64,000 nt of DNA from Flavobacteriales bacterium (GTDB taxonomy: Bacteria > Bacteroidota > Bacteroidia > Flavobacteriales_G > Salibacteraceae), in the NCBI GenBank assembly GCA_018660685.1, contig JABJJW010000012.1:1-64000 (forward strand). The letters run 5' to 3'. Positions 1-64,000 of this stretch are shown here, in pieces (positions within the stretch are counted from its first letter, which is position 1; each line of letters opens with the position of its first letter). Position numbers and translations under genes: made by a program. Under the pieces are notes generated by a model. That model ran no database searches. It was not told the origin of the DNA and was given only the letters and a program-made list of their open reading frames with translations.

Positions 1-117
1 CCACTCAATCTATCCAACCAAGAAATAGAGGACTTAGAATCATTCCTAAGATCCTTGACGGACAAAAAATTTACAAACAACCCACTTTTCTATGAAAACG
101 ATAACCAAACGGATTAG
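1..117 (+). CDS. Di-haem cytochrome c peroxidase-like protein, 3' end only
   Basis: The reading frame is open from base 1 and stops at 115-117. The visible 38 residues (ending SLTDKKFTNNPLFYENDNQTD without the last residue or so) match the C-terminal tail of the complete di-haem peroxidase encoded next: both carry a short helix ending in FL[RK][ST]LTD followed by a polar F-rich tail. I infer a tandem paralogue whose haem-binding part lies before the window. Its last 26 bases overlap the start of the next gene, which suggests translational coupling. Nothing can be said about its start or haem motifs. Confidence 0.7.
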   Translation, partial: PLNLSNQEIEDLESFLRSLTDKKFTNNPLFYENDNQTD

Positions 118-1204
118 AACCATCGTTACAATCCTCTTGATTGGTCTCGTCGCTGCTATGTGCACCGAAACAATCATACCCACGGAATCTAACGAAGAAA
201 TAAACTACGACGATACACCGTACGATCTTAGCATAGGCTACTTCAGTGAGCCGGATTTTGGAGATAATGCTTTAACCGTCGAGGGAGTGAAACTAGGTAG
301 GATGCTGTTTTATGATAATGTGCTCAGTGGTGACAATACGATGAACTGTGCTTCGTGTCACTTGCAAGACAACGCTTTTTCAGATCCAGAGCAGTTCAGT
401 ATTGGAATCGAAGGATTACCTGGAGGGCGACAAGCCATGGCAATATTTAATACTGCTTGGCACACGAATGAATTCTTTTGGGACGGTAGAGCACACCTCT
501 TGAGAGATCAGTCACTTAAACCAATAGAAGATGCATTGGAATTGAATACTACACTTGAACTTGTTGTGGCCAAGCTGGAAACTGGAAATGTGTATAGGGA
601 TCAGTTCAAGCGTGCATTTGGAACAGAAGATGTGACTGAGGAGCGCATTTCTTTGGCTCTTGAGCAATTCATGAATACTATCGTCTCTAATCAGAGCAAG
701 TACGACAAATGGGGTTCAGGAGAGGCACAATTCACGGATAGCGAAGAGAGGGGTCGAATGCTCTACTTTACAGAGTACGATCAATTCTTCCCACAGTTCT
801 CTGGAGCGGATTGTCAACATTGCCATGGAGGAAACAACTTTGCTGACAATGACTATATGAACAATGGTTTAGATGCAGAGGCGAATATTGAAGATATAGG
901 AAGAATGGAGGTGACCGGAGAAGCCATGGACAAAGGGAAATTCAAAATTCCATCTCTTAGAAATATTGAACTAACAGCCCCATATATGCATGATGGTCGA
1001 TTTGAAACTTTGGAAGAGGTGGTGGATCACTATGATCATGGGATCGCTGAATCTCCATCTTTAGATCCCGCACTCAGAAACACAACCTCTACAGGACTGA
1101 GGCTTACAGCTCAAGACAAAGCAGACCTCATCGCCTTTCTTAAAACCTTGACAGATGAAACGATCGCCACGGATGAGCGTTTCTCTAGTCCTTTTGATAA
1201 TTAA
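92..1204 (+). CDS. Di-haem cytochrome c peroxidase family protein (MauG/CcpA/MbnH type)
   Basis: A 370-residue exported c-type cytochrome. An N-terminal hydrophobic signal (about residues 9-24) is followed by two CxxCH haem sites, CASCH at 86-90 and CQHCH at 241-245. A KIPSLRNI segment and a TAPYMHDGRF segment near 285-304 are typical of the second haem domain. Members reduce hydrogen peroxide or carry out oxidative protein modification in the periplasm, using two haems; which one this does cannot be read from the sequence. The cysteine at 24 could be a lipid anchor but AAMC is a poor lipobox. The gene overlaps its upstream paralogue and is followed after 4 bases by a metal-binding lipoprotein, so the three are probably one operon. 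Confidence 0.9.
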   Translation: MKTITKRIRTIVTILLIGLVAAMCTETIIPTESNEEINYDDTPYDLSIGYFSEPDFGDNALTVEGVKLGRMLFYDNVLSGDNTMNCASCHLQDNAFSDPEQFSIGIEGLPGGRQAMAIFNTAWHTNEFFWDGRAHLLRDQSLKPIEDALELNTTLELVVAKLETGNVYRDQFKRAFGTEDVTEERISLALEQFMNTIVSNQSKYDKWGSGEAQFTDSEERGRMLYFTEYDQFFPQFSGADCQHCHGGNNFADNDYMNNGLDAEANIEDIGRMEVTGEAMDKGKFKIPSLRNIELTAPYMHDGRFETLEEVVDHYDHGIAESPSLDPALRNTTSTGLRLTAQDKADLIAFLKTLTDETIATDERFSSPFDN

Positions 1205-1208
1205 CGAT

Positions 1209-1418
1209 ATGAGCAGAATTCGAATTTCATCTTTCATTTTAGCAGCCACTCTTAGCATTGCAAGTTTCACGTCCTGCAATGGCGGTGATAGACATGAGCA
1301 TTCAGATACAGAAGTTGCAGGCGCATATTCCTGTCCAATGGATTGTGAGGATGGAAAGACATACTCAGAGGCAGATACCTGCCCAGTGTGTGGGATGGAC
1401 CTTACAGTTGTAGAATAG
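1209..1418 (+). CDS. Small lipoprotein with heavy-metal-binding domain (HMBD)
   Basis: A 69-residue lipoprotein: signal peptide with lipobox FTSC (Cys23), a short His/Asp-rich linker (DRHEHSD), then a domain reading YSCPMDCEDG...CPVCGMDL at residues 40-65. This matches the YxCPM...PxxCPxCGM pattern of the heavy-metal-binding domain found at the ends of CusB-like efflux proteins and in small Bacteroidota lipoproteins, where the Cys and Met residues are thought to bind copper or similar metals. I chose the ATG at 1209 because it starts a clean signal peptide. It starts 4 bases after the di-haem peroxidase stop, so a joint role in copper or haem-peroxidase biology is likely but inferred. Confidence 0.8.
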   Translation: MSRIRISSFILAATLSIASFTSCNGGDRHEHSDTEVAGAYSCPMDCEDGKTYSEADTCPVCGMDLTVVE

Positions 1419-1445
1419 CATCGATCCGAAAACTATATTCGCCGG

Positions 1446-2390
1446 GTGAGTGACTTTTCCACCCCTCGTCTATTCCAAAACGCTCACGTGAGCACGATCT
1501 TTCCAAATCTATTCAGGAGAGTTCGTGGAGTTGAATATGATCGTCAAACTGTCGAAACTCCTGATGGTGATTTCTACGACATTGACATCGCTGGAATCAA
1601 GAGCAAGAAGGCGCTCATTCTTGTGCATGGATTGGAGGGCAGCTCCTCATCAACTTACATGCTCGGCATGTCCAAACTTGCCAATTCCATTGGCTATGAT
1701 GCGGTTGCTCTCAATCATCGGGGATGCAGCGGAACTCCCAATAGAAAGTTCACCAGCTATCACAGCGGTTTTACGAAGGATGTCGCACACCTCATTGATC
1801 AACTCCAGCAGTATGATGAAATCATCATCGTTGGATTCAGTCTCGGCGGCAATGTCGCATTGAAATATGCAGGCACACATGCCGCTGAACTCGATCCTCG
1901 AATCAAAGCAGTCGTAGCCGTCTCTGTTACGCTGGATTTGGCGGGCTCGGCTGATGAGCTTGGGAAGCTTCACAACAGCCTCTATTTGATGCGGTTTCTG
2001 CGCCAATTGAAAAGCAAAGCGTTAGAAAAAGGGAGACTTTTCCCGGAAGAAAATCTAGATTCAAAAATCATTCGGGCGGCTCGAGATTTTCGCGAATTTG
2101 ACGACGCCTATACCGCTCCTTACAATGGTTACGGAACAGCTGAAAATTATTATCGACAAGCTTCCGCCTTGAATGAATTGGATCAGATTCGCATTGCAAC
2201 CCTCATCATTAACGCCAAGAACGATAGCTTCCTCACTCCTGGAAGTTTCCCTCAAATGATTCATGACATCCCCAATATGCACCTTCTTACACCTGAGCTA
2301 GGTGGCCATGTTGGTTTTGTTCTAGACAATCGACTAAGAGGAGTCTTTTGGCATGAACAAAAAGTTGCCAAATTCGTTGCTTCATTATAA
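1446..2390 (+). CDS. Alpha/beta hydrolase, YheT family
   Basis: A 314-residue cytosolic alpha/beta-hydrolase of the YheT/COG0429 type. The N-terminus (PRLFQNAHVSTIFPNLFRR) is typical of the family, followed by an oxyanion region HGLEG at 61-65, NHRGCSG at 90-96, the nucleophile elbow GFSLGGN with Ser132, a late acid region (NAKNDSFL) and a histidine in GGHVGF. The length is normal. Substrates of this family are poorly known (esters or lipids). It starts with GTG, with no ATG nearby in frame, and lies 16 bases ahead of the helicase gene, so co-transcription is plausible. Confidence 0.85.
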   Translation: MSDFSTPRLFQNAHVSTIFPNLFRRVRGVEYDRQTVETPDGDFYDIDIAGIKSKKALILVHGLEGSSSSTYMLGMSKLANSIGYDAVALNHRGCSGTPNRKFTSYHSGFTKDVAHLIDQLQQYDEIIIVGFSLGGNVALKYAGTHAAELDPRIKAVVAVSVTLDLAGSADELGKLHNSLYLMRFLRQLKSKALEKGRLFPEENLDSKIIRAARDFREFDDAYTAPYNGYGTAENYYRQASALNELDQIRIATLIINAKNDSFLTPGSFPQMIHDIPNMHLLTPELGGHVGFVLDNRLRGVFWHEQKVAKFVASL

Positions 2391-2406
2391 TCCCCACCTT
2401 TAGACC

Positions 2407-3645
2407 GTGAATTTTAACGAGCTAGGATTGAACGACTCGATTATTGAGTCCATCAGTTACATGGGGTTTAACAAGGCTACCCCAATTCAAGAACAAGCCA
2501 TTCCTTCGATTCTTAATGGAGAAGATTTAATCGGCTGTGCTCAAACGGGCACCGGTAAAACAGCAGCCTTTGTTCTTCCGATACTACATCAGCTACTGGA
2601 GCGTGGCCATAAGGATCATATCAGTACCGTGGTGATTTGCCCGACGCGAGAACTCGCGATTCAAATTGATCAGCAGATTCAAGGATTTACCTATTTCTCA
2701 TCGATCGAGTCGATTGCTATTTACGGCGGTGGCGACGGTGATGATTGGAGCGAACAGAAGAAGGCCATTCTAAAAGGAGTGGACATCATCGTAGCCACTC
2801 CAGGAAAATTTATTTCTCACTTGAACATGGGTTACATGGACTTGGACAAAGTCGAACATGTCATTCTTGATGAGGCAGATCGAATGCTCGACATTGGATT
2901 TCATGAGGACATCATGAAGATTGTTGGGCACATGCCGAAGAAAAGACAGACCCTGATGTTTAGCGCCACCATGCCACCTAAGATTAGAGATCTTTCTAAT
3001 TCGATTCTAACCAACCCAAAAGAAATAAGCATAGCCATTTCCAAGCCAGCAGAAGGAGTTCTTCAAGCGGCATACATGTGCTACGATCCAATGAAGGCTG
3101 ATTTTGTCAAGAAGCTCATCGATGACAAGCCTTCATGTAAAAGCATTATCATTTTCTCTTCTACCAAAAAACAGGTAGGCGACATCGTTCGTACACTTCG
3201 AAACAAAGAATATGTGGTAGAAGGAATATCGTCAGATTTCGATCAATCACAGAGAGAAGATGTGCTGAATCGTTTTAGGGCTAGAAACATTCGCGTCATC
3301 GTTGCCACTGATGTTTTAAGTCGAGGAATTGACATCAAAGACATCAACCTGGTCATCAACTACAATGTTCCAAACGATGCAGAAGACTACGTTCACCGAA
3401 TTGGTAGAACCGCACGTGCGGACACCACAGGAATTGCGATCACACTGATCAACAATGAGGAGCAATACAAGTTTTTGCGAATCGAACGCCTGATCGAGAA
3501 AGAGGTGATGAAGCTTCCAATTCCAGCAGAGATCGGCGAAAGCCCAGAATGGAACCCTACCGCTCAGCAAGGCAGAGGTAGAGGCAACTTCCGAGGTGGT
3601 GGCAACCGAGGAGGAAAGAAACCATTCAGGAAAAAAAGGCATTAA
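2407..3645 (+). CDS. DEAD-box ATP-dependent RNA helicase (RhlE/CsdA-like)
   Basis: A 412-residue RNA helicase that unwinds RNA with ATP. All core motifs are visible: Q motif (GFNKATPIQEQ, 20-30), motif I AQTGTGKT (45-52), PTRELA (80-85), TPGK, DEAD (156-159), SAT (187-189), RGID and HRIGRTAR. The C-terminus is a short basic Gly/Arg-rich tail (RGRGNFRGGGNRGG then lysines), likely disordered and RNA-binding. The start is GTG. It converges on the formate-tetrahydrofolate ligase gene. Likely roles are ribosome assembly or mRNA turnover; the exact subfamily is not certain. Confidence 0.92.
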   Translation: MNFNELGLNDSIIESISYMGFNKATPIQEQAIPSILNGEDLIGCAQTGTGKTAAFVLPILHQLLERGHKDHISTVVICPTRELAIQIDQQIQGFTYFSSIESIAIYGGGDGDDWSEQKKAILKGVDIIVATPGKFISHLNMGYMDLDKVEHVILDEADRMLDIGFHEDIMKIVGHMPKKRQTLMFSATMPPKIRDLSNSILTNPKEISIAISKPAEGVLQAAYMCYDPMKADFVKKLIDDKPSCKSIIIFSSTKKQVGDIVRTLRNKEYVVEGISSDFDQSQREDVLNRFRARNIRVIVATDVLSRGIDIKDINLVINYNVPNDAEDYVHRIGRTARADTTGIAITLINNEEQYKFLRIERLIEKEVMKLPIPAEIGESPEWNPTAQQGRGRGNFRGGGNRGGKKPFRKKRH

Positions 3646-3677
3646 AAAATCCCGCTCAAAATTCATCGAGCAGGATT
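3643..3677 (-). terminator. Rho-independent terminator of fhs
   Basis: Read on the minus strand, AATCCTGCTC (3677-3668) pairs with GAGCGGGATT (3656-3647) with one T-G wobble, followed by a run of six T. It ends the formate-tetrahydrofolate ligase transcript and reaches into the last codon of the convergent helicase gene. Confidence 0.75.
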
Positions 3678-3698
3678 CAGGTAGGTTTAGTTTAGCCT

Positions 3699-5366
3699 TT
3701 AGAACAGACCGCTGATATTTCCATCAGCATCTATATCAATATTTTCAGAAGCCGGTGTTGCTGGCAAGCCAGGCATTCTCATCATCGTACCAGTTATTGG
3801 AACCAAAAATCCAGCTCCCGCTGCGATTTCAATTTCACGCACGGTCAAAGTGAATCCAGTTGGACGCCCAATGAGCTTGTCATTATCAGAAAGTGATTTC
3901 TGCGTTTTTGCCATGCAGATCGGCAGTCCTTCCAATCCAAGATCTGCAATGCGCTTCAGATCGCGGTTTGACTTCCCTATGAATTCAACATTTGCTGCAC
4001 CATACACTTTGGTGGCGAGCTTCTCAACCTTCGTCTTGATGTCATCTTCCAAGTCATACATCGGGGTGAACTTTCCTTCAAAAGCGTCTACTCTTTCTAC
4101 AACGGCATGCGCTAATTCTTCAGCTCCTTCCCCTCCTTGTCCCCAAACATTCGAGACAACTGCTTTGGCTCCGAGCTTCTCACAAGAGTCCATAACCACT
4201 TGTACTTCTTCGTCGGTATCAAGCGTGAACTTGTTGATGGCAACAACGGCTGGTATACCGAATTGATTCACGTTTTCGAGGTGCTTCTCAAGATTGACGA
4301 TTCCTTTCTGAACAGCTTCCGCATCAGGCTCGTTCAATTCTTTAAGCGGTTTACCACCGTGGTACTTCAGTGCACGGATTGTAGCAACGATAACCACCGT
4401 TCGTGGGCTCAGTCCAGCAGCACGACATTTGATGTCTAAGAACTTCTCCGCTCCGAGATCTGCTCCAAATCCCGCCTCAGTGACTACGTAGTCGCTGAGT
4501 GACATTCCCATTTTGGTGGCGATAACCGAATTCGTTCCTTGAGCAATGTTCGCGAATGGACCACCGTGAATAATCGCGGGGTTCCCTTCTAAAGTCTGCA
4601 CCAAGTTTGGCTTGATGGCATCCTTCATCAATGCTGCCATCGCTCCTTGAGCATTGAGATCCTTCGCATAAACCGGCTTCTTATCGAAGGTGTATCCGAT
4701 AAAGATGTTGCCCATGCGTGTCTTCAAATCTTCCAAGTCTTTAGAAAGGCAAAGAATTGCCATGATCTCCGAAGCGGCTGTAATATCAAACCCTGTCTCT
4801 CTCGGAATGCCCATTGTCGGACCGCCCAAACCAACATTAATCTTACGAAGAGCGCGGTCATTCATGTCCATCACTCTCTTCCAGCCAACAGTTCTAGCGT
4901 CGATTCCTAAATTACGTGTCTTGCTTTGAAGGTTGTTGTCGATCAGCGCAGATAATAGATTGTGCGCTTTTTCAATCGCAGCGAAATCTCCTGTAAAGTG
5001 AAGGTTAATGTCTTCCATGGGAAGCACCTGACTGTATCCGCCGCCGGTAGCTCCGCCTTTAATTCCAAAGACTGGTCCAAGCGATGGCTCACGAAGAACA
5101 ACTGTTGTTTGTTTTCCAATGCGGTTCAAGCCTTCGGCCAGTCCGATGGAGGTTGTCGTCTTCCCCTCTCCAGCAGGAGTTGGAGAAATGGCAGTCACCA
5201 GTATCATTTTGGACTGAGCGACCTTATCATGGTTTATATGATGTAACGGAATTTTGGCCTTGTTGTGACCATATGGTTCGAGTTCGTCAACTGGGAGATT
5301 TAACTTCTCTGCAATCTCTCCAATCGGTTTCGTAGTGTACTGTCTGGCTATCTCTAAATCGGTCAT
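3699..5366 (-). CDS. fhs: Formate--tetrahydrofolate ligase
   Basis: A 555-residue enzyme that makes 10-formyl-tetrahydrofolate from formate, tetrahydrofolate and ATP, feeding purine and one-carbon metabolism in the cytosol. The P-loop-like TPAGEGKTTT lies at 63-72, and the conserved family blocks RLNRIGK-like, GIKGGATGGGYSQV and GGPFANIAQGTNS are present. The frame extends 12 codons further up to a GTG at 5402, but MTDLEIARQY at 5366 matches the usual start and length of about 555. No folD or other folate gene is adjacent. A terminator follows. Confidence 0.95.
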   Translation of the reverse strand: MTDLEIARQYTTKPIGEIAEKLNLPVDELEPYGHNKAKIPLHHINHDKVAQSKMILVTAISPTPAGEGKTTTSIGLAEGLNRIGKQTTVVLREPSLGPVFGIKGGATGGGYSQVLPMEDINLHFTGDFAAIEKAHNLLSALIDNNLQSKTRNLGIDARTVGWKRVMDMNDRALRKINVGLGGPTMGIPRETGFDITAASEIMAILCLSKDLEDLKTRMGNIFIGYTFDKKPVYAKDLNAQGAMAALMKDAIKPNLVQTLEGNPAIIHGGPFANIAQGTNSVIATKMGMSLSDYVVTEAGFGADLGAEKFLDIKCRAAGLSPRTVVIVATIRALKYHGGKPLKELNEPDAEAVQKGIVNLEKHLENVNQFGIPAVVAINKFTLDTDEEVQVVMDSCEKLGAKAVVSNVWGQGGEGAEELAHAVVERVDAFEGKFTPMYDLEDDIKTKVEKLATKVYGAANVEFIGKSNRDLKRIADLGLEGLPICMAKTQKSLSDNDKLIGRPTGFTLTVREIEIAAGAGFLVPITGTMMRMPGLPATPASENIDIDADGNISGLF

Positions 5367-5429
5367 GCTTGTATTTTGAGGACGCCTAATATAATAATCC
5401 ACCCATTAGACCGGAGATTCGGTGTGTAT

Positions 5430-6194
5430 TTAGCTTTCGCTCAAGACAATTCCAACTGGACAATGATCGCTTCCTTCGACATCATTTAAGATGAATGAAT
5501 CAAAGATTCGATCCTTCAATGAGTCGCTTGCGAAAAAGTAATCCAGCCTCCATCCCACGTTATTCGCACGGGCATTTGCACGAAAACTCCACCAGCTATA
5601 TTTCACTTCCTCTGGGTAATGCATGCGAAACGTGTCGAGAAACCCAGCTTCGACTAAATTGTCCAGCCCATCGATTTCCTTTTGCGTATATCCGGGAGTC
5701 TTGTTGTAGTTTGACTTATCATTCTTGAGGTCAATCGCCTTATGAGCAACATTCAAATCACCGCAAACCACAACGGGCTTCGATTCTTCCAATTTCTTGA
5801 GATGCGTGAGAAATGCCTTATCCCATTCGACACGATAATCCAACCGCAACAATTCACTCTTTGAATTTGGCGTGTAGACCGTCACCAACCAAATCTCTTC
5901 AAACTCCGCTGATAAAACCCGCCCTTCTTGATCATGCTCTTCAATTCCCATGTCTGAAATGACCTGGATCGGTTCTTTTTTGGAGAGAATCGCTGTTCCT
6001 GAATATCCCTTTTTAACCGCGCTGTTTGTGTAGAGATGGTAGTCGATTCCAAAGAGCACTTCCTTGACCTGATCGTCTTGAGCCTTGGTCTCCTGAAGAC
6101 AGAGAACATCCGGATCGAGCTCTGTGAGTTTATCGATGAATCCTTTGGTTATCGAAGCGCGAATGCCGTTGACATTCCAGGAAATGAGTTTCAT
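5430..6194 (-). CDS. xth: Exodeoxyribonuclease III
   Basis: A 254-residue AP endonuclease / 3'-5' exonuclease of the exonuclease III family, acting in base excision repair. Motifs: SWNVNGIRA (Asn7), LQETKAQ with the metal ligand Glu35, GDLNVAH, the YSWWSFR segment typical of XthA, and the terminal GSDHCPVG with the catalytic histidine. Length and start are normal. It ends 27 bases before the upstream GTG of the fhs frame, so the two may be co-transcribed. Confidence 0.95.
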   Translation of the reverse strand: MKLISWNVNGIRASITKGFIDKLTELDPDVLCLQETKAQDDQVKEVLFGIDYHLYTNSAVKKGYSGTAILSKKEPIQVISDMGIEEHDQEGRVLSAEFEEIWLVTVYTPNSKSELLRLDYRVEWDKAFLTHLKKLEESKPVVVCGDLNVAHKAIDLKNDKSNYNKTPGYTQKEIDGLDNLVEAGFLDTFRMHYPEEVKYSWWSFRANARANNVGWRLDYFFASDSLKDRIFDSFILNDVEGSDHCPVGIVLSES

Positions 6195-6240
6195 ATAAAC
6201 AAGGTTTTATTGAAGAGTTCAAAAATAACCGTGCAAATGA

Positions 6241-6612
6241 ATCAACTTAAAGAAAGACTTTTGCGTCTATGTTTTTTCAAACGAACCGAGTACAAACAAC
6301 ATCGTGTTTTCCAACGGAATTGATTGCATAGACCATGAAGCAATCACAGAAGAATGCAAATTGGTTGGATCTGAGGAAGTGGCCGTAGACATCATTTCAA
6401 TCTACCCGAATCCAACTCAAGGAAATGTGACGCTTGCAGGAGTCCACGGGATTGTAGACTTGCGAATTCACAATTCGCTCGGTCAACTAGTCTTCAAGCA
6501 AATTGGAATCAATAAACAGATTGATATTCAGCTTCCACAGGCATCTGGAATCTACAGCCTCACCGCCAAAGGAGATGGAATTCATGAAGTCCAACGAATC
6601 ATCAAGCATTAA
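6241..6612 (+). pseudogene. Remnant of a T9SS cargo protein: C-terminal sorting domain only
   Basis: From the stop at 6238-6240 to the TAA at 6610-6612 the frame encodes about 123 residues. The second half is a standard type A sorting domain: IYPNPTQGNVTL, then LRIHNSLGQLV and the ASGIYSLTAKGD...RIIKH ending. The first half (KDFCVYVFSNEPSTNN, then a Cys-containing SNGIDCIDHE stretch) looks like the tail of a secreted protein. There is no signal peptide, and the only start is an internal GTG at 6304, so it cannot reach the T9SS as it stands. I read it as the 3' end of a deleted gene. Confidence 0.7.
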
Positions 6613-6725
6613 ATTCGCTTCTCGCTTCTCGCAACTCGTAGCTCGTAGCTTACAGCTCTCGACTCGTTCATGAACTCAAAACGGGGTTTCGTGAACTCGG
6701 CCTTTTACGGCTGTGCACCAAATAA

Positions 6726-6733
6726 TATTTTTG
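6726..6733 (+). promoter_or_regulatory. Possible -7 promoter box (TAnnTTTG) of a short transcript
   Basis: TATTTTTG fits the Bacteroidota -7 consensus exactly. No gene starts downstream; instead a strong terminator lies about 30-55 bases further on. No clear -33 TTTG is seen, so this is weak. Confidence 0.3.
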
Positions 6734-6764
6734 CCGCATCATTTAAGAACCCTTTCGAATATCA

Positions 6765-6789
6765 GCCTCGACATTGTCGGGGCTTTTTT
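6765..6789 (+). terminator. Strong rho-independent terminator without an obvious gene
   Basis: GCCTCGAC (6765-6772), loop ATT, GTCGGGGC (6776-6783), then six T. The stem is 8 base pairs with one wobble. The only plus-strand gene upstream is the T9SS remnant, 150 bases away, so it could end that transcript or a small RNA starting near 6740. Confidence 0.75.
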
Positions 6790-6971
6790 AGTCTCGAGAT
6801 TCGAGTCTCTAGCTACGAGAAACAAGCAACCTCATCCTCGCGACTCATGACATTCTCGCAGCTCGCAACTCACAGCTCATAGCTTTCTTGACATTTTGGC
6901 CCCTCCCACCATCAATTCAAGCTTTGGAACGATTTTCCATCATACCTTTCCCGAATCAATACTTACAATTA

Positions 6972-7550
6972 ATGAAAGCATTACGTGTTCCTTTTTACCT
7001 ATCTATTTTAACCCTACTCCTATCATCTTGTGGCTACAACAACATGGTCGACAAGGATGAAACCATCAGCCAGAAGTGGGCCGACGTCGAAACTCAGTAC
7101 CAAAGAAGAGGGGATCTCATCCCTAACCTCGTCAATACCGTGAAAGGTTATGCCGACTTTGAACAAGAAACACTTACCCAAGTAATTGAAGCTCGTTCCA
7201 AAGCGACAAGCATCAACATCTCTGCTGGAGATCTTACTCCTGAGAACATCGCCAAATTTCAAGCGGCGCAATCCCAACTTTCTGGTGCACTTTCTCGACT
7301 TTTAGTGACTGTGGAACGCTACCCCGATCTGAAGGCAAATCAGAATTTTTTAGAACTGCAATCTCAGCTCGAAGGAACGGAGAATCGCATCTCGGTTTCA
7401 CGGAAGAATTTCAACGAATCGGTACAGGATTACAACAAGTATATCCGACAGTTTCCACGCGTCATTTATGCCGGTTGGTTTGGCTTTGAAACGAAGGGAT
7501 ATTTCGAAGCAGATGCTGGTACAGAAAACGCTCCAACGGTCCAGTTCTAA
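6972..7550 (+). CDS. lemA: LemA family lipoprotein
   Basis: A 192-residue LemA protein. The signal peptide ends in the lipobox LLSSC, then come helices with the family blocks WADVETQYQRRGDLIPNL and VKGYADFEQETL, and LSRLLVTVERYPDLKANQNF. The conserved segment near the end (FPRVIYAGWFGF) is present. The frame runs upstream to a TTG at 6888, but the ATG at 6972 starts the signal peptide. The function of LemA is unknown; it nearly always sits with TPM-domain proteins, as here, where its stop overlaps the next ATG by one base. Likely anchored at the inner or outer membrane. Confidence 0.93.
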   Translation: MKALRVPFYLSILTLLLSSCGYNNMVDKDETISQKWADVETQYQRRGDLIPNLVNTVKGYADFEQETLTQVIEARSKATSINISAGDLTPENIAKFQAAQSQLSGALSRLLVTVERYPDLKANQNFLELQSQLEGTENRISVSRKNFNESVQDYNKYIRQFPRVIYAGWFGFETKGYFEADAGTENAPTVQF

Positions 7551-7996
7551 TGTTTGAAAAACCACCATTTTCAAAAAGCGAAGAATCGCAAATCGTCGAG
7601 GCCGTTAAACAAGCAGAATTGAATACATCAGGCGAGATTAGAATACATGTTGAAAAACATTGTAAACCAGACCCTTATAGTCGTTCAGTTCAAGTTTTTG
7701 AAAAACTAAAACTAACCAACACCAAATTGCGAAATGGCGTGTTGGTTTATGTAGCCTTGGACGATCACAAATTCGCCATCATTGGCGATGAAGGAATCAA
7801 CGAAAAAGTGCCTGAAAACTTCTGGGAACAAACCAAAGATTTAATGACAGCACACTTCAAAGAAGGACGTGTTGTGGATGGGATAATCGAGGGCGTTTCT
7901 GACGCAGGTGAACAACTTAAAAAGTACTTCCCCTATGCTGCAGATGATGTGAATGAATTGAGTGATGACATAAGCTATGGGAAGGATGAAGAATAG
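7550..7996 (+). CDS. TPM-domain protein, cytosolic type
   Basis: A 148-residue protein with a single TPM (TLP18.3/Psb32/MOLO-1) fold: an opening SEESQIVEAVKQAELNTSGE, the strand RIHVE, then NGVLVYVALDDHKFAIIGD and the helix WEQTKDLMTAHFKEG. Unlike its downstream neighbour it has no signal peptide or membrane segment. It overlaps lemA by one base and the next TPM gene by about 11 bases, so the three form a tight operon. The role is unknown; some TPM proteins act as acid phosphatases, but I see no catalytic signature that would settle this. Confidence 0.85.
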   Translation: MFEKPPFSKSEESQIVEAVKQAELNTSGEIRIHVEKHCKPDPYSRSVQVFEKLKLTNTKLRNGVLVYVALDDHKFAIIGDEGINEKVPENFWEQTKDLMTAHFKEGRVVDGIIEGVSDAGEQLKKYFPYAADDVNELSDDISYGKDEE

Positions 7997-8723
7997 CCTA
8001 TTAATCACGCTTGGAATCGTTCTGATGTCGTTCGGTTCCATCGCCAAAGAAATTCCAGAGAAAGCAAACCGTTTGGTGAGCGATTACGGAGAGGTCCTCA
8101 GCAGTTCAGAAGAACAAAAGCTTGAGTCCAAACTGCGATCGTACAACGACACAACAGGAACTCAAATAGCCATCGTTACCATCACAAGTTTAAAAGGCGA
8201 CGACCTATTTGACTTCAGCCAGCGACTGGCTGACTCTTGGGGAATTGGTGGAAGCGAGAACAACAACGGCATTCTCCTGCTCATTTCGGTACAAGACCGA
8301 AAGATTCGTATTCATACTGGATACGGCACTGAAGGCGCCATTACCGACGCTATATCGAAACGCATTATTGAGAATGAAATCAAGCCCGCCTTCCGGGCAA
8401 ACGATTACTACGGGGGATTTGACAACGCTACATCGGCGATGATCTCTGCATTGGCTGGTGAGTATACCGCAACTCCTAAGAAGAAATCGAAAGGAGTTCC
8501 GTTCTATCCAATCATTGTAATTCTGATCGGCATCTTCTGGATTTTCGGTGGACGACGGCGATATACCGGTTACGGTCATTCCGGACGACGCTACTACGGC
8601 ACTCCATGGATTGGTGGTGGTTTTGGTGGCGGAAGCTCCGGAGGATTCGGTGGCGGCGGCGGCGGCTTCGGAGGATTTGGCGGCGGAAGTTTCGGCGGTG
8701 GTGGTGCCAGCGGTGGCTGGTAA
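7986..8723 (+). CDS. TPM-domain membrane protein, YgcG family
   Basis: A 245-residue envelope protein: signal peptide (ending GSIAK), TPM domain (VSDYGEVLSSSEEQKLE, IAIVTITSL, NNGILLLISVQDRKIRIHTG), one transmembrane helix near residue 175-190 (FYPIIVILIGIFWIF), and a cytosolic tail of RRRY followed by a long Gly/Phe-rich stretch ending GGASGGW. That tail is the hallmark of YgcG-like proteins encoded beside lemA. An in-frame ATG 9 bases earlier (7977) is the alternative start. The gene overlaps the end of the cytosolic TPM gene. Confidence 0.9.
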   Translation: MKNSLLITLGIVLMSFGSIAKEIPEKANRLVSDYGEVLSSSEEQKLESKLRSYNDTTGTQIAIVTITSLKGDDLFDFSQRLADSWGIGGSENNNGILLLISVQDRKIRIHTGYGTEGAITDAISKRIIENEIKPAFRANDYYGGFDNATSAMISALAGEYTATPKKKSKGVPFYPIIVILIGIFWIFGGRRRYTGYGHSGRRYYGTPWIGGGFGGGSSGGFGGGGGGFGGFGGGSFGGGGASGGW

Positions 8724-8768
8724 ATCACATCACCATTTTTCTTAATATGACGAGCTTTCCGGTGATGA

Positions 8769-9668
8769 TTAGGAAGTAGACTTCATATAGAAGTCGAGCT
8801 TAGACAGCTTCCAAAGGTCAAACCACGTGAGATAGGGAGCCGTACTGCGGAGGTTTTTGAATATGCGGTGCTCGTACTTAGCGACAAGAGTATTAACTAA
8901 CGATATCAAGCCAAAGGATTCTAAGCGTTGATAGTAGCGCACAAGCTTAATGCTGCTATCCACCTTCTTAGATTGAATCAAAAGAGCCAGATTTCGAATC
9001 CCATTCTCTGACTTTCTGAGAAACTCATCAAATGTTTCTAGGCCAATGTGCTCTAGAGGATTGTCGATGTGCTTGACCTTGAATCCCGCCTTTTTCAATT
9101 CAATCGCGAACAAGGTGTCTTCGTGACCGTACCCAACAACTGACTCGTCCATCTTCACAGCATCATACACCTCTTTTCTGATGAGAAAGTTGTTCGTCAT
9201 AAAGGATTTATACGGGTCTTGGGCACGCCGTTCCACCATGACGGCTTCTCTGACCTTTCCACAGAACCAATGAAACATCAATTCTCTATCTGGAGGTGAG
9301 TCTGCCTGATACTCTCGGCCTCCGTAGATCACGTCATAATCATCCATTGCTCGCGAATACCGTTGCAAGTAATCATCACTCAGCACCTTGCCATCACAAT
9401 CAAGAATCAAAAGGTTTTCAAATTCAGCCTTCTCCACCAGCGCATTCCGAACAGCACTTCGGCCAAGATTCGTGTCGCTTCTTTCATACTGAACGTGAGG
9501 CAACATGGACACTTCCTTGTTTAGAATGTGAACGGCTTGATCGCTTGCATCATCCAAGCAAATGATCTCACAGCGTTCAGACATCTTCGAACAGAGGTCG
9601 CTAAGATCTCTTACGAAGGGTCGAACATCAAAATTGTAAATGGGAATGAGGATGCTTAGCATGCTCAA
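8769..9668 (-). CDS. Glycosyltransferase family 2
   Basis: A 299-residue GT-A fold glycosyltransferase. It opens with LSILIPIYN, has CLDDASD, NLGRSAVRN and LILDCDGKV (the DxD-like metal and sugar-nucleotide site), and GYGHEDTLFAIELKKAGF, which recalls the G[WY]GxED block of galactosyl/GalNAc-transferase-like members. There is no membrane segment. The start ATG overlaps the stop of the FtsE-like gene by 4 bases, so they are translationally coupled. Donor and acceptor sugars are not known; envelope polysaccharide or protein glycan synthesis is the natural guess. Confidence 0.85.
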   Translation of the reverse strand: MSMLSILIPIYNFDVRPFVRDLSDLCSKMSERCEIICLDDASDQAVHILNKEVSMLPHVQYERSDTNLGRSAVRNALVEKAEFENLLILDCDGKVLSDDYLQRYSRAMDDYDVIYGGREYQADSPPDRELMFHWFCGKVREAVMVERRAQDPYKSFMTNNFLIRKEVYDAVKMDESVVGYGHEDTLFAIELKKAGFKVKHIDNPLEHIGLETFDEFLRKSENGIRNLALLIQSKKVDSSIKLVRYYQRLESFGLISLVNTLVAKYEHRIFKNLRSTAPYLTWFDLWKLSKLDFYMKSTS

Positions 9669-10381
9669 TGGCCGTTTTCACCAGGAGGCTCGATTGGAGT
9701 CGCAAAAGCCGAGTTTTTCGAGTCTATAACCTTTCCACCTTCACACTTAATGGTGCGATTTCCATACTTACTCATCAACTGATAATCATGTGTCGCCATG
9801 AGCACAGAACGACCGCTCTCACTGATATCGTATAGCAAGCGTAAAATATTGTCTGATGTCTCTGGGTCCAAATTTCCAGTTGGTTCATCAGCAAGAATGA
9901 GTACGGGATCGTTGATCAAAGCTCTTGCAATGGCAACGCGTTGTTGTTCTCCACCGCTAAGTTCATGCGGCATTTTAAATCCTTTGGTCTCTAATCCAAC
10001 TTTGGACAACACCTCTTCGATGCGTTCCTTCATCTTCACCTTATCCTTCCAACCTGTTGCCTTCATGACGAAGATGAGATTCTCGGCAACCGTTCTATCC
10101 GAAAGCAATTGAAAGTCCTGAAAAACGACACCGAGCTTGCGTCTCAAGTATGGGACTTGCTTGCGTTTGAGCTTCTTTAAATTAAACTCATCAACCGAAC
10201 CCTCCCCTTCTTTGAGCGGAAACTCACCATACAAAGTTTTGAGCAAGCTGCTCTTTCCTGTTCCAGTTTTCCCGATGAGGTAAATGAATTCTCCTTTGTT
10301 GATCTCAAAATCTACATCCGAAAGAATCAAATGCTTGTCGATGTAGATGTTTGTGTTGCGGATGCTTACGATTGGCTCCAT
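9665..10381 (-). CDS. ftsE: ABC transporter ATP-binding protein, FtsE-like
   Basis: A 238-residue ABC ATPase with Walker A GKTGTGKSS, signature LSGGEQQRVAIARAL, Walker B ILADEPTGNLD and the H-loop MATHDYQL. The closest family by eye is FtsE, which with FtsX controls peptidoglycan hydrolases at the division site; its short, phosphate-transport-like ATPase domain and the final regulatory tail fit. No ftsX lies here, so it would be encoded elsewhere; a LolD-type ATPase is the alternative. The frame reaches a start at 10408 but the ATG at 10381 (MEPIVSIRN) suits the family. Confidence 0.72.
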   Translation of the reverse strand: MEPIVSIRNTNIYIDKHLILSDVDFEINKGEFIYLIGKTGTGKSSLLKTLYGEFPLKEGEGSVDEFNLKKLKRKQVPYLRRKLGVVFQDFQLLSDRTVAENLIFVMKATGWKDKVKMKERIEEVLSKVGLETKGFKMPHELSGGEQQRVAIARALINDPVLILADEPTGNLDPETSDNILRLLYDISESGRSVLMATHDYQLMSKYGNRTIKCEGGKVIDSKNSAFATPIEPPGENGH

Positions 10382-10439
10382 AGTCAGTAAACAAATGTAA
10401 GATTGCACCTTCTCAACTGAATGAACTCATTCAAGAGTT

Positions 10440-10979
10440 GTGGACAACCCAAGTGTGGAAAACCAACCTATAAAAATTGGCCTCATTAGCGATACGCATG
10501 GCTACATGGACGATCGCATCATTCATCACCTAAAAGGTTGTGACGAAGTCTGGCATTTAGGGGATGTTGGGCAAGCCTCATGCTTAGAGCCGCTGACCGA
10601 ACATTACAAGGTTCGAGGTGTTTATGGCAACATCGATGGAACAGAGGTTAGATCTCAACTGAGAGAATTTGGGATTATTAAAATTCAAGGCATTACGTTC
10701 TTGTTGATTCATATCGCCAATGCGATCTCCAGGTATAATCCGAAAGTCAGGGAACTCATTCAAAAGCACAATCCCAATATTCTGGTTTGCGGCCACTCAC
10801 ACATCCTGAAAGTGAAGCACGATACTCGATTCAACCTATTGTATATTAATCCAGGAGCCGCAGGAAATGTGGGATTTCAGAAGGTTCGAACCCTCATTAC
10901 CTTCGAAATCGCAGAAGGTGAAATGAAGAATTTAAAGGTGGTGGAGCTGGGTCAGCGATCAACGAAGTCTGTCCACTGA
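10440..10979 (+). CDS. Metallophosphoesterase, YfcE/MJ0936 family
   Basis: A 179-residue two-metal phosphodiesterase. The metal-binding motifs are in order: LISDTHG, LGDVGQ, GNIDG and CGHSH, with the closing NPGAAGN. This family hydrolyses model phosphodiesters; the natural substrate is not known. It starts with GTG (10440, or a second GTG at 10455), divergent from the FtsE-like gene with a 58-base gap. Its end overlaps the convergent DUF4293 gene by 21 bases. Confidence 0.88.
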   Translation: MDNPSVENQPIKIGLISDTHGYMDDRIIHHLKGCDEVWHLGDVGQASCLEPLTEHYKVRGVYGNIDGTEVRSQLREFGIIKIQGITFLLIHIANAISRYNPKVRELIQKHNPNILVCGHSHILKVKHDTRFNLLYINPGAAGNVGFQKVRTLITFEIAEGEMKNLKVVELGQRSTKSVH

Positions 10980-11411
10980 ACGTATTAGATCGTCGTCCTT
11001 TTTGATTCCCTTTATCGCCAACCAAATCAGGATGGCAGACACCAGTGGAAGAACAGTCGTTAACTGATAGGTCATCATCAGCTCTCCCATTTCATCGAGG
11101 GCTTGAATATTCATGTAGTGAATGAAAGCGAAGGCCAAAAACCCAAGCAATGTCGAAATCAAGGCCATTCGAGCAGTTTTCATCTGTTTAGCTCTGTTCT
11201 TAAACCCAAAAATGGATCCGAGGACCAATCCCAAAGACAATGAGAGAACAAAGGTGAGAGGCATTACTGTAAAATGACTTCCATCAAGCTCAAGCGCTGA
11301 AACACCAGTCTCAGTGCCGTTTACGTAGTATTCAACCCATGGCAGAAAGAACTGAGCGAGCTGTGAAAGCAACGCGAGTGCTAAGTAAATCGTCTGTATT
11401 CTTTGAAGCAT
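10959..11411 (-). CDS. DUF4293 family membrane protein
   Basis: A 150-residue protein with four predicted transmembrane helices. The N-terminus MLQRIQTIYLALALL matches DUF4293, a family confined to Bacteroidota and commonly found divergent from rho, as here. A soluble loop of about 30 residues follows helix 1. No function is known. It shares the 183-base divergent promoter region with rho and overlaps the phosphoesterase gene at its 3' end. Confidence 0.85.
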   Translation of the reverse strand: MLQRIQTIYLALALLSQLAQFFLPWVEYYVNGTETGVSALELDGSHFTVMPLTFVLSLSLGLVLGSIFGFKNRAKQMKTARMALISTLLGFLAFAFIHYMNIQALDEMGELMMTYQLTTVLPLVSAILIWLAIKGIKKDDDLIRSVDRLR

Positions 11412-11594
11412 CGAACGTGATTTGGGTGCAAAAATTGAAAATCAAACGAGTCCTAAATCAAAAAGTGTTATTAATATTGCACTTCGAAGGTCACCCGATC
11501 TTCAGTTCCCATCTTCTTACTTAGGTATTCATTCCATAAACAGATCGGAATTCGAATACGACTAGAACAGTCAAGAACACAACTCAAAATTTAT

Positions 11595-13322
11595 ATGTAC
11601 GACATTATTGAACTAAATGAAAAGCTGGTTTCAGACTTGAAGGAAATAGCCAAAGAGCTAGAAATTTCCAAATACGACAAGCTGAAAAAGCAAGACCTGA
11701 TCTATCAGATCCTCGATGCTCAGGCGCTGCAACCAACACGCTCCGCAGCAAAGCCAGCTTCAGATGCCTCTTCCAATGGAGATAGCAATTCTGAAAAACC
11801 AAAACGAACCCGGCCGGAACGCTCTGACCGCCCTAAAAAGGACGAAAGATCCTCCGATAAAGCTTCGAGCGACTCTCGGAAGGCAACTGAATCAAAAGAC
11901 GACGCCAAAAAAGATGACTCTAAAAAGGAAGAATCCGATAAGGATGCTCCAAGTACCTCCGCTAAAGCTACAGGCGACACGCGGAAAGAGGAATCGAAAG
12001 AAGGACGCAAAGACAATGAAAGAGACGATCGCAGAAAAGATGACCGTCGGAAAGATGACCGTCGTGAGCGAGGAGATCGAAACGACCGCGGAGATCGAAA
12101 TGATCGCGGAGATCGAAAGTCTAACAGAGACGGCGACAAAGGTGACAGAGATGATCGACGAGATCGTCAGCCTCGGAAAGAGCGTGTAGAATACACTTAC
12201 AACTTCGATGAGATCGTTAGCGCTGAAGGATGTCTGGAAATCATGAAAGAAGGATATGGATTCCTTCGATCAGCAGATTACAGCTACTTGAGCTCTCCTG
12301 ATGATGTTTATGTTTCTCAAAGCCAGATTAAGCTTTTTGGACTTAGAACTGGAGACACGATTAAAGGAACAATTCGTCCACCGAAAGAAGGTGAGAAGTA
12401 TTACCCACTTATTCGCATCGAAAAGATCAATGGATTTGATCCAGCGCAAGTAAGAGATCGAGTTCCTTTTGATTACTTGAAGCCTTTGTTCCCAGAGCAG
12501 AAGTTCAATTTGGTTGGACATAAGAAGTCAACGATGTCATCAAGAATCATTGACCTCTTCACTCCTATTGGAAAAGGACAGCGTGGATTGATCGTTGCAC
12601 AACCTAAGACGGGTAAGACAGAGATTCTAAAAGAAGTTGCAAATGCGATTGCCGACAACCATCCAGAAGCTTATTTGATGGTATTGCTCATTGATGAGCG
12701 TCCAGAAGAAGTAACGGACATGGAACGAAGTGTGAATGCTGAGGTTGTTGCCTCAACGTTTGACGAACCAGCTGATCGCCATGTGAAGGTCTCAAACATC
12801 GTATTGGAAAAAGCCAAGCGAATGGTTGAATGTGGACACGACGTTGTTATTCTACTTGACTCGATCACGAGACTGGCTAGAGCATACAACACGGTATCTC
12901 CTGCTTCTGGTAAAGTGTTGACGGGTGGTGTTGATGCTAATGCATTGCACAAGCCTAAGCGATTCTTCGGAGCTGCACGTAACATTGAAAACGGAGGTTC
13001 ATTAACCATCATCGCAACTGCTCTTACGGAGACTGGTTCTAAGATGGACGAGGTGATCTTTGAAGAATTCAAGGGAACTGGTAACATGGAACTTCAACTT
13101 GATCGTAAGCTCAGTAACCGAAGAGTATTCCCAGCCATTGATTTGGTTGCATCGAGTACACGACGTGATGACTTACTTATCGAGAAAGATGTACTTCAAC
13201 GTCTATGGGTGCTTCGTAAGCACTTGACAGATATGAATACTGTTGAAGCAATGGAATTCTTAAAACAACAAATGGCCAATACGAAGTCGAATGAGGAATT
13301 CCTCATTTCGATGAATGGTTAA
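11595..13322 (+). CDS. rho: Transcription termination factor Rho with long disordered insertion
   Basis: A 575-residue hexameric RNA helicase that terminates transcription. Residues 1-45 form the N-terminal Rho domain ([12 protein letters not shown]). About residues 50-195 are a highly charged Asp/Arg/Lys/Ser-rich insertion that Escherichia coli Rho (419 residues) lacks. The RNA-binding cold-shock-like domain follows ([14 protein letters not shown]), then the ATPase with Walker A PKTGKT at 337-342, [27 protein letters not shown] (Walker B) and the R-loop region. Rho proteins of Bacteroides have a comparable insertion reported to drive condensate formation. A strong terminator follows the stop. 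Confidence 0.97.
12072..12119 (+). repeat. 18-base tandem repeat inside rho
   Basis: GGAGATCGAAACGACCGC is repeated with three changes at 12090-12107, and a third partial copy follows to 12119. It encodes RGDRNDR units in the disordered insertion of Rho. A similar 15-base doublet (GACCGTCGGAAAGAT) precedes it near 12042. These are expansion-prone sites. Confidence 0.8.
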
Positions 13323-13331
13323 AACAAACAC

Positions 13332-13379
13332 AATGGCTTGCCACGCTATCTTAATAATTTAGCGGGCAAGCCATTTTTG
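13332..13379 (+). terminator. Terminator after rho
   Basis: AATGGCTTGCC (13332-13342) pairs perfectly with GGCAAGCCATT (13365-13375), with an inner CGCTA/TAGCG extension, and is followed by TTTTTG. It lies 10 bases after the rho stop and just before the next gene. Confidence 0.9.
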
Positions 13380-13386
13380 TATTCGG

Positions 13387-13890
13387 ATGAAGAACCCCGT
13401 CGTTAATACTGCTATCATCGCTGCCTTGGTTTCCATCATAGGCAAGATGATCTACCACATCTTCTTGCAAGAAGTGGAAGACATGGACATGTATACTCGG
13501 TTCTTCTACCTTCTTTGCTTTTTAATGGCCCTGCTATTTGGATTACGAAATTGGAAGAGTCAAAAAGGAGTCACGAAGTTGACCGACGACGTCAAAGCGG
13601 GGATGCAGGTAACGGGAATTTTTTCGGTCATTATAGCCGCGTTTACGTACGTCTACTATCAATTTATCAATCCAGCATACTTCGCTGAGAGAATCGCGGA
13701 ACGTGTCGAACATGCTTCACAAAACGTTGAAGCTGTAGACGTTGAACAAGTCAGAAACACAGCAGAGTTTGTATTCAGCAGCTTCATCCACTCGACCATT
13801 ACCTTATTTGGGTTTATGATCATTGGATTCTTCTACACCTTGGTGCTGGTGCTCATTATGCGGGCCAAGCCTGAGTTGTTTCGAGGGTAA
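13387..13890 (+). CDS. DUF4199-like membrane protein
   Basis: A 167-residue integral membrane protein with four predicted helices: about 8-27, 38-55, 75-92 and 137-158. A soluble loop of about 40 residues (INPAYFAERIAERVEHASQ) sits between helices 3 and 4. The pattern, a paired helix, an acidic loop and a final helix, resembles the Bacteroidota-specific DUF4199 family. The function is unknown. It starts just after the rho terminator, so it must have its own promoter or rely on read-through. Confidence 0.65.
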   Translation: MKNPVVNTAIIAALVSIIGKMIYHIFLQEVEDMDMYTRFFYLLCFLMALLFGLRNWKSQKGVTKLTDDVKAGMQVTGIFSVIIAAFTYVYYQFINPAYFAERIAERVEHASQNVEAVDVEQVRNTAEFVFSSFIHSTITLFGFMIIGFFYTLVLVLIMRAKPELFRG

Positions 13891-13915
13891 TTTTTCTAGG
13901 GTGACACCTTAAGAT

Positions 13916-14070
13916 ACACACCCCGTCTCATGCCTTCGGCATGATCCAGCCCTCTCAAGAGGGGAAAGCGCGGGAGCCTCTAAGAAGGGCAGTTGGCTTT
14001 TAGCTCTTGGCCATTAGCAGAAATCCTTAGAATTTTAGCTAAGAGCGAGCATAATGATCTTTCCCCTCTT
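13916..14070 (+). repeat. Dispersed intergenic repeat, copy 1
   Basis: It begins ACACACCCCGTCT, passes two hairpins, then GTTGGCTTTTAGCTCTTGG with CCATTAGC, and ends GAGCGAGC...GATCTTTCCCCTCTT. A second copy with the central and last blocks in the same order lies at 17182-17309. Confidence 0.75.
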
Positions 14071-14514
14071 CCACTTTGTCTTGACACTAAGTGGAGTAAA
14101 AGTCAAGAAGCTTCCCTGAGGCATTTTCTCACTTCGTGAGAACCGCTGTCATCCTTCTTTAATCCATATATGCTTTGCTAGTAGTGGAAGACTATTGACG
14201 CACCGTTTATTCGAAGCTATTGGCTCCGTTTGCGCCGAAGAATGCAGCCTAATGCTTGGAAAGCTTCACTCTATACTTCATGATCCTGCTCCACCTGTTG
14301 CAAGAGTGACTGCCGACAGACCAAGCAAGTAAGGCGTGATGATCGGCCTAGCCGCGTGACCCGTAGAATTGTGGACTAAGCGAACGTCATCGAACCCATG
14401 TCTGAGCTCAGTCGCCCGAGCGAAGCGAGGCTAGTGACGTTTGCGAGTTTGGGTGAGATAGTGAGCGTGTCCTTACAATTCAAGGAAACAAGGTCAGCCT
14501 TGACTTTTTCTTTG

Positions 14515-14549
14515 CTTCTTTCTTTTGGGTCAAGCCAAAAGGAAAGAAG
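14515..14549. repeat. Long inverted repeat (hairpin) upstream of mpl end
   Basis: CTTCTTTCTTTTGG (14515-14528), loop GTCAAG, CCAAAAGGAAAGAAG (14535-14549): 14 pairs with a single bulge. It lies about 50 bases beyond the 3' end of mpl and has no clear T-run, so it may be part of a repeat element or an mRNA 3'-end structure. Confidence 0.7.
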
Positions 14550-14598
14550 GTTGAAAGCCTTCAAAAGAATGAACAACACAAAAGAAAAAAGAGGATGA

Positions 14599-15951
14599 TT
14601 AAATCAAAGAAGGCCCAAAATCATCAACATCAATCCCACCAAAATTCCCCGAACTCATAAAGAGCAAATTCTTCCCGTTCCATTCGATGGATTGAAGATG
14701 GTCTTGAAGTTCTTGTGAATTGGTGAAGACCATTAGATCATCGCGCTGAAAAGCAGCCTTGACTTCTTGTTCTGATATCGGCTCAAGCCGCTTCTGTTCG
14801 ATCGTTTCCTTCTTGTAGAAGACAATGGCCGTATCCGCATCGTCCATAGCACCATTATATTCCACTAAAAACTCTTTGGTTAAACTACTGAAGGTGTGTA
14901 ACTCCATACAAGCCACCAAATGTCGGTCTGGCCATTGCGCCTTAACAGCCTTGGTTGTTGCCATGAGCTTCGAGGGAGAATGCGCAAAATCCTTGTAGAC
15001 AACAGAAGAATCATTCCTAGAAAGCTCCTCAAGTCTGCGAGCCGCGCCTTTGAAGTCGGCAATGGCATTAAAAAACTTCTCTTCCGAAATTCCGAGATGT
15101 TCGCACACCAGCTTGGCTCCAATGAGGTTTTGCAGGTTGTGTTCACCAAACACACCAACCTCGATCTTGTCCAAGTTCATGAGAATCTTGGTTTGCCCCT
15201 GCTCTACTTCGTATTCTGGGGTATTGTATGGAATCAACTCCAAATGCTGTCCAAAATCCTGGACGCAAGCGTCGAGCGTCTCATCTGCTTGACAGAATAT
15301 CAGCGCACCATCAGCCATCATCTCATCCACAAATATTTCAAACTGCTTCAGGTAATTGTCAAACGTCGGAAAGACATTGACGTGATCCCAGGCAATTCCT
15401 GAGATGAGCGCGATGTGCGGGTCGTAGAGATGGAATTTCGGTCGTCGATCGATGGGTGAACTCAAATACTCATCCCCTTCTAGAATGATAACCGGCGCAT
15501 CGGAAAGCCGAACCATGGTGTCAAAACCTTCAATCTGTGCACCGACCAAATAGTCAAAGTCTTCTCCTAAAGTCTTGAGTACGTGAAGAATCATTGAAGT
15601 AATGGTGGTTTTACCATGACTTCCTCCAATGACGACCCGAGTCTTCTTCATGCTCTGTTCGTAGATGAAAGCCGGATAGGAATAAACCAGCAAGTCTAAG
15701 TCTTGTGCTCGCTTCAATTCTGGATTGTCCTCGCGTGCGTGCATTCCAAGTATTACGGCATCAATGTCTTCAGAGAGCTTTTCGGGATACCACCCAAACT
15801 CGTTTGGGAGTATACCGTGTGACTCAAGTCGGGATTTCGATGGTTCGAAGATCTGATCGTCAGAACCGGTCACTTCATGTCCGTTCTGTTTGAGAGCGAT
15901 GGCCAAGTTGTGCATGGCTGCACCACCGATGGCGATGAAGTGGATTTTCAT
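14599..15951 (-). CDS. mpl: UDP-N-acetylmuramate:murein-tripeptide ligase (Mpl)
   Basis: A 450-residue Mur-ligase-type enzyme that reattaches recovered L-Ala-gamma-D-Glu-meso-DAP to UDP-MurNAc in peptidoglycan recycling. The N-terminus MKIHFIAIGGAAMHNLAIAL is the Mpl version of the UDP-binding motif. GGSHGKTTITSMI is the ATP loop, LEGDEYLSSPIDRRPK and ALISGIAWDHVNVFPTF are central-domain motifs, and FKGAARRLE opens the C-terminal domain, followed by DFAHSPSK. The frame extends 5 codons above to 15966; I prefer 15951 because it gives the canonical start. Confidence 0.92.
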   Translation of the reverse strand: MKIHFIAIGGAAMHNLAIALKQNGHEVTGSDDQIFEPSKSRLESHGILPNEFGWYPEKLSEDIDAVILGMHAREDNPELKRAQDLDLLVYSYPAFIYEQSMKKTRVVIGGSHGKTTITSMILHVLKTLGEDFDYLVGAQIEGFDTMVRLSDAPVIILEGDEYLSSPIDRRPKFHLYDPHIALISGIAWDHVNVFPTFDNYLKQFEIFVDEMMADGALIFCQADETLDACVQDFGQHLELIPYNTPEYEVEQGQTKILMNLDKIEVGVFGEHNLQNLIGAKLVCEHLGISEEKFFNAIADFKGAARRLEELSRNDSSVVYKDFAHSPSKLMATTKAVKAQWPDRHLVACMELHTFSSLTKEFLVEYNGAMDDADTAIVFYKKETIEQKRLEPISEQEVKAAFQRDDLMVFTNSQELQDHLQSIEWNGKNLLFMSSGNFGGIDVDDFGPSLI

Positions 15952-16077
15952 TGAGCTGGTTTTCACAAATCTATTTCAGAATGAGCCATAGATTGATGAT
16001 CCATCCAACCAGCTTTGAACATGATAATGTAGGAAAGGTAATCTCCTTCTGATGCCAATGGAGAAGGGCCAGAATTC

Positions 16078-16085
16078 TACATTTG
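16078..16085 (+). promoter_or_regulatory. -7 promoter box of the aldolase gene
   Basis: TACATTTG matches TAnnTTTG and lies 20 bases before the ATG of the class II aldolase. No clear -33 TTTG is visible. Confidence 0.5.
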
Positions 16086-16105
16086 CGCACCGATTAAGCT
16101 AGACC

Positions 16106-17170
16106 ATGGGAAAAGTCCTGAATGCGCAAGAAGCGCTTGATTTATTTGAAATTGCCAAGAAGAACAAATGGGCAATGCCGGCAGTGAATGTCGTGAGCAC
16201 CCAGAGTGTCAATGCTGTGTTAGAAGCAGCCAAAAAAGCAAACTCGCCAGTCATTGTTCAATTCAGCAATGGTGGCGCCACCTATTACGCAGGAAAAGCG
16301 ATCGGTAATGAGAGTGAAATAGCTGGAATTGCTGGCGCTGTATCAGGCGCAAAGCATGTTCATATGATGGCCGAGCTCTATGACGTGGATGTAATTCTGC
16401 ACACCGATCATGCGGCTCGAAAGCTCCTTCCATGGATAGATGGCTTGCTCAATGCAGGAGAAAAGCATTTCGCTGAAACGGGGCGACCGCTTTATACAAG
16501 TCACATGATTGATTTGAGCGAAGAGCCAATCAAAGACAATTTGGATACCTGCGTCGAGTACCACAAGCGCATGAGTGCCATCGACATGATTCTTGAAATC
16601 GAGTTGGGTGTTACGGGTGGCGAAGAAGATGGTGTGGACAATACTGGAATTGACAGCTCGAAGCTTTATACGCAGCCAGACGAAGTAGCTTATGCCTACG
16701 AACTGTTGAATGCCATAAGTCCAAACTTCACGATTGCCGCGGCATTCGGAAACGTACATGGTGTTTACAAGCCTGGAAACGTACAGTTGACTCCTGTTAT
16801 TCTCAAGAACAGTCAGGACTTCATCAAAGAGAAATTCGGCATCGACCGAGAAAACCCAGTCAACTTCGTGTTCCACGGTGGTTCAGGATCCACGCGAGCA
16901 GAAATCCGCGAAGGAATTGACTATGGCGTGATTAAGATGAACATCGACACCGATACGCAATGGGCGTTTTGGGACGGCGTAAGGGAATTCGAAGCAAAGA
17001 ATCACGACTACTTGCAAGGTCAGCTAGGGAATCCCGATGGTAATGACAAGCCAAACAAGAAGTACTACGATCCGCGCAAATGGCTTCGCTCAGGCGAACT
17101 AGCCATGGTTGACAGACTATATGCCGCTCATGAGGATTTGAACTCAGTTGGTGCTAACGAAACACGATAA
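16106..17170 (+). CDS. fbaA: Fructose-bisphosphate aldolase, class II
   Basis: A 354-residue zinc-dependent aldolase of class IIA, cleaving fructose 1,6-bisphosphate in glycolysis and making it in gluconeogenesis. Visible landmarks: WAMPAVNVVS near the start, SNGGATYYAGK, the metal and catalytic site ILHTDHAA, LEIELGVTGGEEDGVDN, FGNVHGVYKPGNV, FVFHGGSGST with the phosphate-binding and zinc-ligand histidine, and INTDTQ-like NIDTDTQWA. The gene stands alone, with its own promoter box, and is followed by a dispersed repeat. Confidence 0.96.
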   Translation: MGKVLNAQEALDLFEIAKKNKWAMPAVNVVSTQSVNAVLEAAKKANSPVIVQFSNGGATYYAGKAIGNESEIAGIAGAVSGAKHVHMMAELYDVDVILHTDHAARKLLPWIDGLLNAGEKHFAETGRPLYTSHMIDLSEEPIKDNLDTCVEYHKRMSAIDMILEIELGVTGGEEDGVDNTGIDSSKLYTQPDEVAYAYELLNAISPNFTIAAAFGNVHGVYKPGNVQLTPVILKNSQDFIKEKFGIDRENPVNFVFHGGSGSTRAEIREGIDYGVIKMNIDTDTQWAFWDGVREFEAKNHDYLQGQLGNPDGNDKPNKKYYDPRKWLRSGELAMVDRLYAAHEDLNSVGANETR

Positions 17171-17181
17171 GAACCAACGCT

Positions 17182-17309
17182 GTTAGCTTTTAACTCTTGG
17201 CTATTAGCCGGATTTCTTAGAGCCTAACTAAAAGCCAATTGCGAACAGCAAAAAGCGAGCTTAAGGATCTTTCCTCTCTTGGGAGGGGTGCCTGCAAGGC
17301 GGGGTGTGT
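17182..17309. repeat. Dispersed intergenic repeat, copy 2
   Basis: GTTAGCTTTTAACTCTTGGC (17182 on) and the block AAAAGCGAGCTTAAGGATCT with TTCCTCTCTT match the middle and end of copy 1 at 13992-14070. Its last part, CGGGGTGTGT at 17300-17309, is the reverse complement of the ACACACCCCG that opens copy 1, so the terminal block is inverted between copies. It fills the gap between the aldolase and metallo-hydrolase genes. Confidence 0.75.
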
Positions 17310-17370
17310 TCGTGAGGTTAGCACAACACCTGTTTGAATGAAGTTAAGTTCAAATTTGCACCTTAGCCCC

Positions 17371-18222
17371 ATGAATCTTCACTCCGTAAATACAGGCTAC
17401 TTCAAGCTCGACGGTGGCGCCATGTTTGGCGTCGTTCCAAAATCATTGTGGTCCAGAACGAACGCTCCTGACGTCAACAACATGTGTACCTGGGCAATGC
17501 GTTCGCTTCTCATTGAAGACGGCGATAAGTTGATGCTCATCGACACGGGAATTGGCAATAAGCAGAGTGAGAAATTCTTCAAGCACTATTTTCTTCATGG
17601 TGAAGACAGCCTCGATCGGTCACTCAATAACTTAGGTTTTCAACGAGATGACATCACGGACGTCTTCCTCACTCACTTGCATTTTGATCATTGTGGCGGC
17701 TCCATCGAATACAATGACTCGAAACAAGGTTTCAGACCTGCGTTTAAGAATGCCACGTTCTGGAGCAACGAAGAACATTGGAAGTGGGCAACAGAACCAA
17801 ATCCACGCGAAAAGGCTTCATTTCTCAAGGAAAACATCATTCCCATTGAAGAAAGCGGTCAATTGAAATGGGTGGAGGTGCAAGGCAATCGCACGAAAGA
17901 TGCTTTTCCAAACATGGACATCTTCTTTGCTGATGGACACACAGACAAGCAAATGATTCCAATGATCAACTACAAAGGGAAGACACTGGTATTCATGGCA
18001 GATTTGCTTCCGAGTGCTGGTCACATTCCACTTCCATACGTGATGGGCTATGACACGCGGCCATTGCTCACTATGGCAGAAAAGAAGTCATTCTTGGATG
18101 AGGCCGCACACAATGACTACGTGCTTTTCTTAGAACACGACGCGGTCAACGAATGCTGCACGGTTCAGAATACAGAAAAAGGAGTAAGGTTAAAAGAGAC
18201 TCTAAGCTTAGCCGATCTCTAG
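17371..18222 (+). CDS. MBL-fold metallo-hydrolase
   Basis: A 283-residue metallo-beta-lactamase-fold hydrolase. The zinc motif LTHLHFDHCGG is intact, with LIDTGIG before it, FADGHTDKQM carrying the next histidine, VFMADLLPS and a late LEHDA. This resembles quorum-quenching lactonase-like or phosphodiesterase-like members, but the substrate cannot be read. No signal peptide, so cytosolic. I chose the ATG at 17371 (MNLHSVNTGYFKLDGG); an upstream start at 17338 would add 11 residues. A near-consensus -7 box CAAATTTG sits 13 bases before the ATG. It converges on, and overlaps by 4 bases, the small lipoprotein gene. Confidence 0.88.
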   Translation: MNLHSVNTGYFKLDGGAMFGVVPKSLWSRTNAPDVNNMCTWAMRSLLIEDGDKLMLIDTGIGNKQSEKFFKHYFLHGEDSLDRSLNNLGFQRDDITDVFLTHLHFDHCGGSIEYNDSKQGFRPAFKNATFWSNEEHWKWATEPNPREKASFLKENIIPIEESGQLKWVEVQGNRTKDAFPNMDIFFADGHTDKQMIPMINYKGKTLVFMADLLPSAGHIPLPYVMGYDTRPLLTMAEKKSFLDEAAHNDYVLFLEHDAVNECCTVQNTEKGVRLKETLSLADL

Positions 18223-18488
18223 ATTTCAGTAAGCACACAATTGATGTCCACGATGTTGGAGCTTACTCCACTTGGAATCAATACCGATGCGCCTTCTTCG
18301 TAAGCATCACATTCAGTTGTAGCTATTTCTTCAGCCTTATCCTCAAAGGTGAAAGTGGTATCGTAATCCAGTGAAATCCCAGCCGTATCAGGGAAATCAA
18401 CAGAGCAATTACAGGTGTAGTCTTTCTTGGTGCAGGCCGCAGCAGAGATTGCAATAACCGCGATAATGAGAAGTACTGTCTTGTACAT
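18219..18488 (-). CDS. Small cysteine-rich lipoprotein, unknown function
   Basis: An 89-residue predicted lipoprotein: signal helix LLIIAVIAISAAAC with Cys19 as the lipid site, followed by a Cys-rich acidic mature part with CTKKDYTCNCS and two later cysteines. It resembles many small Bacteroidota outer-membrane lipoproteins of unknown role; I recognise no domain. A near-consensus -7 box (GATATTTG, minus strand) precedes it. The 62-base gap above is shared with the divergent methyltransferase gene. Confidence 0.75.
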   Translation of the reverse strand: MYKTVLLIIAVIAISAAACTKKDYTCNCSVDFPDTAGISLDYDTTFTFEDKAEEIATTECDAYEEGASVLIPSGVSSNIVDINCVLTEI

Positions 18489-18538
18489 AGTTCAGCTTTG
18501 TGAGGCAAATATCGCAGCTTCAAACCATTGGCTCCAAT

Positions 18539-18546
18539 TATATTTG
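18539..18546 (+). promoter_or_regulatory. -7 promoter box directly in front of the methyltransferase start
   Basis: TATATTTG fits TAnnTTTG perfectly and ends only 4 bases before the ATG at 18551. Transcription from it would begin at or inside the start codon, so the mRNA would be leaderless. Confidence 0.5.
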
Positions 18547-18550
18547 AATT

Positions 18551-19198
18551 ATGACCTGCGAACACTGCTGTGGAGCCGACAAGCTGTTTGATCTCAAAAC
18601 AGCGAAAAAGGAATTGAAAAGCTTCCGAAAAAAGGGCGCGTCTAAAGTCACCAAACGCTTGATTGAAGCTGTAGCGGATGATGTTGAAGGCAAATCTCTG
18701 CTGGACATTGGAGGTGGAATCGGGGCCATTCAATGGCACTTCCATTCAAAGGGTGCTTCAAAAACCCGAGATGTAGATGCATCGAGCGGTTATCTCAAAA
18801 TTGCCAAAGAATACGCTACTGAAAAAGGCTGGGAGGAACAGTCAGAGTTTGTTCAGGCAGACTTCAATGATGTTTCAGAGCCCAGTGATACATTTGACTT
18901 CGTCACCCTAGACAAGGTCATTTGTTGCTATCCTGATTTTGCCAAGCTTTTAGGAAATGCAACTCAAAGCTCAAACCATCGCATCGGTCTAAGCTTTCCC
19001 ATGTCAGGTAGAATCGCGCAGCTTGTTTCGAAACTAGGAAGTATCTACATGTACTTAAAGAAGAATCCATTCCGTTCATACGCCCATGACGAAGAGGACG
19101 TTCATGCCTTCATTCTCGATCAGGGGTTTCAGCGGGTCTCAAGTTCCATGTCCTTCCCATGGCGGGTTTGGGTTTACGAGCGCGTTGAAAGCGTTTAG
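18551..19198 (+). CDS. SAM-dependent methyltransferase
   Basis: A 215-residue class I methyltransferase. It opens with MTCEHCCGADKLFD, a Cys-rich start, then a helix KRLIEAVADDVEGKS, the SAM-binding LLDIGGGIGAIQWHF, the acidic strand DVDASSGYLKIA, and DFVTLDKVICCYPDF. The family pattern recalls Mg-protoporphyrin O-methyltransferase-like proteins, though no chlorophyll genes are present, so the substrate is open. It ends 4 bases before the convergent comEC remnant. Confidence 0.82.
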   Translation: MTCEHCCGADKLFDLKTAKKELKSFRKKGASKVTKRLIEAVADDVEGKSLLDIGGGIGAIQWHFHSKGASKTRDVDASSGYLKIAKEYATEKGWEEQSEFVQADFNDVSEPSDTFDFVTLDKVICCYPDFAKLLGNATQSSNHRIGLSFPMSGRIAQLVSKLGSIYMYLKKNPFRSYAHDEEDVHAFILDQGFQRVSSSMSFPWRVWVYERVESV

Positions 19199-19202
19199 CG
19201 AC

Positions 19203-21233
19203 TCACGTCTCCCTCACATAGGCACCATCGTTCTTCAAGTCATGGCATACGTAGCCAAGCTTATTGCACTTGGACTTCCAATAAGAACGAACCTTCCACT
19301 CCAAGTTCGGCGATAACACAACGACTTCGGGTTCTGTCAGCGCAAGAATTTGATCTACCCTCTGAATCGTTCTCGCTTGGATGTGTAGAATATCCACGGC
19401 CTTCATTTCAGATAGGATCTCCAATGAGTCTTTCAGGTTCAACACAAAAAGGCCATTCTGGATACAGACGGTTTGGAGAGAAGAAGAATCGTTAACCACT
19501 GTCGCATTCAGTGCAGATCTAAATGGTGAAATGTGATATTGAATTTGCTTCTCTGAGGTTGACTCACTCTCCATGTAAGACACAATCGATCTTCCGCGAA
19601 CGAAGTCCATAACGTCTAATCCCGGAGCGGAATACATGGTCATGAGGTTTTGATTCGTATTACGCACTGATTCTGACAATCGGCTGGTCTGCAAAATGCA
19701 CCCAAGGCCGAGAGCTATCAAGACCATTTTGAATCGACGCGTGAAGAAGAATGCGACCAAAGAGCTAATTATTGCATAGATCACAAGCAACTCAATCATG
19801 CTGATTTCCAACTGACTCACAGTGCTCATCGGGAGCTCGCTTATCCATGATATCAGTTTACCCAGCCATCGAATGCAGGTATAGACTATGAGTTCGATGA
19901 ACACATATACTTCTGGAAGCCAAGCAAATGAGATCATCAGCATGCCCATTGGCAGGATGACGCTGACTGCCGGAATAACAATCCAATTGCTAAGGAGAAA
20001 GTAGTTCGGAAACTGATGGAAGTAATAGATCCCAAGTGGAAAGGTGGCGACTTGTGCGGCTATTGAAACAGCAGTCAGAGACCATAGTTTATCGAGAACA
20101 AACCATTTTGGCTTCCAAAGACCATACACTTGAGGATGAATAAGAATAATTCCAGCGACGGCTACATATGAGAGTTGAAATCCGACATCGAGCATGAAGC
20201 GTGGATTCAATACCAACATGAGAATGGCACTGGCAATGAGCGAATTCTATCCCGACGACCTCCGATCCAGCAATCCAGCAACGGCCATGAAGCTAAACAT
20301 GGTCGACGAACGGACCACTGACGGTGAAAACCCAGTAATTCCGGCGAAGGCCCAAAGTGATAGTAAGATGAGAAAGGTTTTTAGAATTCGAAAGGCCCTT
20401 CTCCTACTGAGAGGCTTGGTCAACCAAAGCAAGACTAGGTAAATGATACCAACATGGAGACCGCTCACAGCCAGGACATGCATGGCACCAGCCTTTGCAA
20501 ACGATGTCTTTTGATCCTTGTCGAGGAAGGTTTTATTCCCCAATAAGAGCGCACTGAGGATGGCACTTTCCTTTTCCCAATCTTGATTTTCGTTCAGTTG
20601 TTCGACAGCCGCAAAATGGACCTGGTTCAACTGCTTCTTGAACCCAGAACTCTTCCTGAGAATTCGCCACTCGTCGACATCTGCATATCCTTGGTACTCG
20701 ATTCCTTTTGATGCCATGTACTTCTTGAAATCGAACATTCCTGGATTTTTCGGAGATCGAATGGAACTTAAACGCGAATTGACAAGCACCATGTCCCCAA
20801 ATCCCGGACGACTAAAGTTGGAATCTACTTTCAAGTAGAACAGCACCTTTTCCTCCATCAAATCATCCGTTCCATTTTGAATGATTCCCATCATCCTCAA
20901 CCGATCATTCTTGAACTCCACTCTACCCTTAGATTTCACAATCCAAATTCGTTGCGTGATATCGGTTTCCCTCTCGAGGCCGCTTGGAGTATTGATGGCA
21001 GCAACGCTCACACAATAACCAATCAAGGCAAATGTCAGAAGGACTCCTAGCGATTTTCTGTAAAGCTTATAAAGAAGAAAACCAAGAAGAGCGGTGATAA
21101 CGGTGCTCAGCAGAACGAAACCTAAAAAAAGGGACTCACCATGATATATCCCCAAGCCAATTCCGAGTAGAAATGGCCAGAGAAATCTAAACAGTGGAAC
21201 CTGTCGCCAAACATATTTCTTCGCTTTCTCCAA
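19203..21233 (-). pseudogene. comEC: ComEC/Rec2 DNA-uptake channel interrupted by an in-frame amber codon
   Basis: The whole frame (about 676 codons) reads as one ComEC: N-terminal helices and a DUF4131-like soluble domain, then the competence channel domain (AGAMHVLAVSGLHVGI, GITGFSPSVVRSSTMF), then the second helical part (FMLDVGFQLSYVAVAG) and a C-terminal region without zinc motifs, as is common in Bacteroidota. At 20249-20247 the codon is TAG, in the same frame: LLDRRSSG-stop-NSLIASAILMLVLNP. A tyrosine there would fit. This is a point mutation, not a frameshift. ComEC moves single-stranded DNA across the inner membrane during transformation, so natural uptake is probably lost unless the codon is read through. 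Confidence 0.88.
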
Positions 21234-21299
21234 CGATACTCATGTTTGATGCCAGGAACATCGGTGGAAATGTAAAACAGGTTTGGAAGAAAACCGCTG

Positions 21300-22133
21300 T
21301 TAATTGCAGTTAACGTCAGCCGGGTCGATTGTTGGCCATCCTTCAGGCGGATCCACAACGATATCTCGGGCGAGTAACTTGGCGGTTGGATAATTCTGTT
21401 GGATGTCGGCATAGGTGGTAACGCGCCACTTGCTTTGATTGAATGTTTCGAGCTGCACTTCATCCATTGTCCCTGAGACCGACTTCTCGGCCAGAGGAAA
21501 CCACAGGCTTTCTGTCTCTCGATCCCACATCACAAAAGCCTCTGTATCCCAGTGATAGCGTTTGTCATGATAAGTATATCCGGACAGAGCAAATGTGTGC
21601 GTGTTGCCACAGTAGTTCCTTGAGTAGACAATTGGCAAGTCAGCCAGGACACAATACGCCACCAAAATCGGGTGTCCATTAGTGGTGTCGTTGACCGCCT
21701 CATGCTTTACCAGCAATTCGATTGAATATGCTTTCACATCCCCATCCTCGACAAGGATGAATCGGTCGTCAGCGTCGTACGCAAAATCTCCTCCCTCTCT
21801 TGTCTCGTATGTCGGATCATACACAGTGGGAAAATGCTCTCGGCAAAAACCGAATCTCAAATTGCAGGGGTTCAAATCCCAATTTGATATATCAAAATGT
21901 TGGCTATCCGCAGGACCACCAGTCAGGAATGCTTCTCCTTGATTGTAAAATATGAAGTTGTCGTCCAGATGCGCAGTATCACAGCCCAAGTCTTCGGTCG
22001 ACTCATCATCCGTAACCGTGGCATCGACTGAATTGAGGTGACCGTCAAGAATGATCGGTTCCGATTTCTCGCATGACGCTGCGAGAAAAACCACGATCAA
22101 CGCAATCAGGGATGAGTTAAAGCCCAATGACAT
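21300..22133 (-). CDS. DUF3179 domain lipoprotein
   Basis: A 277-residue lipoprotein: signal peptide ending FLAASC, then a mature domain of the DUF3179 type. Signature stretches are KAYSIELLVKHEAVND, GHPILVAYCVLADLPIVYSR, FALSGYTYH and VMWDRETESLWFPL, followed by a GTMDEVQLE segment. DUF3179 proteins are secreted and of unknown function. I chose the ATG at 22133 over 22157 because it starts the signal peptide. It follows the GT-C-like membrane protein gene by 29 bases on the same strand. Confidence 0.82.
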   Translation of the reverse strand: MSLGFNSSLIALIVVFLAASCEKSEPIILDGHLNSVDATVTDDESTEDLGCDTAHLDDNFIFYNQGEAFLTGGPADSQHFDISNWDLNPCNLRFGFCREHFPTVYDPTYETREGGDFAYDADDRFILVEDGDVKAYSIELLVKHEAVNDTTNGHPILVAYCVLADLPIVYSRNYCGNTHTFALSGYTYHDKRYHWDTEAFVMWDRETESLWFPLAEKSVSGTMDEVQLETFNQSKWRVTTYADIQQNYPTAKLLARDIVVDPPEGWPTIDPADVNCN

Positions 22134-22162
22134 ACTGCAAGGTCGAACAATCAACACAATCC

Positions 22163-23536
22163 TTACAGCTCTTGATTCTTAGACGGTTGGATTCCTTTGG
22201 TCGAGGATTGGAACCAAATGAGAATCGCCGTGAGCTGTACCAGTGGAAGCAGGCGACATTGTAAGCGCTCATAAACATTCGCCAAGACGCCTGTGATGGC
22301 AGCATTGAAGAAATAAGCGGAGAGGAAAAGAATCAACAATAATCCTAGTTCTGGACTCAACGATCTTGTCACCACTGCTCGTCCGATAATAAGAATGGCT
22401 AAGAACAAAGTGATGTAGTTGACATACTTGAAAAATGAGATGGGCAATAGATCACCCTTATTCTGTACGCTGATTAAGTATTCGTTCAACTCTTGTTTGA
22501 AGTGATCTCTCATCGGCCAGAAGGGTGGTGTTCCTTCGCCGTAGGCGTATTGAATACCACTGCCAATTTCGATTTGAAACAATTGTTTCATCGTAGCCTT
22601 GACCGAACTAAACAGAAACCATTTGGAATAACGAACGTTGAAAAAGAAGTCTCTCACGATTGGCTTAAACTCCTCATTCGCGCCTGCCCAACCATCCGGA
22701 TGTTGTTGGACGGGTCCTTCTGGATCCCATAGATAGCCATAGGTTTCTTTTGGTAAGTCGTCTTTGATATCACAGAGTGACATGGGTTGAGAGTCACAAT
22801 TTTCGTCCAAGTACATTTTCAGTATACCCATCTCGCCCAAATTCGCGGTGATGAAAGCGTTGGAAGCAAGACTCAAACGGAAACCCATTCCGTGATACGC
22901 ATTGAACGAGCATGTAAAGAGAATGGCCAGTATTAGAGGTGCGCTCAGTGTTACGAGTTTCTTTCTTCCATCGAGAACAACAGGGCTTTTCCAAAGAAGA
23001 AAGCCCATCCCAATCAATATGAGCAGTAACAAAGGAATGTGACTCAAATGTGTCAAGAGACCAAAGAATATGATTGTGGCGTAAATGGAAAGCCAGCGAA
23101 CCGATATGTGCTTTTCCAGCACAACTGCGGCACAGGCGAGTGTTATGATAAGTGTAAAAATATCTGGCATCAGCTGCGCTGCATACCAGGACATCGCTGA
23201 TCCAAAACTTAGGAGACATACTGTCGTGAAATGGCGTAGGTACGAGCGTTCCGCTCCCAAAACAGAAAGAATAATCCTGTACAAAAGCACCGAGAGCAAA
23301 AGCCCTTGAACGATGATGATTGGCCAATTGCTCACGAGCAATCCGCTCATTTTCATCAGTAGCGGATAGCCCATCGCGCGATGGAAAGACGGCTCAAGAA
23401 TATTGGCCATTTCCATGTAAGCGCCGCTATCAAAGTACATCAGCGGATAGCGATTGTAAAGCGCTGGAGCGATGATGATCAAGGATGTGATCAGAAAATA
23501 AAAGCCTTGAGCCAGGACGCTGCTGAGGTTTCTCAT
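22163..23536 (-). CDS. Multi-spanning membrane protein, GT-C glycosyltransferase-like
   Basis: A 457-residue protein with about ten predicted helices. The first periplasmic loop holds YFDSGAYMEMA, an Asp-containing motif after helix 1 that fits GT-C enzymes using lipid-linked sugar donors, and a second loop has AAQLMPDIFTL. A long soluble segment (about 245-330) contains paired cysteines (ENCDSQPMSLCDIKDD). I infer a lipid-linked-sugar transferase or related envelope enzyme; no family can be named securely. It lies between dinB-like and DUF3179 genes on one strand. Confidence 0.6.
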   Translation of the reverse strand: MRNLSSVLAQGFYFLITSLIIIAPALYNRYPLMYFDSGAYMEMANILEPSFHRAMGYPLLMKMSGLLVSNWPIIIVQGLLLSVLLYRIILSVLGAERSYLRHFTTVCLLSFGSAMSWYAAQLMPDIFTLIITLACAAVVLEKHISVRWLSIYATIIFFGLLTHLSHIPLLLLILIGMGFLLWKSPVVLDGRKKLVTLSAPLILAILFTCSFNAYHGMGFRLSLASNAFITANLGEMGILKMYLDENCDSQPMSLCDIKDDLPKETYGYLWDPEGPVQQHPDGWAGANEEFKPIVRDFFFNVRYSKWFLFSSVKATMKQLFQIEIGSGIQYAYGEGTPPFWPMRDHFKQELNEYLISVQNKGDLLPISFFKYVNYITLFLAILIIGRAVVTRSLSPELGLLLILFLSAYFFNAAITGVLANVYERLQCRLLPLVQLTAILIWFQSSTKGIQPSKNQEL

Positions 23537-23555
23537 AGGTTAAGCTAAGATAAGC

Positions 23556-24089
23556 CTACTTCAAATAGCGCTCACGTATGACGTTCAGGTGGTGTAGGGT
23601 ATGTCCAGCCTGGATGAGGAAGAGTGCTTTTACTTGAACGTAATGTCCACTAGCGATTCCCGACTTATCCAATTGAGTTGCGCTAAATGTGGAGACCAAA
23701 TGTTTCGTTGACATTCTAACTGCGGTGAAAAATTCAGCCAAGTCGGCATTGGTCATATCAGCAGTTTGCGCATTGGCAGCAAAATGATTCTCCTCGAATC
23801 CATCGAGATTTTGAGTAACGTCTTCCCTGCCAATTCGAATTGCTCGATAATTGAAGATCATCTCCGTTTCAATAACGTGCTGGATGACTTGCTTCACCGT
23901 CCACTTCCCTGGAGCATATGAATAGTCCAATTGATCATCTGGAATTGTCTCTAAAAGATCTCTCAACTCCTTGCTTGAATGATTGAGTCCTTCTTCGATA
24001 GAAGCCGAATCAAGCAATTTTAAATAGGTGTCAAAATATGGGGCCCGGATGAGTTCGTTTACTTCTGGATGCATGAAACGAAATTCCAT
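23556..24089 (-). CDS. DinB-like superfamily protein
   Basis: A 177-residue four-helix-bundle protein of the DinB/YfiT type. Conserved pieces: YAPGKWTVKQVIQHVIETE with the first metal-ligand histidine, and IQAGHTLHHLNVIRERYL with the C-terminal histidines, giving a three-His site. Members bind a divalent metal and often act as thiol transferases; the role here is unknown. The ATG at 24089 begins directly after the U-tract of a terminator, so expression must come from read-through or from an inner start (ATG at 24074). Confidence 0.85.
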   Translation of the reverse strand: MEFRFMHPEVNELIRAPYFDTYLKLLDSASIEEGLNHSSKELRDLLETIPDDQLDYSYAPGKWTVKQVIQHVIETEMIFNYRAIRIGREDVTQNLDGFEENHFAANAQTADMTNADLAEFFTAVRMSTKHLVSTFSATQLDKSGIASGHYVQVKALFLIQAGHTLHHLNVIRERYLK

Positions 24090-24112
24090 AAAAAAAGGTG
24101 GCCGAAGCCACC
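24090..24112 (-). terminator. Intercistronic terminator between MuiA-like gene and dinB-like gene
   Basis: On the minus strand GGTGGC-TTCG-GCCACC is followed by six T and then directly by the ATG of the DinB-like gene. The 6-pair stem with a UUCG-type loop is very stable. It lies 43 bases after the stop of the MuiA-like gene. Confidence 0.8.
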
Positions 24113-24154
24113 TAATCCCTTAAACCATCAAACAAAAGGTTCCACGTTTTTCGA

Positions 24155-25744
24155 CTAAAGGTTGATTTTCTTATCCGAAGGGTACTTTACACTATACTTA
24201 AAGACTAATTCTTCGGTTGAGTTGGAGAGAATATTCTTGCTCCATCTCAGTGTTCCTGTCAAAGGATCAAGTTTGGCGGTTTTAGCCTCATCAAGTGTAA
24301 TCTCAATATCCTTATTTCCCGAAATAGGAATCTGGTCTTCAATGATCAGTTTGATCTTGGTTGACTTGGTGTTCCTCACACTGACCTTAAGTCCCAAGCT
24401 TTCCTTTGTACTGCTTCCGATTTTTTTCGATGCGGTGAACTCCTTTATCTTTTCCCTCTTGACGATTATGCTCTGATCTCGACCTAATGATAGATCAAGT
24501 GTGTCAGTTACTACAGCCGGATTGATGTAAGTCTGCCCTACGTATGTGTTTCCAAGAAAGAGGTTCGCACTTCCGGGAAGAAGATCGTACTGCTCAAACT
24601 TCGCAACTCTAGCGATCAAATATGCGGCAGGCGTAACCTTAGGGGCCGTATAATACTGATACTTAGCTGGAATTTCGAGTTCGTCGATATTGATGACTCG
24701 AGGTTTTCCATTGGACGGAATTCGCTGCTTGGTTTTTATCTTGAACTGCTTCGAAGCTTCATTGACAGGATATTCAACGGAAGCAGATTTTCTCTCTTCT
24801 ATATCATCAACTCGAACGTCCAGAGATTGAACAGCTCCAGCCGATTCATATAACTTATTTGAGTATGGGTTGAAAGCGGGTTGTACCTGAATAAAATCCA
24901 GTCTCCAAGGGTGTACAACTGGCTTGTCTCCTTGTAAATTCGGATTCGCATTTGTGAGGAGTAGATTTACATCATTCCAATCCACTCCAGTATTCTGATA
25001 CACCTTTGCGTTGTAAGTAACCGTCAGTGGTAGATCTACTTCCTTGACATTTACATTGTATGCCGGAGTCCAGCCAGCGTTGCTGACCATGTAACTGAGT
25101 TTGAAATCAACGTTGGAATTTGATTTTACATCCAGCTCAACAAGGATTTCGCCTGTGCTCATGTTCAATCTAGTATTGTGCTCTTGCAGCTGCTTTCTAA
25201 TCCGCGTGATTTGCTTGTTCAATCGTTTCTGTTTTGCATCCAACTCCATCGTTTTTAGCATAATGTCTGCCAGTCGGTCCCTATAAAAATCACTCAAGTC
25301 CTCCAAATCTTCAATGACGAACTCTGATTGATCCCCACCAACTCTTTGATTGGCCAAGACCATGGTCCTTTCCTCTTGGTAGACTCCGAGCATGTTCGCA
25401 TTAAAGGCGTGGTCGAATTCATACGTCTTTAAGCTATCCTGCAACGACTTTACCACTTTTGGTTTTTCTCCCGGCTTCAAATAATTGTTTTGAGTTGTCA
25501 CACTAAGGACATTCACCGACTCGCCTGCACTAACACTTATGCTGCTTGGCACTAGCTGTGAGCTCAAGTTCGTAAAGCTCACCTGTTGTGAGCCTACCGA
25601 AAGAAATTTAGAAGCTAGTCGTTCGACCTGGGCACCGCGAGGGAATACTGCCACGCGGTTGACGCTTGACGTCACCTCAAGCACATCCTGAGATACCGCT
25701 GTCAGCGTTATTAGACTGCTTAGAAGTACTGTATAAAATTTCAT
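24155..25744 (-). CDS. MuiA-like protein (DUF4139/DUF4140)
   Basis: A 529-residue exported protein: signal peptide ending AVSQ, an N-terminal DUF4140 part (VAVFPRGAQVERLASKFL), a coiled-coil of about residues 150-195 (KTMELDAKQKRLNKQITRI), then DUF4139 with LSYMVSNAGWTPAYNV and VYQNTGVDWNDVNLLLTNANP. Named from the mucoidy inhibitor A of other bacteria, its molecular function is unknown. The C-terminus is a plain beta domain with no sorting signal. It follows the YugP-like protease gene by 9 bases, so the two are probably co-transcribed, and ends at a strong terminator. Confidence 0.87.
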   Translation of the reverse strand: MKFYTVLLSSLITLTAVSQDVLEVTSSVNRVAVFPRGAQVERLASKFLSVGSQQVSFTNLSSQLVPSSISVSAGESVNVLSVTTQNNYLKPGEKPKVVKSLQDSLKTYEFDHAFNANMLGVYQEERTMVLANQRVGGDQSEFVIEDLEDLSDFYRDRLADIMLKTMELDAKQKRLNKQITRIRKQLQEHNTRLNMSTGEILVELDVKSNSNVDFKLSYMVSNAGWTPAYNVNVKEVDLPLTVTYNAKVYQNTGVDWNDVNLLLTNANPNLQGDKPVVHPWRLDFIQVQPAFNPYSNKLYESAGAVQSLDVRVDDIEERKSASVEYPVNEASKQFKIKTKQRIPSNGKPRVINIDELEIPAKYQYYTAPKVTPAAYLIARVAKFEQYDLLPGSANLFLGNTYVGQTYINPAVVTDTLDLSLGRDQSIIVKREKIKEFTASKKIGSSTKESLGLKVSVRNTKSTKIKLIIEDQIPISGNKDIEITLDEAKTAKLDPLTGTLRWSKNILSNSTEELVFKYSVKYPSDKKINL

Positions 25745-25753
25745 GAAATTCCT

Positions 25754-26434
25754 TTAATCTCGGCCTCCAAAAGCCGTTATAAAATAAAGCAATTGAGCGA
25801 TAGCGGCCAATGTTGCAACTACGTAAGTGCTGGCTGCCCATTGGAGTGCGTTCTTCGCTTTTTCGTGTTCTTCTACAACAGTAATACGACTCATATTCAG
25901 CCACTGAAGTGCTCGTGCAGATGCATCAAACTCTACGGGAAGGGTTATGACACTAAATAGCGTGATGACAGCCTGAGCTATGATGACGAGGAAGAACAAC
26001 TGAGGTGCCATTCCAAAGACAGCTCCACCGAGAATAGCCATGATGAAGATTGCATACATCAGCTTGCTGCTTATGTTAACTGCTGGCACCATTGCGGATC
26101 TAAAACTGAGCATGGCATATGATGTGGCGTGTTGCACTGCATGACCTGTTTCGTGAGCAGCTACTGCTGCGGCGGCCACATTCCTTCCTTCATATACATC
26201 TTGACTCAGGTTAATGGTCTTGTTCTTTGGGTTGTAGTGATCGGTCAACTGCCCTTGGACAGCCGTGATTTTCACATCGTGAATATTATTGTCTCGTAGC
26301 ATTTGAGCTGCGATTTCTGCTCCGGATAATCCGCTGGATGTTGGAATTTGAGAATACTCTTTGAATCTTTTCTTGAGTCTGCTGCTAACAAACCAGCTAA
26401 GAATTCCGAAACCGATTAAAAGTGCGATGTACAT
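25754..26434 (-). CDS. YugP-like membrane zinc metallopeptidase
   Basis: A 226-residue membrane protein with an N-terminal helix, a cytosolic or periplasmic peptidase segment with HETGHAVQH (His94, Glu95, His98), and further helices near 118-160 and 195-220. This is the neutral zinc metallopeptidase family 2 (YugP). The preceding conserved block GQLTDHYNPKNKTINLS is also present. Targets are unknown. It is first in a two-gene unit with the MuiA-like gene. Confidence 0.9.
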   Translation of the reverse strand: MYIALLIGFGILSWFVSSRLKKRFKEYSQIPTSSGLSGAEIAAQMLRDNNIHDVKITAVQGQLTDHYNPKNKTINLSQDVYEGRNVAAAAVAAHETGHAVQHATSYAMLSFRSAMVPAVNISSKLMYAIFIMAILGGAVFGMAPQLFFLVIIAQAVITLFSVITLPVEFDASARALQWLNMSRITVVEEHEKAKNALQWAASTYVVATLAAIAQLLYFITAFGGRD

Positions 26435-26503
26435 GTCTTCTATTTTCTTGAGTTAATTCAATTACTGTGCCTTCGCAAAATTGAAGTAAGAATGTCAGGA
26501 AAT

Positions 26504-26535
26504 AAAAAAACCCTCCTACCAAAAATGCAGAAGGG
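26504..26535 (-). terminator. Terminator of the thioredoxin-like Omp28 gene
   Basis: On the minus strand CCCTTCT pairs with AGGAGGG (one wobble) around a loop of about 10 bases and is followed by seven T. It lies 26 bases after the Omp28-like gene stop. Confidence 0.65.
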
Positions 26536-26560
26536 CTTAATAATCTATTGATGCTAACCC

Positions 26561-27640
26561 CTATTTAATGACAACTCGATCGAAGTAAGACTGGTTTTCA
26601 GTCTTTACCTGAATCATGTAAACACCTTCAGGCATGTCAAGTACGTTAATCGTATTTCTGTTGGTTGAAGTGAACGACTCAGTATAAACTTGCTTACCTA
26701 GGAGGTCAGTCATGCTCACTGTGTAGTCTGTTACTTCACTAAACTTAATACTTACAAAGTCCTTTGCTGGATTTGGGAATATCTCGATATTAATATCGTT
26801 TACTTCCTCTAGACCAACTGGCCAATCTCCTGGATCACCAGATGGAACTTCACCACCTCCTTCACCATTGCAAAAACCATCCGTGATCTCTCCAGCCTGT
26901 GGCTCGAAAGTTCCATTGATGTAGAGAAGGTCAGAAGGATTAACTTCATTCTCAACCCAAAGCGTAGTCGCGATCTCTACGTGATCTAAATCCCATGAAG
27001 ATGATCTTGCGATAACCATTGTCTTTTCATATTCCGAGCCTGCCTCTGCACCATCTGTTGATACATAAACATCGTCCGCTGTAAAAGCACCCTGGTGAAC
27101 ATGATGATGCTCAACATCACCTGTCTGTCCCGCCTGGGCGTAAATCGGTCCATCTTCAATCACAAATGCATTCACAAGAATTGCACCTGGAACTGTTTCG
27201 AAGAACTTAGCTTTTACTAGGATTTCAATACTGTCGTCTGTAATACAAATCACTTCGTATGCTGCGTTTGCAATTACGGGAGCGTCTGTTTTGAAAGTAT
27301 CTACAATCGGATTTACTGATGCTGCAGCAGTTCCAACGTCTACACCGTTACCAGCGAAGTTTGGATAACCACCAAAACCAATTTCATCGGCCATTGCTTG
27401 GCATCCTTCGTTATAGAATCCGCTTGAGCTCGAAGCATACAACGCCACTAGAATGTGATCGCCGTGATATTCGTTGCTTAGTTCGCCAAAGGCATCCCAG
27501 CCCCAACCTCCACATGGTCCGCACCATGTCGCTGTGACTTTAGTTATGAGGCCTACATTGTCTTCAGGCACACTCCAAGATTGAGCGATGGCGCCAACAG
27601 TGACAAGGGAAATGAATAAAAGAGCGTAGATTTTTTTCAT
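26561..27640 (-). CDS. T9SS-secreted Omp28-like protein with thioredoxin motif
   Basis: A 359-residue secreted protein: signal peptide ending GAIAQ, an Omp28-like thioredoxin-fold part with KVTATWCGPCGG (Cys40, Cys43) and GGYPNFAGNGV, and a beta-rich middle with QAGQTGDVEHHHVH. A Gly/Pro-rich linker (GGGEVPSGDPGDWP) leads to a type A sorting domain (IEIFPNPAKDFVSIKF ... MPEGVYMIQVKTE ... VVIK), so it should cross the outer membrane by the T9SS. The intact CxxC suggests redox or disulfide activity outside the cell. Confidence 0.88.
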   Translation of the reverse strand: MKKIYALLFISLVTVGAIAQSWSVPEDNVGLITKVTATWCGPCGGWGWDAFGELSNEYHGDHILVALYASSSSGFYNEGCQAMADEIGFGGYPNFAGNGVDVGTAAASVNPIVDTFKTDAPVIANAAYEVICITDDSIEILVKAKFFETVPGAILVNAFVIEDGPIYAQAGQTGDVEHHHVHQGAFTADDVYVSTDGAEAGSEYEKTMVIARSSSWDLDHVEIATTLWVENEVNPSDLLYINGTFEPQAGEITDGFCNGEGGGEVPSGDPGDWPVGLEEVNDINIEIFPNPAKDFVSIKFSEVTDYTVSMTDLLGKQVYTESFTSTNRNTINVLDMPEGVYMIQVKTENQSYFDRVVIK

Positions 27641-27775
27641 CTAATAGAGTTTTATTATAAAAAGAGGTTGTTTCAAAGATAACCAAAAGACGGTTTCAAT
27701 TCAAGATGGAAGCCCGTCACTCACCAACATGTATTATAATGGATTATTTATTATTGAATTCCTAGTTCGTCGAAC

Positions 27776-28966
27776 TCATAAAATCACGATTCTATGTGAT
27801 GCCTTGACATTCTCACCATCTACGTTCAGAAGATATATTCCTGCTGGTAGATCACCTTTAAGAATAGCAGCCTTTTGAAGCCCTGCAGCCAATTGTTGAC
27901 GATAAACTGATCGCACTTTAACTCCATCAATACTGTACAAAGAAACTTCTACAGTTTGTTTTGATGGCAACTCAAAGGATACGATTCCTAAGTCAGAAAT
28001 TGGCATTGGAGAAACAGTAATTTCAAACGGATCATTTCTAATCTCTTGAATCGCCGTTGGCCAATTAGCAGGATTCATAATACTATTCGGGTTATCAGGG
28101 TTATTCGGATGATTAGGATCGGTTTCATCTCCGGAATCATACTCTGTAAAATCATTACTGCCGATGGCATTAATCACGACGTTGCTGGTGATATCACTGG
28201 TATTGAAATCCGCCACGAATGCCACCACTCTAAGGTCATCAATGTTCACCCCACTTGGAATACTCATTGTATACGCCGTCGTGTAATAATCGCCTTCATG
28301 GACCTCATTTGGAATAATATTATCAGTTCCCTCATAGGTTGATGGATTTCGCTTCACAACATCATTATGAGCGAAGGCGAATGCTGTATCCAACGTGTCA
28401 TTGAAAAGTGAACATCCTGTGAGGAGGTTTGTATCGACCAGCTGGATTTCTACTTTTCCATCCTCCACCAAATAGCAGAAAATTCGAAAATCCTTTAGCT
28501 CAATCACATCCTTGGTGAAGTTCATATGAACTCGAGCGTAGATCTCGTCAGTATTAGGATCAACTAGCAATTCAGGCAGCGTCACCTCTCCTACCGCAGG
28601 TCGATTTATTCTCGCGGCGATGGTATCGCTCCAATTCGAAATTCCCAAAGCCGTTATGCTGGTCCCGTTATATGACACACGGTCAATGGAAGCTCTTCCA
28701 AATTGATTCACTCCAAAAATATCGGCCCACTGAGATGAAATGGTGTTGTACATCGGGTCTCCTCCATTTTGAATATTGTCAGGATGATATCCGATGATGG
28801 CGATATCATTTCCATAAGTCGATCTAAGATCTTCCTTGGCACAAATGGCTTCAACACTGGCTGGCGTCCAAACCGACTCACTCATTTCAAAAAGCACAGT
28901 TCGTGGTGACTGAGCAAATAGTGTTACTGAAAATAGAAGGATAGAAAATGTAAAAAGCTGTTTCAT
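27776..28966 (-). CDS. T9SS-secreted Omp28-like paralogue without the CxxC site
   Basis: A 396-residue secreted protein, arranged like its downstream neighbour: signal peptide ending TLFAQ, an Omp28-like fold with IAIIGYHPDN and QFGRASIDRV, an Asn/Pro-rich linker (DETDPNHPNNPDNPN), and a type A sorting domain ending LPAGIYLLNVDGENV...HRIVIL. Where redox-active Omp28 proteins have TWCxxC, this one reads SESVWTPAS, so both active cysteines are gone. The first free cysteine lies a few residues later (EAICAKED). It probably keeps a binding or structural role. Confidence 0.82.
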   Translation of the reverse strand: MKQLFTFSILLFSVTLFAQSPRTVLFEMSESVWTPASVEAICAKEDLRSTYGNDIAIIGYHPDNIQNGGDPMYNTISSQWADIFGVNQFGRASIDRVSYNGTSITALGISNWSDTIAARINRPAVGEVTLPELLVDPNTDEIYARVHMNFTKDVIELKDFRIFCYLVEDGKVEIQLVDTNLLTGCSLFNDTLDTAFAFAHNDVVKRNPSTYEGTDNIIPNEVHEGDYYTTAYTMSIPSGVNIDDLRVVAFVADFNTSDITSNVVINAIGSNDFTEYDSGDETDPNHPNNPDNPNSIMNPANWPTAIQEIRNDPFEITVSPMPISDLGIVSFELPSKQTVEVSLYSIDGVKVRSVYRQQLAAGLQKAAILKGDLPAGIYLLNVDGENVKASHRIVIL

Positions 28967-29071
28967 GGGATCATTTTAAGGAATGTGAAATTAATATTTT
29001 TTCATGTGTCCTTCGTCCATCCATCATGCGTTGCTTTCTTCGTAGCGGCATAGCCATCACAAATTGATTCA

Positions 29072-29839
29072 ATGAACGACAAACCTTTAATCCTCATCAC
29101 CAACGATGATGGTTTTCATGCACCGGGTATCAACGCTTTAACCGAAGTTGCTTTGGAGTTTGGAGACATTCTCAAAATTGCGCCGGATAAACCACAAAGT
29201 GGGATGGGACATGCCATCACGATCAATTCTACATTGCGTTTAGAGAAAATGCCGAATGACGGATCGTATGAGGCATATCAATGCACGGGCACTCCTGTTG
29301 ATTGCGTGAAAATTGCGCTGGACGTCATCCTCGATCGAAAACCCGATCTGATTGTTTCCGGAGTAAACCACGGCTCGAACGCCAGCATCAATGTCATCTA
29401 TTCTGGAACAATGAGCGCCGCCATGGAAGGGTATATAGAAGGAATCCCATCAATTGGTTTCTCTCTTCTGGATCACGGTGTTGAGGCTGATTTTACAGCC
29501 GCTAAACATTTCGCCCGAGAATTGATCAAAACAGGACTTGAGCATAAGGATCAAAACTTCTGTTTGAATGTGAACATTCCAAAACTTGGAGTTGACTTGA
29601 TTAAAGGAGTCAAGTATTGCACGCAGGCTCATGCAAAGTGGCAGGAAGAATTTGATCGCCGTCAAGATCCATCAGGAAAAGACTACTTCTGGCTCACTGG
29701 CTATTTCCTTCCATTCGATGACCATTCAGAAGACACAGACCTTTGGGCTTTGCAAAATGGATATGTTTCGGTGGTTCCGATAACATATGATCTCACAAAC
29801 CACGTTGACTTGAAAGAGATGCGCACATGGACGAATTAA
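29072..29839 (+). CDS. surE: 5'-nucleotidase SurE
   Basis: A 255-residue metal-dependent nucleotidase (nucleoside 5'-monophosphates to nucleosides). The metal site ITNDDGFHAPGI (Asn11-Asp13) starts the protein; QSGMGHAIT, CTGTPVDCVKIAL and VSGVNHGSNASINVIYSGT follow as expected, with the dimer tail at the end. It begins a plus-strand envelope operon with a small membrane protein and lpxB, a common order in Bacteroidota. Confidence 0.96.
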   Translation: MNDKPLILITNDDGFHAPGINALTEVALEFGDILKIAPDKPQSGMGHAITINSTLRLEKMPNDGSYEAYQCTGTPVDCVKIALDVILDRKPDLIVSGVNHGSNASINVIYSGTMSAAMEGYIEGIPSIGFSLLDHGVEADFTAAKHFARELIKTGLEHKDQNFCLNVNIPKLGVDLIKGVKYCTQAHAKWQEEFDRRQDPSGKDYFWLTGYFLPFDDHSEDTDLWALQNGYVSVVPITYDLTNHVDLKEMRTWTN

Positions 29840-29841
29840 AA

Positions 29842-30132
29842 ATGAAATTCAACAGGCTATGGGCCGGAATAGTTCTCGGCTTGATCGGGCCCTGGTTTGG
29901 ATTCGGCATCTTCTATTTAATCGTGTACAATCACCGACCATTCGAATCATTTGTCCGAATGATATTAAACAATAGTGGAACGTACAGCAGCGTGATATCT
30001 GTTTCGATTCTTTTCAATCTAATCTTCTTTTACCTCGCGCTCAGGCTCGAATGGTATTATATGGTCCGCGGGATTATCATGGCGACATTAATCTATGCCC
30101 CAATTATTGTCTATTTCAGATATGTCGCCTAG
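29842..30132 (+). CDS. Small membrane protein between surE and lpxB, unknown function
   Basis: A 96-residue protein with three predicted helices: about 5-25 (AGIVLGLIGPWFGFGIFYL), 48-66 and 74-92. I chose the ATG at 29842; an ATG at 29827 would overlap surE. Its end overlaps the lpxB start at 30122 by 11 bases. Proteins of this size and place occur in other Bacteroidota, so a link to lipid A or to surE is plausible, but I recognise no domain. Confidence 0.72.
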   Translation: MKFNRLWAGIVLGLIGPWFGFGIFYLIVYNHRPFESFVRMILNNSGTYSSVISVSILFNLIFFYLALRLEWYYMVRGIIMATLIYAPIIVYFRYVA

Positions 30133-31255
30133 GATATTCATCATTACGGGGGAACCGAGCGGTGATTTGCACGGATCGAACTTGGTTAAGGCTATCAAAG
30201 CCTTGAACCCTGATGCTGAAATTGCGTGTTGGGGTGGAGATAAAATGGCCAGTGCCGGCGCCCGTGTTGTCAAACACATTGATGATCTGGCATTTATGGG
30301 ATTCGTTGAAGTGGCAGCGAATCTTCGTACAATCCTCAAGAATTTCAAACTGTGCAAACAACACATTGAAGAATTCAAGCCCGACCTCGTCGTGCATATT
30401 GACTATCCCGGATTCAACTTACGGATTGCAAAAACTATGACTGAACTTGGAATTGAGAACGTCTATTATATCTCACCGCAGATTTGGGCATGGAAGGAAT
30501 CGAGAGTCAAAAAGGTAAAGAAGTGGCTGAAGCACGTATTTGTAATTCTACCTTTTGAAAAACAATTCTACGAGAAACATGGCGTAGAAGCTGAGTTTGT
30601 GGGTCACCCACTTCTGGACGAAGTTGAAGCGATTCAGGTGGATCAACATGAATTTCGATTAAAGCATGGCCTAGATTCTTCTAAGGCAATCGTTGCTTTA
30701 CTCCCAGGCAGTCGAACCCAAGAAATCAACTTACTGCTTCCTGAATTTAGAGCAGTCGTAAAAGCCTTTCCTGAGTACCAGTTCGTGGTTTCAAAAGTAC
30801 CTTGGCAAAGTAGAGATCTTTATGACCGTCTTTCCGAAAACGCAGCGGTTCTAGAAGGGAATACCTATGACCTTATTGCACATGCAGAAGCGGCTATTGT
30901 TACTTCTGGAACCGCTACCCTTGAAACGGCACTCATCGGTACGCCTCAAGTAGTAGTCTATAAAGCAAATCCTATCAGCGTGATGATCGCGAGATTCTTG
31001 GTTCGAGTGAAATACATATCACTCGTCAACCTCGTTATGGACAGAGAGGTCGTTACAGAACTCATCCAGAAAGATGTGAATGCTAAAAGTTTAGTGAATG
31101 AACTCTCCAAGATATTGGAAGGTGGATCGAGTCGTGCTGACGTTCTGAAGGAATATTTGGACCTGAAGCATCGACTAGGTGATAAAGGAGCATCCGACCT
31201 TGTTGCAAATCGATTGTTGAAAATCATCGCGAACACCAACACGTCAACAGAGTAG
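30122..31255 (+). CDS. lpxB: Lipid-A-disaccharide synthase
   Basis: A 377-residue GT-B glycosyltransferase (GT19) that joins UDP-diacylglucosamine and lipid X at the inner membrane to form the lipid A disaccharide. Landmarks: TGEPSGDLHGSNLV near the start, FMGFVEV, DYPGFNLR, YYISPQIWAWKESR, VGHPLLDEV, ALLPGSRTQEI and TSGTATLETALIGTPQVVVYK. The start at 30122 (MSPRIFIITG) fits better than one 27 bases earlier. It is third in the surE operon. Confidence 0.96.
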   Translation: MSPRIFIITGEPSGDLHGSNLVKAIKALNPDAEIACWGGDKMASAGARVVKHIDDLAFMGFVEVAANLRTILKNFKLCKQHIEEFKPDLVVHIDYPGFNLRIAKTMTELGIENVYYISPQIWAWKESRVKKVKKWLKHVFVILPFEKQFYEKHGVEAEFVGHPLLDEVEAIQVDQHEFRLKHGLDSSKAIVALLPGSRTQEINLLLPEFRAVVKAFPEYQFVVSKVPWQSRDLYDRLSENAAVLEGNTYDLIAHAEAAIVTSGTATLETALIGTPQVVVYKANPISVMIARFLVRVKYISLVNLVMDREVVTELIQKDVNAKSLVNELSKILEGGSSRADVLKEYLDLKHRLGDKGASDLVANRLLKIIANTNTSTE

Positions 31256-31262
31256 CCTAGGA

Positions 31263-31270
31263 TAAATTTG
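31263..31270 (+). promoter_or_regulatory. -7 promoter box before the SpoIID-like gene
   Basis: TAAATTTG matches the consensus and ends 6 bases before the ATG at 31277. It would separate spoIID from the lpxB operon and give an mRNA with almost no leader. Confidence 0.5.
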
Positions 31271-31276
31271 CTACCC

Positions 31277-32437
31277 ATGCGCGGAATCGCCGTATTCATT
31301 CTTTCTATCCTTTCATTCAGCGTTTTTGCTTCCAATAAAATTCTCGATGTAGGATTGTATTGGGGGGAAGAGCCTTCAGAAATTACCGTTCAGGCAGCCC
31401 AAGGATCATTCAAGGTTTATGGGAATGGGAAGGACCTCATCGAACTCAAAAAGAATACAGTCCTCCGTATTAAAAGCGAGGGCGGCCTACTACATGTTCG
31501 GACTTTGAGTGAAGATCTCGGAACATACTATAAGGTTGAATTAAACAGAAATAGTTGGGGAAACACCTTGAAGATTCAACGAGCAGGTAGAACAGCAGTT
31601 CATGAGTACCACGATGATTTCGAAATGAAGCCATTAAGGGGAAAGATTCGCATTATCAACCACGTCTATATTGAACACTACGTTGCTGGAGTCGTAGAGT
31701 CCGAAGCAGGGAGCAAAGAACCAAAAGAGTACTATAAGGTACAGGCGGTGATCTGCAGAACCTATGCGCTGAATAATCGTCGAAAGCACGAAGCAGAAGG
31801 ATTTCAATTGTGTGATAAAGTCCACTGTCAAGTTTATCATCAGAAGAGTAAGTCAAACCCGGATATTATAAAGGGCACCCAAGAAACCATTGGCATTGTC
31901 ATTGTTGACAGCGACATCAACCTCGTTACAGCCGCATTCTCTTCAAACTGCGGTGGATATACATGTAATAGCGAAGATGTTTGGAGCGGTTCACTCAACT
32001 ATTTGCGGGAGCGGATCGACGAAAATTGTTTGGAAGAAAACCACAGCTATTGGCGCTACACAACTACCAGAGACAAGTGGCTCAATTACCTGAGTACAAA
32101 TCATGGTTATCCGGTTTACGAACCTGCTGCTAAAGATCGAGCTCTCCACTATTGTCCAGACCGGAGGCAGCATAAGCTTGGCTCGCCTAGAGATGGAATC
32201 AAGTTTACCCAAATCAGACGGGATCTTAAACTTCAGTCTGCTTACTTCTCCATTGAAACCATCCAAGACTCGGTCATACTAGAAGGTCATGGATATGGTC
32301 ATGGCGTTGGTTTGTGTCAAGAAGGAGCCATGAACATGGCGCGGCGAGGTTACCCCTACGACGAAATCCTTCATTACTACTATAAGAGCATCCATCTGGT
32401 AAACTTGTCGGTAATCGACTTCTTCAGAGCTAACTAG
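31277..32437 (+). CDS. SpoIID/LytB-domain protein (peptidoglycan remodelling)
   Basis: A 386-residue exported protein: signal peptide ending SVFA, an N-terminal beta domain (to about 110), then the SpoIID domain with IEHYVAGVVESEAGS, YYKVQAVICRTYALNN, AAFSSNCGGYTCNSEDVW, and at the end GHGYGHGVGLCQEGAMNMA. SpoIID enzymes are lytic transglycosylases acting on glycan strands lacking stem peptides. Three Cys lie in the domain, perhaps disulfide-bonded. The ATG at 31277 starts the signal peptide; an upstream TTG adds only three residues. It overlaps the convergent COG3014 gene by 4 bases. Confidence 0.87.
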   Translation: MRGIAVFILSILSFSVFASNKILDVGLYWGEEPSEITVQAAQGSFKVYGNGKDLIELKKNTVLRIKSEGGLLHVRTLSEDLGTYYKVELNRNSWGNTLKIQRAGRTAVHEYHDDFEMKPLRGKIRIINHVYIEHYVAGVVESEAGSKEPKEYYKVQAVICRTYALNNRRKHEAEGFQLCDKVHCQVYHQKSKSNPDIIKGTQETIGIVIVDSDINLVTAAFSSNCGGYTCNSEDVWSGSLNYLRERIDENCLEENHSYWRYTTTRDKWLNYLSTNHGYPVYEPAAKDRALHYCPDRRQHKLGSPRDGIKFTQIRRDLKLQSAYFSIETIQDSVILEGHGYGHGVGLCQEGAMNMARRGYPYDEILHYYYKSIHLVNLSVIDFFRAN

Positions 32438-33852
32438 TTGTGCTTGACATTTCGGGTGGCAGCTTTGTCCCAGGAAGCTGCTGCTAAATGCTCCAGATTA
32501 TGGTATGGCTGAACAAAGAAAGCCCCTTTCTCTCCTTTGAAGGTAAATGGAGCTCTGTGAAAACCACCATCACGACTTTTTAGTTTTAGAATGACTTCAG
32601 TATCTCCTTGACTTAATGCAATTCGGGCATAGTGAATGCTGTGCGGCAGCGTTTGCCAGTTTCTAGTATCCGCCTTTTCTGTAACCGCATTGGTCACTGT
32701 AGCCAGTGCTCCAAGTACTTCGTGCTGCTCTTCCAACTGGATTTCAGTTAGCTTCTTCAACACCAACCTGGATAGGGCAACACCAATCTCTCTCAAAAAC
32801 CGATCTTCTAATGTTTTAAAGGCAATGGCATTGACATCCTCAATAAGTTCGAGTTGAAACTTAGCACCATCTAACTCAATCCAAGACTCATTAAAATAAA
32901 TTGGCCGCTCCAAATATTTCGGGAATGCCACACGGATGAACTGAAGGGCAAGTAAACGATCCCGCTTGGAATCATCATCGTAGTGATAAGGAATACTCAG
33001 ATCCAGCTCTTCATTTCGGAAACTAACCACTCCATTCCCTTGATCGAAGGCAATAAAATCGATGCTGAATTCATCTTTGACTGGCCCCATACCATTCTGC
33101 CAGAGAATGATTGCTTCCCCGAACTCATTGTTGCTCGGCGAACTCTTCATTCCAAATTCCTTCTCATAGTATGCGACTTCCGAACCTAATCCAACGTGAG
33201 CGGCAGTACGAAGTATGTCTTTCTTGAGTTGAAGAGGCACCTCAATTCCGAAATAACCATGCTCGCCATTGAATACATTATAAGCGTTTCTATAGGCAAT
33301 GAAAGCGTCGTTGATCATCCCTGATGCTTCATACGATATTCCCATGATTAAATGGGCGAATGCATCAGCTTGGTATCGGTTCTTATGATCCTTGTACTTG
33401 TCATTCATGCGATCTAAAAGCAGATTCATGCGTCGAGCCTCCACCAGGGAAGATTCAAACTGTCTCAGACTCAAATAATTGATCGCCTTGTAATAATGAA
33501 TCATCACATTTTCGAAATCCTCCACGCGATATGGTTTGACCTCAGGATTAGTAATGAGCGCAAGTGCTTCACGGGCGTAGTTCTTTTGAAAATCTTCTAT
33601 GGCCAAGTCAGCCTCATTGAAGTAACGATTGCTTTCTTCAAAATCCTGTTGCATATGGTTTATGAATCCCATGTTGAGAAGAAACAATACTCGATTCTTC
33701 TCCTTCTTCATTTTTTTATCTCCTTCCAGATAGGATTCAGCCTTATCCAAACTTCCTTGATTCACTAAAGATTGGAAATGAACGTTGCGCTGATAATAGG
33801 TCGCGCAGCCGGTGAGGAAAACCCCAACTAATATGTAGGTCAGAGACTTCAT
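32434..33852 (-). CDS. COG3014 family TPR lipoprotein
   Basis: A 472-residue lipoprotein: MKSLTYILVGVFLTGC gives a lipobox at Cys16. Mature part: TPR-like helical repeats (KAESYLEG, NRVLFLLNMGFINHMQQDF, AFAHLIMGISYEASGM), then a beta-rich C-terminal domain. It matches the COG3014 family that in proteobacteria is encoded beside LpoB, as here. It probably acts with LpoB on the outer membrane's inner face. The frame extends upstream to 33951, but the signal peptide begins at 33852. A hairpin lies 8 bases before the start codon. Confidence 0.78.
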   Translation of the reverse strand: MKSLTYILVGVFLTGCATYYQRNVHFQSLVNQGSLDKAESYLEGDKKMKKEKNRVLFLLNMGFINHMQQDFEESNRYFNEADLAIEDFQKNYAREALALITNPEVKPYRVEDFENVMIHYYKAINYLSLRQFESSLVEARRMNLLLDRMNDKYKDHKNRYQADAFAHLIMGISYEASGMINDAFIAYRNAYNVFNGEHGYFGIEVPLQLKKDILRTAAHVGLGSEVAYYEKEFGMKSSPSNNEFGEAIILWQNGMGPVKDEFSIDFIAFDQGNGVVSFRNEELDLSIPYHYDDDSKRDRLLALQFIRVAFPKYLERPIYFNESWIELDGAKFQLELIEDVNAIAFKTLEDRFLREIGVALSRLVLKKLTEIQLEEQHEVLGALATVTNAVTEKADTRNWQTLPHSIHYARIALSQGDTEVILKLKSRDGGFHRAPFTFKGEKGAFFVQPYHNLEHLAAASWDKAATRNVKHN

Positions 33853-33859
33853 AAAGAAA

Positions 33860-33881
33860 ATGCCCCGAACTGGCGGGGCAT
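33860..33881 (-). terminator. Hairpin/attenuator between lpoB and the COG3014 gene
   Basis: On the minus strand ATGCCCCG, loop CCAGTT, CGGGGCAT, then TTTTCTTTAT and the ATG of the COG3014 gene. The 8-pair GC-rich stem with a T-rich run looks like a terminator lying within an operon. Confidence 0.65.
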
Positions 33882-33898
33882 ATTCCTTTGATTGATGG

Positions 33899-34492
33899 TT
33901 AGTCTTTGATGAACTTCTTGATCTTCTTGTCACCAATCCAAACGATTTCATTCGTTTCCATATTGGTAAGTTCTAGATCAATTTGGTATTCAACCACTTT
34001 ATCCTTTTTGTACTGGTCGATGGTTGAATTCAACGTTCCTTGAAGCATGTAGTCAGCTCCCATTTCGAGTCCCCACTTCTTCATGGTGGATTTACTTGAG
34101 TAGTTCTGCTGATCACTTCGCTCTTGTCGAACTTCCTCTCGCTTCTCTCCACTTTGTACAAGTCTCACACGTTGTGAAGTAATAAAGGAACGCTCAAGAT
34201 CCTTGCAAAAGGTTTCAGGATTAATGTGCTCGTGCGAATTATTTTTAATGAGTCCGACGATGACGACTGGTTTCTCATTGTTATTGGCCTCAAAATGGTT
34301 GATTAACCACGGTCCACTCAGCACCTGTTCAATCATGGCGCTCGACGTCATTTTGGAATCGGTATCGTTCCAGCGACCGCTAAGGTCAATTGTTTCATTG
34401 GGGTCAACGCGCTGTACTCTTCGGTTCTGACAACTAAGGACAAGGATTGCCATCATTCCGAAGGCAAGTAGGTTTATTCTATTTAGGATCAT
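33899..34492 (-). CDS. LpoB-like penicillin-binding-protein activator lipoprotein
   Basis: A 197-residue lipoprotein: signal peptide ending MAILVLSC, then a LpoB/COG3417-type fold: VDLSGRWNDTDSKM-like opening (IDLSGRWNDTDS), MIEQVLSGPWLI, VVIVGLIKNNSHEHIN, an ERSFITSQRVRLVQS helix-strand pair, and MGADYMLQGTLNS. In Escherichia coli LpoB activates PBP1b from the outer membrane. The gene leads a two-gene unit with the COG3014 gene, as in proteobacteria. Confidence 0.85.
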   Translation of the reverse strand: MILNRINLLAFGMMAILVLSCQNRRVQRVDPNETIDLSGRWNDTDSKMTSSAMIEQVLSGPWLINHFEANNNEKPVVIVGLIKNNSHEHINPETFCKDLERSFITSQRVRLVQSGEKREEVRQERSDQQNYSSKSTMKKWGLEMGADYMLQGTLNSTIDQYKKDKVVEYQIDLELTNMETNEIVWIGDKKIKKFIKD

Positions 34493-34692
34493 TTCGGTGC
34501 TTGTTTATGTTTCAACTGTAAAACAATCTGCGTGCCAAAAGTATTTTTTATGCCTTGGAAATTATGGCTTCTACTAGGCACTTCTTTTCAACAAATTCAC
34601 ATATTCTATGATTTAGTAACCTCTCTTCACTCAAGGCTTTCCCTTAGAGTCATAAATTCGCGCCTTTCACAATTACAATCGAGAACTGAACA

Positions 34693-37600
34693 ATGAACTT
34701 TCAAAAGTGGAATAACATCCTGGGCTGGTCAGTCTTTGCAATGGCTGCACTGACCTACATCAGCACAATCGAACCAACCGCAAGCTTTTGGGATTGTGGT
34801 GAATACATCGCTACTTCCTTCAGATTAGAAGTGGGTCACCCGCCGGGAGCACCAACGTTCTTATTAGTCGGTCGACTGTTCTCCATGTTCGTTTCTCCTG
34901 AAAATGTGGCCTATTCCATCAACCTGTTGAGTGGACTTTGCAGCGCATTTACCATCCTATTCTTGTTTTGGACCATCACAGCTCTAGCCAAGAAAGTCAT
35001 GGCTTACACGCAGAAGACTGATGAGCGTTCTGTGGGTGATAATATTGCCATTCTCGGCGCTGCCGTTGTCGGTAGTCTTGCCTACACTTGGTCGGACACA
35101 TTCTGGTTCTCTGCGACGGAAGGCGAGGTTTATGCCATGTCCTCGATGATGACCGCAATCACATTCTGGGCGATTCTCAAATGGGAAAGCATTGCTGACG
35201 AACACAAGGCTGACCGCTGGATCATTCTCATCGCCTATTTGGTTGGTTTATCAATTGGTATTCACCTTTTGAACCTACTTGCTATTCCTGCTGTCGCATA
35301 CGTCATTTACTTTAAGAAGTATCGTCAACCGAACTTAAAAGGAATGATCGCTGCTGGTGCGTTGGGGGTAATTACTCTTGGTGGAATACAGAGCTTTATC
35401 ATCCCAGGAATCGTAGGCTGGGCTGCCAGTTTCGAGCGAATCATGGTTAACTCGCTGGGAGCACCATTCCACCTCGGATCGATCATCTTCATCATCCTAC
35501 TACTAGGAGCCGTCGTTTATGGAATTTTTTACACCATAAAAAAGGATCAGCCAATCTGGAACACAGCATTATTATCATTACTCGTTCTGATGATTGGGTA
35601 TTCTTCCTTCGTATTAATCATGATTCGATCGAATGCGAATACTCCGATTGATGAGAACAACCCTGAAAACTTGGTGAACCTTCTCTCCTACCTTAATCGG
35701 GAGCAGTACGGAGATTTCCCATTGTTATACGGACAGTATTTTAACTCGCCTCTGGATAGAGAAACTCCCTATGCTGATGGAGATGCGGTCTACTATCCAG
35801 ATGACAGAACAGGCAAATACGAATTGGCCGACGATCGGAAGAACTCAGTGCCAAACTATGCGGATGAATTCAAGGGTTTTTTCCCAAGAATGTGGAGTCC
35901 TAAAAAGAACCACGTAAAGGCCTATAAAGAGTGGAGTGATTTCGAAGGAAAACCAGTTAAATACAGGGACAATCGCGGTCAAATGACAACGATTAGGAAA
36001 CCGACTTTCTCTGAAAACATTACCTATTTCGTTCAGTACCAAATTGGTTGGATGTACTTCCGATACTTCATGTGGAATTTTTCTGGGAGGCAGAACGACA
36101 CCCAAGGCCACGGTAATTTCCTAGATGGAAATTGGATGACCGGAATCGGCTTCATCGACGAAGCCCATGTTGGTAATCAAAAGGAACTACCGACCTACAT
36201 GGAAGATCAAAAAGCCAGGAATTTCTTCTTGGCCATTCCGTTGATTCTGGGACTGCTGGGACTACTGTTCCATTTTAAAGTAGATCCTAAAAATGCCTGG
36301 GTGGTCACGCTGCTTTTCTTCTTTACAGGACTGGCAATTGTGCTCTATTTGAACCAGTATCCATTCCAGCCTAGAGAACGAGATTATGCCTATACGGGAT
36401 CGTTCTACGCATTTGCAATTTGGATAGGGTTTGGCGTGCTGGCATTATATGATGCGGCTAGAAACCTGACTCAAAAAGATCTAGGTCAAAACGTTGGAAT
36501 ATTACTCGGTGGTGCCTTGGGAATTACCGTGATCGGAAGCTTATTCGGTGGCGGTGGTTCATTTGGATATTTGATGGTTTACATGGCCGTTGTTGCTTCA
36601 GTCTTAATTGCTGTTATGTACGGCATAGGCCAAGCGGTGAAAGATCAGAAATTACAAGCGGCATTGAGTATTGCACTCTGTATGAGTGCTCCAGTGCTAA
36701 TGGCCAAAGATGGATGGGATGATCATGATCGATCGGACAGATATACGGCACGAGACATCGCCAAAGACTACTTAGACTCTTGTGAACCGGACGCCATTCT
36801 TTTCACAAATGGAGACAACGACACCTTCCCTCTTTGGTACCTCCAAGAAGTTGAAGGTTATCGAACTGACGTTAGAATCGTGAACTTGACGCTCGGTAGT
36901 ACCGATTGGTTTATTGACATGATTAAGCGAGATGCCTATGATGGAAAGTCTGTGAAACTGAGCATGGTTAAAGATGACTACCGACAGGGGACTCGAGATT
37001 ACCTGCCAATCGTAGAGCGCAAGAAGTCAGACAAGTACATCAATATTGATCAATTGATCGAGTTTGTCTTGGATGAAAAGCGACAGCAAGTCTTTGGGAA
37101 CGGTCAAAAGATGAACTTCTTCCCCACTCGTAAATTCAGACTTCCAGTTGATTCAGCCAAAGTGGTTTCAAACGGAACCATTCCAACTGGATATGAAAGC
37201 CGGATTGTCAATGCAATTCAGTGGGATGTTAAGGGTCAGTTTATATTGAAGAGTGAACTACTCATGCTCGACATTCTAGCGAACAACAACTGGGATCGCC
37301 CAATCTACTTTGCGAATACGATGCCTAAGAGCAGTTACTTTGGATTGGAGAAATACATGCAGCACGAAGGTTTTGCATACAGATTGGTCCCTTACGTAAC
37401 CAAGAGTGATCGAAACCAATTCGGTTACTTCGGTGAGGTTGAGCCAAACATTATGTACCAAAACATGATGGAGGAGTTCGCATTCGGAAACATGAATGAT
37501 CCGGACATTTTCTTGGATGAAAACAACCTGAGATTTGTAACAAATCTCCGATTGAATTTCTCTCGATTAGCGGATGTACTCATCAAGACAGGAGACGATG

Positions 37601-38034
37601 AACGAGCCCGAGCGGTCCTAGACAAGTGTGTAGAAATGACTGTAAATGTCAATACACCGAAAGACGTGACGCTGATTCAGATATGTGAATCCTACTTCGC
37701 AATTGGAGACATGGACAAGGGTATGGATATGACTAGGCAATTGGCTACCAATTACTTAGAGCATTTGCAGTACTACGCTTCACTTGATAAAACATATGCT
37801 TCCACCGTTAACCGAGAAGTGAATCAAGGATTTGCTGTCATTCAGCAATTGAAGAGACTCGGGAAACAATACACGGTTGAAGAAATGGCCGACTACATCG
37901 ACCCAGTATTCACGGAGGCCGAGGCGTATTACCAGCAAGTGGTTGGATCAAACCCAAACCAAGGTCAGCAGCAGCAAAACAGACCTCAAGGTCAACCGCA
38001 GTCTCAGCCTAAAGCACAAGGACAGCCGCAATAG
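34693..38034 (+). CDS. GT117/DUF2723 membrane glycosyltransferase (O-mannosyltransferase-like)
   Basis: A 1113-residue GT-C protein. The N-terminal half is multi-spanning, with the catalytic-type loop SFWDCGEYIATS (Asp34, Glu37) after helix 1 and RLEVGHPPGAPTFLL following, both hallmarks of DUF2723. A second helical bundle (about 510-660) leads to a periplasmic domain (NGDNDTFPLWYLQEVEGY) and a TPR-like tail ending in a Gln/Pro-rich stretch. These enzymes are thought to glycosylate secreted proteins in Bacteroidota; the substrates are unproven. A 200-base gap upstream has only its presumed promoter. Confidence 0.9.
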   Translation: MNFQKWNNILGWSVFAMAALTYISTIEPTASFWDCGEYIATSFRLEVGHPPGAPTFLLVGRLFSMFVSPENVAYSINLLSGLCSAFTILFLFWTITALAKKVMAYTQKTDERSVGDNIAILGAAVVGSLAYTWSDTFWFSATEGEVYAMSSMMTAITFWAILKWESIADEHKADRWIILIAYLVGLSIGIHLLNLLAIPAVAYVIYFKKYRQPNLKGMIAAGALGVITLGGIQSFIIPGIVGWAASFERIMVNSLGAPFHLGSIIFIILLLGAVVYGIFYTIKKDQPIWNTALLSLLVLMIGYSSFVLIMIRSNANTPIDENNPENLVNLLSYLNREQYGDFPLLYGQYFNSPLDRETPYADGDAVYYPDDRTGKYELADDRKNSVPNYADEFKGFFPRMWSPKKNHVKAYKEWSDFEGKPVKYRDNRGQMTTIRKPTFSENITYFVQYQIGWMYFRYFMWNFSGRQNDTQGHGNFLDGNWMTGIGFIDEAHVGNQKELPTYMEDQKARNFFLAIPLILGLLGLLFHFKVDPKNAWVVTLLFFFTGLAIVLYLNQYPFQPRERDYAYTGSFYAFAIWIGFGVLALYDAARNLTQKDLGQNVGILLGGALGITVIGSLFGGGGSFGYLMVYMAVVASVLIAVMYGIGQAVKDQKLQAALSIALCMSAPVLMAKDGWDDHDRSDRYTARDIAKDYLDSCEPDAILFTNGDNDTFPLWYLQEVEGYRTDVRIVNLTLGSTDWFIDMIKRDAYDGKSVKLSMVKDDYRQGTRDYLPIVERKKSDKYINIDQLIEFVLDEKRQQVFGNGQKMNFFPTRKFRLPVDSAKVVSNGTIPTGYESRIVNAIQWDVKGQFILKSELLMLDILANNNWDRPIYFANTMPKSSYFGLEKYMQHEGFAYRLVPYVTKSDRNQFGYFGEVEPNIMYQNMMEEFAFGNMNDPDIFLDENNLRFVTNLRLNFSRLADVLIKTGDDERARAVLDKCVEMTVNVNTPKDVTLIQICESYFAIGDMDKGMDMTRQLATNYLEHLQYYASLDKTYASTVNREVNQGFAVIQQLKRLGKQYTVEEMADYIDPVFTEAEAYYQQVVGSNPNQGQQQQNRPQGQPQSQPKAQGQPQ

Positions 38035-38051
38035 GTTTCTAAGGACTATAA

Positions 38052-38402
38052 ACATATGAGTTCAATCAATGGAAACTGAGCGACCAAGGAAACAAGGAAG
38101 CTTATCAACTTTTGAAAACGCTGGTATCGATGTCTCCAAATGTGAAGATCAAGCTGGACGGATTCACCGACACCTATGGCACAAGAGCAGTTAACGACCG
38201 CATTTCATACCTGCGGGCTTATAACTTACACAACCTTCTAGTCTCCAAAGGGGTTAGAATGGAGAACATCACCATGGTTGCCCATGGAGAGTCAAAGCCC
38301 ATCGGACGGTGCGCATATGAGTATCCATGCCCTATAGAAGATAGACAAAAGAACAGAAGGGTTGAAGTGCGACTGACTCCGCGGTATATGGAAGGGAAGT
38401 AA
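38052..38402 (+). pseudogene. OmpA C-terminal domain remnant
   Basis: In the frame open from the stop at 38049-38051 there are about 116 residues of an OmpA-like peptidoglycan-binding domain: TYEFNQWKLSDQGNKEAYQL, LDGFTDTYGTRAVNDRISYL, RAYNLHNLLVSKG, and VEVRLTP at the end. There is no ATG before the domain (first possible starts are TTG at 38112 or later), no signal peptide, and no N-terminal part. It starts 17 bases after the GT117 stop. I read it as the 3' end of a deleted OmpA-family gene; a short non-canonical protein is less likely. Confidence 0.65.
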
Positions 38403-38461
38403 TTCTCTGTCTATCTCATCTCAAGACATTTTATTCATAAATTGGCTTCACTTGGCACGCG

Positions 38462-38491
38462 TTGTGCATGAGGGCTAATCCCGTATTTTTG
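38462..38491 (+). promoter_or_regulatory. Promoter of the yfiR-like operon
   Basis: TATTTTTG at 38484-38491 matches the -7 box TAnnTTTG, with TTG at 38462-38464, a 19-base spacer, in the -33 position. It lies 14 bases before the GTG start of the YfiR-like gene. Confidence 0.55.
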
Positions 38492-38505
38492 CACGGAACT
38501 TTGCA

Positions 38506-39036
38506 GTGAAGAAGCTACTTCTCATTATATCGCTCATTTGCGGATTGACGGTTATCTCGCTGGGTCAGACTATGAACAAGCTGAACACCCGGGCGAAGAT
38601 GAAATCGATGTATATATCGAATTTCGCCAAGTACACCGAATGGCCAGCCGAGTATAAGCAGGGAGAATTTGTGGTCGGCGTCGTCAATGATGACGCACTT
38701 GCCACCATGATGGAAACCATGGCTAAGACTAAGACCATCAATGGTCAGAAGATGGTCATTAAGCGATTCAGCAGTCCTTCAGAAATTACTAAATGTCACC
38801 TCATTTACGTTGCCGGAAAAGCTTCCGGTGAGGTGCAACCGTATGTTTCAAAAGTTTCCAAATTCAGCTGTCTCATTGTGACAGAAGGAGCTGGTCTAAT
38901 CGATAATCTTTCAGCAATTAACTTCTTGACCATAGCTGGTCCATTGAAGTTTGAGATGAATAAGAAAACATTTAATAATCAGGAATTAATAGTAAGTACA
39001 CTCTTGGAAAATTTAGCAACTAAAGTCATTAAGTAG
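38506..39036 (+). CDS. YfiR family periplasmic protein
   Basis: A 176-residue exported protein: signal peptide ending VISLGQ, then a YfiR (DUF4154) domain with KSMYISNFAKYTEWP at the start, FVVGVVNDDALATMM, CHLIYVAG and FSCLIVTEGAG, and the closing INFLTIAGPLKFEMN. In Pseudomonas YfiR is a periplasmic repressor of the diguanylate cyclase YfiN. Here the downstream genes encode a TPR protein and a HAMP/SpoIIE phosphatase, spaced 5 and 10 bases apart, so it may regulate the phosphatase instead. The start is GTG. The paired cysteines of YfiR are reduced to two (TKCHL and FSCLI). Confidence 0.82.
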   Translation: MKKLLLIISLICGLTVISLGQTMNKLNTRAKMKSMYISNFAKYTEWPAEYKQGEFVVGVVNDDALATMMETMAKTKTINGQKMVIKRFSSPSEITKCHLIYVAGKASGEVQPYVSKVSKFSCLIVTEGAGLIDNLSAINFLTIAGPLKFEMNKKTFNNQELIVSTLLENLATKVIK

Positions 39037-39041
39037 AACAA

Positions 39042-39941
39042 ATGAAAAGGCACCTATTAACCATAGTAGTCTTATTCATGATGATACCGGTCGGGTTAAG
39101 GGCTCAGCTCGATCCAGTGTCGTTGGCGCTCCGTGCCTATCAGAATAAGGATTTACCTAAAGCACGTGAGCTCATTGAAATCGCCACCGGCGACGACAAT
39201 TACAATAATCAGGCGAAGACTTGGTATTTCAGAGGATATATCTATAAGGATATCTACTCTGCAAATAAGCAAACCAAGGATGGACGTGAGAGTAGACAAC
39301 AGGCCATTGAGTCCTTTTTTAAGGCCGTTGAATATGACACGAAGGAAGAGTTTAAAGCAGACTGCTATAAAGCGCTGAACTTCCTTGCCGCTACACTGTA
39401 CAACGAAGCCGCGAGAGCCCTCGATTCGGCAAACTTCGATGTGGCAGTGGATTACTTTGAACAGCACAAGGAGATACAATGCATTGTGACTCCAGGAATT
39501 GATTGGACCGAACGTACAATCGACTTCAAACTATACATGGCATCCAAGTATTCACACTTGTTTGACAACCCTCGTCCAGGAGACGATCCGGATGAATTAG
39601 GCCAAGGAATCATTAGAATATATAATGAAGTCCTCGACCTCGATTCAGACAATGTTCAGGCAAATTATAACCTCGCAATACACTACTACAACCAGGGTGT
39701 AAGCATTATTGAGAACATGGACTATGAGCTCGATTTTGAGGAATTATTTGCTATTCAAGCCACGGTCATGGAACTGTTCGGCTCTGCTCTCCCCAACATG
39801 CTTAAGGCATACAAGCTCAATCCGTATAGGAAAGAGACCTTGGTCGGGCTTTCAGGTATTTACTTCGGCCTCAATGATATTGAGTCCTCGGAGCACTACC
39901 AGGAAGAGTTGAAGAAGTTAGAGGAAAAGGAACAGAATTAA
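39042..39941 (+). CDS. Periplasmic TPR protein in the yfiR-like operon
   Basis: A 299-residue exported protein: signal peptide ending GLRAQ, then TPR-like helix pairs (ALRAYQNKDLPKARELIEIA, TWYFRGYIYKDIY, AIESFFKAVEYD, NYNLAIHYYNQGVSI, ALPNMLKAYKLNPYRKET). No catalytic motif. It is probably a scaffold between the YfiR-like protein and the membrane sensor encoded downstream, an inference from gene order. An acidic, Lys-rich tail ends the protein. Confidence 0.8.
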   Translation: MKRHLLTIVVLFMMIPVGLRAQLDPVSLALRAYQNKDLPKARELIEIATGDDNYNNQAKTWYFRGYIYKDIYSANKQTKDGRESRQQAIESFFKAVEYDTKEEFKADCYKALNFLAATLYNEAARALDSANFDVAVDYFEQHKEIQCIVTPGIDWTERTIDFKLYMASKYSHLFDNPRPGDDPDELGQGIIRIYNEVLDLDSDNVQANYNLAIHYYNQGVSIIENMDYELDFEELFAIQATVMELFGSALPNMLKAYKLNPYRKETLVGLSGIYFGLNDIESSEHYQEELKKLEEKEQN

Positions 39942-39951
39942 ACCGTAGACT

Positions 39952-41745
39952 ATGTTTTCACAATTCAGCATTGGAAGGAAGATTAGCCTAGGCTTCGGAG
40001 TAGTCATCGTATCGATGATTGTTGCTTTCTTCATCACGAACAAAACGTTCGACAGTAGCCAGAAAATCAACGAAGAGATTACGACCAATCACAACCCGTC
40101 AATTGGAAAATTGGAGGAATTGAAATTGATGATCGTTCGCTCTAAGATGCTTATTAACAACTGGGTTTATCAGCCCAGCGCGCAAGAAAACGAGGACAAA
40201 GTTGCACTCAACAAGCTCACGGTTTCGGAATATCCTAAGCTCAAATTAGAAATTGAGACTTTAGCCAAGAATTGGACAGATACTGCCAATACCCAAGTCG
40301 AAATCCTTTTCGGAAATATTGAAACCCTCTGGTCAAGCCATGAAGATATCAAGCAAACCTTGAGCGGCTTAGAGAGTTACAACGACCCCATGAATCGATT
40401 TACTGCCAACATCACAGTCGAGCAGGGAGGTGAAATCGATTTTCAAACAGACTTCGTCACGGAAGGCCTCAATGTTCTCATCGCTGAGAAGAAGGAAGAG
40501 ATGGAATCCATTACTGGTGAAATGAATGATTCATTTGACTTGGTACGAACTATGATTTGGACCTTGGGTATTTCATTGACTCTTGCAGGTATCCTCATTG
40601 CATTCCTAACGACCCGAACAATCGTGTCACCTGTGAGAAAACTCAGGTTGATTCTTTTGGATCTTTCGAAAGGAATTTTTCCTAAGTCCTGGATTAATAC
40701 AAGAGGAGATGAAATTGGTGAAATGGCCAATGCACTCGAAACGGTTGTTGCCGGTATTGGACGTGCAAAGGACTTTGCCATCGCCGTTGGTTCTGGTGAA
40801 TATGTTTCGGAGTACACACCACTTAGTGAACAAGATGAACTTGGACAGTCACTCCTTGTCATGCGCACAAACTTGAAAGAGTATGCCGAGGACATGGAAC
40901 AGAAGGTCAAGGAGCGTACGGCGGAAGTAGTTCGTCAGAAAGAAGAAATCGAGAAGCAGAGTGAGCAGATTGCTGAACTCTATGAGCAGGTGAAAGACAG
41001 CATTCTATATGCGAAGAGAATTCAAGAGGCCATCCTTCCATCGAAGGCTGAAATTGACATGTCTATTAAGCACAATATGGTTTTGTTCCGTCCTAAAGAC
41101 ATTGTAAGTGGCGACTTTTATTGGTTCTCTGAAAAGGATGACAAAGCAATCATAGCAGCCGCTGACTGTACAGGACACGGAGTTCCAGGTGCACTCATGA
41201 GCATGATTGGCTCATCTCTTCTAAACGAGATTGTCAATGAGAAAGGCATCACACAACCAAATGAGATTCTCTATGCTCTTAAGCACGGAGTAATCAACGC
41301 TCTTAACAAGCATCCATCTGCTGGTCAAACAAAGGATGGTATGGACATCGCAATTTTGGTTATTCCTAAAGAAGGAAACAAGGTTGAGTACTCTGGTGCT
41401 AATAATCCACTCTGGCAGATTAGAAATGGAGAGATCCTTGAAACGCGCGCTGATCGTCAGCCAGTCGGATTCTTTGGCGACAACCTTAAAACGCCATATA
41501 CAAATCATGAGATAGAAGTTCATCAGGGTGATGCACTTTACCTCTTCTCAGATGGATACGCCGATCAGTTCGGTGGACCAAATGGAAAGAAGTTCAAGTA
41601 TTCTCAATTCAAAAGCCTTCTCCTCGGCGTTCAAGAAGAGACCATGGATTCTCAGAAGGACATCCTAAACACCCGCATCGAAGAATGGATGGGTGATGAA
41701 GAAGAGCAGATCGATGACATCCTTATCGTTGGTATCCGCTTCTAA
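39952..41745 (+). CDS. Membrane sensor with HAMP and SpoIIE/PP2C phosphatase output
   Basis: A 597-residue signalling protein. Helix 1 (about 10-28), a periplasmic helical sensor of about 165 residues, helix 2 (about 198-218), then a HAMP domain (RTIVSPVRKLRLILLD), a coiled coil (about 300-345, KQSEQIAELYEQVKDSI), and a SpoIIE-type PP2C domain with PKDIVSGDFYWF, AADCTGHGVPGALMSMIG, YSGANNPLW and LFSDGYADQFGGPNG. PP2C enzymes dephosphorylate Ser/Thr, often on anti-sigma antagonists. It ends the operon begun by the YfiR-like gene. Confidence 0.93.
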   Translation: MFSQFSIGRKISLGFGVVIVSMIVAFFITNKTFDSSQKINEEITTNHNPSIGKLEELKLMIVRSKMLINNWVYQPSAQENEDKVALNKLTVSEYPKLKLEIETLAKNWTDTANTQVEILFGNIETLWSSHEDIKQTLSGLESYNDPMNRFTANITVEQGGEIDFQTDFVTEGLNVLIAEKKEEMESITGEMNDSFDLVRTMIWTLGISLTLAGILIAFLTTRTIVSPVRKLRLILLDLSKGIFPKSWINTRGDEIGEMANALETVVAGIGRAKDFAIAVGSGEYVSEYTPLSEQDELGQSLLVMRTNLKEYAEDMEQKVKERTAEVVRQKEEIEKQSEQIAELYEQVKDSILYAKRIQEAILPSKAEIDMSIKHNMVLFRPKDIVSGDFYWFSEKDDKAIIAAADCTGHGVPGALMSMIGSSLLNEIVNEKGITQPNEILYALKHGVINALNKHPSAGQTKDGMDIAILVIPKEGNKVEYSGANNPLWQIRNGEILETRADRQPVGFFGDNLKTPYTNHEIEVHQGDALYLFSDGYADQFGGPNGKKFKYSQFKSLLLGVQEETMDSQKDILNTRIEEWMGDEEEQIDDILIVGIRF

Positions 41746-41819
41746 TCTGGATGACCATTAACAGGATTCATTGAGGTTCATAAAACTGCTTATGGCTTTT
41801 CCGCTTGTGCGGATTAGAC

Positions 41820-41827
41820 TAAATTTG
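41820..41827 (+). promoter_or_regulatory. -7 promoter box of the E2 gene
   Basis: TAAATTTG is a perfect TAnnTTTG match, 19 bases before the ATG at 41847. Confidence 0.55.
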
Positions 41828-41846
41828 CACCCGCGAAATTGATGTT

Positions 41847-43181
41847 ATGGCGCAAGTAGAAGTTATCCTTCCAAAAATGGGTGAAAGTGTTGCAGAAGCA
41901 ACAATTACAACTTGGTTGAAGAAGGAAGGAGATCGGGTTGAGGCGGAGGAAGCTATTGTTGAAATTGCTACTGATAAGGTAGACAGCGAGGTGCCCTCCC
42001 CTGTTGAAGGAACAATCTTAAAGTTACTGGTTGAAGAAGGTGAAGTCGCCCAAGTTGGGCAAGCCATCGCCCTCATTGGCGGAGAAGGCGATGCTCCACA
42101 GGCTTTACCTGTAGCTGCTGCTACTAAAGTGTCCGAACCTGTCGCCGAAAGCGTAGCTGTTGCCGAACAAGCGATTCAAGAAGCCGTCGCTACAGTTGCC
42201 GCTCCGACAACCAAAGAATTTTCGAATTCAGACAAGTTCTATTCTCCGCTTGTGAAGAGCATAGCGAAGACAGAAGGAATTAGTGTTGCAGAACTAGATG
42301 CACTAACTGGATCAGGTAAAAGTGGACGAGTAACCAAGAAGGATATTTTAGCTTACCTGCAAAACCGTACGAATGGTGGAGCCGCACCCGCGCTCACTCC
42401 GGTGAAAGCACCATCTCAAAGCACTACTCAACCGCAGACCGCGTCACCAGCGCCTGCTGCCTCCGTTTCTGGAAACGTTGAAATAATTGAGATGGATCGG
42501 ATGAGGAAACTCATTGCGAATCACATGGTCATGTCAAAACAGACATCTCCACACGTCACTAGCTTTGTTGAAGCCGATGTAACCAATCTGGTTAATTGGC
42601 GAAATAGAATGAAGAAAGTCTTCTTGGACAGGGAAGGCGAGAAACTCACCTTCACGCCGATCTTTATAGAAGCAATTGTTAAGGCGATTAAAGATTTCCC
42701 GATGATTAATATATCTGTTGACGGGGATCGAATCATTAGAAAGAAGGATATCAATGTTGGGATGGCTGCTGCTCTCCCAAGTGGTAACCTCATCGTCCCT
42801 GTGATTAAGAATGCGGACCGATTAAACCTTCTCGGTATTACGAAGTCTGTGAACGATCTTGCCAATCGGGCTCGAAATAACCAGCTTAAACCAGACGAGA
42901 TTTCTGGTGGCACTTACACGCTTACGAATGTTGGCTCCTTCGGGAATGTCATGGGAACGCCCATAATCAACCAACCTGAAGTGGCTATTATGGCTGTTGG
43001 AGCCATTCAGAAAAAACCAGCGGTCATCGAGACTGATGCTGGTGACACCATTGGTATTCGTCACTTCATATTTCTCTCACACTCCTATGACCATCGAGTA
43101 GTGGACGGAGCGTTGGGTGGAATGTTTGTTCGCAGAGTTGCCGACTATCTTGAACAGTGGGATTCGGAGCGCGAGATATAA
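41847..43181 (+). CDS. 2-oxoacid dehydrogenase E2 (dihydrolipoamide acyltransferase)
   Basis: A 444-residue E2 component: lipoyl domain (residues 1-77) with Lys44 in ATDKVDSEV, an Ala/Pro/Val-rich linker, an E3/E1-binding domain (SPLVKSIAKTEGISVAELDAL, KSGRVTKKDILAYL), a second linker, and the catalytic acyltransferase domain with SYDHRVVDG (His416, Asp420). It forms the core of a complex that could be pyruvate, 2-oxoglutarate or branched-chain specific; sequence by eye does not decide. E1 and E3 genes are not in the window. Confidence 0.93.
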   Translation: MAQVEVILPKMGESVAEATITTWLKKEGDRVEAEEAIVEIATDKVDSEVPSPVEGTILKLLVEEGEVAQVGQAIALIGGEGDAPQALPVAAATKVSEPVAESVAVAEQAIQEAVATVAAPTTKEFSNSDKFYSPLVKSIAKTEGISVAELDALTGSGKSGRVTKKDILAYLQNRTNGGAAPALTPVKAPSQSTTQPQTASPAPAASVSGNVEIIEMDRMRKLIANHMVMSKQTSPHVTSFVEADVTNLVNWRNRMKKVFLDREGEKLTFTPIFIEAIVKAIKDFPMINISVDGDRIIRKKDINVGMAAALPSGNLIVPVIKNADRLNLLGITKSVNDLANRARNNQLKPDEISGGTYTLTNVGSFGNVMGTPIINQPEVAIMAVGAIQKKPAVIETDAGDTIGIRHFIFLSHSYDHRVVDGALGGMFVRRVADYLEQWDSEREI

Positions 43182-43261
43182 GCGATCCATTGTTAATCCT
43201 TTCCTAATACATCAGTTAAGCACGATTCTTCTCACGGTATTTTAGCCTAAATACCTGAAAA

Positions 43262-45770
43262 ATGCGTCGTCTATTTATTCTTGCCTTGTTTGTCCTCACG
43301 GGACTTACATCCTATGAGCAAGGATTCAGAGATAAGTTTTCTGAAGCCAATATCCTGTATGAAGATGGATTCTACTCCTTGTCGATCCGTCTGTACATGC
43401 AATTACTCAAAGACCACCCTGACAACGCCAACCTTCACTATAAAGTCGGAAGAGCGTATTTAGACATGGGTGTATCTAAAAACAGTGCACTCCCCCATCT
43501 TCAAAAGGCTGCGAAAAAGATTAAAAAGACATACGACCCCTATGCATCAAGCATGAAATCAGCGCCGGTTGAGGCATAATTACTTAGCACACGCTTTTCA
43601 CCTGGACGAAAAATTGGATAGCGCAGACTTCTACTTTGACAAGTTTCTAAGCGACGCTAGCAAAAGGCATTATTTAAAGCCCGAAGCCGACCATCAGAAA
43701 GTAATGGTTGCAGTCGCTAGAGAATTGATTGCCAATCCTGTTCGAGTTCGAATATCAAACATTGGCAAACCAATTAATTCCGAATACGCCGAATACTCAC
43801 CCATAATCGCCTTCGATGAAAATTCGATGTTCTTCACCTCACGAAGACGAAGAAAGGATGAATCAAACATGGCCGATATTGACATTACCACAGGACTTCA
43901 TTTCGAAGACATTTATGTCAGCAACCGTAGCGTCAGAGGTGAATGGCTCGAGCCAGAGCTCATCAATATAAATGTGGCAGACCAACATAGTTCTGTGGTG
44001 AGCATGAGTACCGATGGCATGACATTGTACATCTACAAGACCTACAGCGTAGACGGAAATATTTACGTCTCTGATTTGGATATTGGCCAAGGATGGACAA
44101 CTCCTTTTCTGGTCGGTTCTAATGTAAACAAGGACTACAATGAATTTTACGCCAATCTCAGCTATGACCGCCGTGTGTTATACTTCGTTTCAGATCGCGA
44201 AGGAGGTGAAGGAGGAAAGGACATATACTACGTCAAACGTCTTCCAGATGGAACATGGGGTGAAGCGACAAATGCCGGACCGGAGATCAACACAGAATTC
44301 GACGAAGACGTTCCGTTTTTTCATCCTGACGATCGCACCATGTATTTTGCCTCTAACGGACATAAAAGCATGGGTGGATTTGATATCTTCTACGCTCAGT
44401 TAGGTGATGATAGTATTTGGTCAGAACCAGTGAACATGGGCTATCCACTCAATTCAACAGACGACGATCACAGCTATATTGCCACACCTGATGGTCGACG
44501 TGGTTATTATGCTTCTAAGGGGAAAACTTCACTTGGAATGACGGATATATTCATGGTTGAATACCTGGAAGACGCCGAACTGATGCCAGAATTGGACCTC
44601 ACAGCATTCGCCGTTTTAAAAGGGTGGGTAATCGCACCATCAGGTAGCATCCCAGACAGTTTTCGAATCGCAATTACAGACAGCGCGTCTGGACAACCCG
44701 TGGGAGAGGCGAAACCCGTCGCAAGAAACGGATCCTTTGTTTTCATTATTCCTTCCGACGCTTCATACCAGGTTGACTACTTACTCGGGAATGAAAGTTT
44801 GTACGATGAAAAACTGCGAATTCCAGCTGGCGTTACCTATCAAGAACTCACCAGGGAGATCTTCTTGTATCCAAAAGGCAACAGCATTGCGGCCATTGCT
44901 ATCAAGGATGAGGTATTGGGCGATGTAGTTAGATGGAAACTCAGCATGGACGATCCAAAAAAGCTTATTCCGCTTGGGTCGAAAGTCATGTATCTCGATG
45001 AAAATGGAAACGTGATCGATTCAGCTCAAGTCAGCATTGATGGATACTTCGAATACAAGAAACTGGTGAATGGTGGGAATTTCATCTTGAAGCCAATCGT
45101 GCTTGGAACTGATAATAGTGCCCTTCAAATTACCCTTATTGATGAGGAGGATAAAATTGAAAAGATCGAAATGGTCAACCAGAACGAACTCTTTTTCGAA
45201 TCATCTATGGTTGAGCTCGCTTCTACTGATCGAGAATTGCCTGAAGAATCCACCTTACCCGAAGAGACACAGACCGTGAGTCAAGAAATCGGACCGGAAG
45301 AAGAAGAAGTTATCGAACCAGTTGTAACATCGACTAGAGAGGAGGAAGAAGTGGCCTCCTTCCCAGAAAAGAAAATTCCAACACCGAAATACGCGGCGGA
45401 AGATGCCTTTACTTTCAGCTTCGACTACAACCAAACATCTTCAGAATCATTTGAGTCAATACTCGAAAAATTGGTCAAGAGAATCGAGGACGAAATCGAT
45501 GAAAATGGATCAGTATCAATTGACTTGGAATCTTCGGCATCAACGGCCCCAACCTCGCTCGCCGGAGGGAATTTTGAGCTAAGTAAAATTCGCCTGCAAT
45601 CCGGGAAGTTAGCACTGTTCGAAGCGCTGGAATCTGCTCAAATAGATATGAACAAGATTTCGACAAAATCAGAAAATGCACTGATTTCTGGGCCTGACTA
45701 TTTCACTGATCCTTCCACCACAAAAAGCATATTCGCTGATTATCAATACTTTAGGGTGGTTATCAATTAA
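43262..45770 (+). pseudogene. PorE-like TPR/PD40 outer-membrane protein, frameshifted
   Basis: Two reading frames join into one protein of about 835 residues. The first (43262-43579) gives a signal peptide and TPR repeats up to SMKSAPVEA; the second (43569-45770) continues with YLAHAFHLDEKLDSADF, PD40 propeller repeats (ISNIGKPINSEYAEYSP, LYFVSDREGGEGGKDIYYV, MYFASNGHKSMGGFDI) and a C-terminal region. Near 43577 GCATAATTAC would read GCATATTAC, giving VEAYYLAHA, if one A were removed. This is a single-base insertion. The downstream gene (836 residues) is its intact paralogue. Its C-terminus lacks a clear OmpA motif. Alternatively the break is an assembly error. Confidence 0.85.
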
Positions 45771-45830
45771 CAGAATCCTGTTAGTAACAACGAATTCGGT
45801 AAATCTTGTCCGCATATTAAAGGGGGAACT

Positions 45831-48341
45831 TTGTCTGAAAGCTATCAAAACCCACGATTTATGCGGTATTCAGAAAGAATTACTCACTCAGCCAACCAGG
45901 GTAAGTACTTTGTTATCTTCATTTTTCTGACGATGTTATTCGCCCTATCGGCGGTCGGACAGACGAATGACAAGAAGCTTCGTGCAAAGGCCGTGAAGGC
46001 ACTTCAATCTGGTAAGTACGATGTTGCTCAAGAATTGTACGGGGAGCTTTTAAAGTTAGACCCGCTGAATGCTGACTATAACTACGAGATGGGGTTGGCC
46101 ATCTACGACGAAGGAATTCACCGTGGGAAAGCGGCAGCATATTTCGAAAAGGCCATCGTCAACACAAAAACTGATACGCTTGCAGATATGTTTCTGTTCG
46201 CAGGGAAGGCACATCAATTTGGTGGAGACTATCTCAATGCAATAGAAAATTTCAACATCTATCTAGGTCTGATGAAGGAGGAAGGTTTTGAAGCTGAAGA
46301 CTTGGAAGAAGATGTCAATCGATACCTCGAAATGTGCGAGAACGGAAAGGTCCAATTTGAAAACAACAAGGACTTTGTTCGGATAGAGAATATGGGAGCA
46401 TCAATCAACAGTGAGTACGCAGATTATTCTCCTGTAGTAACTGATGACGAATCTGTCCTTCTGTTTACCTCACGACGAGAGAATACAACTGGTGGTGAAG
46501 AAGATGAGATTGATGGTAAATTCATGGAAGACATCTACTACTCTGTGAATGTAAATGGCGAATGGAGCCCGGCTAGCAACTCGGATCGTTCAAATAGATT
46601 TATGAATGCTGAAGTAAATACCGATGGCCATGATGCCACGATAGTTTATGCTGCAAATGAGACTGAATTCTTTCTCTACAGAGAACAGGATGTATGGGTG
46701 AGTAAACTAGCAAATGGTGTTTGGGGACGACCGTCCCGTATTGGAGGAAGAATCAACTCTGAAAAAGGATTTGAACCGTCAGTTTTTATAACTGGTGATG
46801 AGCAAACAATGTTTGTCGTAAGCGACATCAGCGCAGGTTATGGAGGCAGGGATATCTACGTGACCACGAGAGACGAAAACAACATTTGGAAAAAACTGGA
46901 GAATCTCGGAAAAGGAATTAACACCAAGTTTGACGAGGATGCTCCTTATTTAACGCCAGATGGTAACACATTATATTTCGCTTCTACAGGGCACAACTCT
47001 ATTGGTGACTACGATATTTTCAAATCAGTTCTAGATGAGAAAGGTGAATGGGGATTGCCCGAAAATTTAGGCCCGCCTATCAACACACCTGGCCACGACA
47101 GGTACTTCGTCACTACCGATGACGATGCAGTTGGCTACTATTCTTCCGACAGAGATGGTGGTTATGGGGAAACGGATATCTATAGAATCATCCTTGATTG
47201 TAAAGCGGTATCGGCGACTATAATTCGCGGTGTCGTGTTTAGTGAGGATCAGCAAAAACCGACGGGTGCAACCATATCGATCTATTATGCTGAAAACGGT
47301 GAGCTGATTAACGACTTCGTCGCTAACTCTGTAGATGGCAAGTATGAAATGCGACTTAAGACTGAAACTGCTTATCGTTTTAGAATTGATGCAGAAGGAT
47401 ACCTACCTCACTCCGGAGACTTTACGGTTCCGAAGCAGTGTGACTACTATTCGCTCTTTCAAGAGATCAAGATTGACAACTTAGAGGACAGTAATGGACG
47501 TGTGTATGCTCAACGAGCATACATCAACAATGCCTTCTTCAACGTGGACCAAAAGATTGAAGAAGACTTTGGTCAGGGAACGTTGGCAAAAACCGAAGAG
47601 GTCAAACATGATTCACTCCGGGGAGTAATAGCGGCAGCGTACAACCCAATTGAACTTACCAACTACGTACAGATGATCGACATCATTGATGCGAACGGAG
47701 TTCGACTTGGAACAGAATCTCTGGGAGAAAAGGACGTTGCTGAAATCCAAACACGGGATGAAAGTTCTATGGTATTTCCTCCTAAACTCCCTCCAGCGAA
47801 ACCTGAAGTCGCTGCCGTAGAGGAGAAGCCCGAAGTAGTCGAGGTTAAGGAAGAGCCCGTGGCTGAAGTCGCAGCTATAGAAGAAGTGCCAGAGCCTGAA
47901 CCAGTGGTGGTTAAAGAAGCAGCCCCTGTAATTGAGGAGCCTGTGGAAGAAGAAAAAATTGTATTCAGAAACATCCTCTTTGATTTTGATAAGTCCTTCC
48001 TCAGAAACGAGAGCAAGCTCGAGCTGAACAAGATCTATTCATACCTAAATACAAAACAAGATGTCGAGCTTCAAATTGATGGGCATGCAGATTGGATGGG
48101 AACAGATGAGTACAACATGGCTCTTTCAGAACGTCGGGCAAAATCAGCGTTGAGTTTTCTAGTCGATAAGGGGTTGGGAGACGAAAGATTATCCTACCAA
48201 TTCCATGGTGAGAAGATGCCGATTGCACCGAACGCAAATGATGACGGTACTGATAACCCTGATGGTCGTCAGCTGAATAGAAGGTGTGAATTTAAGATCG
48301 ACAAACTCGGTACAGCAGATAATATTACTTTAAGGTTCTAA
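45831..48341 (+). CDS. PorE-like TPR/PD40/OmpA outer-membrane protein
   Basis: An 836-residue exported protein with the architecture of PorE, a T9SS component: signal segment (about 22-45, FIFLTMLFALSAVGQ), TPR (NADYNYEMGLAIYDEG), PD40 propeller (ASINSEYADYSPVV, DIYVTTRDENN, LYFASTGHNSIGDYDI), a carboxypeptidase-regulatory-like domain (RGVVFSEDQQKPTGATI), an acidic Glu/Pro/Val linker, and an OmpA domain (LFDFDKSFLRNESKLELNK, DGHADWMGTDEYNMALSERR). The OmpA part should bind peptidoglycan. Several such paralogues occur per genome, so true PorE identity is not proven. It starts with TTG after AGGGGGA; an ATG at 45861 is the alternative. Confidence 0.83.
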   Translation: MSESYQNPRFMRYSERITHSANQGKYFVIFIFLTMLFALSAVGQTNDKKLRAKAVKALQSGKYDVAQELYGELLKLDPLNADYNYEMGLAIYDEGIHRGKAAAYFEKAIVNTKTDTLADMFLFAGKAHQFGGDYLNAIENFNIYLGLMKEEGFEAEDLEEDVNRYLEMCENGKVQFENNKDFVRIENMGASINSEYADYSPVVTDDESVLLFTSRRENTTGGEEDEIDGKFMEDIYYSVNVNGEWSPASNSDRSNRFMNAEVNTDGHDATIVYAANETEFFLYREQDVWVSKLANGVWGRPSRIGGRINSEKGFEPSVFITGDEQTMFVVSDISAGYGGRDIYVTTRDENNIWKKLENLGKGINTKFDEDAPYLTPDGNTLYFASTGHNSIGDYDIFKSVLDEKGEWGLPENLGPPINTPGHDRYFVTTDDDAVGYYSSDRDGGYGETDIYRIILDCKAVSATIIRGVVFSEDQQKPTGATISIYYAENGELINDFVANSVDGKYEMRLKTETAYRFRIDAEGYLPHSGDFTVPKQCDYYSLFQEIKIDNLEDSNGRVYAQRAYINNAFFNVDQKIEEDFGQGTLAKTEEVKHDSLRGVIAAAYNPIELTNYVQMIDIIDANGVRLGTESLGEKDVAEIQTRDESSMVFPPKLPPAKPEVAAVEEKPEVVEVKEEPVAEVAAIEEVPEPEPVVVKEAAPVIEEPVEEEKIVFRNILFDFDKSFLRNESKLELNKIYSYLNTKQDVELQIDGHADWMGTDEYNMALSERRAKSALSFLVDKGLGDERLSYQFHGEKMPIAPNANDDGTDNPDGRQLNRRCEFKIDKLGTADNITLRF

Positions 48342-48357
48342 GTTGAAATAGCGAGGC

Positions 48358-48365
48358 TATATTTG
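48358..48365 (+). promoter_or_regulatory. -7 promoter box of the exonuclease gene
   Basis: TATATTTG, a perfect TAnnTTTG, 5 bases before the ATG at 48371. The transcript would be essentially leaderless. Confidence 0.5.
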
Positions 48366-48370
48366 GCCGC

Positions 48371-49162
48371 ATGACGCGGCTCACCCTAGAAAAACCCTTG
48401 GCATTTATCGATCTCGAAACAACAGGTATCTCTGTTGGAAGCGATCGCATTGTCGAAATCGCCATCCTCAAAATAAATCCTGATGGGAGCAAGACGAGTC
48501 GAGTCCATCGAGTCAATCCCGAAATGCCTATCAGCGAAGAATCAATTGGCATTCATGGTATCTCCAATGAAGACGTAGCCACCGAGCCTACATTTACGGA
48601 CCTCGCTCCTTCCCTATTTAAGTTTCTCTTCGATTGTGATTTGGCTGGATACAACAGCAACAAGTTTGACATTCCGATGCTTGTTGAAGAATTCTACCGC
48701 GCAGGAATCGAATTTGATTTCGCCGATCGGAAGAAGGTAGATGTTCAAAATATCTTTCATCGAATGGAGCAGCGAACCCTCGTCGCCGCTTATCGATTCT
48801 ATTGTAATAAGGAAATTGAGAACGCTCATAGCGCGCTGGATGATATCACTGCGACGTATGAGGTGCTGGAAGCCCAGCTGGAAAAATATAGTGAGTTAAA
48901 AACCGATGTTGATTTTTTAGAGGAGTTCTCTCGCTACCATCACACGGCTGATTTGATGGGTAGAATCATTTACGATGAAGAAGGGGTTGAACTAATCAAC
49001 TTCGGGAAATTCAAGGGTGTTTCCGTTGAAGAAGTCTTCGAAAAGGAACCTGGATATTTTGGTTGGCTGATGAATGGGGATTTCCCAATGTCAACGAAAA
49101 AGGTATTCAAGGAAATAATGGAGAGAATGCGTCGAAATCGAAAAGCAACCAAGGAAGAATGA
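48371..49162 (+). CDS. 3'-5' exonuclease, DnaQ/DEDD family
   Basis: A 263-residue exonuclease. Exo I is FIDLETTG (Asp14, Glu16), Exo II NSNKFDIPMLVEE, Exo III-epsilon HSALDDITATYEVLE, the order of the DEDDh proofreading family. A C-terminal block (VELINFGKFKGVSVEEVFE, PGYFGWLMNGDFP) is the extra domain of Bacteroidota DnaQ-like proteins. It could be the polymerase III epsilon subunit or a repair nuclease; the extra domain favours the latter. Its stop overlaps the next gene's ATG by 4 bases. Confidence 0.88.
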   Translation: MTRLTLEKPLAFIDLETTGISVGSDRIVEIAILKINPDGSKTSRVHRVNPEMPISEESIGIHGISNEDVATEPTFTDLAPSLFKFLFDCDLAGYNSNKFDIPMLVEEFYRAGIEFDFADRKKVDVQNIFHRMEQRTLVAAYRFYCNKEIENAHSALDDITATYEVLEAQLEKYSELKTDVDFLEEFSRYHHTADLMGRIIYDEEGVELINFGKFKGVSVEEVFEKEPGYFGWLMNGDFPMSTKKVFKEIMERMRRNRKATKEE

Positions 49163-49770
49163 AGATCATCTGCATTGGTAGAAACTATGCCGATCATGCT
49201 AAAGAGCTGAAGAATGAAGTTCCTACCGAACCAGTCTTCTTTCTCAAACCGGATACTTCCCTCCTTCCTAAGCGAAATCCATTCTTTATTCCAGAATTCA
49301 GCAACGACGTTCACCATGAACTAGAGCTCGTTGTTAGAATCAATAAACTAGGAAAGAACATTGAGGAACGCTTCGCTCATCGATATTACAATGAAATCAC
49401 TGTTGGCTTAGATTTCACGGCGAGGGATTTACAGGCCGAATGCAAGGCGAAAGGTCTTCCATGGGAAAAGGCTAAAGCTTTTGATGGCTCGGCGCCATTA
49501 GGGGCGTTTATTAAGCTTAAAAAGGATGATGACATCCAGGCCATGGACATTGAATTATTGAAGAATGGAGAAACCGTTCAAAAAGGCTCTACTTCTGACA
49601 TGATATTCTCGGTAGACTCTCTCGTGAGCTACGTTTCGAAATTTGTCACACTCAAAATTGGCGACCTGCTGTTCACGGGAACACCGGCTGGAGTTGGTCG
49701 TGTTGTGATAAATGACCGCCTTGAGGCCAAACTTCAAGGCGAGACGCTTCTCAAATTAAATGTGAAGTAA
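49159..49770 (+). CDS. Fumarylacetoacetate hydrolase (FAH) family protein
   Basis: A 203-residue FAH-fold enzyme: MKIICIGRNYADHAKEL, EPVFFLKPDTSLLP, HHELELVVRINK (metal site ELxxxV), GLDFTARDLQAECKAKGLPWEKAKAFDGSAPLG (conserved block, here quoted only by its opening GLDFTARD and closing DGSAPLG), and LLFTGTPAGVG. Members act on acylpyruvates, decarboxylate oxaloacetate, or hydrate 2-oxopentenoate. The true start is the overlapping ATG at 49159, typical of coupling to the exonuclease gene. Confidence 0.88.
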   Translation: MKIICIGRNYADHAKELKNEVPTEPVFFLKPDTSLLPKRNPFFIPEFSNDVHHELELVVRINKLGKNIEERFAHRYYNEITVGLDFTARDLQAECKAKGLPWEKAKAFDGSAPLGAFIKLKKDDDIQAMDIELLKNGETVQKGSTSDMIFSVDSLVSYVSKFVTLKIGDLLFTGTPAGVGRVVINDRLEAKLQGETLLKLNVK

Positions 49771-49772
49771 GT

Positions 49773-50038
49773 TTAGAACTTGAAGATGATGTCGGCAGTA
49801 CCGTCCTTCTTCAGTTCAAATTCGCAACGTCGATTAAGCTGACGTCCGCGCTCATTGTCTGAACCATCTGGATTCGAATTCGGAGCGACTGGCAGGCTTT
49901 CTCCGAAGAAGAAGTACTCCATTCTATCCTTGCTCAAGCCTTGGGCAATTAAGTAGTCAAAGGCTTGCTTAGCTCGTTTTTCAGAGAGAGAGCAAGATTG
50001 TACTGATCACTACCGATCCAGTCCGCATGTCCATCCAG
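49773..50038 (-). pseudogene. OmpA C-terminal fragment with dinucleotide frameshift
   Basis: On the minus strand the last 85 or so residues of an OmpA domain can be read: DGHADWIGSDQYNLALS, then SEKRAKQAFDYLIAQGLS, FFFGESLPVAPNSNPDGSD, GRQLNRRCEFEL and a final IIFKF. At 49983-49992 a (CT)5 run breaks the frame; four CT units would restore LALSEKRA. The sequence resembles, but is distinct from, the end of the PorE-like protein at 45831-48341. It is fused at its 5' side to the hydrolase remnant. Confidence 0.8.
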
Positions 50039-50268
50039 CTAGCACCCACATTTCCAGTATATCCTTCAATATAAAATCGATGCAAGCCTTCGGGTGCGAT
50101 AACCATAACACCCTCGTTGAGAAGTGGTTCAAACTTTTTAATAAAGCTCTCTGCGAGCTGCCTGTAGCCGTGGACGACAAGAAGTACTGACTTAATTTTT
50201 TCAGGCTCTAGAAGGTAGTACCGAGCAGTCTTGGAAACGGAAATCTTGTACTCAATAGGCTTACTCAC
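49981..50268 (-). pseudogene. Alpha/beta hydrolase, N-terminal remnant fused to OmpA DNA
   Basis: The frame starts with a genuine hydrolase N-terminus (SVLLVVHGYRQLAESFIKK, GVMVIAPEGLHRFYIEGYTG, NVGASWM) but after Met at 50034-50032 it runs into the OmpA fragment in the wrong frame and stops at 49981. The catalytic serine and histidine are gone. The join lies at AGCTGGATG, which both parents could share. Its ATG overlaps the thioesterase stop by 4 bases, so the original gene was in that operon. Confidence 0.8.
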
Positions 50269-50657
50269 TTGAGCGAAGTAAGTTGGTTTTTAACCTCATC
50301 TGAAATAGGAACTGGGCCGCCTTGTTCATCAATTCTCACGAAGGTGATATTGGTCGAACATACAACCAGCTCTTCGCCTGAATAAACATTGTATTTCCGA
50401 GCTTCAACACTGAGAGTAATGGAAGTATTACCGACCCCAACAACCTCTCCATAAATCTTGAGATGAAACCCAATCTTCACCGGCCTTTTGAAAAGGACCT
50501 CCTCAATTTTCAGAGTTACCATATTGGGAGAATGACAAATTTCATAGGCCATTGTAGCTGCCGCTTCATCCAACCACGAAAGCATAATTCCTCCGAATAG
50601 GTTACCGTGGATCCCAAGATCCTTTTCCATACATAGCCGTTGGGATATCAATCTCAT
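50265..50657 (-). CDS. Acyl-CoA thioesterase, hotdog fold
   Basis: A 130-residue hotdog-fold thioesterase of the YciA/acyl-CoA hydrolase type. HGNLFGGIMLSWLDEAAATMAY carries the catalytic aspartate region (quoted in part: GNLFGGIMLSWLDEA), followed by EVLFKRPVKIGFHLKIYGEV and SVEARKYNVYSGEE. It hydrolyses acyl-CoA to free acid and CoA in the cytosol. It lies one base after the ChaN-like stop and overlaps the hydrolase remnant. Confidence 0.88.
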   Translation of the reverse strand: MRLISQRLCMEKDLGIHGNLFGGIMLSWLDEAAATMAYEICHSPNMVTLKIEEVLFKRPVKIGFHLKIYGEVVGVGNTSITLSVEARKYNVYSGEELVVCSTNITFVRIDEQGGPVPISDEVKNQLTSLK

Positions 50658-50658
50658 A

Positions 50659-51528
50659 TTAATACGTTTTGGTCATCGAATTTGGAATCAACAGGATGTA
50701 GTCCCCTTGGTCCGAATATTCTTCTTTAAACTCGAGTTCGTCTACGGTTAAAGAGGTAATCACAGATACTTCCAATCTCTTCTTAGCCGCCCTCAAATAG
50801 CCGACAATACCTCCATCTAACTTAGAATGGTAAGCACCATTAAAGTGAAGAAAAAGCTCGCCTTTGTCATGATTTTCGAGGATGAAGTGAGCCATAGTAT
50901 AATCTTTTGAAGCCTGTGCTTCAATGAGTTTGTCAATATCCATTGCTCCACCGTGCCCATGCCCTCCCATCATCTTTTTCATTTCAGCATAACCTTTGTC
51001 ATTTGCAGTTACCTCAAAGGGCATTTTTGGGAAAAATTTCTTCGCTTCCTTGTCCAAATTGGTCAGCGCTCCTTGGCCTCTTGTTGAAACCATCGACGCA
51101 TATCTCTTGGGAATATTGGTTGCTATGAACTTGATTTGATTGTCTCTCGCATAATCGACCAGAGGTGCATAGTCAGTCTTATAGTTACTCCAAAGCTTGG
51201 CTTCTTCTTTTAGTCGATCATAGCTAATATCGCCACCCAAATACTCGTTCAAAACGAGTTGATCATCGGACTCAAACATTTCTGCTCCAAACACCAAACC
51301 TCGCTTCTCGTTCAACTCTTTGGAAAGCTCCAGTTGAAGCCAATGACATATTGGATTGTTGTGCTGTTCACCGAACAAGACCACATCGGACGATTGTAAT
51401 TCTTCGCTTAATCGTGCAAATGTGATTTCCTCGCCTTGCTGATTGAACAGTCTATAGGCTTCAAGCGATTGAGAATAACCGTGGTGAAATTGGACAACAA
51501 GCCCCAAGATTAATATAGCGATGCGCAT
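50659..51528 (-). CDS. ChaN family (DUF399) haem-binding-like protein
   Basis: A 289-residue exported protein: signal peptide ending HHGYSQ, then ChaN-type blocks VVLFGEQHNNPICHWLQLEL, VFGAEMFESDDQLVLNEYL, YAPLVDYARDNQIKFIATN and FNGAYHSKLDGGI. ChaN of Campylobacter binds haem and is thought to help iron uptake. An extra His/Gly stretch (MMGGHGHGGAMD) lies near residue 195. First gene of the minus-strand run with the thioesterase. Confidence 0.87.
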   Translation of the reverse strand: MRIAILILGLVVQFHHGYSQSLEAYRLFNQQGEEITFARLSEELQSSDVVLFGEQHNNPICHWLQLELSKELNEKRGLVFGAEMFESDDQLVLNEYLGGDISYDRLKEEAKLWSNYKTDYAPLVDYARDNQIKFIATNIPKRYASMVSTRGQGALTNLDKEAKKFFPKMPFEVTANDKGYAEMKKMMGGHGHGGAMDIDKLIEAQASKDYTMAHFILENHDKGELFLHFNGAYHSKLDGGIVGYLRAAKKRLEVSVITSLTVDELEFKEEYSDQGDYILLIPNSMTKTY

Positions 51529-51582
51529 CTCGAATAATTAAGTGCACAAAGGTTGATCAAGAAATTCGAACGCGCAATCGAA

Positions 51583-52380
51583 TTAGAAATTATCCCCATC
51601 CATGAGGCCGCCTATTCCACCCAAAATGCTCCCCTCTCCTTTTCTTTTTCCTCCCATTTTTGGAGCCGAACTGATGATCCTATCAGCCAACCTAGAAAAA
51701 GGAAGAGACTGGATCCAAACGGTTCCTGGCCCGCGTAATGCACCAAAGAAAAGGCCCTCGCCGCCAAATATGGTATTCCGGATGCCCCCTACGAATTGAA
51801 TATCGTAGTCAATGTCTTTAGTAAAAGCCACAATGCAGCCAGTATCTACTTTTAAGAGCTCACCTGCTTCAAGTTTGCGTTCCAATATAGTACCTCCTGC
51901 ATGCACAAATGCCATTCCGTCTCCTTCCAGCTTTTGCATGATAAAGCCCTCTCCACCGAATAAGCCAGCTCCAATTCGTTTTTGAAATTCGATGCCAATT
52001 GATGTTCCTTGTGCAGCGCATAGGAACGCGTCTTTTTGGCAAATGACACGTTCACCCAACTCGCTTAAATCCATAGCGAGGACCTTACCAGGATAAGGAG
52101 AAGCAAAGGTCACCTGATGCTTTCGCGATCCATGGTTGGTGTAGGCTGTCATAAAAAGGCTTTCACCTGTCAACACCCTCTTTCCAGCAGAGAAAATCTT
52201 GCCCATAAAGCTTTGAGTAGCCTCGGATCCATCACCTAAAACAGTCTGCATTTGAATTTCATCACTCATCATCATCAGACTGCCCGCCTCAGCAATGACA
52301 GTTTCTCGTGGGTCAAGTTCGATTTCAACGCACTGCATCTCTTCCCCAATTATTTTGAAATCAATTTCGTGTGTATTCAT
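51583..52380 (-). CDS. TIGR00266/AIM24 family protein
   Basis: A 265-residue cytosolic protein of the AIM24 family: [71 protein letters not shown] (quoted in part: [14 protein letters not shown]), [18 protein letters not shown], and a closing Arg/Gly-rich end. It is a beta-jelly-roll of unknown function, shared with a mitochondrial protein. It lies 54 bases downstream of nothing on its strand but its own region; the gap to ChaN (51528) has no clear terminator. Confidence 0.9.
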
Positions 52381-52547
52381 TTGAAATGTCTTTGCTCAAA
52401 AGAAGTAAAAGAACCAGTGTCTATCCTCAAAGTGTTAGGAAGCAACCAAAAATATTCGTGAGTGGTAAAATTTCATGATCATCAGTCAGACCCTAAGCTA
52501 TGAGTCCGATAATTCTGTAATCTTGCCGCAAGGGTTGAGCATTGACC

Positions 52548-54751
52548 ATGTCTAAATACTCTCATATTTCCTGGCTGCAGAAAAAGACTCAAATACACCA
52601 ACGTTTATTGGTGTGTCTCGTACTTCTGTGCTCATCAATGTTTGGTTTTAGTCAAACAAAAATTGATAGTATCCAAGAACAACTTTCGCAATTCTCGTCA
52701 CCGGATTCAAATCGAATTCTACTCTTAATTGAACTAGCCGAATGGTATGAGGATGAAGAGGTTTTGGACGAAAGCATGAAGACCTTCCAGCTTGCCATTA
52801 ACGAGGCAAAAGGCCTGAGAAGTCCACGTTTTCTAGCGCGCACTTATTATGAACTAGGCCATTATTGGAGACACCGGGACAATTTAGAAGAAGGATTAAA
52901 GGCCTATGTTATTGCTGCTGAGTTTTATGAAGCTAGTGAGCAAAATGCTAAGCTCGCAAAATGCTATTACCGCATTGCACGGCTCTACGACAAACACTTC
53001 ATGACCGCTGAAGCCTTAGAGTATTTTATAAAAGAAAAGAACTAAACAGTCAATTGGGACTTGAAAAGAACTTGGCTTCAACCTTTAACAGCATGGCGAT
53101 AATCTATAAGGAGCACGCCAACTTCAAATTGGCTTTAGAATATTACCATAATTCGCTGCGCATTAATCGGAAATTAGGTCTTGATAAAAGCACAGCACGA
53201 AATCTCAACAACATTGGAAATCTATTTCGAGCTCAAAAGTTTTACGAAAAAGCCATCAGCTATTATCGCGAAGCTCTATTCATCAATACCAAACAAGGTT
53301 ATGTCTCCGGTGTGTCTTTGAATCACCTCAATATTGGACGTTCAGCATTCGAAATGGGAGCTCTTGAACTTGCACAAGAACAGTTAATTAAAGGGTTAAG
53401 TGCAGCACGTAGTTCCAAAAGTGAAGAAAGGATTCCCTACGCGCAGAGATTGCTGGCCCAAGTCCACATATCACTCGGAAATCTTGATATGGCAATGCAC
53501 TATATCGAGCAAGCTCTCCGCAACTCGAACAAGTCTAAAAACGCTAGTCAAATTGCAAAGAATCAAGTAATTCGTGGTGAAATTTTGTTTCTACAAGGCA
53601 ATGTAACTGAGGCGAAACTCATGGCGGAAGAAGCCTTTGAGTTTTATGATTCCAAAGATGATCTAGAAGGGAAACTTCTCAATGTTTCCCTTTTGCTAAA
53701 GACAACAGATCAAGCTGAGAACGCAGCACAGGCTTTGAAATATGCCTTGCTCAAAAACAAGTTACACGACTCGATTTATAGCGTTCAGAATGCGCAAATT
53801 CTAAGTCAGTTAAGCGCTGAACAAGAATTTATGGAGACAAAAATAGGCCTCGAAAAACGAGCCTCTGAAGAAAGCATGGAAGCCGAAAGACAGAAACAAA
53901 ATAGCATGATGCTCATGATCGGCTTAGTGTTCCTGGACATTTTCTCTGTCATTATCGTCCAACTATTTAGAAAAACAAGTGCAAACAATGATAACCTCGC
54001 AAAATTAAACAAGCAGATCGAATCGCATCAAGCAGCGCTTCAGGCTCGAAATGAGCAATTGATGAGGGTAAACGATGATAAAAATGACTTGGTGAGTATT
54101 GTCGCACACGATCTGAGGGCTCCACTGGGCAACATACAAGGATTGGTGAAACACATGCAAAAGGACAAGGCGCATTCAAAAGATCAAGTTCAATATCTTG
54201 AGATGATTGACAGATCATGTTCCCGCCTCATTGAAATGACAAATGCCGTTTTGGATATGGAGGCAATCGAAGCCGAACATTTGAACGTGACATTACAAAA
54301 ATTAGATGTTGTCCGGTTGGTAAAGAACTTGGTTTCAGAAGCGAAGAATACAGCTTCTGAAAAGCAGATAACGCTCAAATCCAACCTTCCTGATAAAGAC
54401 ATGAACATTATAGCGGATCAAAACTTCTTGCAGCCCGTAATTCAAAATCTGGTTACCAATGCTATTAACTACTCACCGACACACACTTCCATAAATCTAA
54501 ACGTAGCTTCCAATGGATTCAAGACTATTATTGAGGTAAGTGACAAGGGGCCAGGAATCTCTGCTTCCGATCAAAAAAGACTCTTCAGCCCATTTCAAAC
54601 CTTGAGTAATAAGCCGACTCAAAACGAAAACTCAACTGGCCTCGGTCTGTATATTACCAAACGATATGTAGAAGCAATGAACGGACTAATTCGTTGCAAC
54701 AGCAAGGTGGGAGAAGGAACCACCTTTGAAGTGGAGTTTGAGTCTGCCTAA
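52548..54751 (+). pseudogene. TPR sensor histidine kinase, frameshifted
   Basis: Two frames form one protein of about 733 residues. The first (to 53045) has a signal peptide ending MFGFSQ and TPR repeats up to EALEYFIKEKN-stop. The second (from about 53030 to 54751) continues SQLGLEKNLASTFNSMAIIY with more TPRs, one transmembrane helix (MLMIGLVFLDIFSVIIV), a coiled coil and a kinase core: IVAHDLRAPLGN (H-box), QNLVTNAINYSP (N-box), DKGPGIS and GLGLYI. A missing A in the AAAAGAAAAG run near 53035 explains the break (KEKELNSQLG if restored). It may be a sequencing error. A near-consensus -7 box lies at 52518-52525. No regulator gene is adjacent. Confidence 0.85.
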
Positions 54752-54849
54752 TAATTCTCACCTCTCTATCCCAATCTCAACTAGTGATTTCTGTCTTTCA
54801 AAAGACTATGAATCCGCCTTCTATATTTGCCAACCTTAACCACCACCTC

Positions 54850-57800
54850 ATGAAAAATGCAATTCTGCTCCTCACCGTTTTCGCGACCGTGCTCTGCACG
54901 GCTAATGCTCAAAAGAGCAAGACAGGAGAAGATAAAAAACCCGTTTCTCTTTCAGGCTTATCCTTTCGAGCATTGGGCCCGGCCTTGGTTTCAGGTCGAA
55001 TTATTGATCTCGCAGTCAACCCGACAAACCACGATGAATTTTTTGTAGCGGCAGCTTCTGGGGGTGTATGGAAAACAACGAATCATGGAACCACTTTTTC
55101 ACCTGTCTTTGATGCTCAGGGTTCTTACTCGATAGGTTGTGTGTCTTACGATCCTTCCAATCCGCACACAGTTTGGGTTGGAACCGGCGAAAACAACAAT
55201 CAGCGAAGTGTAGCTTATGGCGATGGTGTTTATCGGTCTCTGGATGACGGAAAGTCTTGGAAGAATATGGGGCTGAAAAGCTCAGAACATATTGCTAAAA
55301 TCATTGTTCATCCAGAGCATTCCGAGATCGTGTATGTAGCAGCCTACGGTCCACTCTGGTCAGCTGGTGGTGATCGCGGAATCTACAAGACTGTAGATGG
55401 TGGCGAGAATTGGGAACGAATCCATTTCGTTAGCGAGCACACTGGGTTTTCTGATTTGTGGATGGACCCTCGAGACCCCATGACGATGTACGCGGCCGCT
55501 CATCAGAGGCGAAGACATGTATACACCTACCTCAGCGGTGGTCCCGAATCTACTGTATACAAAACCACTGACGGAGGTGAAACGTGGAGAAAAATTGCCA
55601 AGGGATTTCCAAAGTCGGATCTCGGAAGAATCGCACTCGCCATTTCGCCGGTGAACCCAGATGTCGTTTACGCCATGGTTGAAGGTTATGATAAAGAACA
55701 CGGTGGATTCTATAAGTCGGAGAACCGAGGAGAAAGCTGGAATAAACAAAGTGACTACTACACCAGTGGCAATTACTACGTAGAGTTGATCCCCGACCCT
55801 AAAGACGTTGACAAGGTCTATTCAATGGATACTTGGCTTCATCATACTGTAGATGGTGGAAAGACATTCAAGAAGACAGGCGAAAAAAGTAAGCACGTTG
55901 ATAACCACGCTATGTGGGTCAACCCAGCCAATACTGATCATTGGTTAGTGGGTTGTGACGGTGGACTCTACGAGACATTTGATGGAGCTGCCAACTGGAA
56001 GTTTTTCCAAAATTTGAACCTCACGCAATTCTATCGAGTCGCTGTTGATTATGACGAACCTTTCTACAACGTTTATGGTGGAACTCAGGATAACAACACG
56101 ATTGGAGGACCTTCCAGGACTACCAACGCCCACGGGATAAGCAATTTTGACTGGTACGTTACTCGAGGTGGAGATGGTTTCGAACCCGCGGTTGACCCCA
56201 CGGATCCAAATATCGTGTACAGCCAAGCGCAGTATGGCTGGCTGGCTCGATTCAATAAAGAAACGGGAGAACGAGTCAACATCAAGCCTGTTGAGCGAAA
56301 AGGAGAAGACGCGTATCGATGGAACTGGGATGCACCTCTCTTGATCAGTCATCATGATAACAAGAGGTTGTATTTCTCAGCAAACAAGGTTTTCAAAAGT
56401 GACTCCCGCGGTGATGCATGGGATGTTGTATCCGAAGATTTGACACAGCAAATCGACCGGAACAAACTTGAAATCATGGGAACGACATGGGGTCCAGATG
56501 CGGTTGCATTGCATAAAAGCACCTCTATCTATGGCAATCTAGTTGCCATGGATGAATCTCCGGTTCAAAAGGAACTTCTCTATGTAGGAACGGATGATGG
56601 AATCATTCAGCGAACTGAAGACTTGAATGCATGGACCAAGCTAACAAGCTTTCCTGGTGTTCCGAGTGGAACATATGTGAACGATGTTAAGGGAGATCGG
56701 TTTGACGCTAATACGGTTTATGCTGCTTTCAATAATCACAAGCGAGGTGATTTTAAACCCTATATCCTCAAGAGTATTGACAAAGGAAATTCCTGGGTCT
56801 CTATAACTGGCGATCTTCCGGAAAGAGGATCGGTTTACAGTATCGCTCAAGATCACGTTGACAAAAACCTTCTGTTCGCCGGAACAGAATTCGGTTTTTA
56901 TTTCTCAGCAAATGCCGGCAAGAATTGGGTCAAAATTGGCGGTGGTCTCCCAACAATTGGCGTGCGTGACATCGATATTCAACGCCGAGAAAACGACATC
57001 GTACTTGCCTCGTTTGGACGTGGCTTTTACGTGCTAGATGATTACTCCCCGCTCAGAACCTTAGGTGATTCGAGCAATGTAGCTGCGCACATTTATCCCA
57101 TCAAAGATGCGTTGACATACAACATCACCAATCCGTTGGGAACAAAGGGAAAAGCTTCTCAAGGTGAATCTTTCTTTACCACTCCTAATCCACCGATAGG
57201 AGCCACGTTCACTTACTTCTTAAAGGAGAAGCCAAAGACAAACGCCGATTCGCGTAGAGCAGGAGAAAAGAAGATTCGAAAGGATGGTGGCAAGATCAGT
57301 TATCCCTCACTGGACGCACTCAAATTAGAAGACGTAGAAGCAAAGCCATACCTCATTTTTGAAATCACGAATGAAAAAGGAGAAGTAGTCCGCCGATTCA
57401 AAGAGTCAAAAGCTGCGAAAGGAATAAATCGGACCACATGGGATTTTAGACTTGAGTCGAGCAGTCCTATCAGCTTAAAACAAGATGATGGCGGTCGCTA
57501 TGGATCACCTGACCATGGAATGCTTGCGTTGCCTGGTAAATATTCGGTAAGCATCTATCAGTTCCAAGATGGAAAATTGTCGAAGATAGCGGGGCCTACA
57601 TCATTCAACATCAAGAGGCTTCACGACGGCCAAATTTCAAAAGCGGATCGGGAAGCATTGGTTGCATTTGTCGATGACATCAACGTTGCTCGAAATGAAA
57701 TGCGTGGTGCGTCAGAAGAGTTGAACCATTTGAAAAAACAAATTGAGTTCATGTCGGTCGCTGTCCTCAAAACTCCTTCATCCGAAGTATCATGGTTGGA

Positions 57801-58095
57801 AGAATTGGATCAAGCAAGAAAGACTTTGGTGGATCTCGAGTATTCAATGTGGGGTGACCGAACTCGTGGTAAAAGAGAAATGGAATCATACCCAGGGATA
57901 GCTGGACGAATCGAATTGGTAGTTTACAATGTGAAAAGCCACACCGAAGCACCTACAGAAGGTGAAAAATCGAGCCTAAAAGCAGCCACCGATGAATTCG
58001 CAATTCTTAAACCGCAAGTGGCGAGTCTCCAAAAAAGCGTCAATGAATTGAGTACAAAGCTGAAAGCTGCAGGATCATCTTACTATAGAGAATAA
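54850..58095 (+). CDS. Secreted sortilin/BNR-repeat propeller protein
   Basis: A 1081-residue exported protein. Signal peptide (MKNAILLLTVFATVL, cleavage near NAQ), then repeated BNR-type propeller blades, each with [ST]xDGGxxW or SxDxGxxW cores (for example TTDGGETWRKI, SIDKGNSWVSI), and a beta and helical C-terminal third (RTTWDFRLESSSPIS; KKQIEFMSVAVL) without a T9SS domain. These sortilin-like proteins are common in Bacteroidota; some act on glycans, most have no known role. The ATG at 54850 starts the signal peptide; the frame also has earlier starts from 54784. Confidence 0.86.
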   Translation: MKNAILLLTVFATVLCTANAQKSKTGEDKKPVSLSGLSFRALGPALVSGRIIDLAVNPTNHDEFFVAAASGGVWKTTNHGTTFSPVFDAQGSYSIGCVSYDPSNPHTVWVGTGENNNQRSVAYGDGVYRSLDDGKSWKNMGLKSSEHIAKIIVHPEHSEIVYVAAYGPLWSAGGDRGIYKTVDGGENWERIHFVSEHTGFSDLWMDPRDPMTMYAAAHQRRRHVYTYLSGGPESTVYKTTDGGETWRKIAKGFPKSDLGRIALAISPVNPDVVYAMVEGYDKEHGGFYKSENRGESWNKQSDYYTSGNYYVELIPDPKDVDKVYSMDTWLHHTVDGGKTFKKTGEKSKHVDNHAMWVNPANTDHWLVGCDGGLYETFDGAANWKFFQNLNLTQFYRVAVDYDEPFYNVYGGTQDNNTIGGPSRTTNAHGISNFDWYVTRGGDGFEPAVDPTDPNIVYSQAQYGWLARFNKETGERVNIKPVERKGEDAYRWNWDAPLLISHHDNKRLYFSANKVFKSDSRGDAWDVVSEDLTQQIDRNKLEIMGTTWGPDAVALHKSTSIYGNLVAMDESPVQKELLYVGTDDGIIQRTEDLNAWTKLTSFPGVPSGTYVNDVKGDRFDANTVYAAFNNHKRGDFKPYILKSIDKGNSWVSITGDLPERGSVYSIAQDHVDKNLLFAGTEFGFYFSANAGKNWVKIGGGLPTIGVRDIDIQRRENDIVLASFGRGFYVLDDYSPLRTLGDSSNVAAHIYPIKDALTYNITNPLGTKGKASQGESFFTTPNPPIGATFTYFLKEKPKTNADSRRAGEKKIRKDGGKISYPSLDALKLEDVEAKPYLIFEITNEKGEVVRRFKESKAAKGINRTTWDFRLESSSPISLKQDDGGRYGSPDHGMLALPGKYSVSIYQFQDGKLSKIAGPTSFNIKRLHDGQISKADREALVAFVDDINVARNEMRGASEELNHLKKQIEFMSVAVLKTPSSEVSWLEELDQARKTLVDLEYSMWGDRTRGKREMESYPGIAGRIELVVYNVKSHTEAPTEGEKSSLKAATDEFAILKPQVASLQKSVNELSTKLKAAGSSYYRE

Positions 58096-58128
58096 AAAAG
58101 CGGCCAATGCCGAGAGCATTGACCGCTT
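58094..58128 (-). terminator. Terminator facing the sigma-factor remnant
   Basis: On the minus strand AAGCGGTCAATGC and GCATTGGCCGCTT pair over 12 of 13 positions, with loop TCTCG, then six T. It lies just after the remnant's reading frame and next to the stop of the convergent propeller gene. Confidence 0.75.
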
Positions 58129-58147
58129 AGCCTAACTAAACAGTGGG

Positions 58148-58432
58148 TTAATTAATTTCTACACCTCCTTGGCTTACTTTGATGATGACCTTTCGATCTC
58201 CAGATATTCTTAAGGCCGTGTTGTACATGGCCTTCTAATAGAGAGAATAGATCTGCATTTGAGCATTCTCATCCCCTTCGGTACAACGCCGCAATATCAT
58301 TTCGTGCAAGGCTATTACCTCATGTTTTTTAGTTTCTGATGGATCCCTTTCCATTGAAACCAAGATACTATTCGATTGTCTTAAAGCGTGCATCAACAGT
58401 ATAAAGACACCACGTTCCTCAAAATGCTGCAT
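58148..58432 (-). pseudogene. ECF-type sigma factor remnant with an internal amber codon
   Basis: The minus-strand frame encodes MILRRCTEGDENAQMQIYSLY, then TAG at 58237-58235, then KAMYNTALRISGDRKV in the same frame, and stops at 58148. The part around the stop is the start of sigma region 2: LYYKAMYNTALRISGD is the expected text, so the TAG probably replaced a tyrosine codon. After SGD the sequence leaves the family (VIIKVSQGGVEIN), so most of the sigma factor has been deleted and joined to the tail of something else. Confidence 0.6.
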
Positions 58433-58621
58433 CTACTCTGATATTCTTATGTAACGATTGTTGATAACCCTTGTTAGAAAACAAGAAGCTCCGCTCCTAT
58501 AGATCCCGTGTATTTTAATAATTTGCATATTTGAAATGGGTTTGCTTCTGGACCCTGAATAAAGAGATGCCAACGCTTGTAATTAGTACAGCGTATTAAC
58601 AGCTATTAAATTCTGCCAATA

Positions 58622-61600
58622 ATGAACTTTAGATTAGCTTCCTACTTCTACTCCATTTCTCTATTCCTGTCTAGCCTAACGCTTGACGCTCAAGTGGCTG
58701 AACAATGCCGTTTTGATCAGTTGCATAAGAAGAGAATGACCGAAGATCCTGGGTTTAGTGATGGTGTCAAAGCTGCTCGCAAACAGATAGATAAAATCCT
58801 ATTCGAGCAGCAACAGCAGCTTATTCAGCCAACTTCTGGGGCTCAGTATCAAATCATCGATGATGTTCTTCAGATACCCGTTGTTGTACACGTTGTCCAC
58901 ACTGGAACAGCAGTAGGTGTCGGTGCAAATATTGCTCAGAGCCAAATTGATAGCGCGATAATTGCCCTAAACGATCGATTCAGAAAAACACCAGGCACAC
59001 ACGGTGATGCCTCTGGCGTCGACACCAAAATACAGTTCGTATTAGCAAGTCGAGATCCAGATTGTAATTCATCGACAGGAGTTGTTAGAGTTAACGGTTC
59101 ATCCGTAACCAACTACGCCTCTCAAGGTATTTCAGCAGGAGTAACGAGCGGCGCCGATGAAGTTGATGTAAAGAACTTGAGTCGATGGCCGAATTCAGAT
59201 TATATGAATATTTGGGTCGTCAGCGAAATTGAAAACAACAATGCGGGTTTTGGAATTCAGGGATACGCTTATTTCCCCGGTGCTTCAGCCGTCGTTGACG
59301 GGTTGGTAGTCCAGCACTCTTCATTTGGAATTTCAGGTACTGTCAATTCTTGGAACAATTTGAACCGAACCGTGACACATGAAGTTGGTCACTACTTGGG
59401 TCTTTATCACACATTTGAAGGCGATAGTAGTGGGGTTTCTTGTCCTCCGGTTACCAATGGATGTGGAACTGGTTTAGGGGACTGTGTGACAGACACCGAA
59501 CCCCACATTCGATCATCCTCAAACTGTCCAACAGGTTCAACAAACACCTGTACCGGGGGCACAGTTGGTTTGGTAATTAGAAACTACATGGACTATTCAA
59601 GTCAGACTTGTGCGGATATGTATACAACCGGACAGAAGTCCGTAATGCGATCGGCTCTTTTCGGACCCCGAAGAAGTCTCTTGTCATCCCAATCTTACCT
59701 AGCACCTGATACCTTAACGCTGGCAAATGCCTCTTGCACACCTCAAACTACGAACTTGAGCAACCTTTTTGCCATAGGAGTTACGAATGTCACACTCGAT
59801 AGTCTGAATGTAACTTCTCCAGGTTCAGTCAGCGACAGTGGGTATGTTGATCGCACATGTAGTCAAGTTGAATACCTGGAAGCCTCAACCACGTATAATC
59901 TAAGCATCACAACCGGTCCATCAAACGACGAGGACGTCAGAGTATATATTGACTACAATGGTGACGGTGACTTTCTTGACACGCTGGAATTGGTATACAC
60001 CAACGATTCGGACACTCATCACACAGGGACTATAACCACTCCAAGCAATGTGGTTTTCAATGAAAAACTTCGAATGCGTGTGCTCTCAGAATGGCACGGA
60101 TTAACGGCAAATCTCAACATTGGAGGATCTTGCTATAATCCAACTTATGGGCAAGCTGAAGACTTTGCAATCGTATTTGAGGACACAACAACGACTCCAT
60201 CCGCCGGTTGCGCGAGCACAACCAATGGCACGTGGAATGTGAGCGCTTCTACACTTTGGAGTTGTGGCGTCATTCCTGACAGCACTGTTGACGTGGTCAT
60301 AAGTAGTGGAGATAGCGTGGCCATAACCTCGAATGCGACCGTAAATAAGCTCCGAATTGAGAACAACGGCATCCTTTTCCTTGCAGCAGGAGTCGAATTG
60401 GTGATTAAGGGAGACTCGCTCCAACTCGAAGGTGGATCCCAAGGTGGTAAACTGAATTGCTCTTCAGGTTCTTTCATCACAATGCGTGGTCAAGCGGGAA
60501 ACACACAGTACATCGTGAATGAAGCCAATGATCCGCTGCGTTTTGCCAATCTCATTCTCAATAATGCGGATGATGTAGAATTGGCTTCAGGAGGTGATTT
60601 TGAACTTACCGAAGGATTGTTCTTTAAAAATGATCCATTGGTAAACAATGCCGATGAATTCACTTTCATTTCGGATTCAGTCAGCACAGGACATATTGCG
60701 GAGTTTGTGAGCACCGCAGGAATCAGCGGAAACGATGTAACTATTCAACGATATGTTTCGAGCCGATTGGCAGAATGGAATTCTGTAGGTGTATCTGGCG
60801 TGGTCACTGATCTCGAAGATCTCGACGGTGAAATAGCTACTAGCGGTTTTACTGGAACTGACACACCGAGCGGTTCGGCTTCAATTCAGTACTGGGATAA
60901 TTCTTCTAATCAATATGTAACTCCTACAAACACTTCTGACAGTTTTCTAATTGGACGGGGTTACCAAGTCTGGCTTGACAATTCTAGTGGTCAATGGACC
61001 GGAGCAAATTGGGATGTCTCAGGAGAAGTCAATACGGACGAAACAAATCTTGATGTAAACTCAGGAGGTGCAGGTTGGAATTTTCTCGCTAATCCATTCC
61101 CGGCATTTCTCGACTTTCAAACAATCAATGATGATTATTCTGAAATCGTGGGAGATGAATTTTGGTATTACGATGCCGATTCGGTCACCTTCAATGCTCG
61201 TGGCCCAAACACGTTTATACCTCCAGGTCAAGGATTCTGGATAAAATGGTCTTCTGGGTCAGGAACGATGGATTTGGATTTAACGAATCACATTAGATCA
61301 GACTTAGGCACAAGCGAACTATTTAAGAGAGAGATAAAGGAACAGCTCAAGCTGATCATGATGAATGAGAGTCGAAGCGCAGCTGACGCCATTTATATAA
61401 GAAAGCAAGTGTCGACCACTGCACAAATGGACGATGAAGACATCCCAATCATTCAACTACCCACAACAAAGGCTGTGAGTCTGTCAATGAACACATCTGG
61501 ATATGACTTGATGGTGAATCACGTAGACCCTCTAAAAAGTCATGAAATCATACTTCAGGCCTCGGTAACACAACCCGGTAAGTATCACCTAAAGCTTCGT

Positions 61601-62011
61601 GGGACAAGGCATTTCACAAGGAATTATTGTTTGAGTTTGATTGTTGACGGACAAACAATCGATCTCGTGAAGAATTCCGCAACTTCAGTCCATTTTGAAG
61701 ATGACAAGCTTTCCAAGAATATGATCCTGAGGCTTGATCGAAAAGAGCAGTGCGAAAAATCAGACGAAATGATGGAGTTCGCCAGCGTCTATTCAGATTC
61801 TAAAACAATTATCATCAAGCCGAATAACCCTGAGGCCCTAATAAATGAAATTGAAGTCTTCAATTCAATTGGCGCGAAGGTCTTTGGAATGACAGGGGTC
61901 AGGGGATTAGGGAACTACAGATTGAATCTTAATGATGCGCCATCCGGCATCTATCTGGTTAGAATTGCTGGTTTAGAATCTGAATACGTCGAGAAGGTCG
62001 TATTACACTAA
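58622..62011 (+). CDS. T9SS-secreted M43-type metalloprotease (cytophagalysin-like)
   Basis: A 1129-residue extracellular protease. Signal peptide ending TLDAQ, a propeptide-like region, and a metzincin catalytic domain: HEVGHYLGLYH (His253, Glu254, His257, His263) and the Met-turn NYMDY (Met323), typical of M43B enzymes. Several cysteines in the domain suggest disulfides. A GEVED-like domain follows (VRVYIDYNGDGDF, GQAEDFAI), then beta repeats, and at the end a type A-like sorting domain (INEIEVFNSIGAKVFGM, APSGIYLVRIAG, VVLH). It is probably secreted by the T9SS and cleaves proteins outside the cell. Confidence 0.92.
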   Translation: MNFRLASYFYSISLFLSSLTLDAQVAEQCRFDQLHKKRMTEDPGFSDGVKAARKQIDKILFEQQQQLIQPTSGAQYQIIDDVLQIPVVVHVVHTGTAVGVGANIAQSQIDSAIIALNDRFRKTPGTHGDASGVDTKIQFVLASRDPDCNSSTGVVRVNGSSVTNYASQGISAGVTSGADEVDVKNLSRWPNSDYMNIWVVSEIENNNAGFGIQGYAYFPGASAVVDGLVVQHSSFGISGTVNSWNNLNRTVTHEVGHYLGLYHTFEGDSSGVSCPPVTNGCGTGLGDCVTDTEPHIRSSSNCPTGSTNTCTGGTVGLVIRNYMDYSSQTCADMYTTGQKSVMRSALFGPRRSLLSSQSYLAPDTLTLANASCTPQTTNLSNLFAIGVTNVTLDSLNVTSPGSVSDSGYVDRTCSQVEYLEASTTYNLSITTGPSNDEDVRVYIDYNGDGDFLDTLELVYTNDSDTHHTGTITTPSNVVFNEKLRMRVLSEWHGLTANLNIGGSCYNPTYGQAEDFAIVFEDTTTTPSAGCASTTNGTWNVSASTLWSCGVIPDSTVDVVISSGDSVAITSNATVNKLRIENNGILFLAAGVELVIKGDSLQLEGGSQGGKLNCSSGSFITMRGQAGNTQYIVNEANDPLRFANLILNNADDVELASGGDFELTEGLFFKNDPLVNNADEFTFISDSVSTGHIAEFVSTAGISGNDVTIQRYVSSRLAEWNSVGVSGVVTDLEDLDGEIATSGFTGTDTPSGSASIQYWDNSSNQYVTPTNTSDSFLIGRGYQVWLDNSSGQWTGANWDVSGEVNTDETNLDVNSGGAGWNFLANPFPAFLDFQTINDDYSEIVGDEFWYYDADSVTFNARGPNTFIPPGQGFWIKWSSGSGTMDLDLTNHIRSDLGTSELFKREIKEQLKLIMMNESRSAADAIYIRKQVSTTAQMDDEDIPIIQLPTTKAVSLSMNTSGYDLMVNHVDPLKSHEIILQASVTQPGKYHLKLRGTRHFTRNYCLSLIVDGQTIDLVKNSATSVHFEDDKLSKNMILRLDRKEQCEKSDEMMEFASVYSDSKTIIIKPNNPEALINEIEVFNSIGAKVFGMTGVRGLGNYRLNLNDAPSGIYLVRIAGLESEYVEKVVLH

Positions 62012-62012
62012 A

Positions 62013-62900
62013 TCACTTCCGTTTCGGTCTGTGTACAGTAAAGACACGGCTGACGTTGAACCCAAAATGAATATCTCCCGCATCCCACTTCCCATCGGTT
62101 TCGGTTAGGAATACGCTTTCGGCCATTCCTCTTGAATTGGTGAAATGGAGTTGGAAGACATGGCCGCCAGTTTCAATGTCAAATCCGACGGACAACGAAT
62201 TGGAATACTTTGGATCGAGCTGATCCGGCAAGACATAGTGATACTCCATATTGATTGCAACCCTCCTTGTCAGCTTTACGCGACCGCCAACACCTAGCAC
62301 GATGACGTCATTACTTTCAGCTTTTGTCCTCACAAAATTTCTGTGTACCAATGAAGGCATAAACTGAAGTGAGATAGCATCATTGAACTTTCGACCGACG
62401 ATGATTTGGTTGGTGTAATACATCCTATTTGTAAAAGGATACGGCAGCAAGGATGTGTCGATCACCTGATTGGCGTCGATATTTAAGTCCGTAACCCATA
62501 AAAGAGAAACAGGAACATTCTTCATCCCGGTCTGCTGTCTCAGAATTCGCGCTTTCACAAAGCTGTCGTAGTACTTAATCGCACCACCACTTCTTCCTAT
62601 TCCAACATTAAGCCATTCAGTTACCCCATAGTCTAGGCCAATTCGCATAAACGCATTGTCCAAGCCAAAGAGGTTATACGCTCCTGTATTCAGCCTCCCG
62701 AAACGGTGAGAAATTTTGAAATCCAGAACACCATGAGAATTCAATTCAAATGAATGACCGTTGATTATTCGTGTAGTCTTAAAACCTGCGGTCGCAAAAT
62801 CCTGGGTTGGTTCATCTTCGCCCAATAGATCCAAGAGGTCATCTTGACCAGTTGATGAGAGGGCAAAAGCAAGAAAAGCAAAAACTAAAATCAGGCGCAT
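62013..62900 (-). CDS. DUF5777 beta-barrel outer-membrane protein
   Basis: A 295-residue protein: signal peptide ending SSTGQ, a short acidic N-terminus (DDLLDLLGEDEP), FKTTRIINGHSFEL, and then alternating amphipathic strands typical of a barrel (HGVLDFKISHRFGRLN, MRIGLDYGVTEWLNVGIG, MEYHYVLPDQLD), ending in a strand near FNVSRVF. This fits DUF5777, a family of outer-membrane barrels often encoded with YceI and cytochrome c genes. The function is unknown. It follows the YceI gene by 2 bases. Confidence 0.85.
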   Translation of the reverse strand: MRLILVFAFLAFALSSTGQDDLLDLLGEDEPTQDFATAGFKTTRIINGHSFELNSHGVLDFKISHRFGRLNTGAYNLFGLDNAFMRIGLDYGVTEWLNVGIGRSGGAIKYYDSFVKARILRQQTGMKNVPVSLLWVTDLNIDANQVIDTSLLPYPFTNRMYYTNQIIVGRKFNDAISLQFMPSLVHRNFVRTKAESNDVIVLGVGGRVKLTRRVAINMEYHYVLPDQLDPKYSNSLSVGFDIETGGHVFQLHFTNSRGMAESVFLTETDGKWDAGDIHFGFNVSRVFTVHRPKRK

Positions 62901-62902
62901 GC

Positions 62903-63457
62903 TTATCGATTGAAGGCTTTCAACTGAGCTTCAACGGTTACATCAACCACTTTCGCAATATTGTCTCGAACCGTATTCGGAATTTCTATGTTATAGTCCT
63001 CAGGTACAATTTTGAATGTAGAATGGATCGCATAGCCACCATCACGACTCTCAATGGTTGCAGCCAATTCAAGTTCTTTGACTACTCCATGAATTTCCAG
63101 TTTTCCTGCAGCTACCACGTTTGTCCCTGAAGGAATATTAGCCATATCAATGCCGTCCAATCCTTGAACGCTGCCCTTAAAAGTCCCCTTGGGATACTTG
63201 TTTGATTCAACGAAGTTTTCGTTAAAGTGCTCTTCCATCAAAGGTTTTTTGAATTCAAACGACTTCATCAGTGCTGCGAACTCAAACTGTCCTGAAGCAG
63301 CATCTAACACGCATGTTAGCTTGTGGTTACGTGCTTCAATATCCTCAACGGACGTCGCTGAAAAGAACTTGACATGTCCATCCCGCGTGAAGTATTTACC
63401 CTGAGCACTCACCACAGATGAGCAGAGTATTAATGCTGATACTAATAGTAATTTCAT
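62903..63457 (-). CDS. YceI family lipocalin-like protein
   Basis: A 184-residue exported protein: signal peptide ending VVSAQ, then the YceI barrel: VKFFSATSVEDIEARNHK, FEFAALMKSFEFKKPLMEEHF (quoted in part: MKSFEFKKPLMEEHF), SNKYPKGTFKGSV, and LEIHGVVKELELAAT. YceI proteins bind long polyisoprenoids or other hydrophobic ligands in the periplasm. It lies between an OB-fold gene and the DUF5777 barrel in a tight minus-strand operon. Confidence 0.92.
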   Translation of the reverse strand: MKLLLVSALILCSSVVSAQGKYFTRDGHVKFFSATSVEDIEARNHKLTCVLDAASGQFEFAALMKSFEFKKPLMEEHFNENFVESNKYPKGTFKGSVQGLDGIDMANIPSGTNVVAAGKLEIHGVVKELELAATIESRDGGYAIHSTFKIVPEDYNIEIPNTVRDNIAKVVDVTVEAQLKAFNR

Positions 63458-63464
63458 ATTTATT

Positions 63465-63896
63465 CTACTTAATAATGCTTCCTCTTTTTAGTTCAACAAC
63501 TCCGCCGGGCAGCATAGATTCTGCATCACCCAAAAATCCAGAGCAAACTCCTTTAACGACAATCTCTGAACTCTCCTCCAATTCTCCCTCAAAAGGGTTT
63601 TGAAGGGTGGCATTCACAACATATAACTCATCCATCGAAATCTTCATTGATGTAATTTGTTGATCCGTTCTCTCTATTGCCAATATCGGGCCATTGATCT
63701 CCAAGATTTGATCCACGTACTTTGCGGTGGCGGCAGTTTCATCATCCAGAAATTCTTGAACTACTTCTTCGCAGTTTAGCTTATGTGCAGCTTCTATATC
63801 AGCTGTGTCATCGTGATCTTTGAAGCTTACTTGATAAGCAACGAGAACGCCAATAATAATGGCTGTTAGCGCTCCAAAAGTGAGGGTACGTTTCAT
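63465..63896 (-). CDS. OB-fold (tRNA_anti-like) membrane-anchored protein
   Basis: A 143-residue protein: one N-terminal membrane helix (TFGALTAIIIGVLVAYQV), an acidic helix (ADIEAAHKLNCEEVVQEFL), then an OB-fold of the tRNA_anti-like type (AKYVDQILEINGPILAIE, IVVKGVCSGFLGD, GVVELKRGSII). The Cys in VKGVCSGF is the usual one of the family. Its role is unknown; it sits between a cytochrome c gene and yceI, 7 bases before the latter, so a membrane redox function is plausible. Confidence 0.82.
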   Translation of the reverse strand: MKRTLTFGALTAIIIGVLVAYQVSFKDHDDTADIEAAHKLNCEEVVQEFLDDETAATAKYVDQILEINGPILAIERTDQQITSMKISMDELYVVNATLQNPFEGELEESSEIVVKGVCSGFLGDAESMLPGGVVELKRGSIIK

Positions 63897-63899
63897 AGT

Positions 63900-64000
63900 T
63901 TAATTGTCTTTATATCCATTATCCATCCAATCCAGAATGGTATTGAGTTCATCTTGTTCCAATTCTCCAAAGGGTGGCATATCTCCCGATTCAATTTTAC
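63900..64000 (-). CDS. Cytochrome c domain protein, 3' end only
   Basis: The minus-strand frame reads KIESGDMPPFGELEQDELN, then a WMDNGYKDN ending, and stops at 63902-63900. The GxMPPFG segment with its haem-ligand methionine and the closing helix with W-xx-NG are the C-terminal part of a class I cytochrome c. The CxxCH motif is outside the window. It starts the operon leading to the OB-fold, YceI and DUF5777 genes. Confidence 0.72.
   Translation of the reverse strand, partial: KIESGDMPPFGELEQDELNTILDWMDNGYKDN

Follow-up and report, generated by a model that had tools for sequence, protein, structure and literature searches.

A YfiR-TPR-SpoIIE operon of Bacteroidia and its proposed role in linking the cell envelope to a SiaA-like phosphatase

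The locus and its upstream region

The stretch of DNA that we analysed (the window, 64,000 nucleotides) carries a compact operon encoding a YfiR-like protein and a TPR protein, both putatively secreted, and a membrane-bound sensor phosphatase. As noted when the sequence was first read, one promoter precedes the three genes, which are separated by gaps of 5 and 10 bases, and our coordinates reproduced this arrangement:

38052..38402 (+): remnant of an OmpA-domain gene, 5'-truncated, identified by an OmpA match (E 6.8e-10) and by comparison with relatives
38434..38446 (+): element TTCATAAATTGGC, 5' of the operon promoter, a genus-level footprint in 13 aligned upstream regions
38462..38491 (+): promoter of the Bacteroidota type, TTG (38462-38464), N19, TATTTTTG (38484-38491)
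38506..39036 (+): yfiR-like gene, 176 aa, GTG start, for a putatively secreted YfiR/HmsC-like (PF13689) protein
39042..39941 (+): tpr gene, 299 aa, for a putatively secreted, all-helical, module-specific TPR protein
39952..41745 (+): spoIIE gene, 597 aa, for a two-TM sensor phosphatase laid out as TM1, periplasmic helical bundle, TM2, HAMP, coiled coil and SpoIIE/PP2C
40045..40545 (+): periplasmic part of the sensor, about aa 32-198, a four-helix bundle with TM limits set by inspection
40609..40749 (+): HAMP domain, aa 220-266 (PF00672, E 1.2e-5)
41065..41742 (+): SiaA-like SpoIIE/PP2C catalytic domain, aa 372-597

Upon aligning the 13 upstream regions from the genus, we found that the -7 box of the operon promoter (TAnnTTTG) is kept across the genus, with weaker conservation of the -33 TTG. 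The element TTCATAAATTGGC, which the original prediction did not contain, has its sole exact copy within the window at 38434-38446; as a genome-wide regulon mark it proved too weak, its core yielding 11 matches in the genome of origin against 5 for the reversed control. Divergence values (dN 0.17-0.45, with synonymous sites saturated) agree with constraint.

The OmpA remnant has an in-frame stop directly 5' of the homology and lacks a normal start. An OmpA-domain gene immediately precedes yfiR across much of the host genus and in a few distant loci, and it is intact in several relatives. As it was seen in just 15 of about 75 loci, we rejected it as a fixed part of the module; by analogy to YfiB in Pseudomonas, the OmpA-domain protein may, in some relatives, provide a cell-wall input as an optional part.

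The periplasmic proteins and their linkage to SpoIIE

YfiR is known chiefly as a protein that holds back c-di-GMP production in biofilm-forming Proteobacteria. The assignment of the first protein as YfiR-like was borne out by profile search, in which it aligned with PF13689 (DUF4154/YfiR-HmsC) at E 2.5e-27 and 96.1 bits (Pfam cut-off 24.9) over positions 2-142 of the 143 in the profile; inspection of its N-terminus indicated a putative Sec-type signal peptide. Among the NCBIfam models, the TOL_0243 branch (NF053591) came nearest at 91 bits, under its cut-off of 125, and the model for the sequestration protein YfiR gave just 18.9 bits. A sequence search against solved structures left Pseudomonas YfiR unmatched and returned one spurious designed repeat protein. 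Pseudomonas YfiR has two conserved cysteine pairs, 71-110 and 145-152 (PMC4655355); among 26 YfiR proteins of the module, C97 is the only near-invariant cysteine.

The second protein is matched weakly by the Pfam TPR families (best 21 bits, cut-off 25), and its AlphaFold (AF2) model shows helices throughout at a pLDDT of 94.5. It begins with a putative Sec-type signal ending in ...RAQ. A class-wide search recovered a full-length ortholog in about 112 of 395 Bacteroidia genomes, representing about 24 families.

We examined the linkage of the three genes in two ways. Upon searching 60 relatives for PF13689 and inspecting the neighbourhood of each match, we found that every same-genus genome carries the three genes in an unchanged order (in one of them, L067, the contig ends inside spoIIE), as do members of other families. 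We then searched GTDB contigs with the TPR alignment as sole query. Among the best 80 of 121 contig matches, YfiR lay directly upstream of TPR in 79/79 testable loci and HAMP-SpoIIE directly downstream in 78/78, with the proviso that the seed alignment was built from triad loci, so that it would overlook diverged TPR paralogs found in different gene contexts. All of these best 80 loci came from metagenome-assembled genomes of Bacteroidota, including Flavobacteriales, Salibacteraceae, Vicingaceae, Chitinophagales and others. The triad was also intact in 14/14 further loci sampled from the class-wide search. Eight loci that appeared to hold TPR without YfiR and five that appeared to lack TPR were artefacts of ORF calling; a stop-to-stop scan found YfiR in all of them. 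Because the gene order was kept in 79/79 and 78/78 loci (best 80 of 121) and in 14/14, chance neighbourhood can be ruled out. Hence the order is not random among relatives, the TPR gene lies between YfiR and HAMP-SpoIIE as was first noted, and the three genes form a locked operon. The hosts of the module are mostly uncultured environmental bacteria. A few diverged TPR paralogs do surface in the class-wide search, in the form of TPR fusions.

Fusion proteins provide the strongest support for functional contact among YfiR, TPR and a SpoIIE output. In eight proteins (from L057, L063, L074, L075, L079, L080, L081 and L082; all eight detected by HMM and five confirmed by Pfam), a putatively secreted YfiR domain is connected through a coiled coil and a single TM segment to SpoIIE. 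Five further proteins (L231-L235) join TPR to SpoIIE across a TM segment, and of these the three longer proteins that were checked carry an intervening PAS domain; the TPR-SpoIIE fusions lie directly 3' of an OmpA-domain gene, and no YfiR was seen there. In L236, TPR is joined to a class III nucleotide cyclase. As YfiR and TPR are each separately fused to SpoIIE, both appear to serve as input parts of SpoIIE receptors. The coupling of YfiR to a SpoIIE/PP2C output, proposed from the single locus, thus finds support in both the locked operon and the YfiR-SpoIIE fusions, and the suggestion that the TPR protein is the link to the sensor gains support from the TPR-TM-SpoIIE fusions.

Sensor and phosphatase domains

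AlphaFold modelling of the sensor phosphatase (68 sequences; mean pLDDT 79.9) predicted four long periplasmic helices. In VIA, the periplasmic part matched the MCP2201 LBD (9kup) with a Z of 16.5 and an rmsd of 2.0 over 130 residues, a score to be read in the light of the fact that helical bundles easily score high. A Pfam search of the sensor found no CHASE8, PAS or GGDEF domain; kinases of other Bacteroidota whose genes neighbour yfiR do carry CHASE8. The original prediction had regarded the module as the same periplasmic repressor module as that of YfiN, a notion that found no support in that form: the sensor has a chemoreceptor-like helical bundle, unlike YfiN, and the YfiR of the module lacks both cysteine pairs.

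The third protein ends in a SpoIIE domain (Pfam E 5.3e-20) in which the acidic active-site/metal-binding residues D388, D405, D462, D465, D534, D588 and D589 are invariant in 68 sequences. Its nearest solved structure is SiaA-PP2C (6k4e), by sequence (E 1.6e-59, the next match at 7e-5), by Foldseek (E 3.9e-18) and in VIA (Z 29.8 vs 22.0). A tree built from SpoIIE domains places the RsbU-like proteins in a clade of their own (100/100), apart from a group containing the phosphatases of the triad, the fusions and the phosphatases next to SiaC; branches within that group are poorly resolved. By sequence, the phosphatase domain, whose activity is predicted, is closest to SiaA, not RsbU.

A SiaC-type route and its rivals

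SiaC is known chiefly as an activator of a diguanylate cyclase. We detected no GGDEF domain in the genome of origin (96% complete) and none in any of 13 genus genomes (0/13), an absence that is strong, if not absolute, across these 13 genomes and that agrees with the earlier remark that this lineage generally does not rely on GGDEF proteins. The genome of origin nonetheless encodes two SiaC proteins, and the gene for a SiaB-type kinase immediately precedes that of one of the two (PF19788 E 4e-36, PF09345 E 6e-44 for the adjacent pair). This siaB-siaC pair lies outside the operon, on another contig, and keeps E61 in SiaB and T68 in SiaC, the positions reported for P. aeruginosa (PMC7647112). 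If the absence of GGDEF from the genome is true, the target of SiaC here is not a SiaD-type enzyme.

In a few relatives, siaC or siaB-siaC adjoins the module: L185 has the array siaB-siaC-yfiR-tpr-spoIIE, with 155 bases from siaC to yfiR, and in L079 siaC follows the YfiR-SpoIIE fusion after 10 bases. SiaC occurred in 25/26 of the genomes that carry the module or a fusion vs 18/34 without (p=1.7e-4), and by genus in 12/12 vs 13/24 (p=0.006), a co-occurrence that is a weak sign since SiaC is found commonly throughout the class. The genome of origin also has at least four further SpoIIE loci that could serve SiaC. An upstream gene of ~110-140 aa in Vicingus-like loci was considered as a SiaC and rejected, as it encodes a basic secreted protein.

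We favour, at a probability of about 0.6, a three-component envelope sensor in which a signal acts through YfiR and TPR on a SiaA-like phosphatase that sets the phosphorylation of SiaC. YfiR and TPR would make up the sensor's periplasmic face, or attach to it, and control the state of the sensor, with the TPR protein probably acting as a scaffold that docks YfiR onto the helical-bundle sensor. The state of YfiR, perhaps dependent on a ligand or on the cell wall, would be passed by or with TPR to this bundle, and from there via TM2, HAMP and the coiled coil to a dimeric PP2C domain, which would take off the phosphate put on Thr68 of SiaC by the SiaB kinase, in a partner switch of the SiaABC type. 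The probable readout of the external signal is dephosphorylation of a regulator protein; the physical contacts, the substrate and the sign of regulation are inferred.

With regard to that sign, YfiR may be a solute-binding-like ligand sensor that activates the phosphatase when loaded, a possibility that is compatible with our favoured explanation and that we consider less likely than not. Its fold is similar to a periplasmic ligand-binding domain (PMC4655355), and TonB plug proteins often adjoin YfiR in Bacteroidota; in a phylum sample, YfiR most often adjoins, or is fused to, a histidine kinase, near a TonB plug protein. Moreover, in the eight fusions YfiR is tethered and cannot be carried to the outer membrane, so sequestration, which cannot remove YfiR there, cannot be the general mechanism. 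Against ligand-dependent activation stands the behaviour of Pseudomonas YfiR, which represses YfiN and whose loss activates YfiN (PMC4655355, PMC3375315). We regard repression by YfiR as the default state as no more than moderately likely.

With regard to the substrate, the original prediction suggested partner switching of a sigma factor. Partner switching as such is likely, but most probably it proceeds via SiaB/SiaC rather than via the classical sigma-factor RsbW/STAS pair. In the classical switch, SpoIIE would dephosphorylate a STAS anti-anti-sigma factor and a sigma factor would be freed from an RsbW-like kinase, and the genome of origin does have one of each: an RsbW-like kinase (148 aa frame, G000:C23) and a stand-alone STAS protein (138 aa frame, G000:C20). 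We nevertheless consider this route improbable: the catalytic domain is SiaA-like and falls outside the RsbU-like clade, and a separate RsbU-like phosphatase in genus relatives (the 120-138 bit class) suits STAS better. The gene for the RsbU-like phosphatase of the genome of origin is split over two frames. The SiaB/SiaC route is favoured both by this placement of the catalytic domain and by the siaB-siaC or siaC genes beside the module in some relatives. Finally, a shared operon by itself is no proof of contact, yet that YfiR and TPR do another envelope job and are merely co-regulated with the phosphatase gene is very improbable given that each is fused to SpoIIE outputs elsewhere and that the gene order was invariant in every locus examined, across many families.

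The module belongs to neither of the two systems that it resembles. As in YfiBNR (TpbB/YfiN, P. aeruginosa) and HmsCDE (Yersinia), a PF13689 protein, here putatively secreted, is encoded with a two-TM HAMP effector, and as in YfiBNR an OmpA-domain neighbour is found, in several relatives of the module. Unlike in YfiBNR and HmsCDE, the output is PP2C instead of GGDEF, the sensor is a helical bundle instead of PAS/CHASE8, a TPR protein is added and YfiR is without the conserved cysteine pairs; the OmpA protein, moreover, is optional and, in this genome, a mere remnant. With SiaABCD of P. aeruginosa, the module shares a two-TM HAMP-PP2C phosphatase, apparently of the SiaA type, and the genome shares a SiaB kinase that retains E61 and a SiaC substrate that retains T68. 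It differs in that the input genes are YfiR and TPR, in that SiaD and GGDEF were not found in the genome, in that the phosphatase gene is separated from siaB-siaC here, and in that the phosphatase, over its C-terminal part, reaches 230 bits against the NCBIfam SiaA model, below the equivalog cut-off of 700. Malone et al. 2012 (PMC3375315) described Yfi as a modular system in which a PAS/HAMP core is combined with histidine kinase, HPT, GGDEF-EAL or MCP outputs. These divergent systems likewise move a YfiR-type input to another output, but they keep the PAS/HAMP core, and we found no mention there of a PP2C/SpoIIE output, a TPR partner or a helical sensor. In the literature searched (subscription papers lay outside it), we found neither a PP2C output of YfiR nor YfiR together with SpoIIE.

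Taken more broadly, we see about an even chance that the module represents a widespread Bacteroidia system, undescribed in the literature searched, where YfiR and TPR form a periplasmic complex that serves as a general input cassette for Ser/Thr phosphatase (occasionally nucleotide cyclase) outputs and controls partner switching of the SiaC type without c-di-GMP synthesis, SiaC having a target other than a diguanylate cyclase. Components of the YfiR and SiaC kinds co-occur here in a lineage without detectable GGDEF, probably in one pathway, which raises the testable questions of what YfiR's input is when the output is not c-di-GMP, and what role SiaC has without SiaD. With orthologs in about 112 of the 395 sampled Bacteroidia, the module points to a common and apparently unstudied route from the envelope to the cytoplasm in environmental Bacteroidota.

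Surroundings of the operon

Ahead of yfiR, the first gene of the yfiR-tpr-spoIIE operon, we found the following features:

38052-38402: 5'-truncated remnant of an OmpA-domain gene, between a DUF2723-like gene and yfiR
38434-38446: element TTCATAAATTGGC, upstream of the operon promoter and conserved across the genus

At the place of the remnant, relatives carry an intact TPR-PD40-OmpA gene (encoding up to 1343 aa), while other relatives have lost this gene upstream of yfiR. A second, weaker copy of the conserved element, TTCATAAAACTGC, lies at 41777-41789, ahead of the gene that follows the operon. Further downstream, at 43262-45770, a reading frame of 105 aa that encodes the start of a secreted TPR protein overlaps, in a different frame, one of 733 aa that opens with TTG and encodes a PD40 protein, as if a single gene had been frameshifted.

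Other SpoIIE and SiaC genes of the genome

Elsewhere in the same genome, a SpoIIE gene (L097:6264-7489; G000:C4:34269-34837) is broken across two frames; this is possibly the genome's RsbU-like gene. Several genus relatives, by contrast, carry intact RsbU-like genes. Another protein (L099:6446-8512, 688 aa) combines a match to the GldM N-terminal domain (E 6.9e-13) with a SpoIIE domain. The second SiaC (L096:6941-7315), away from any SiaB and adjoined by a response regulator, reads N-G-S-T where the first reads N-T-S-S, and so does not retain Thr68.

Fusions of the TPR domain and of YfiR

Five proteins (L231-L235) join the TPR periplasmic domain to TM-(PAS)-SpoIIE in one chain, each with an OmpA-domain gene immediately 5' (kelch repeats in 3/3 checked), and at L236 this domain is joined to a class III nucleotide cyclase. 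In other Bacteroidota, YfiR itself forms a single polypeptide with a histidine kinase at L220-L224, and numerous YfiR-histidine kinase pairs lie close to TonB plug proteins.
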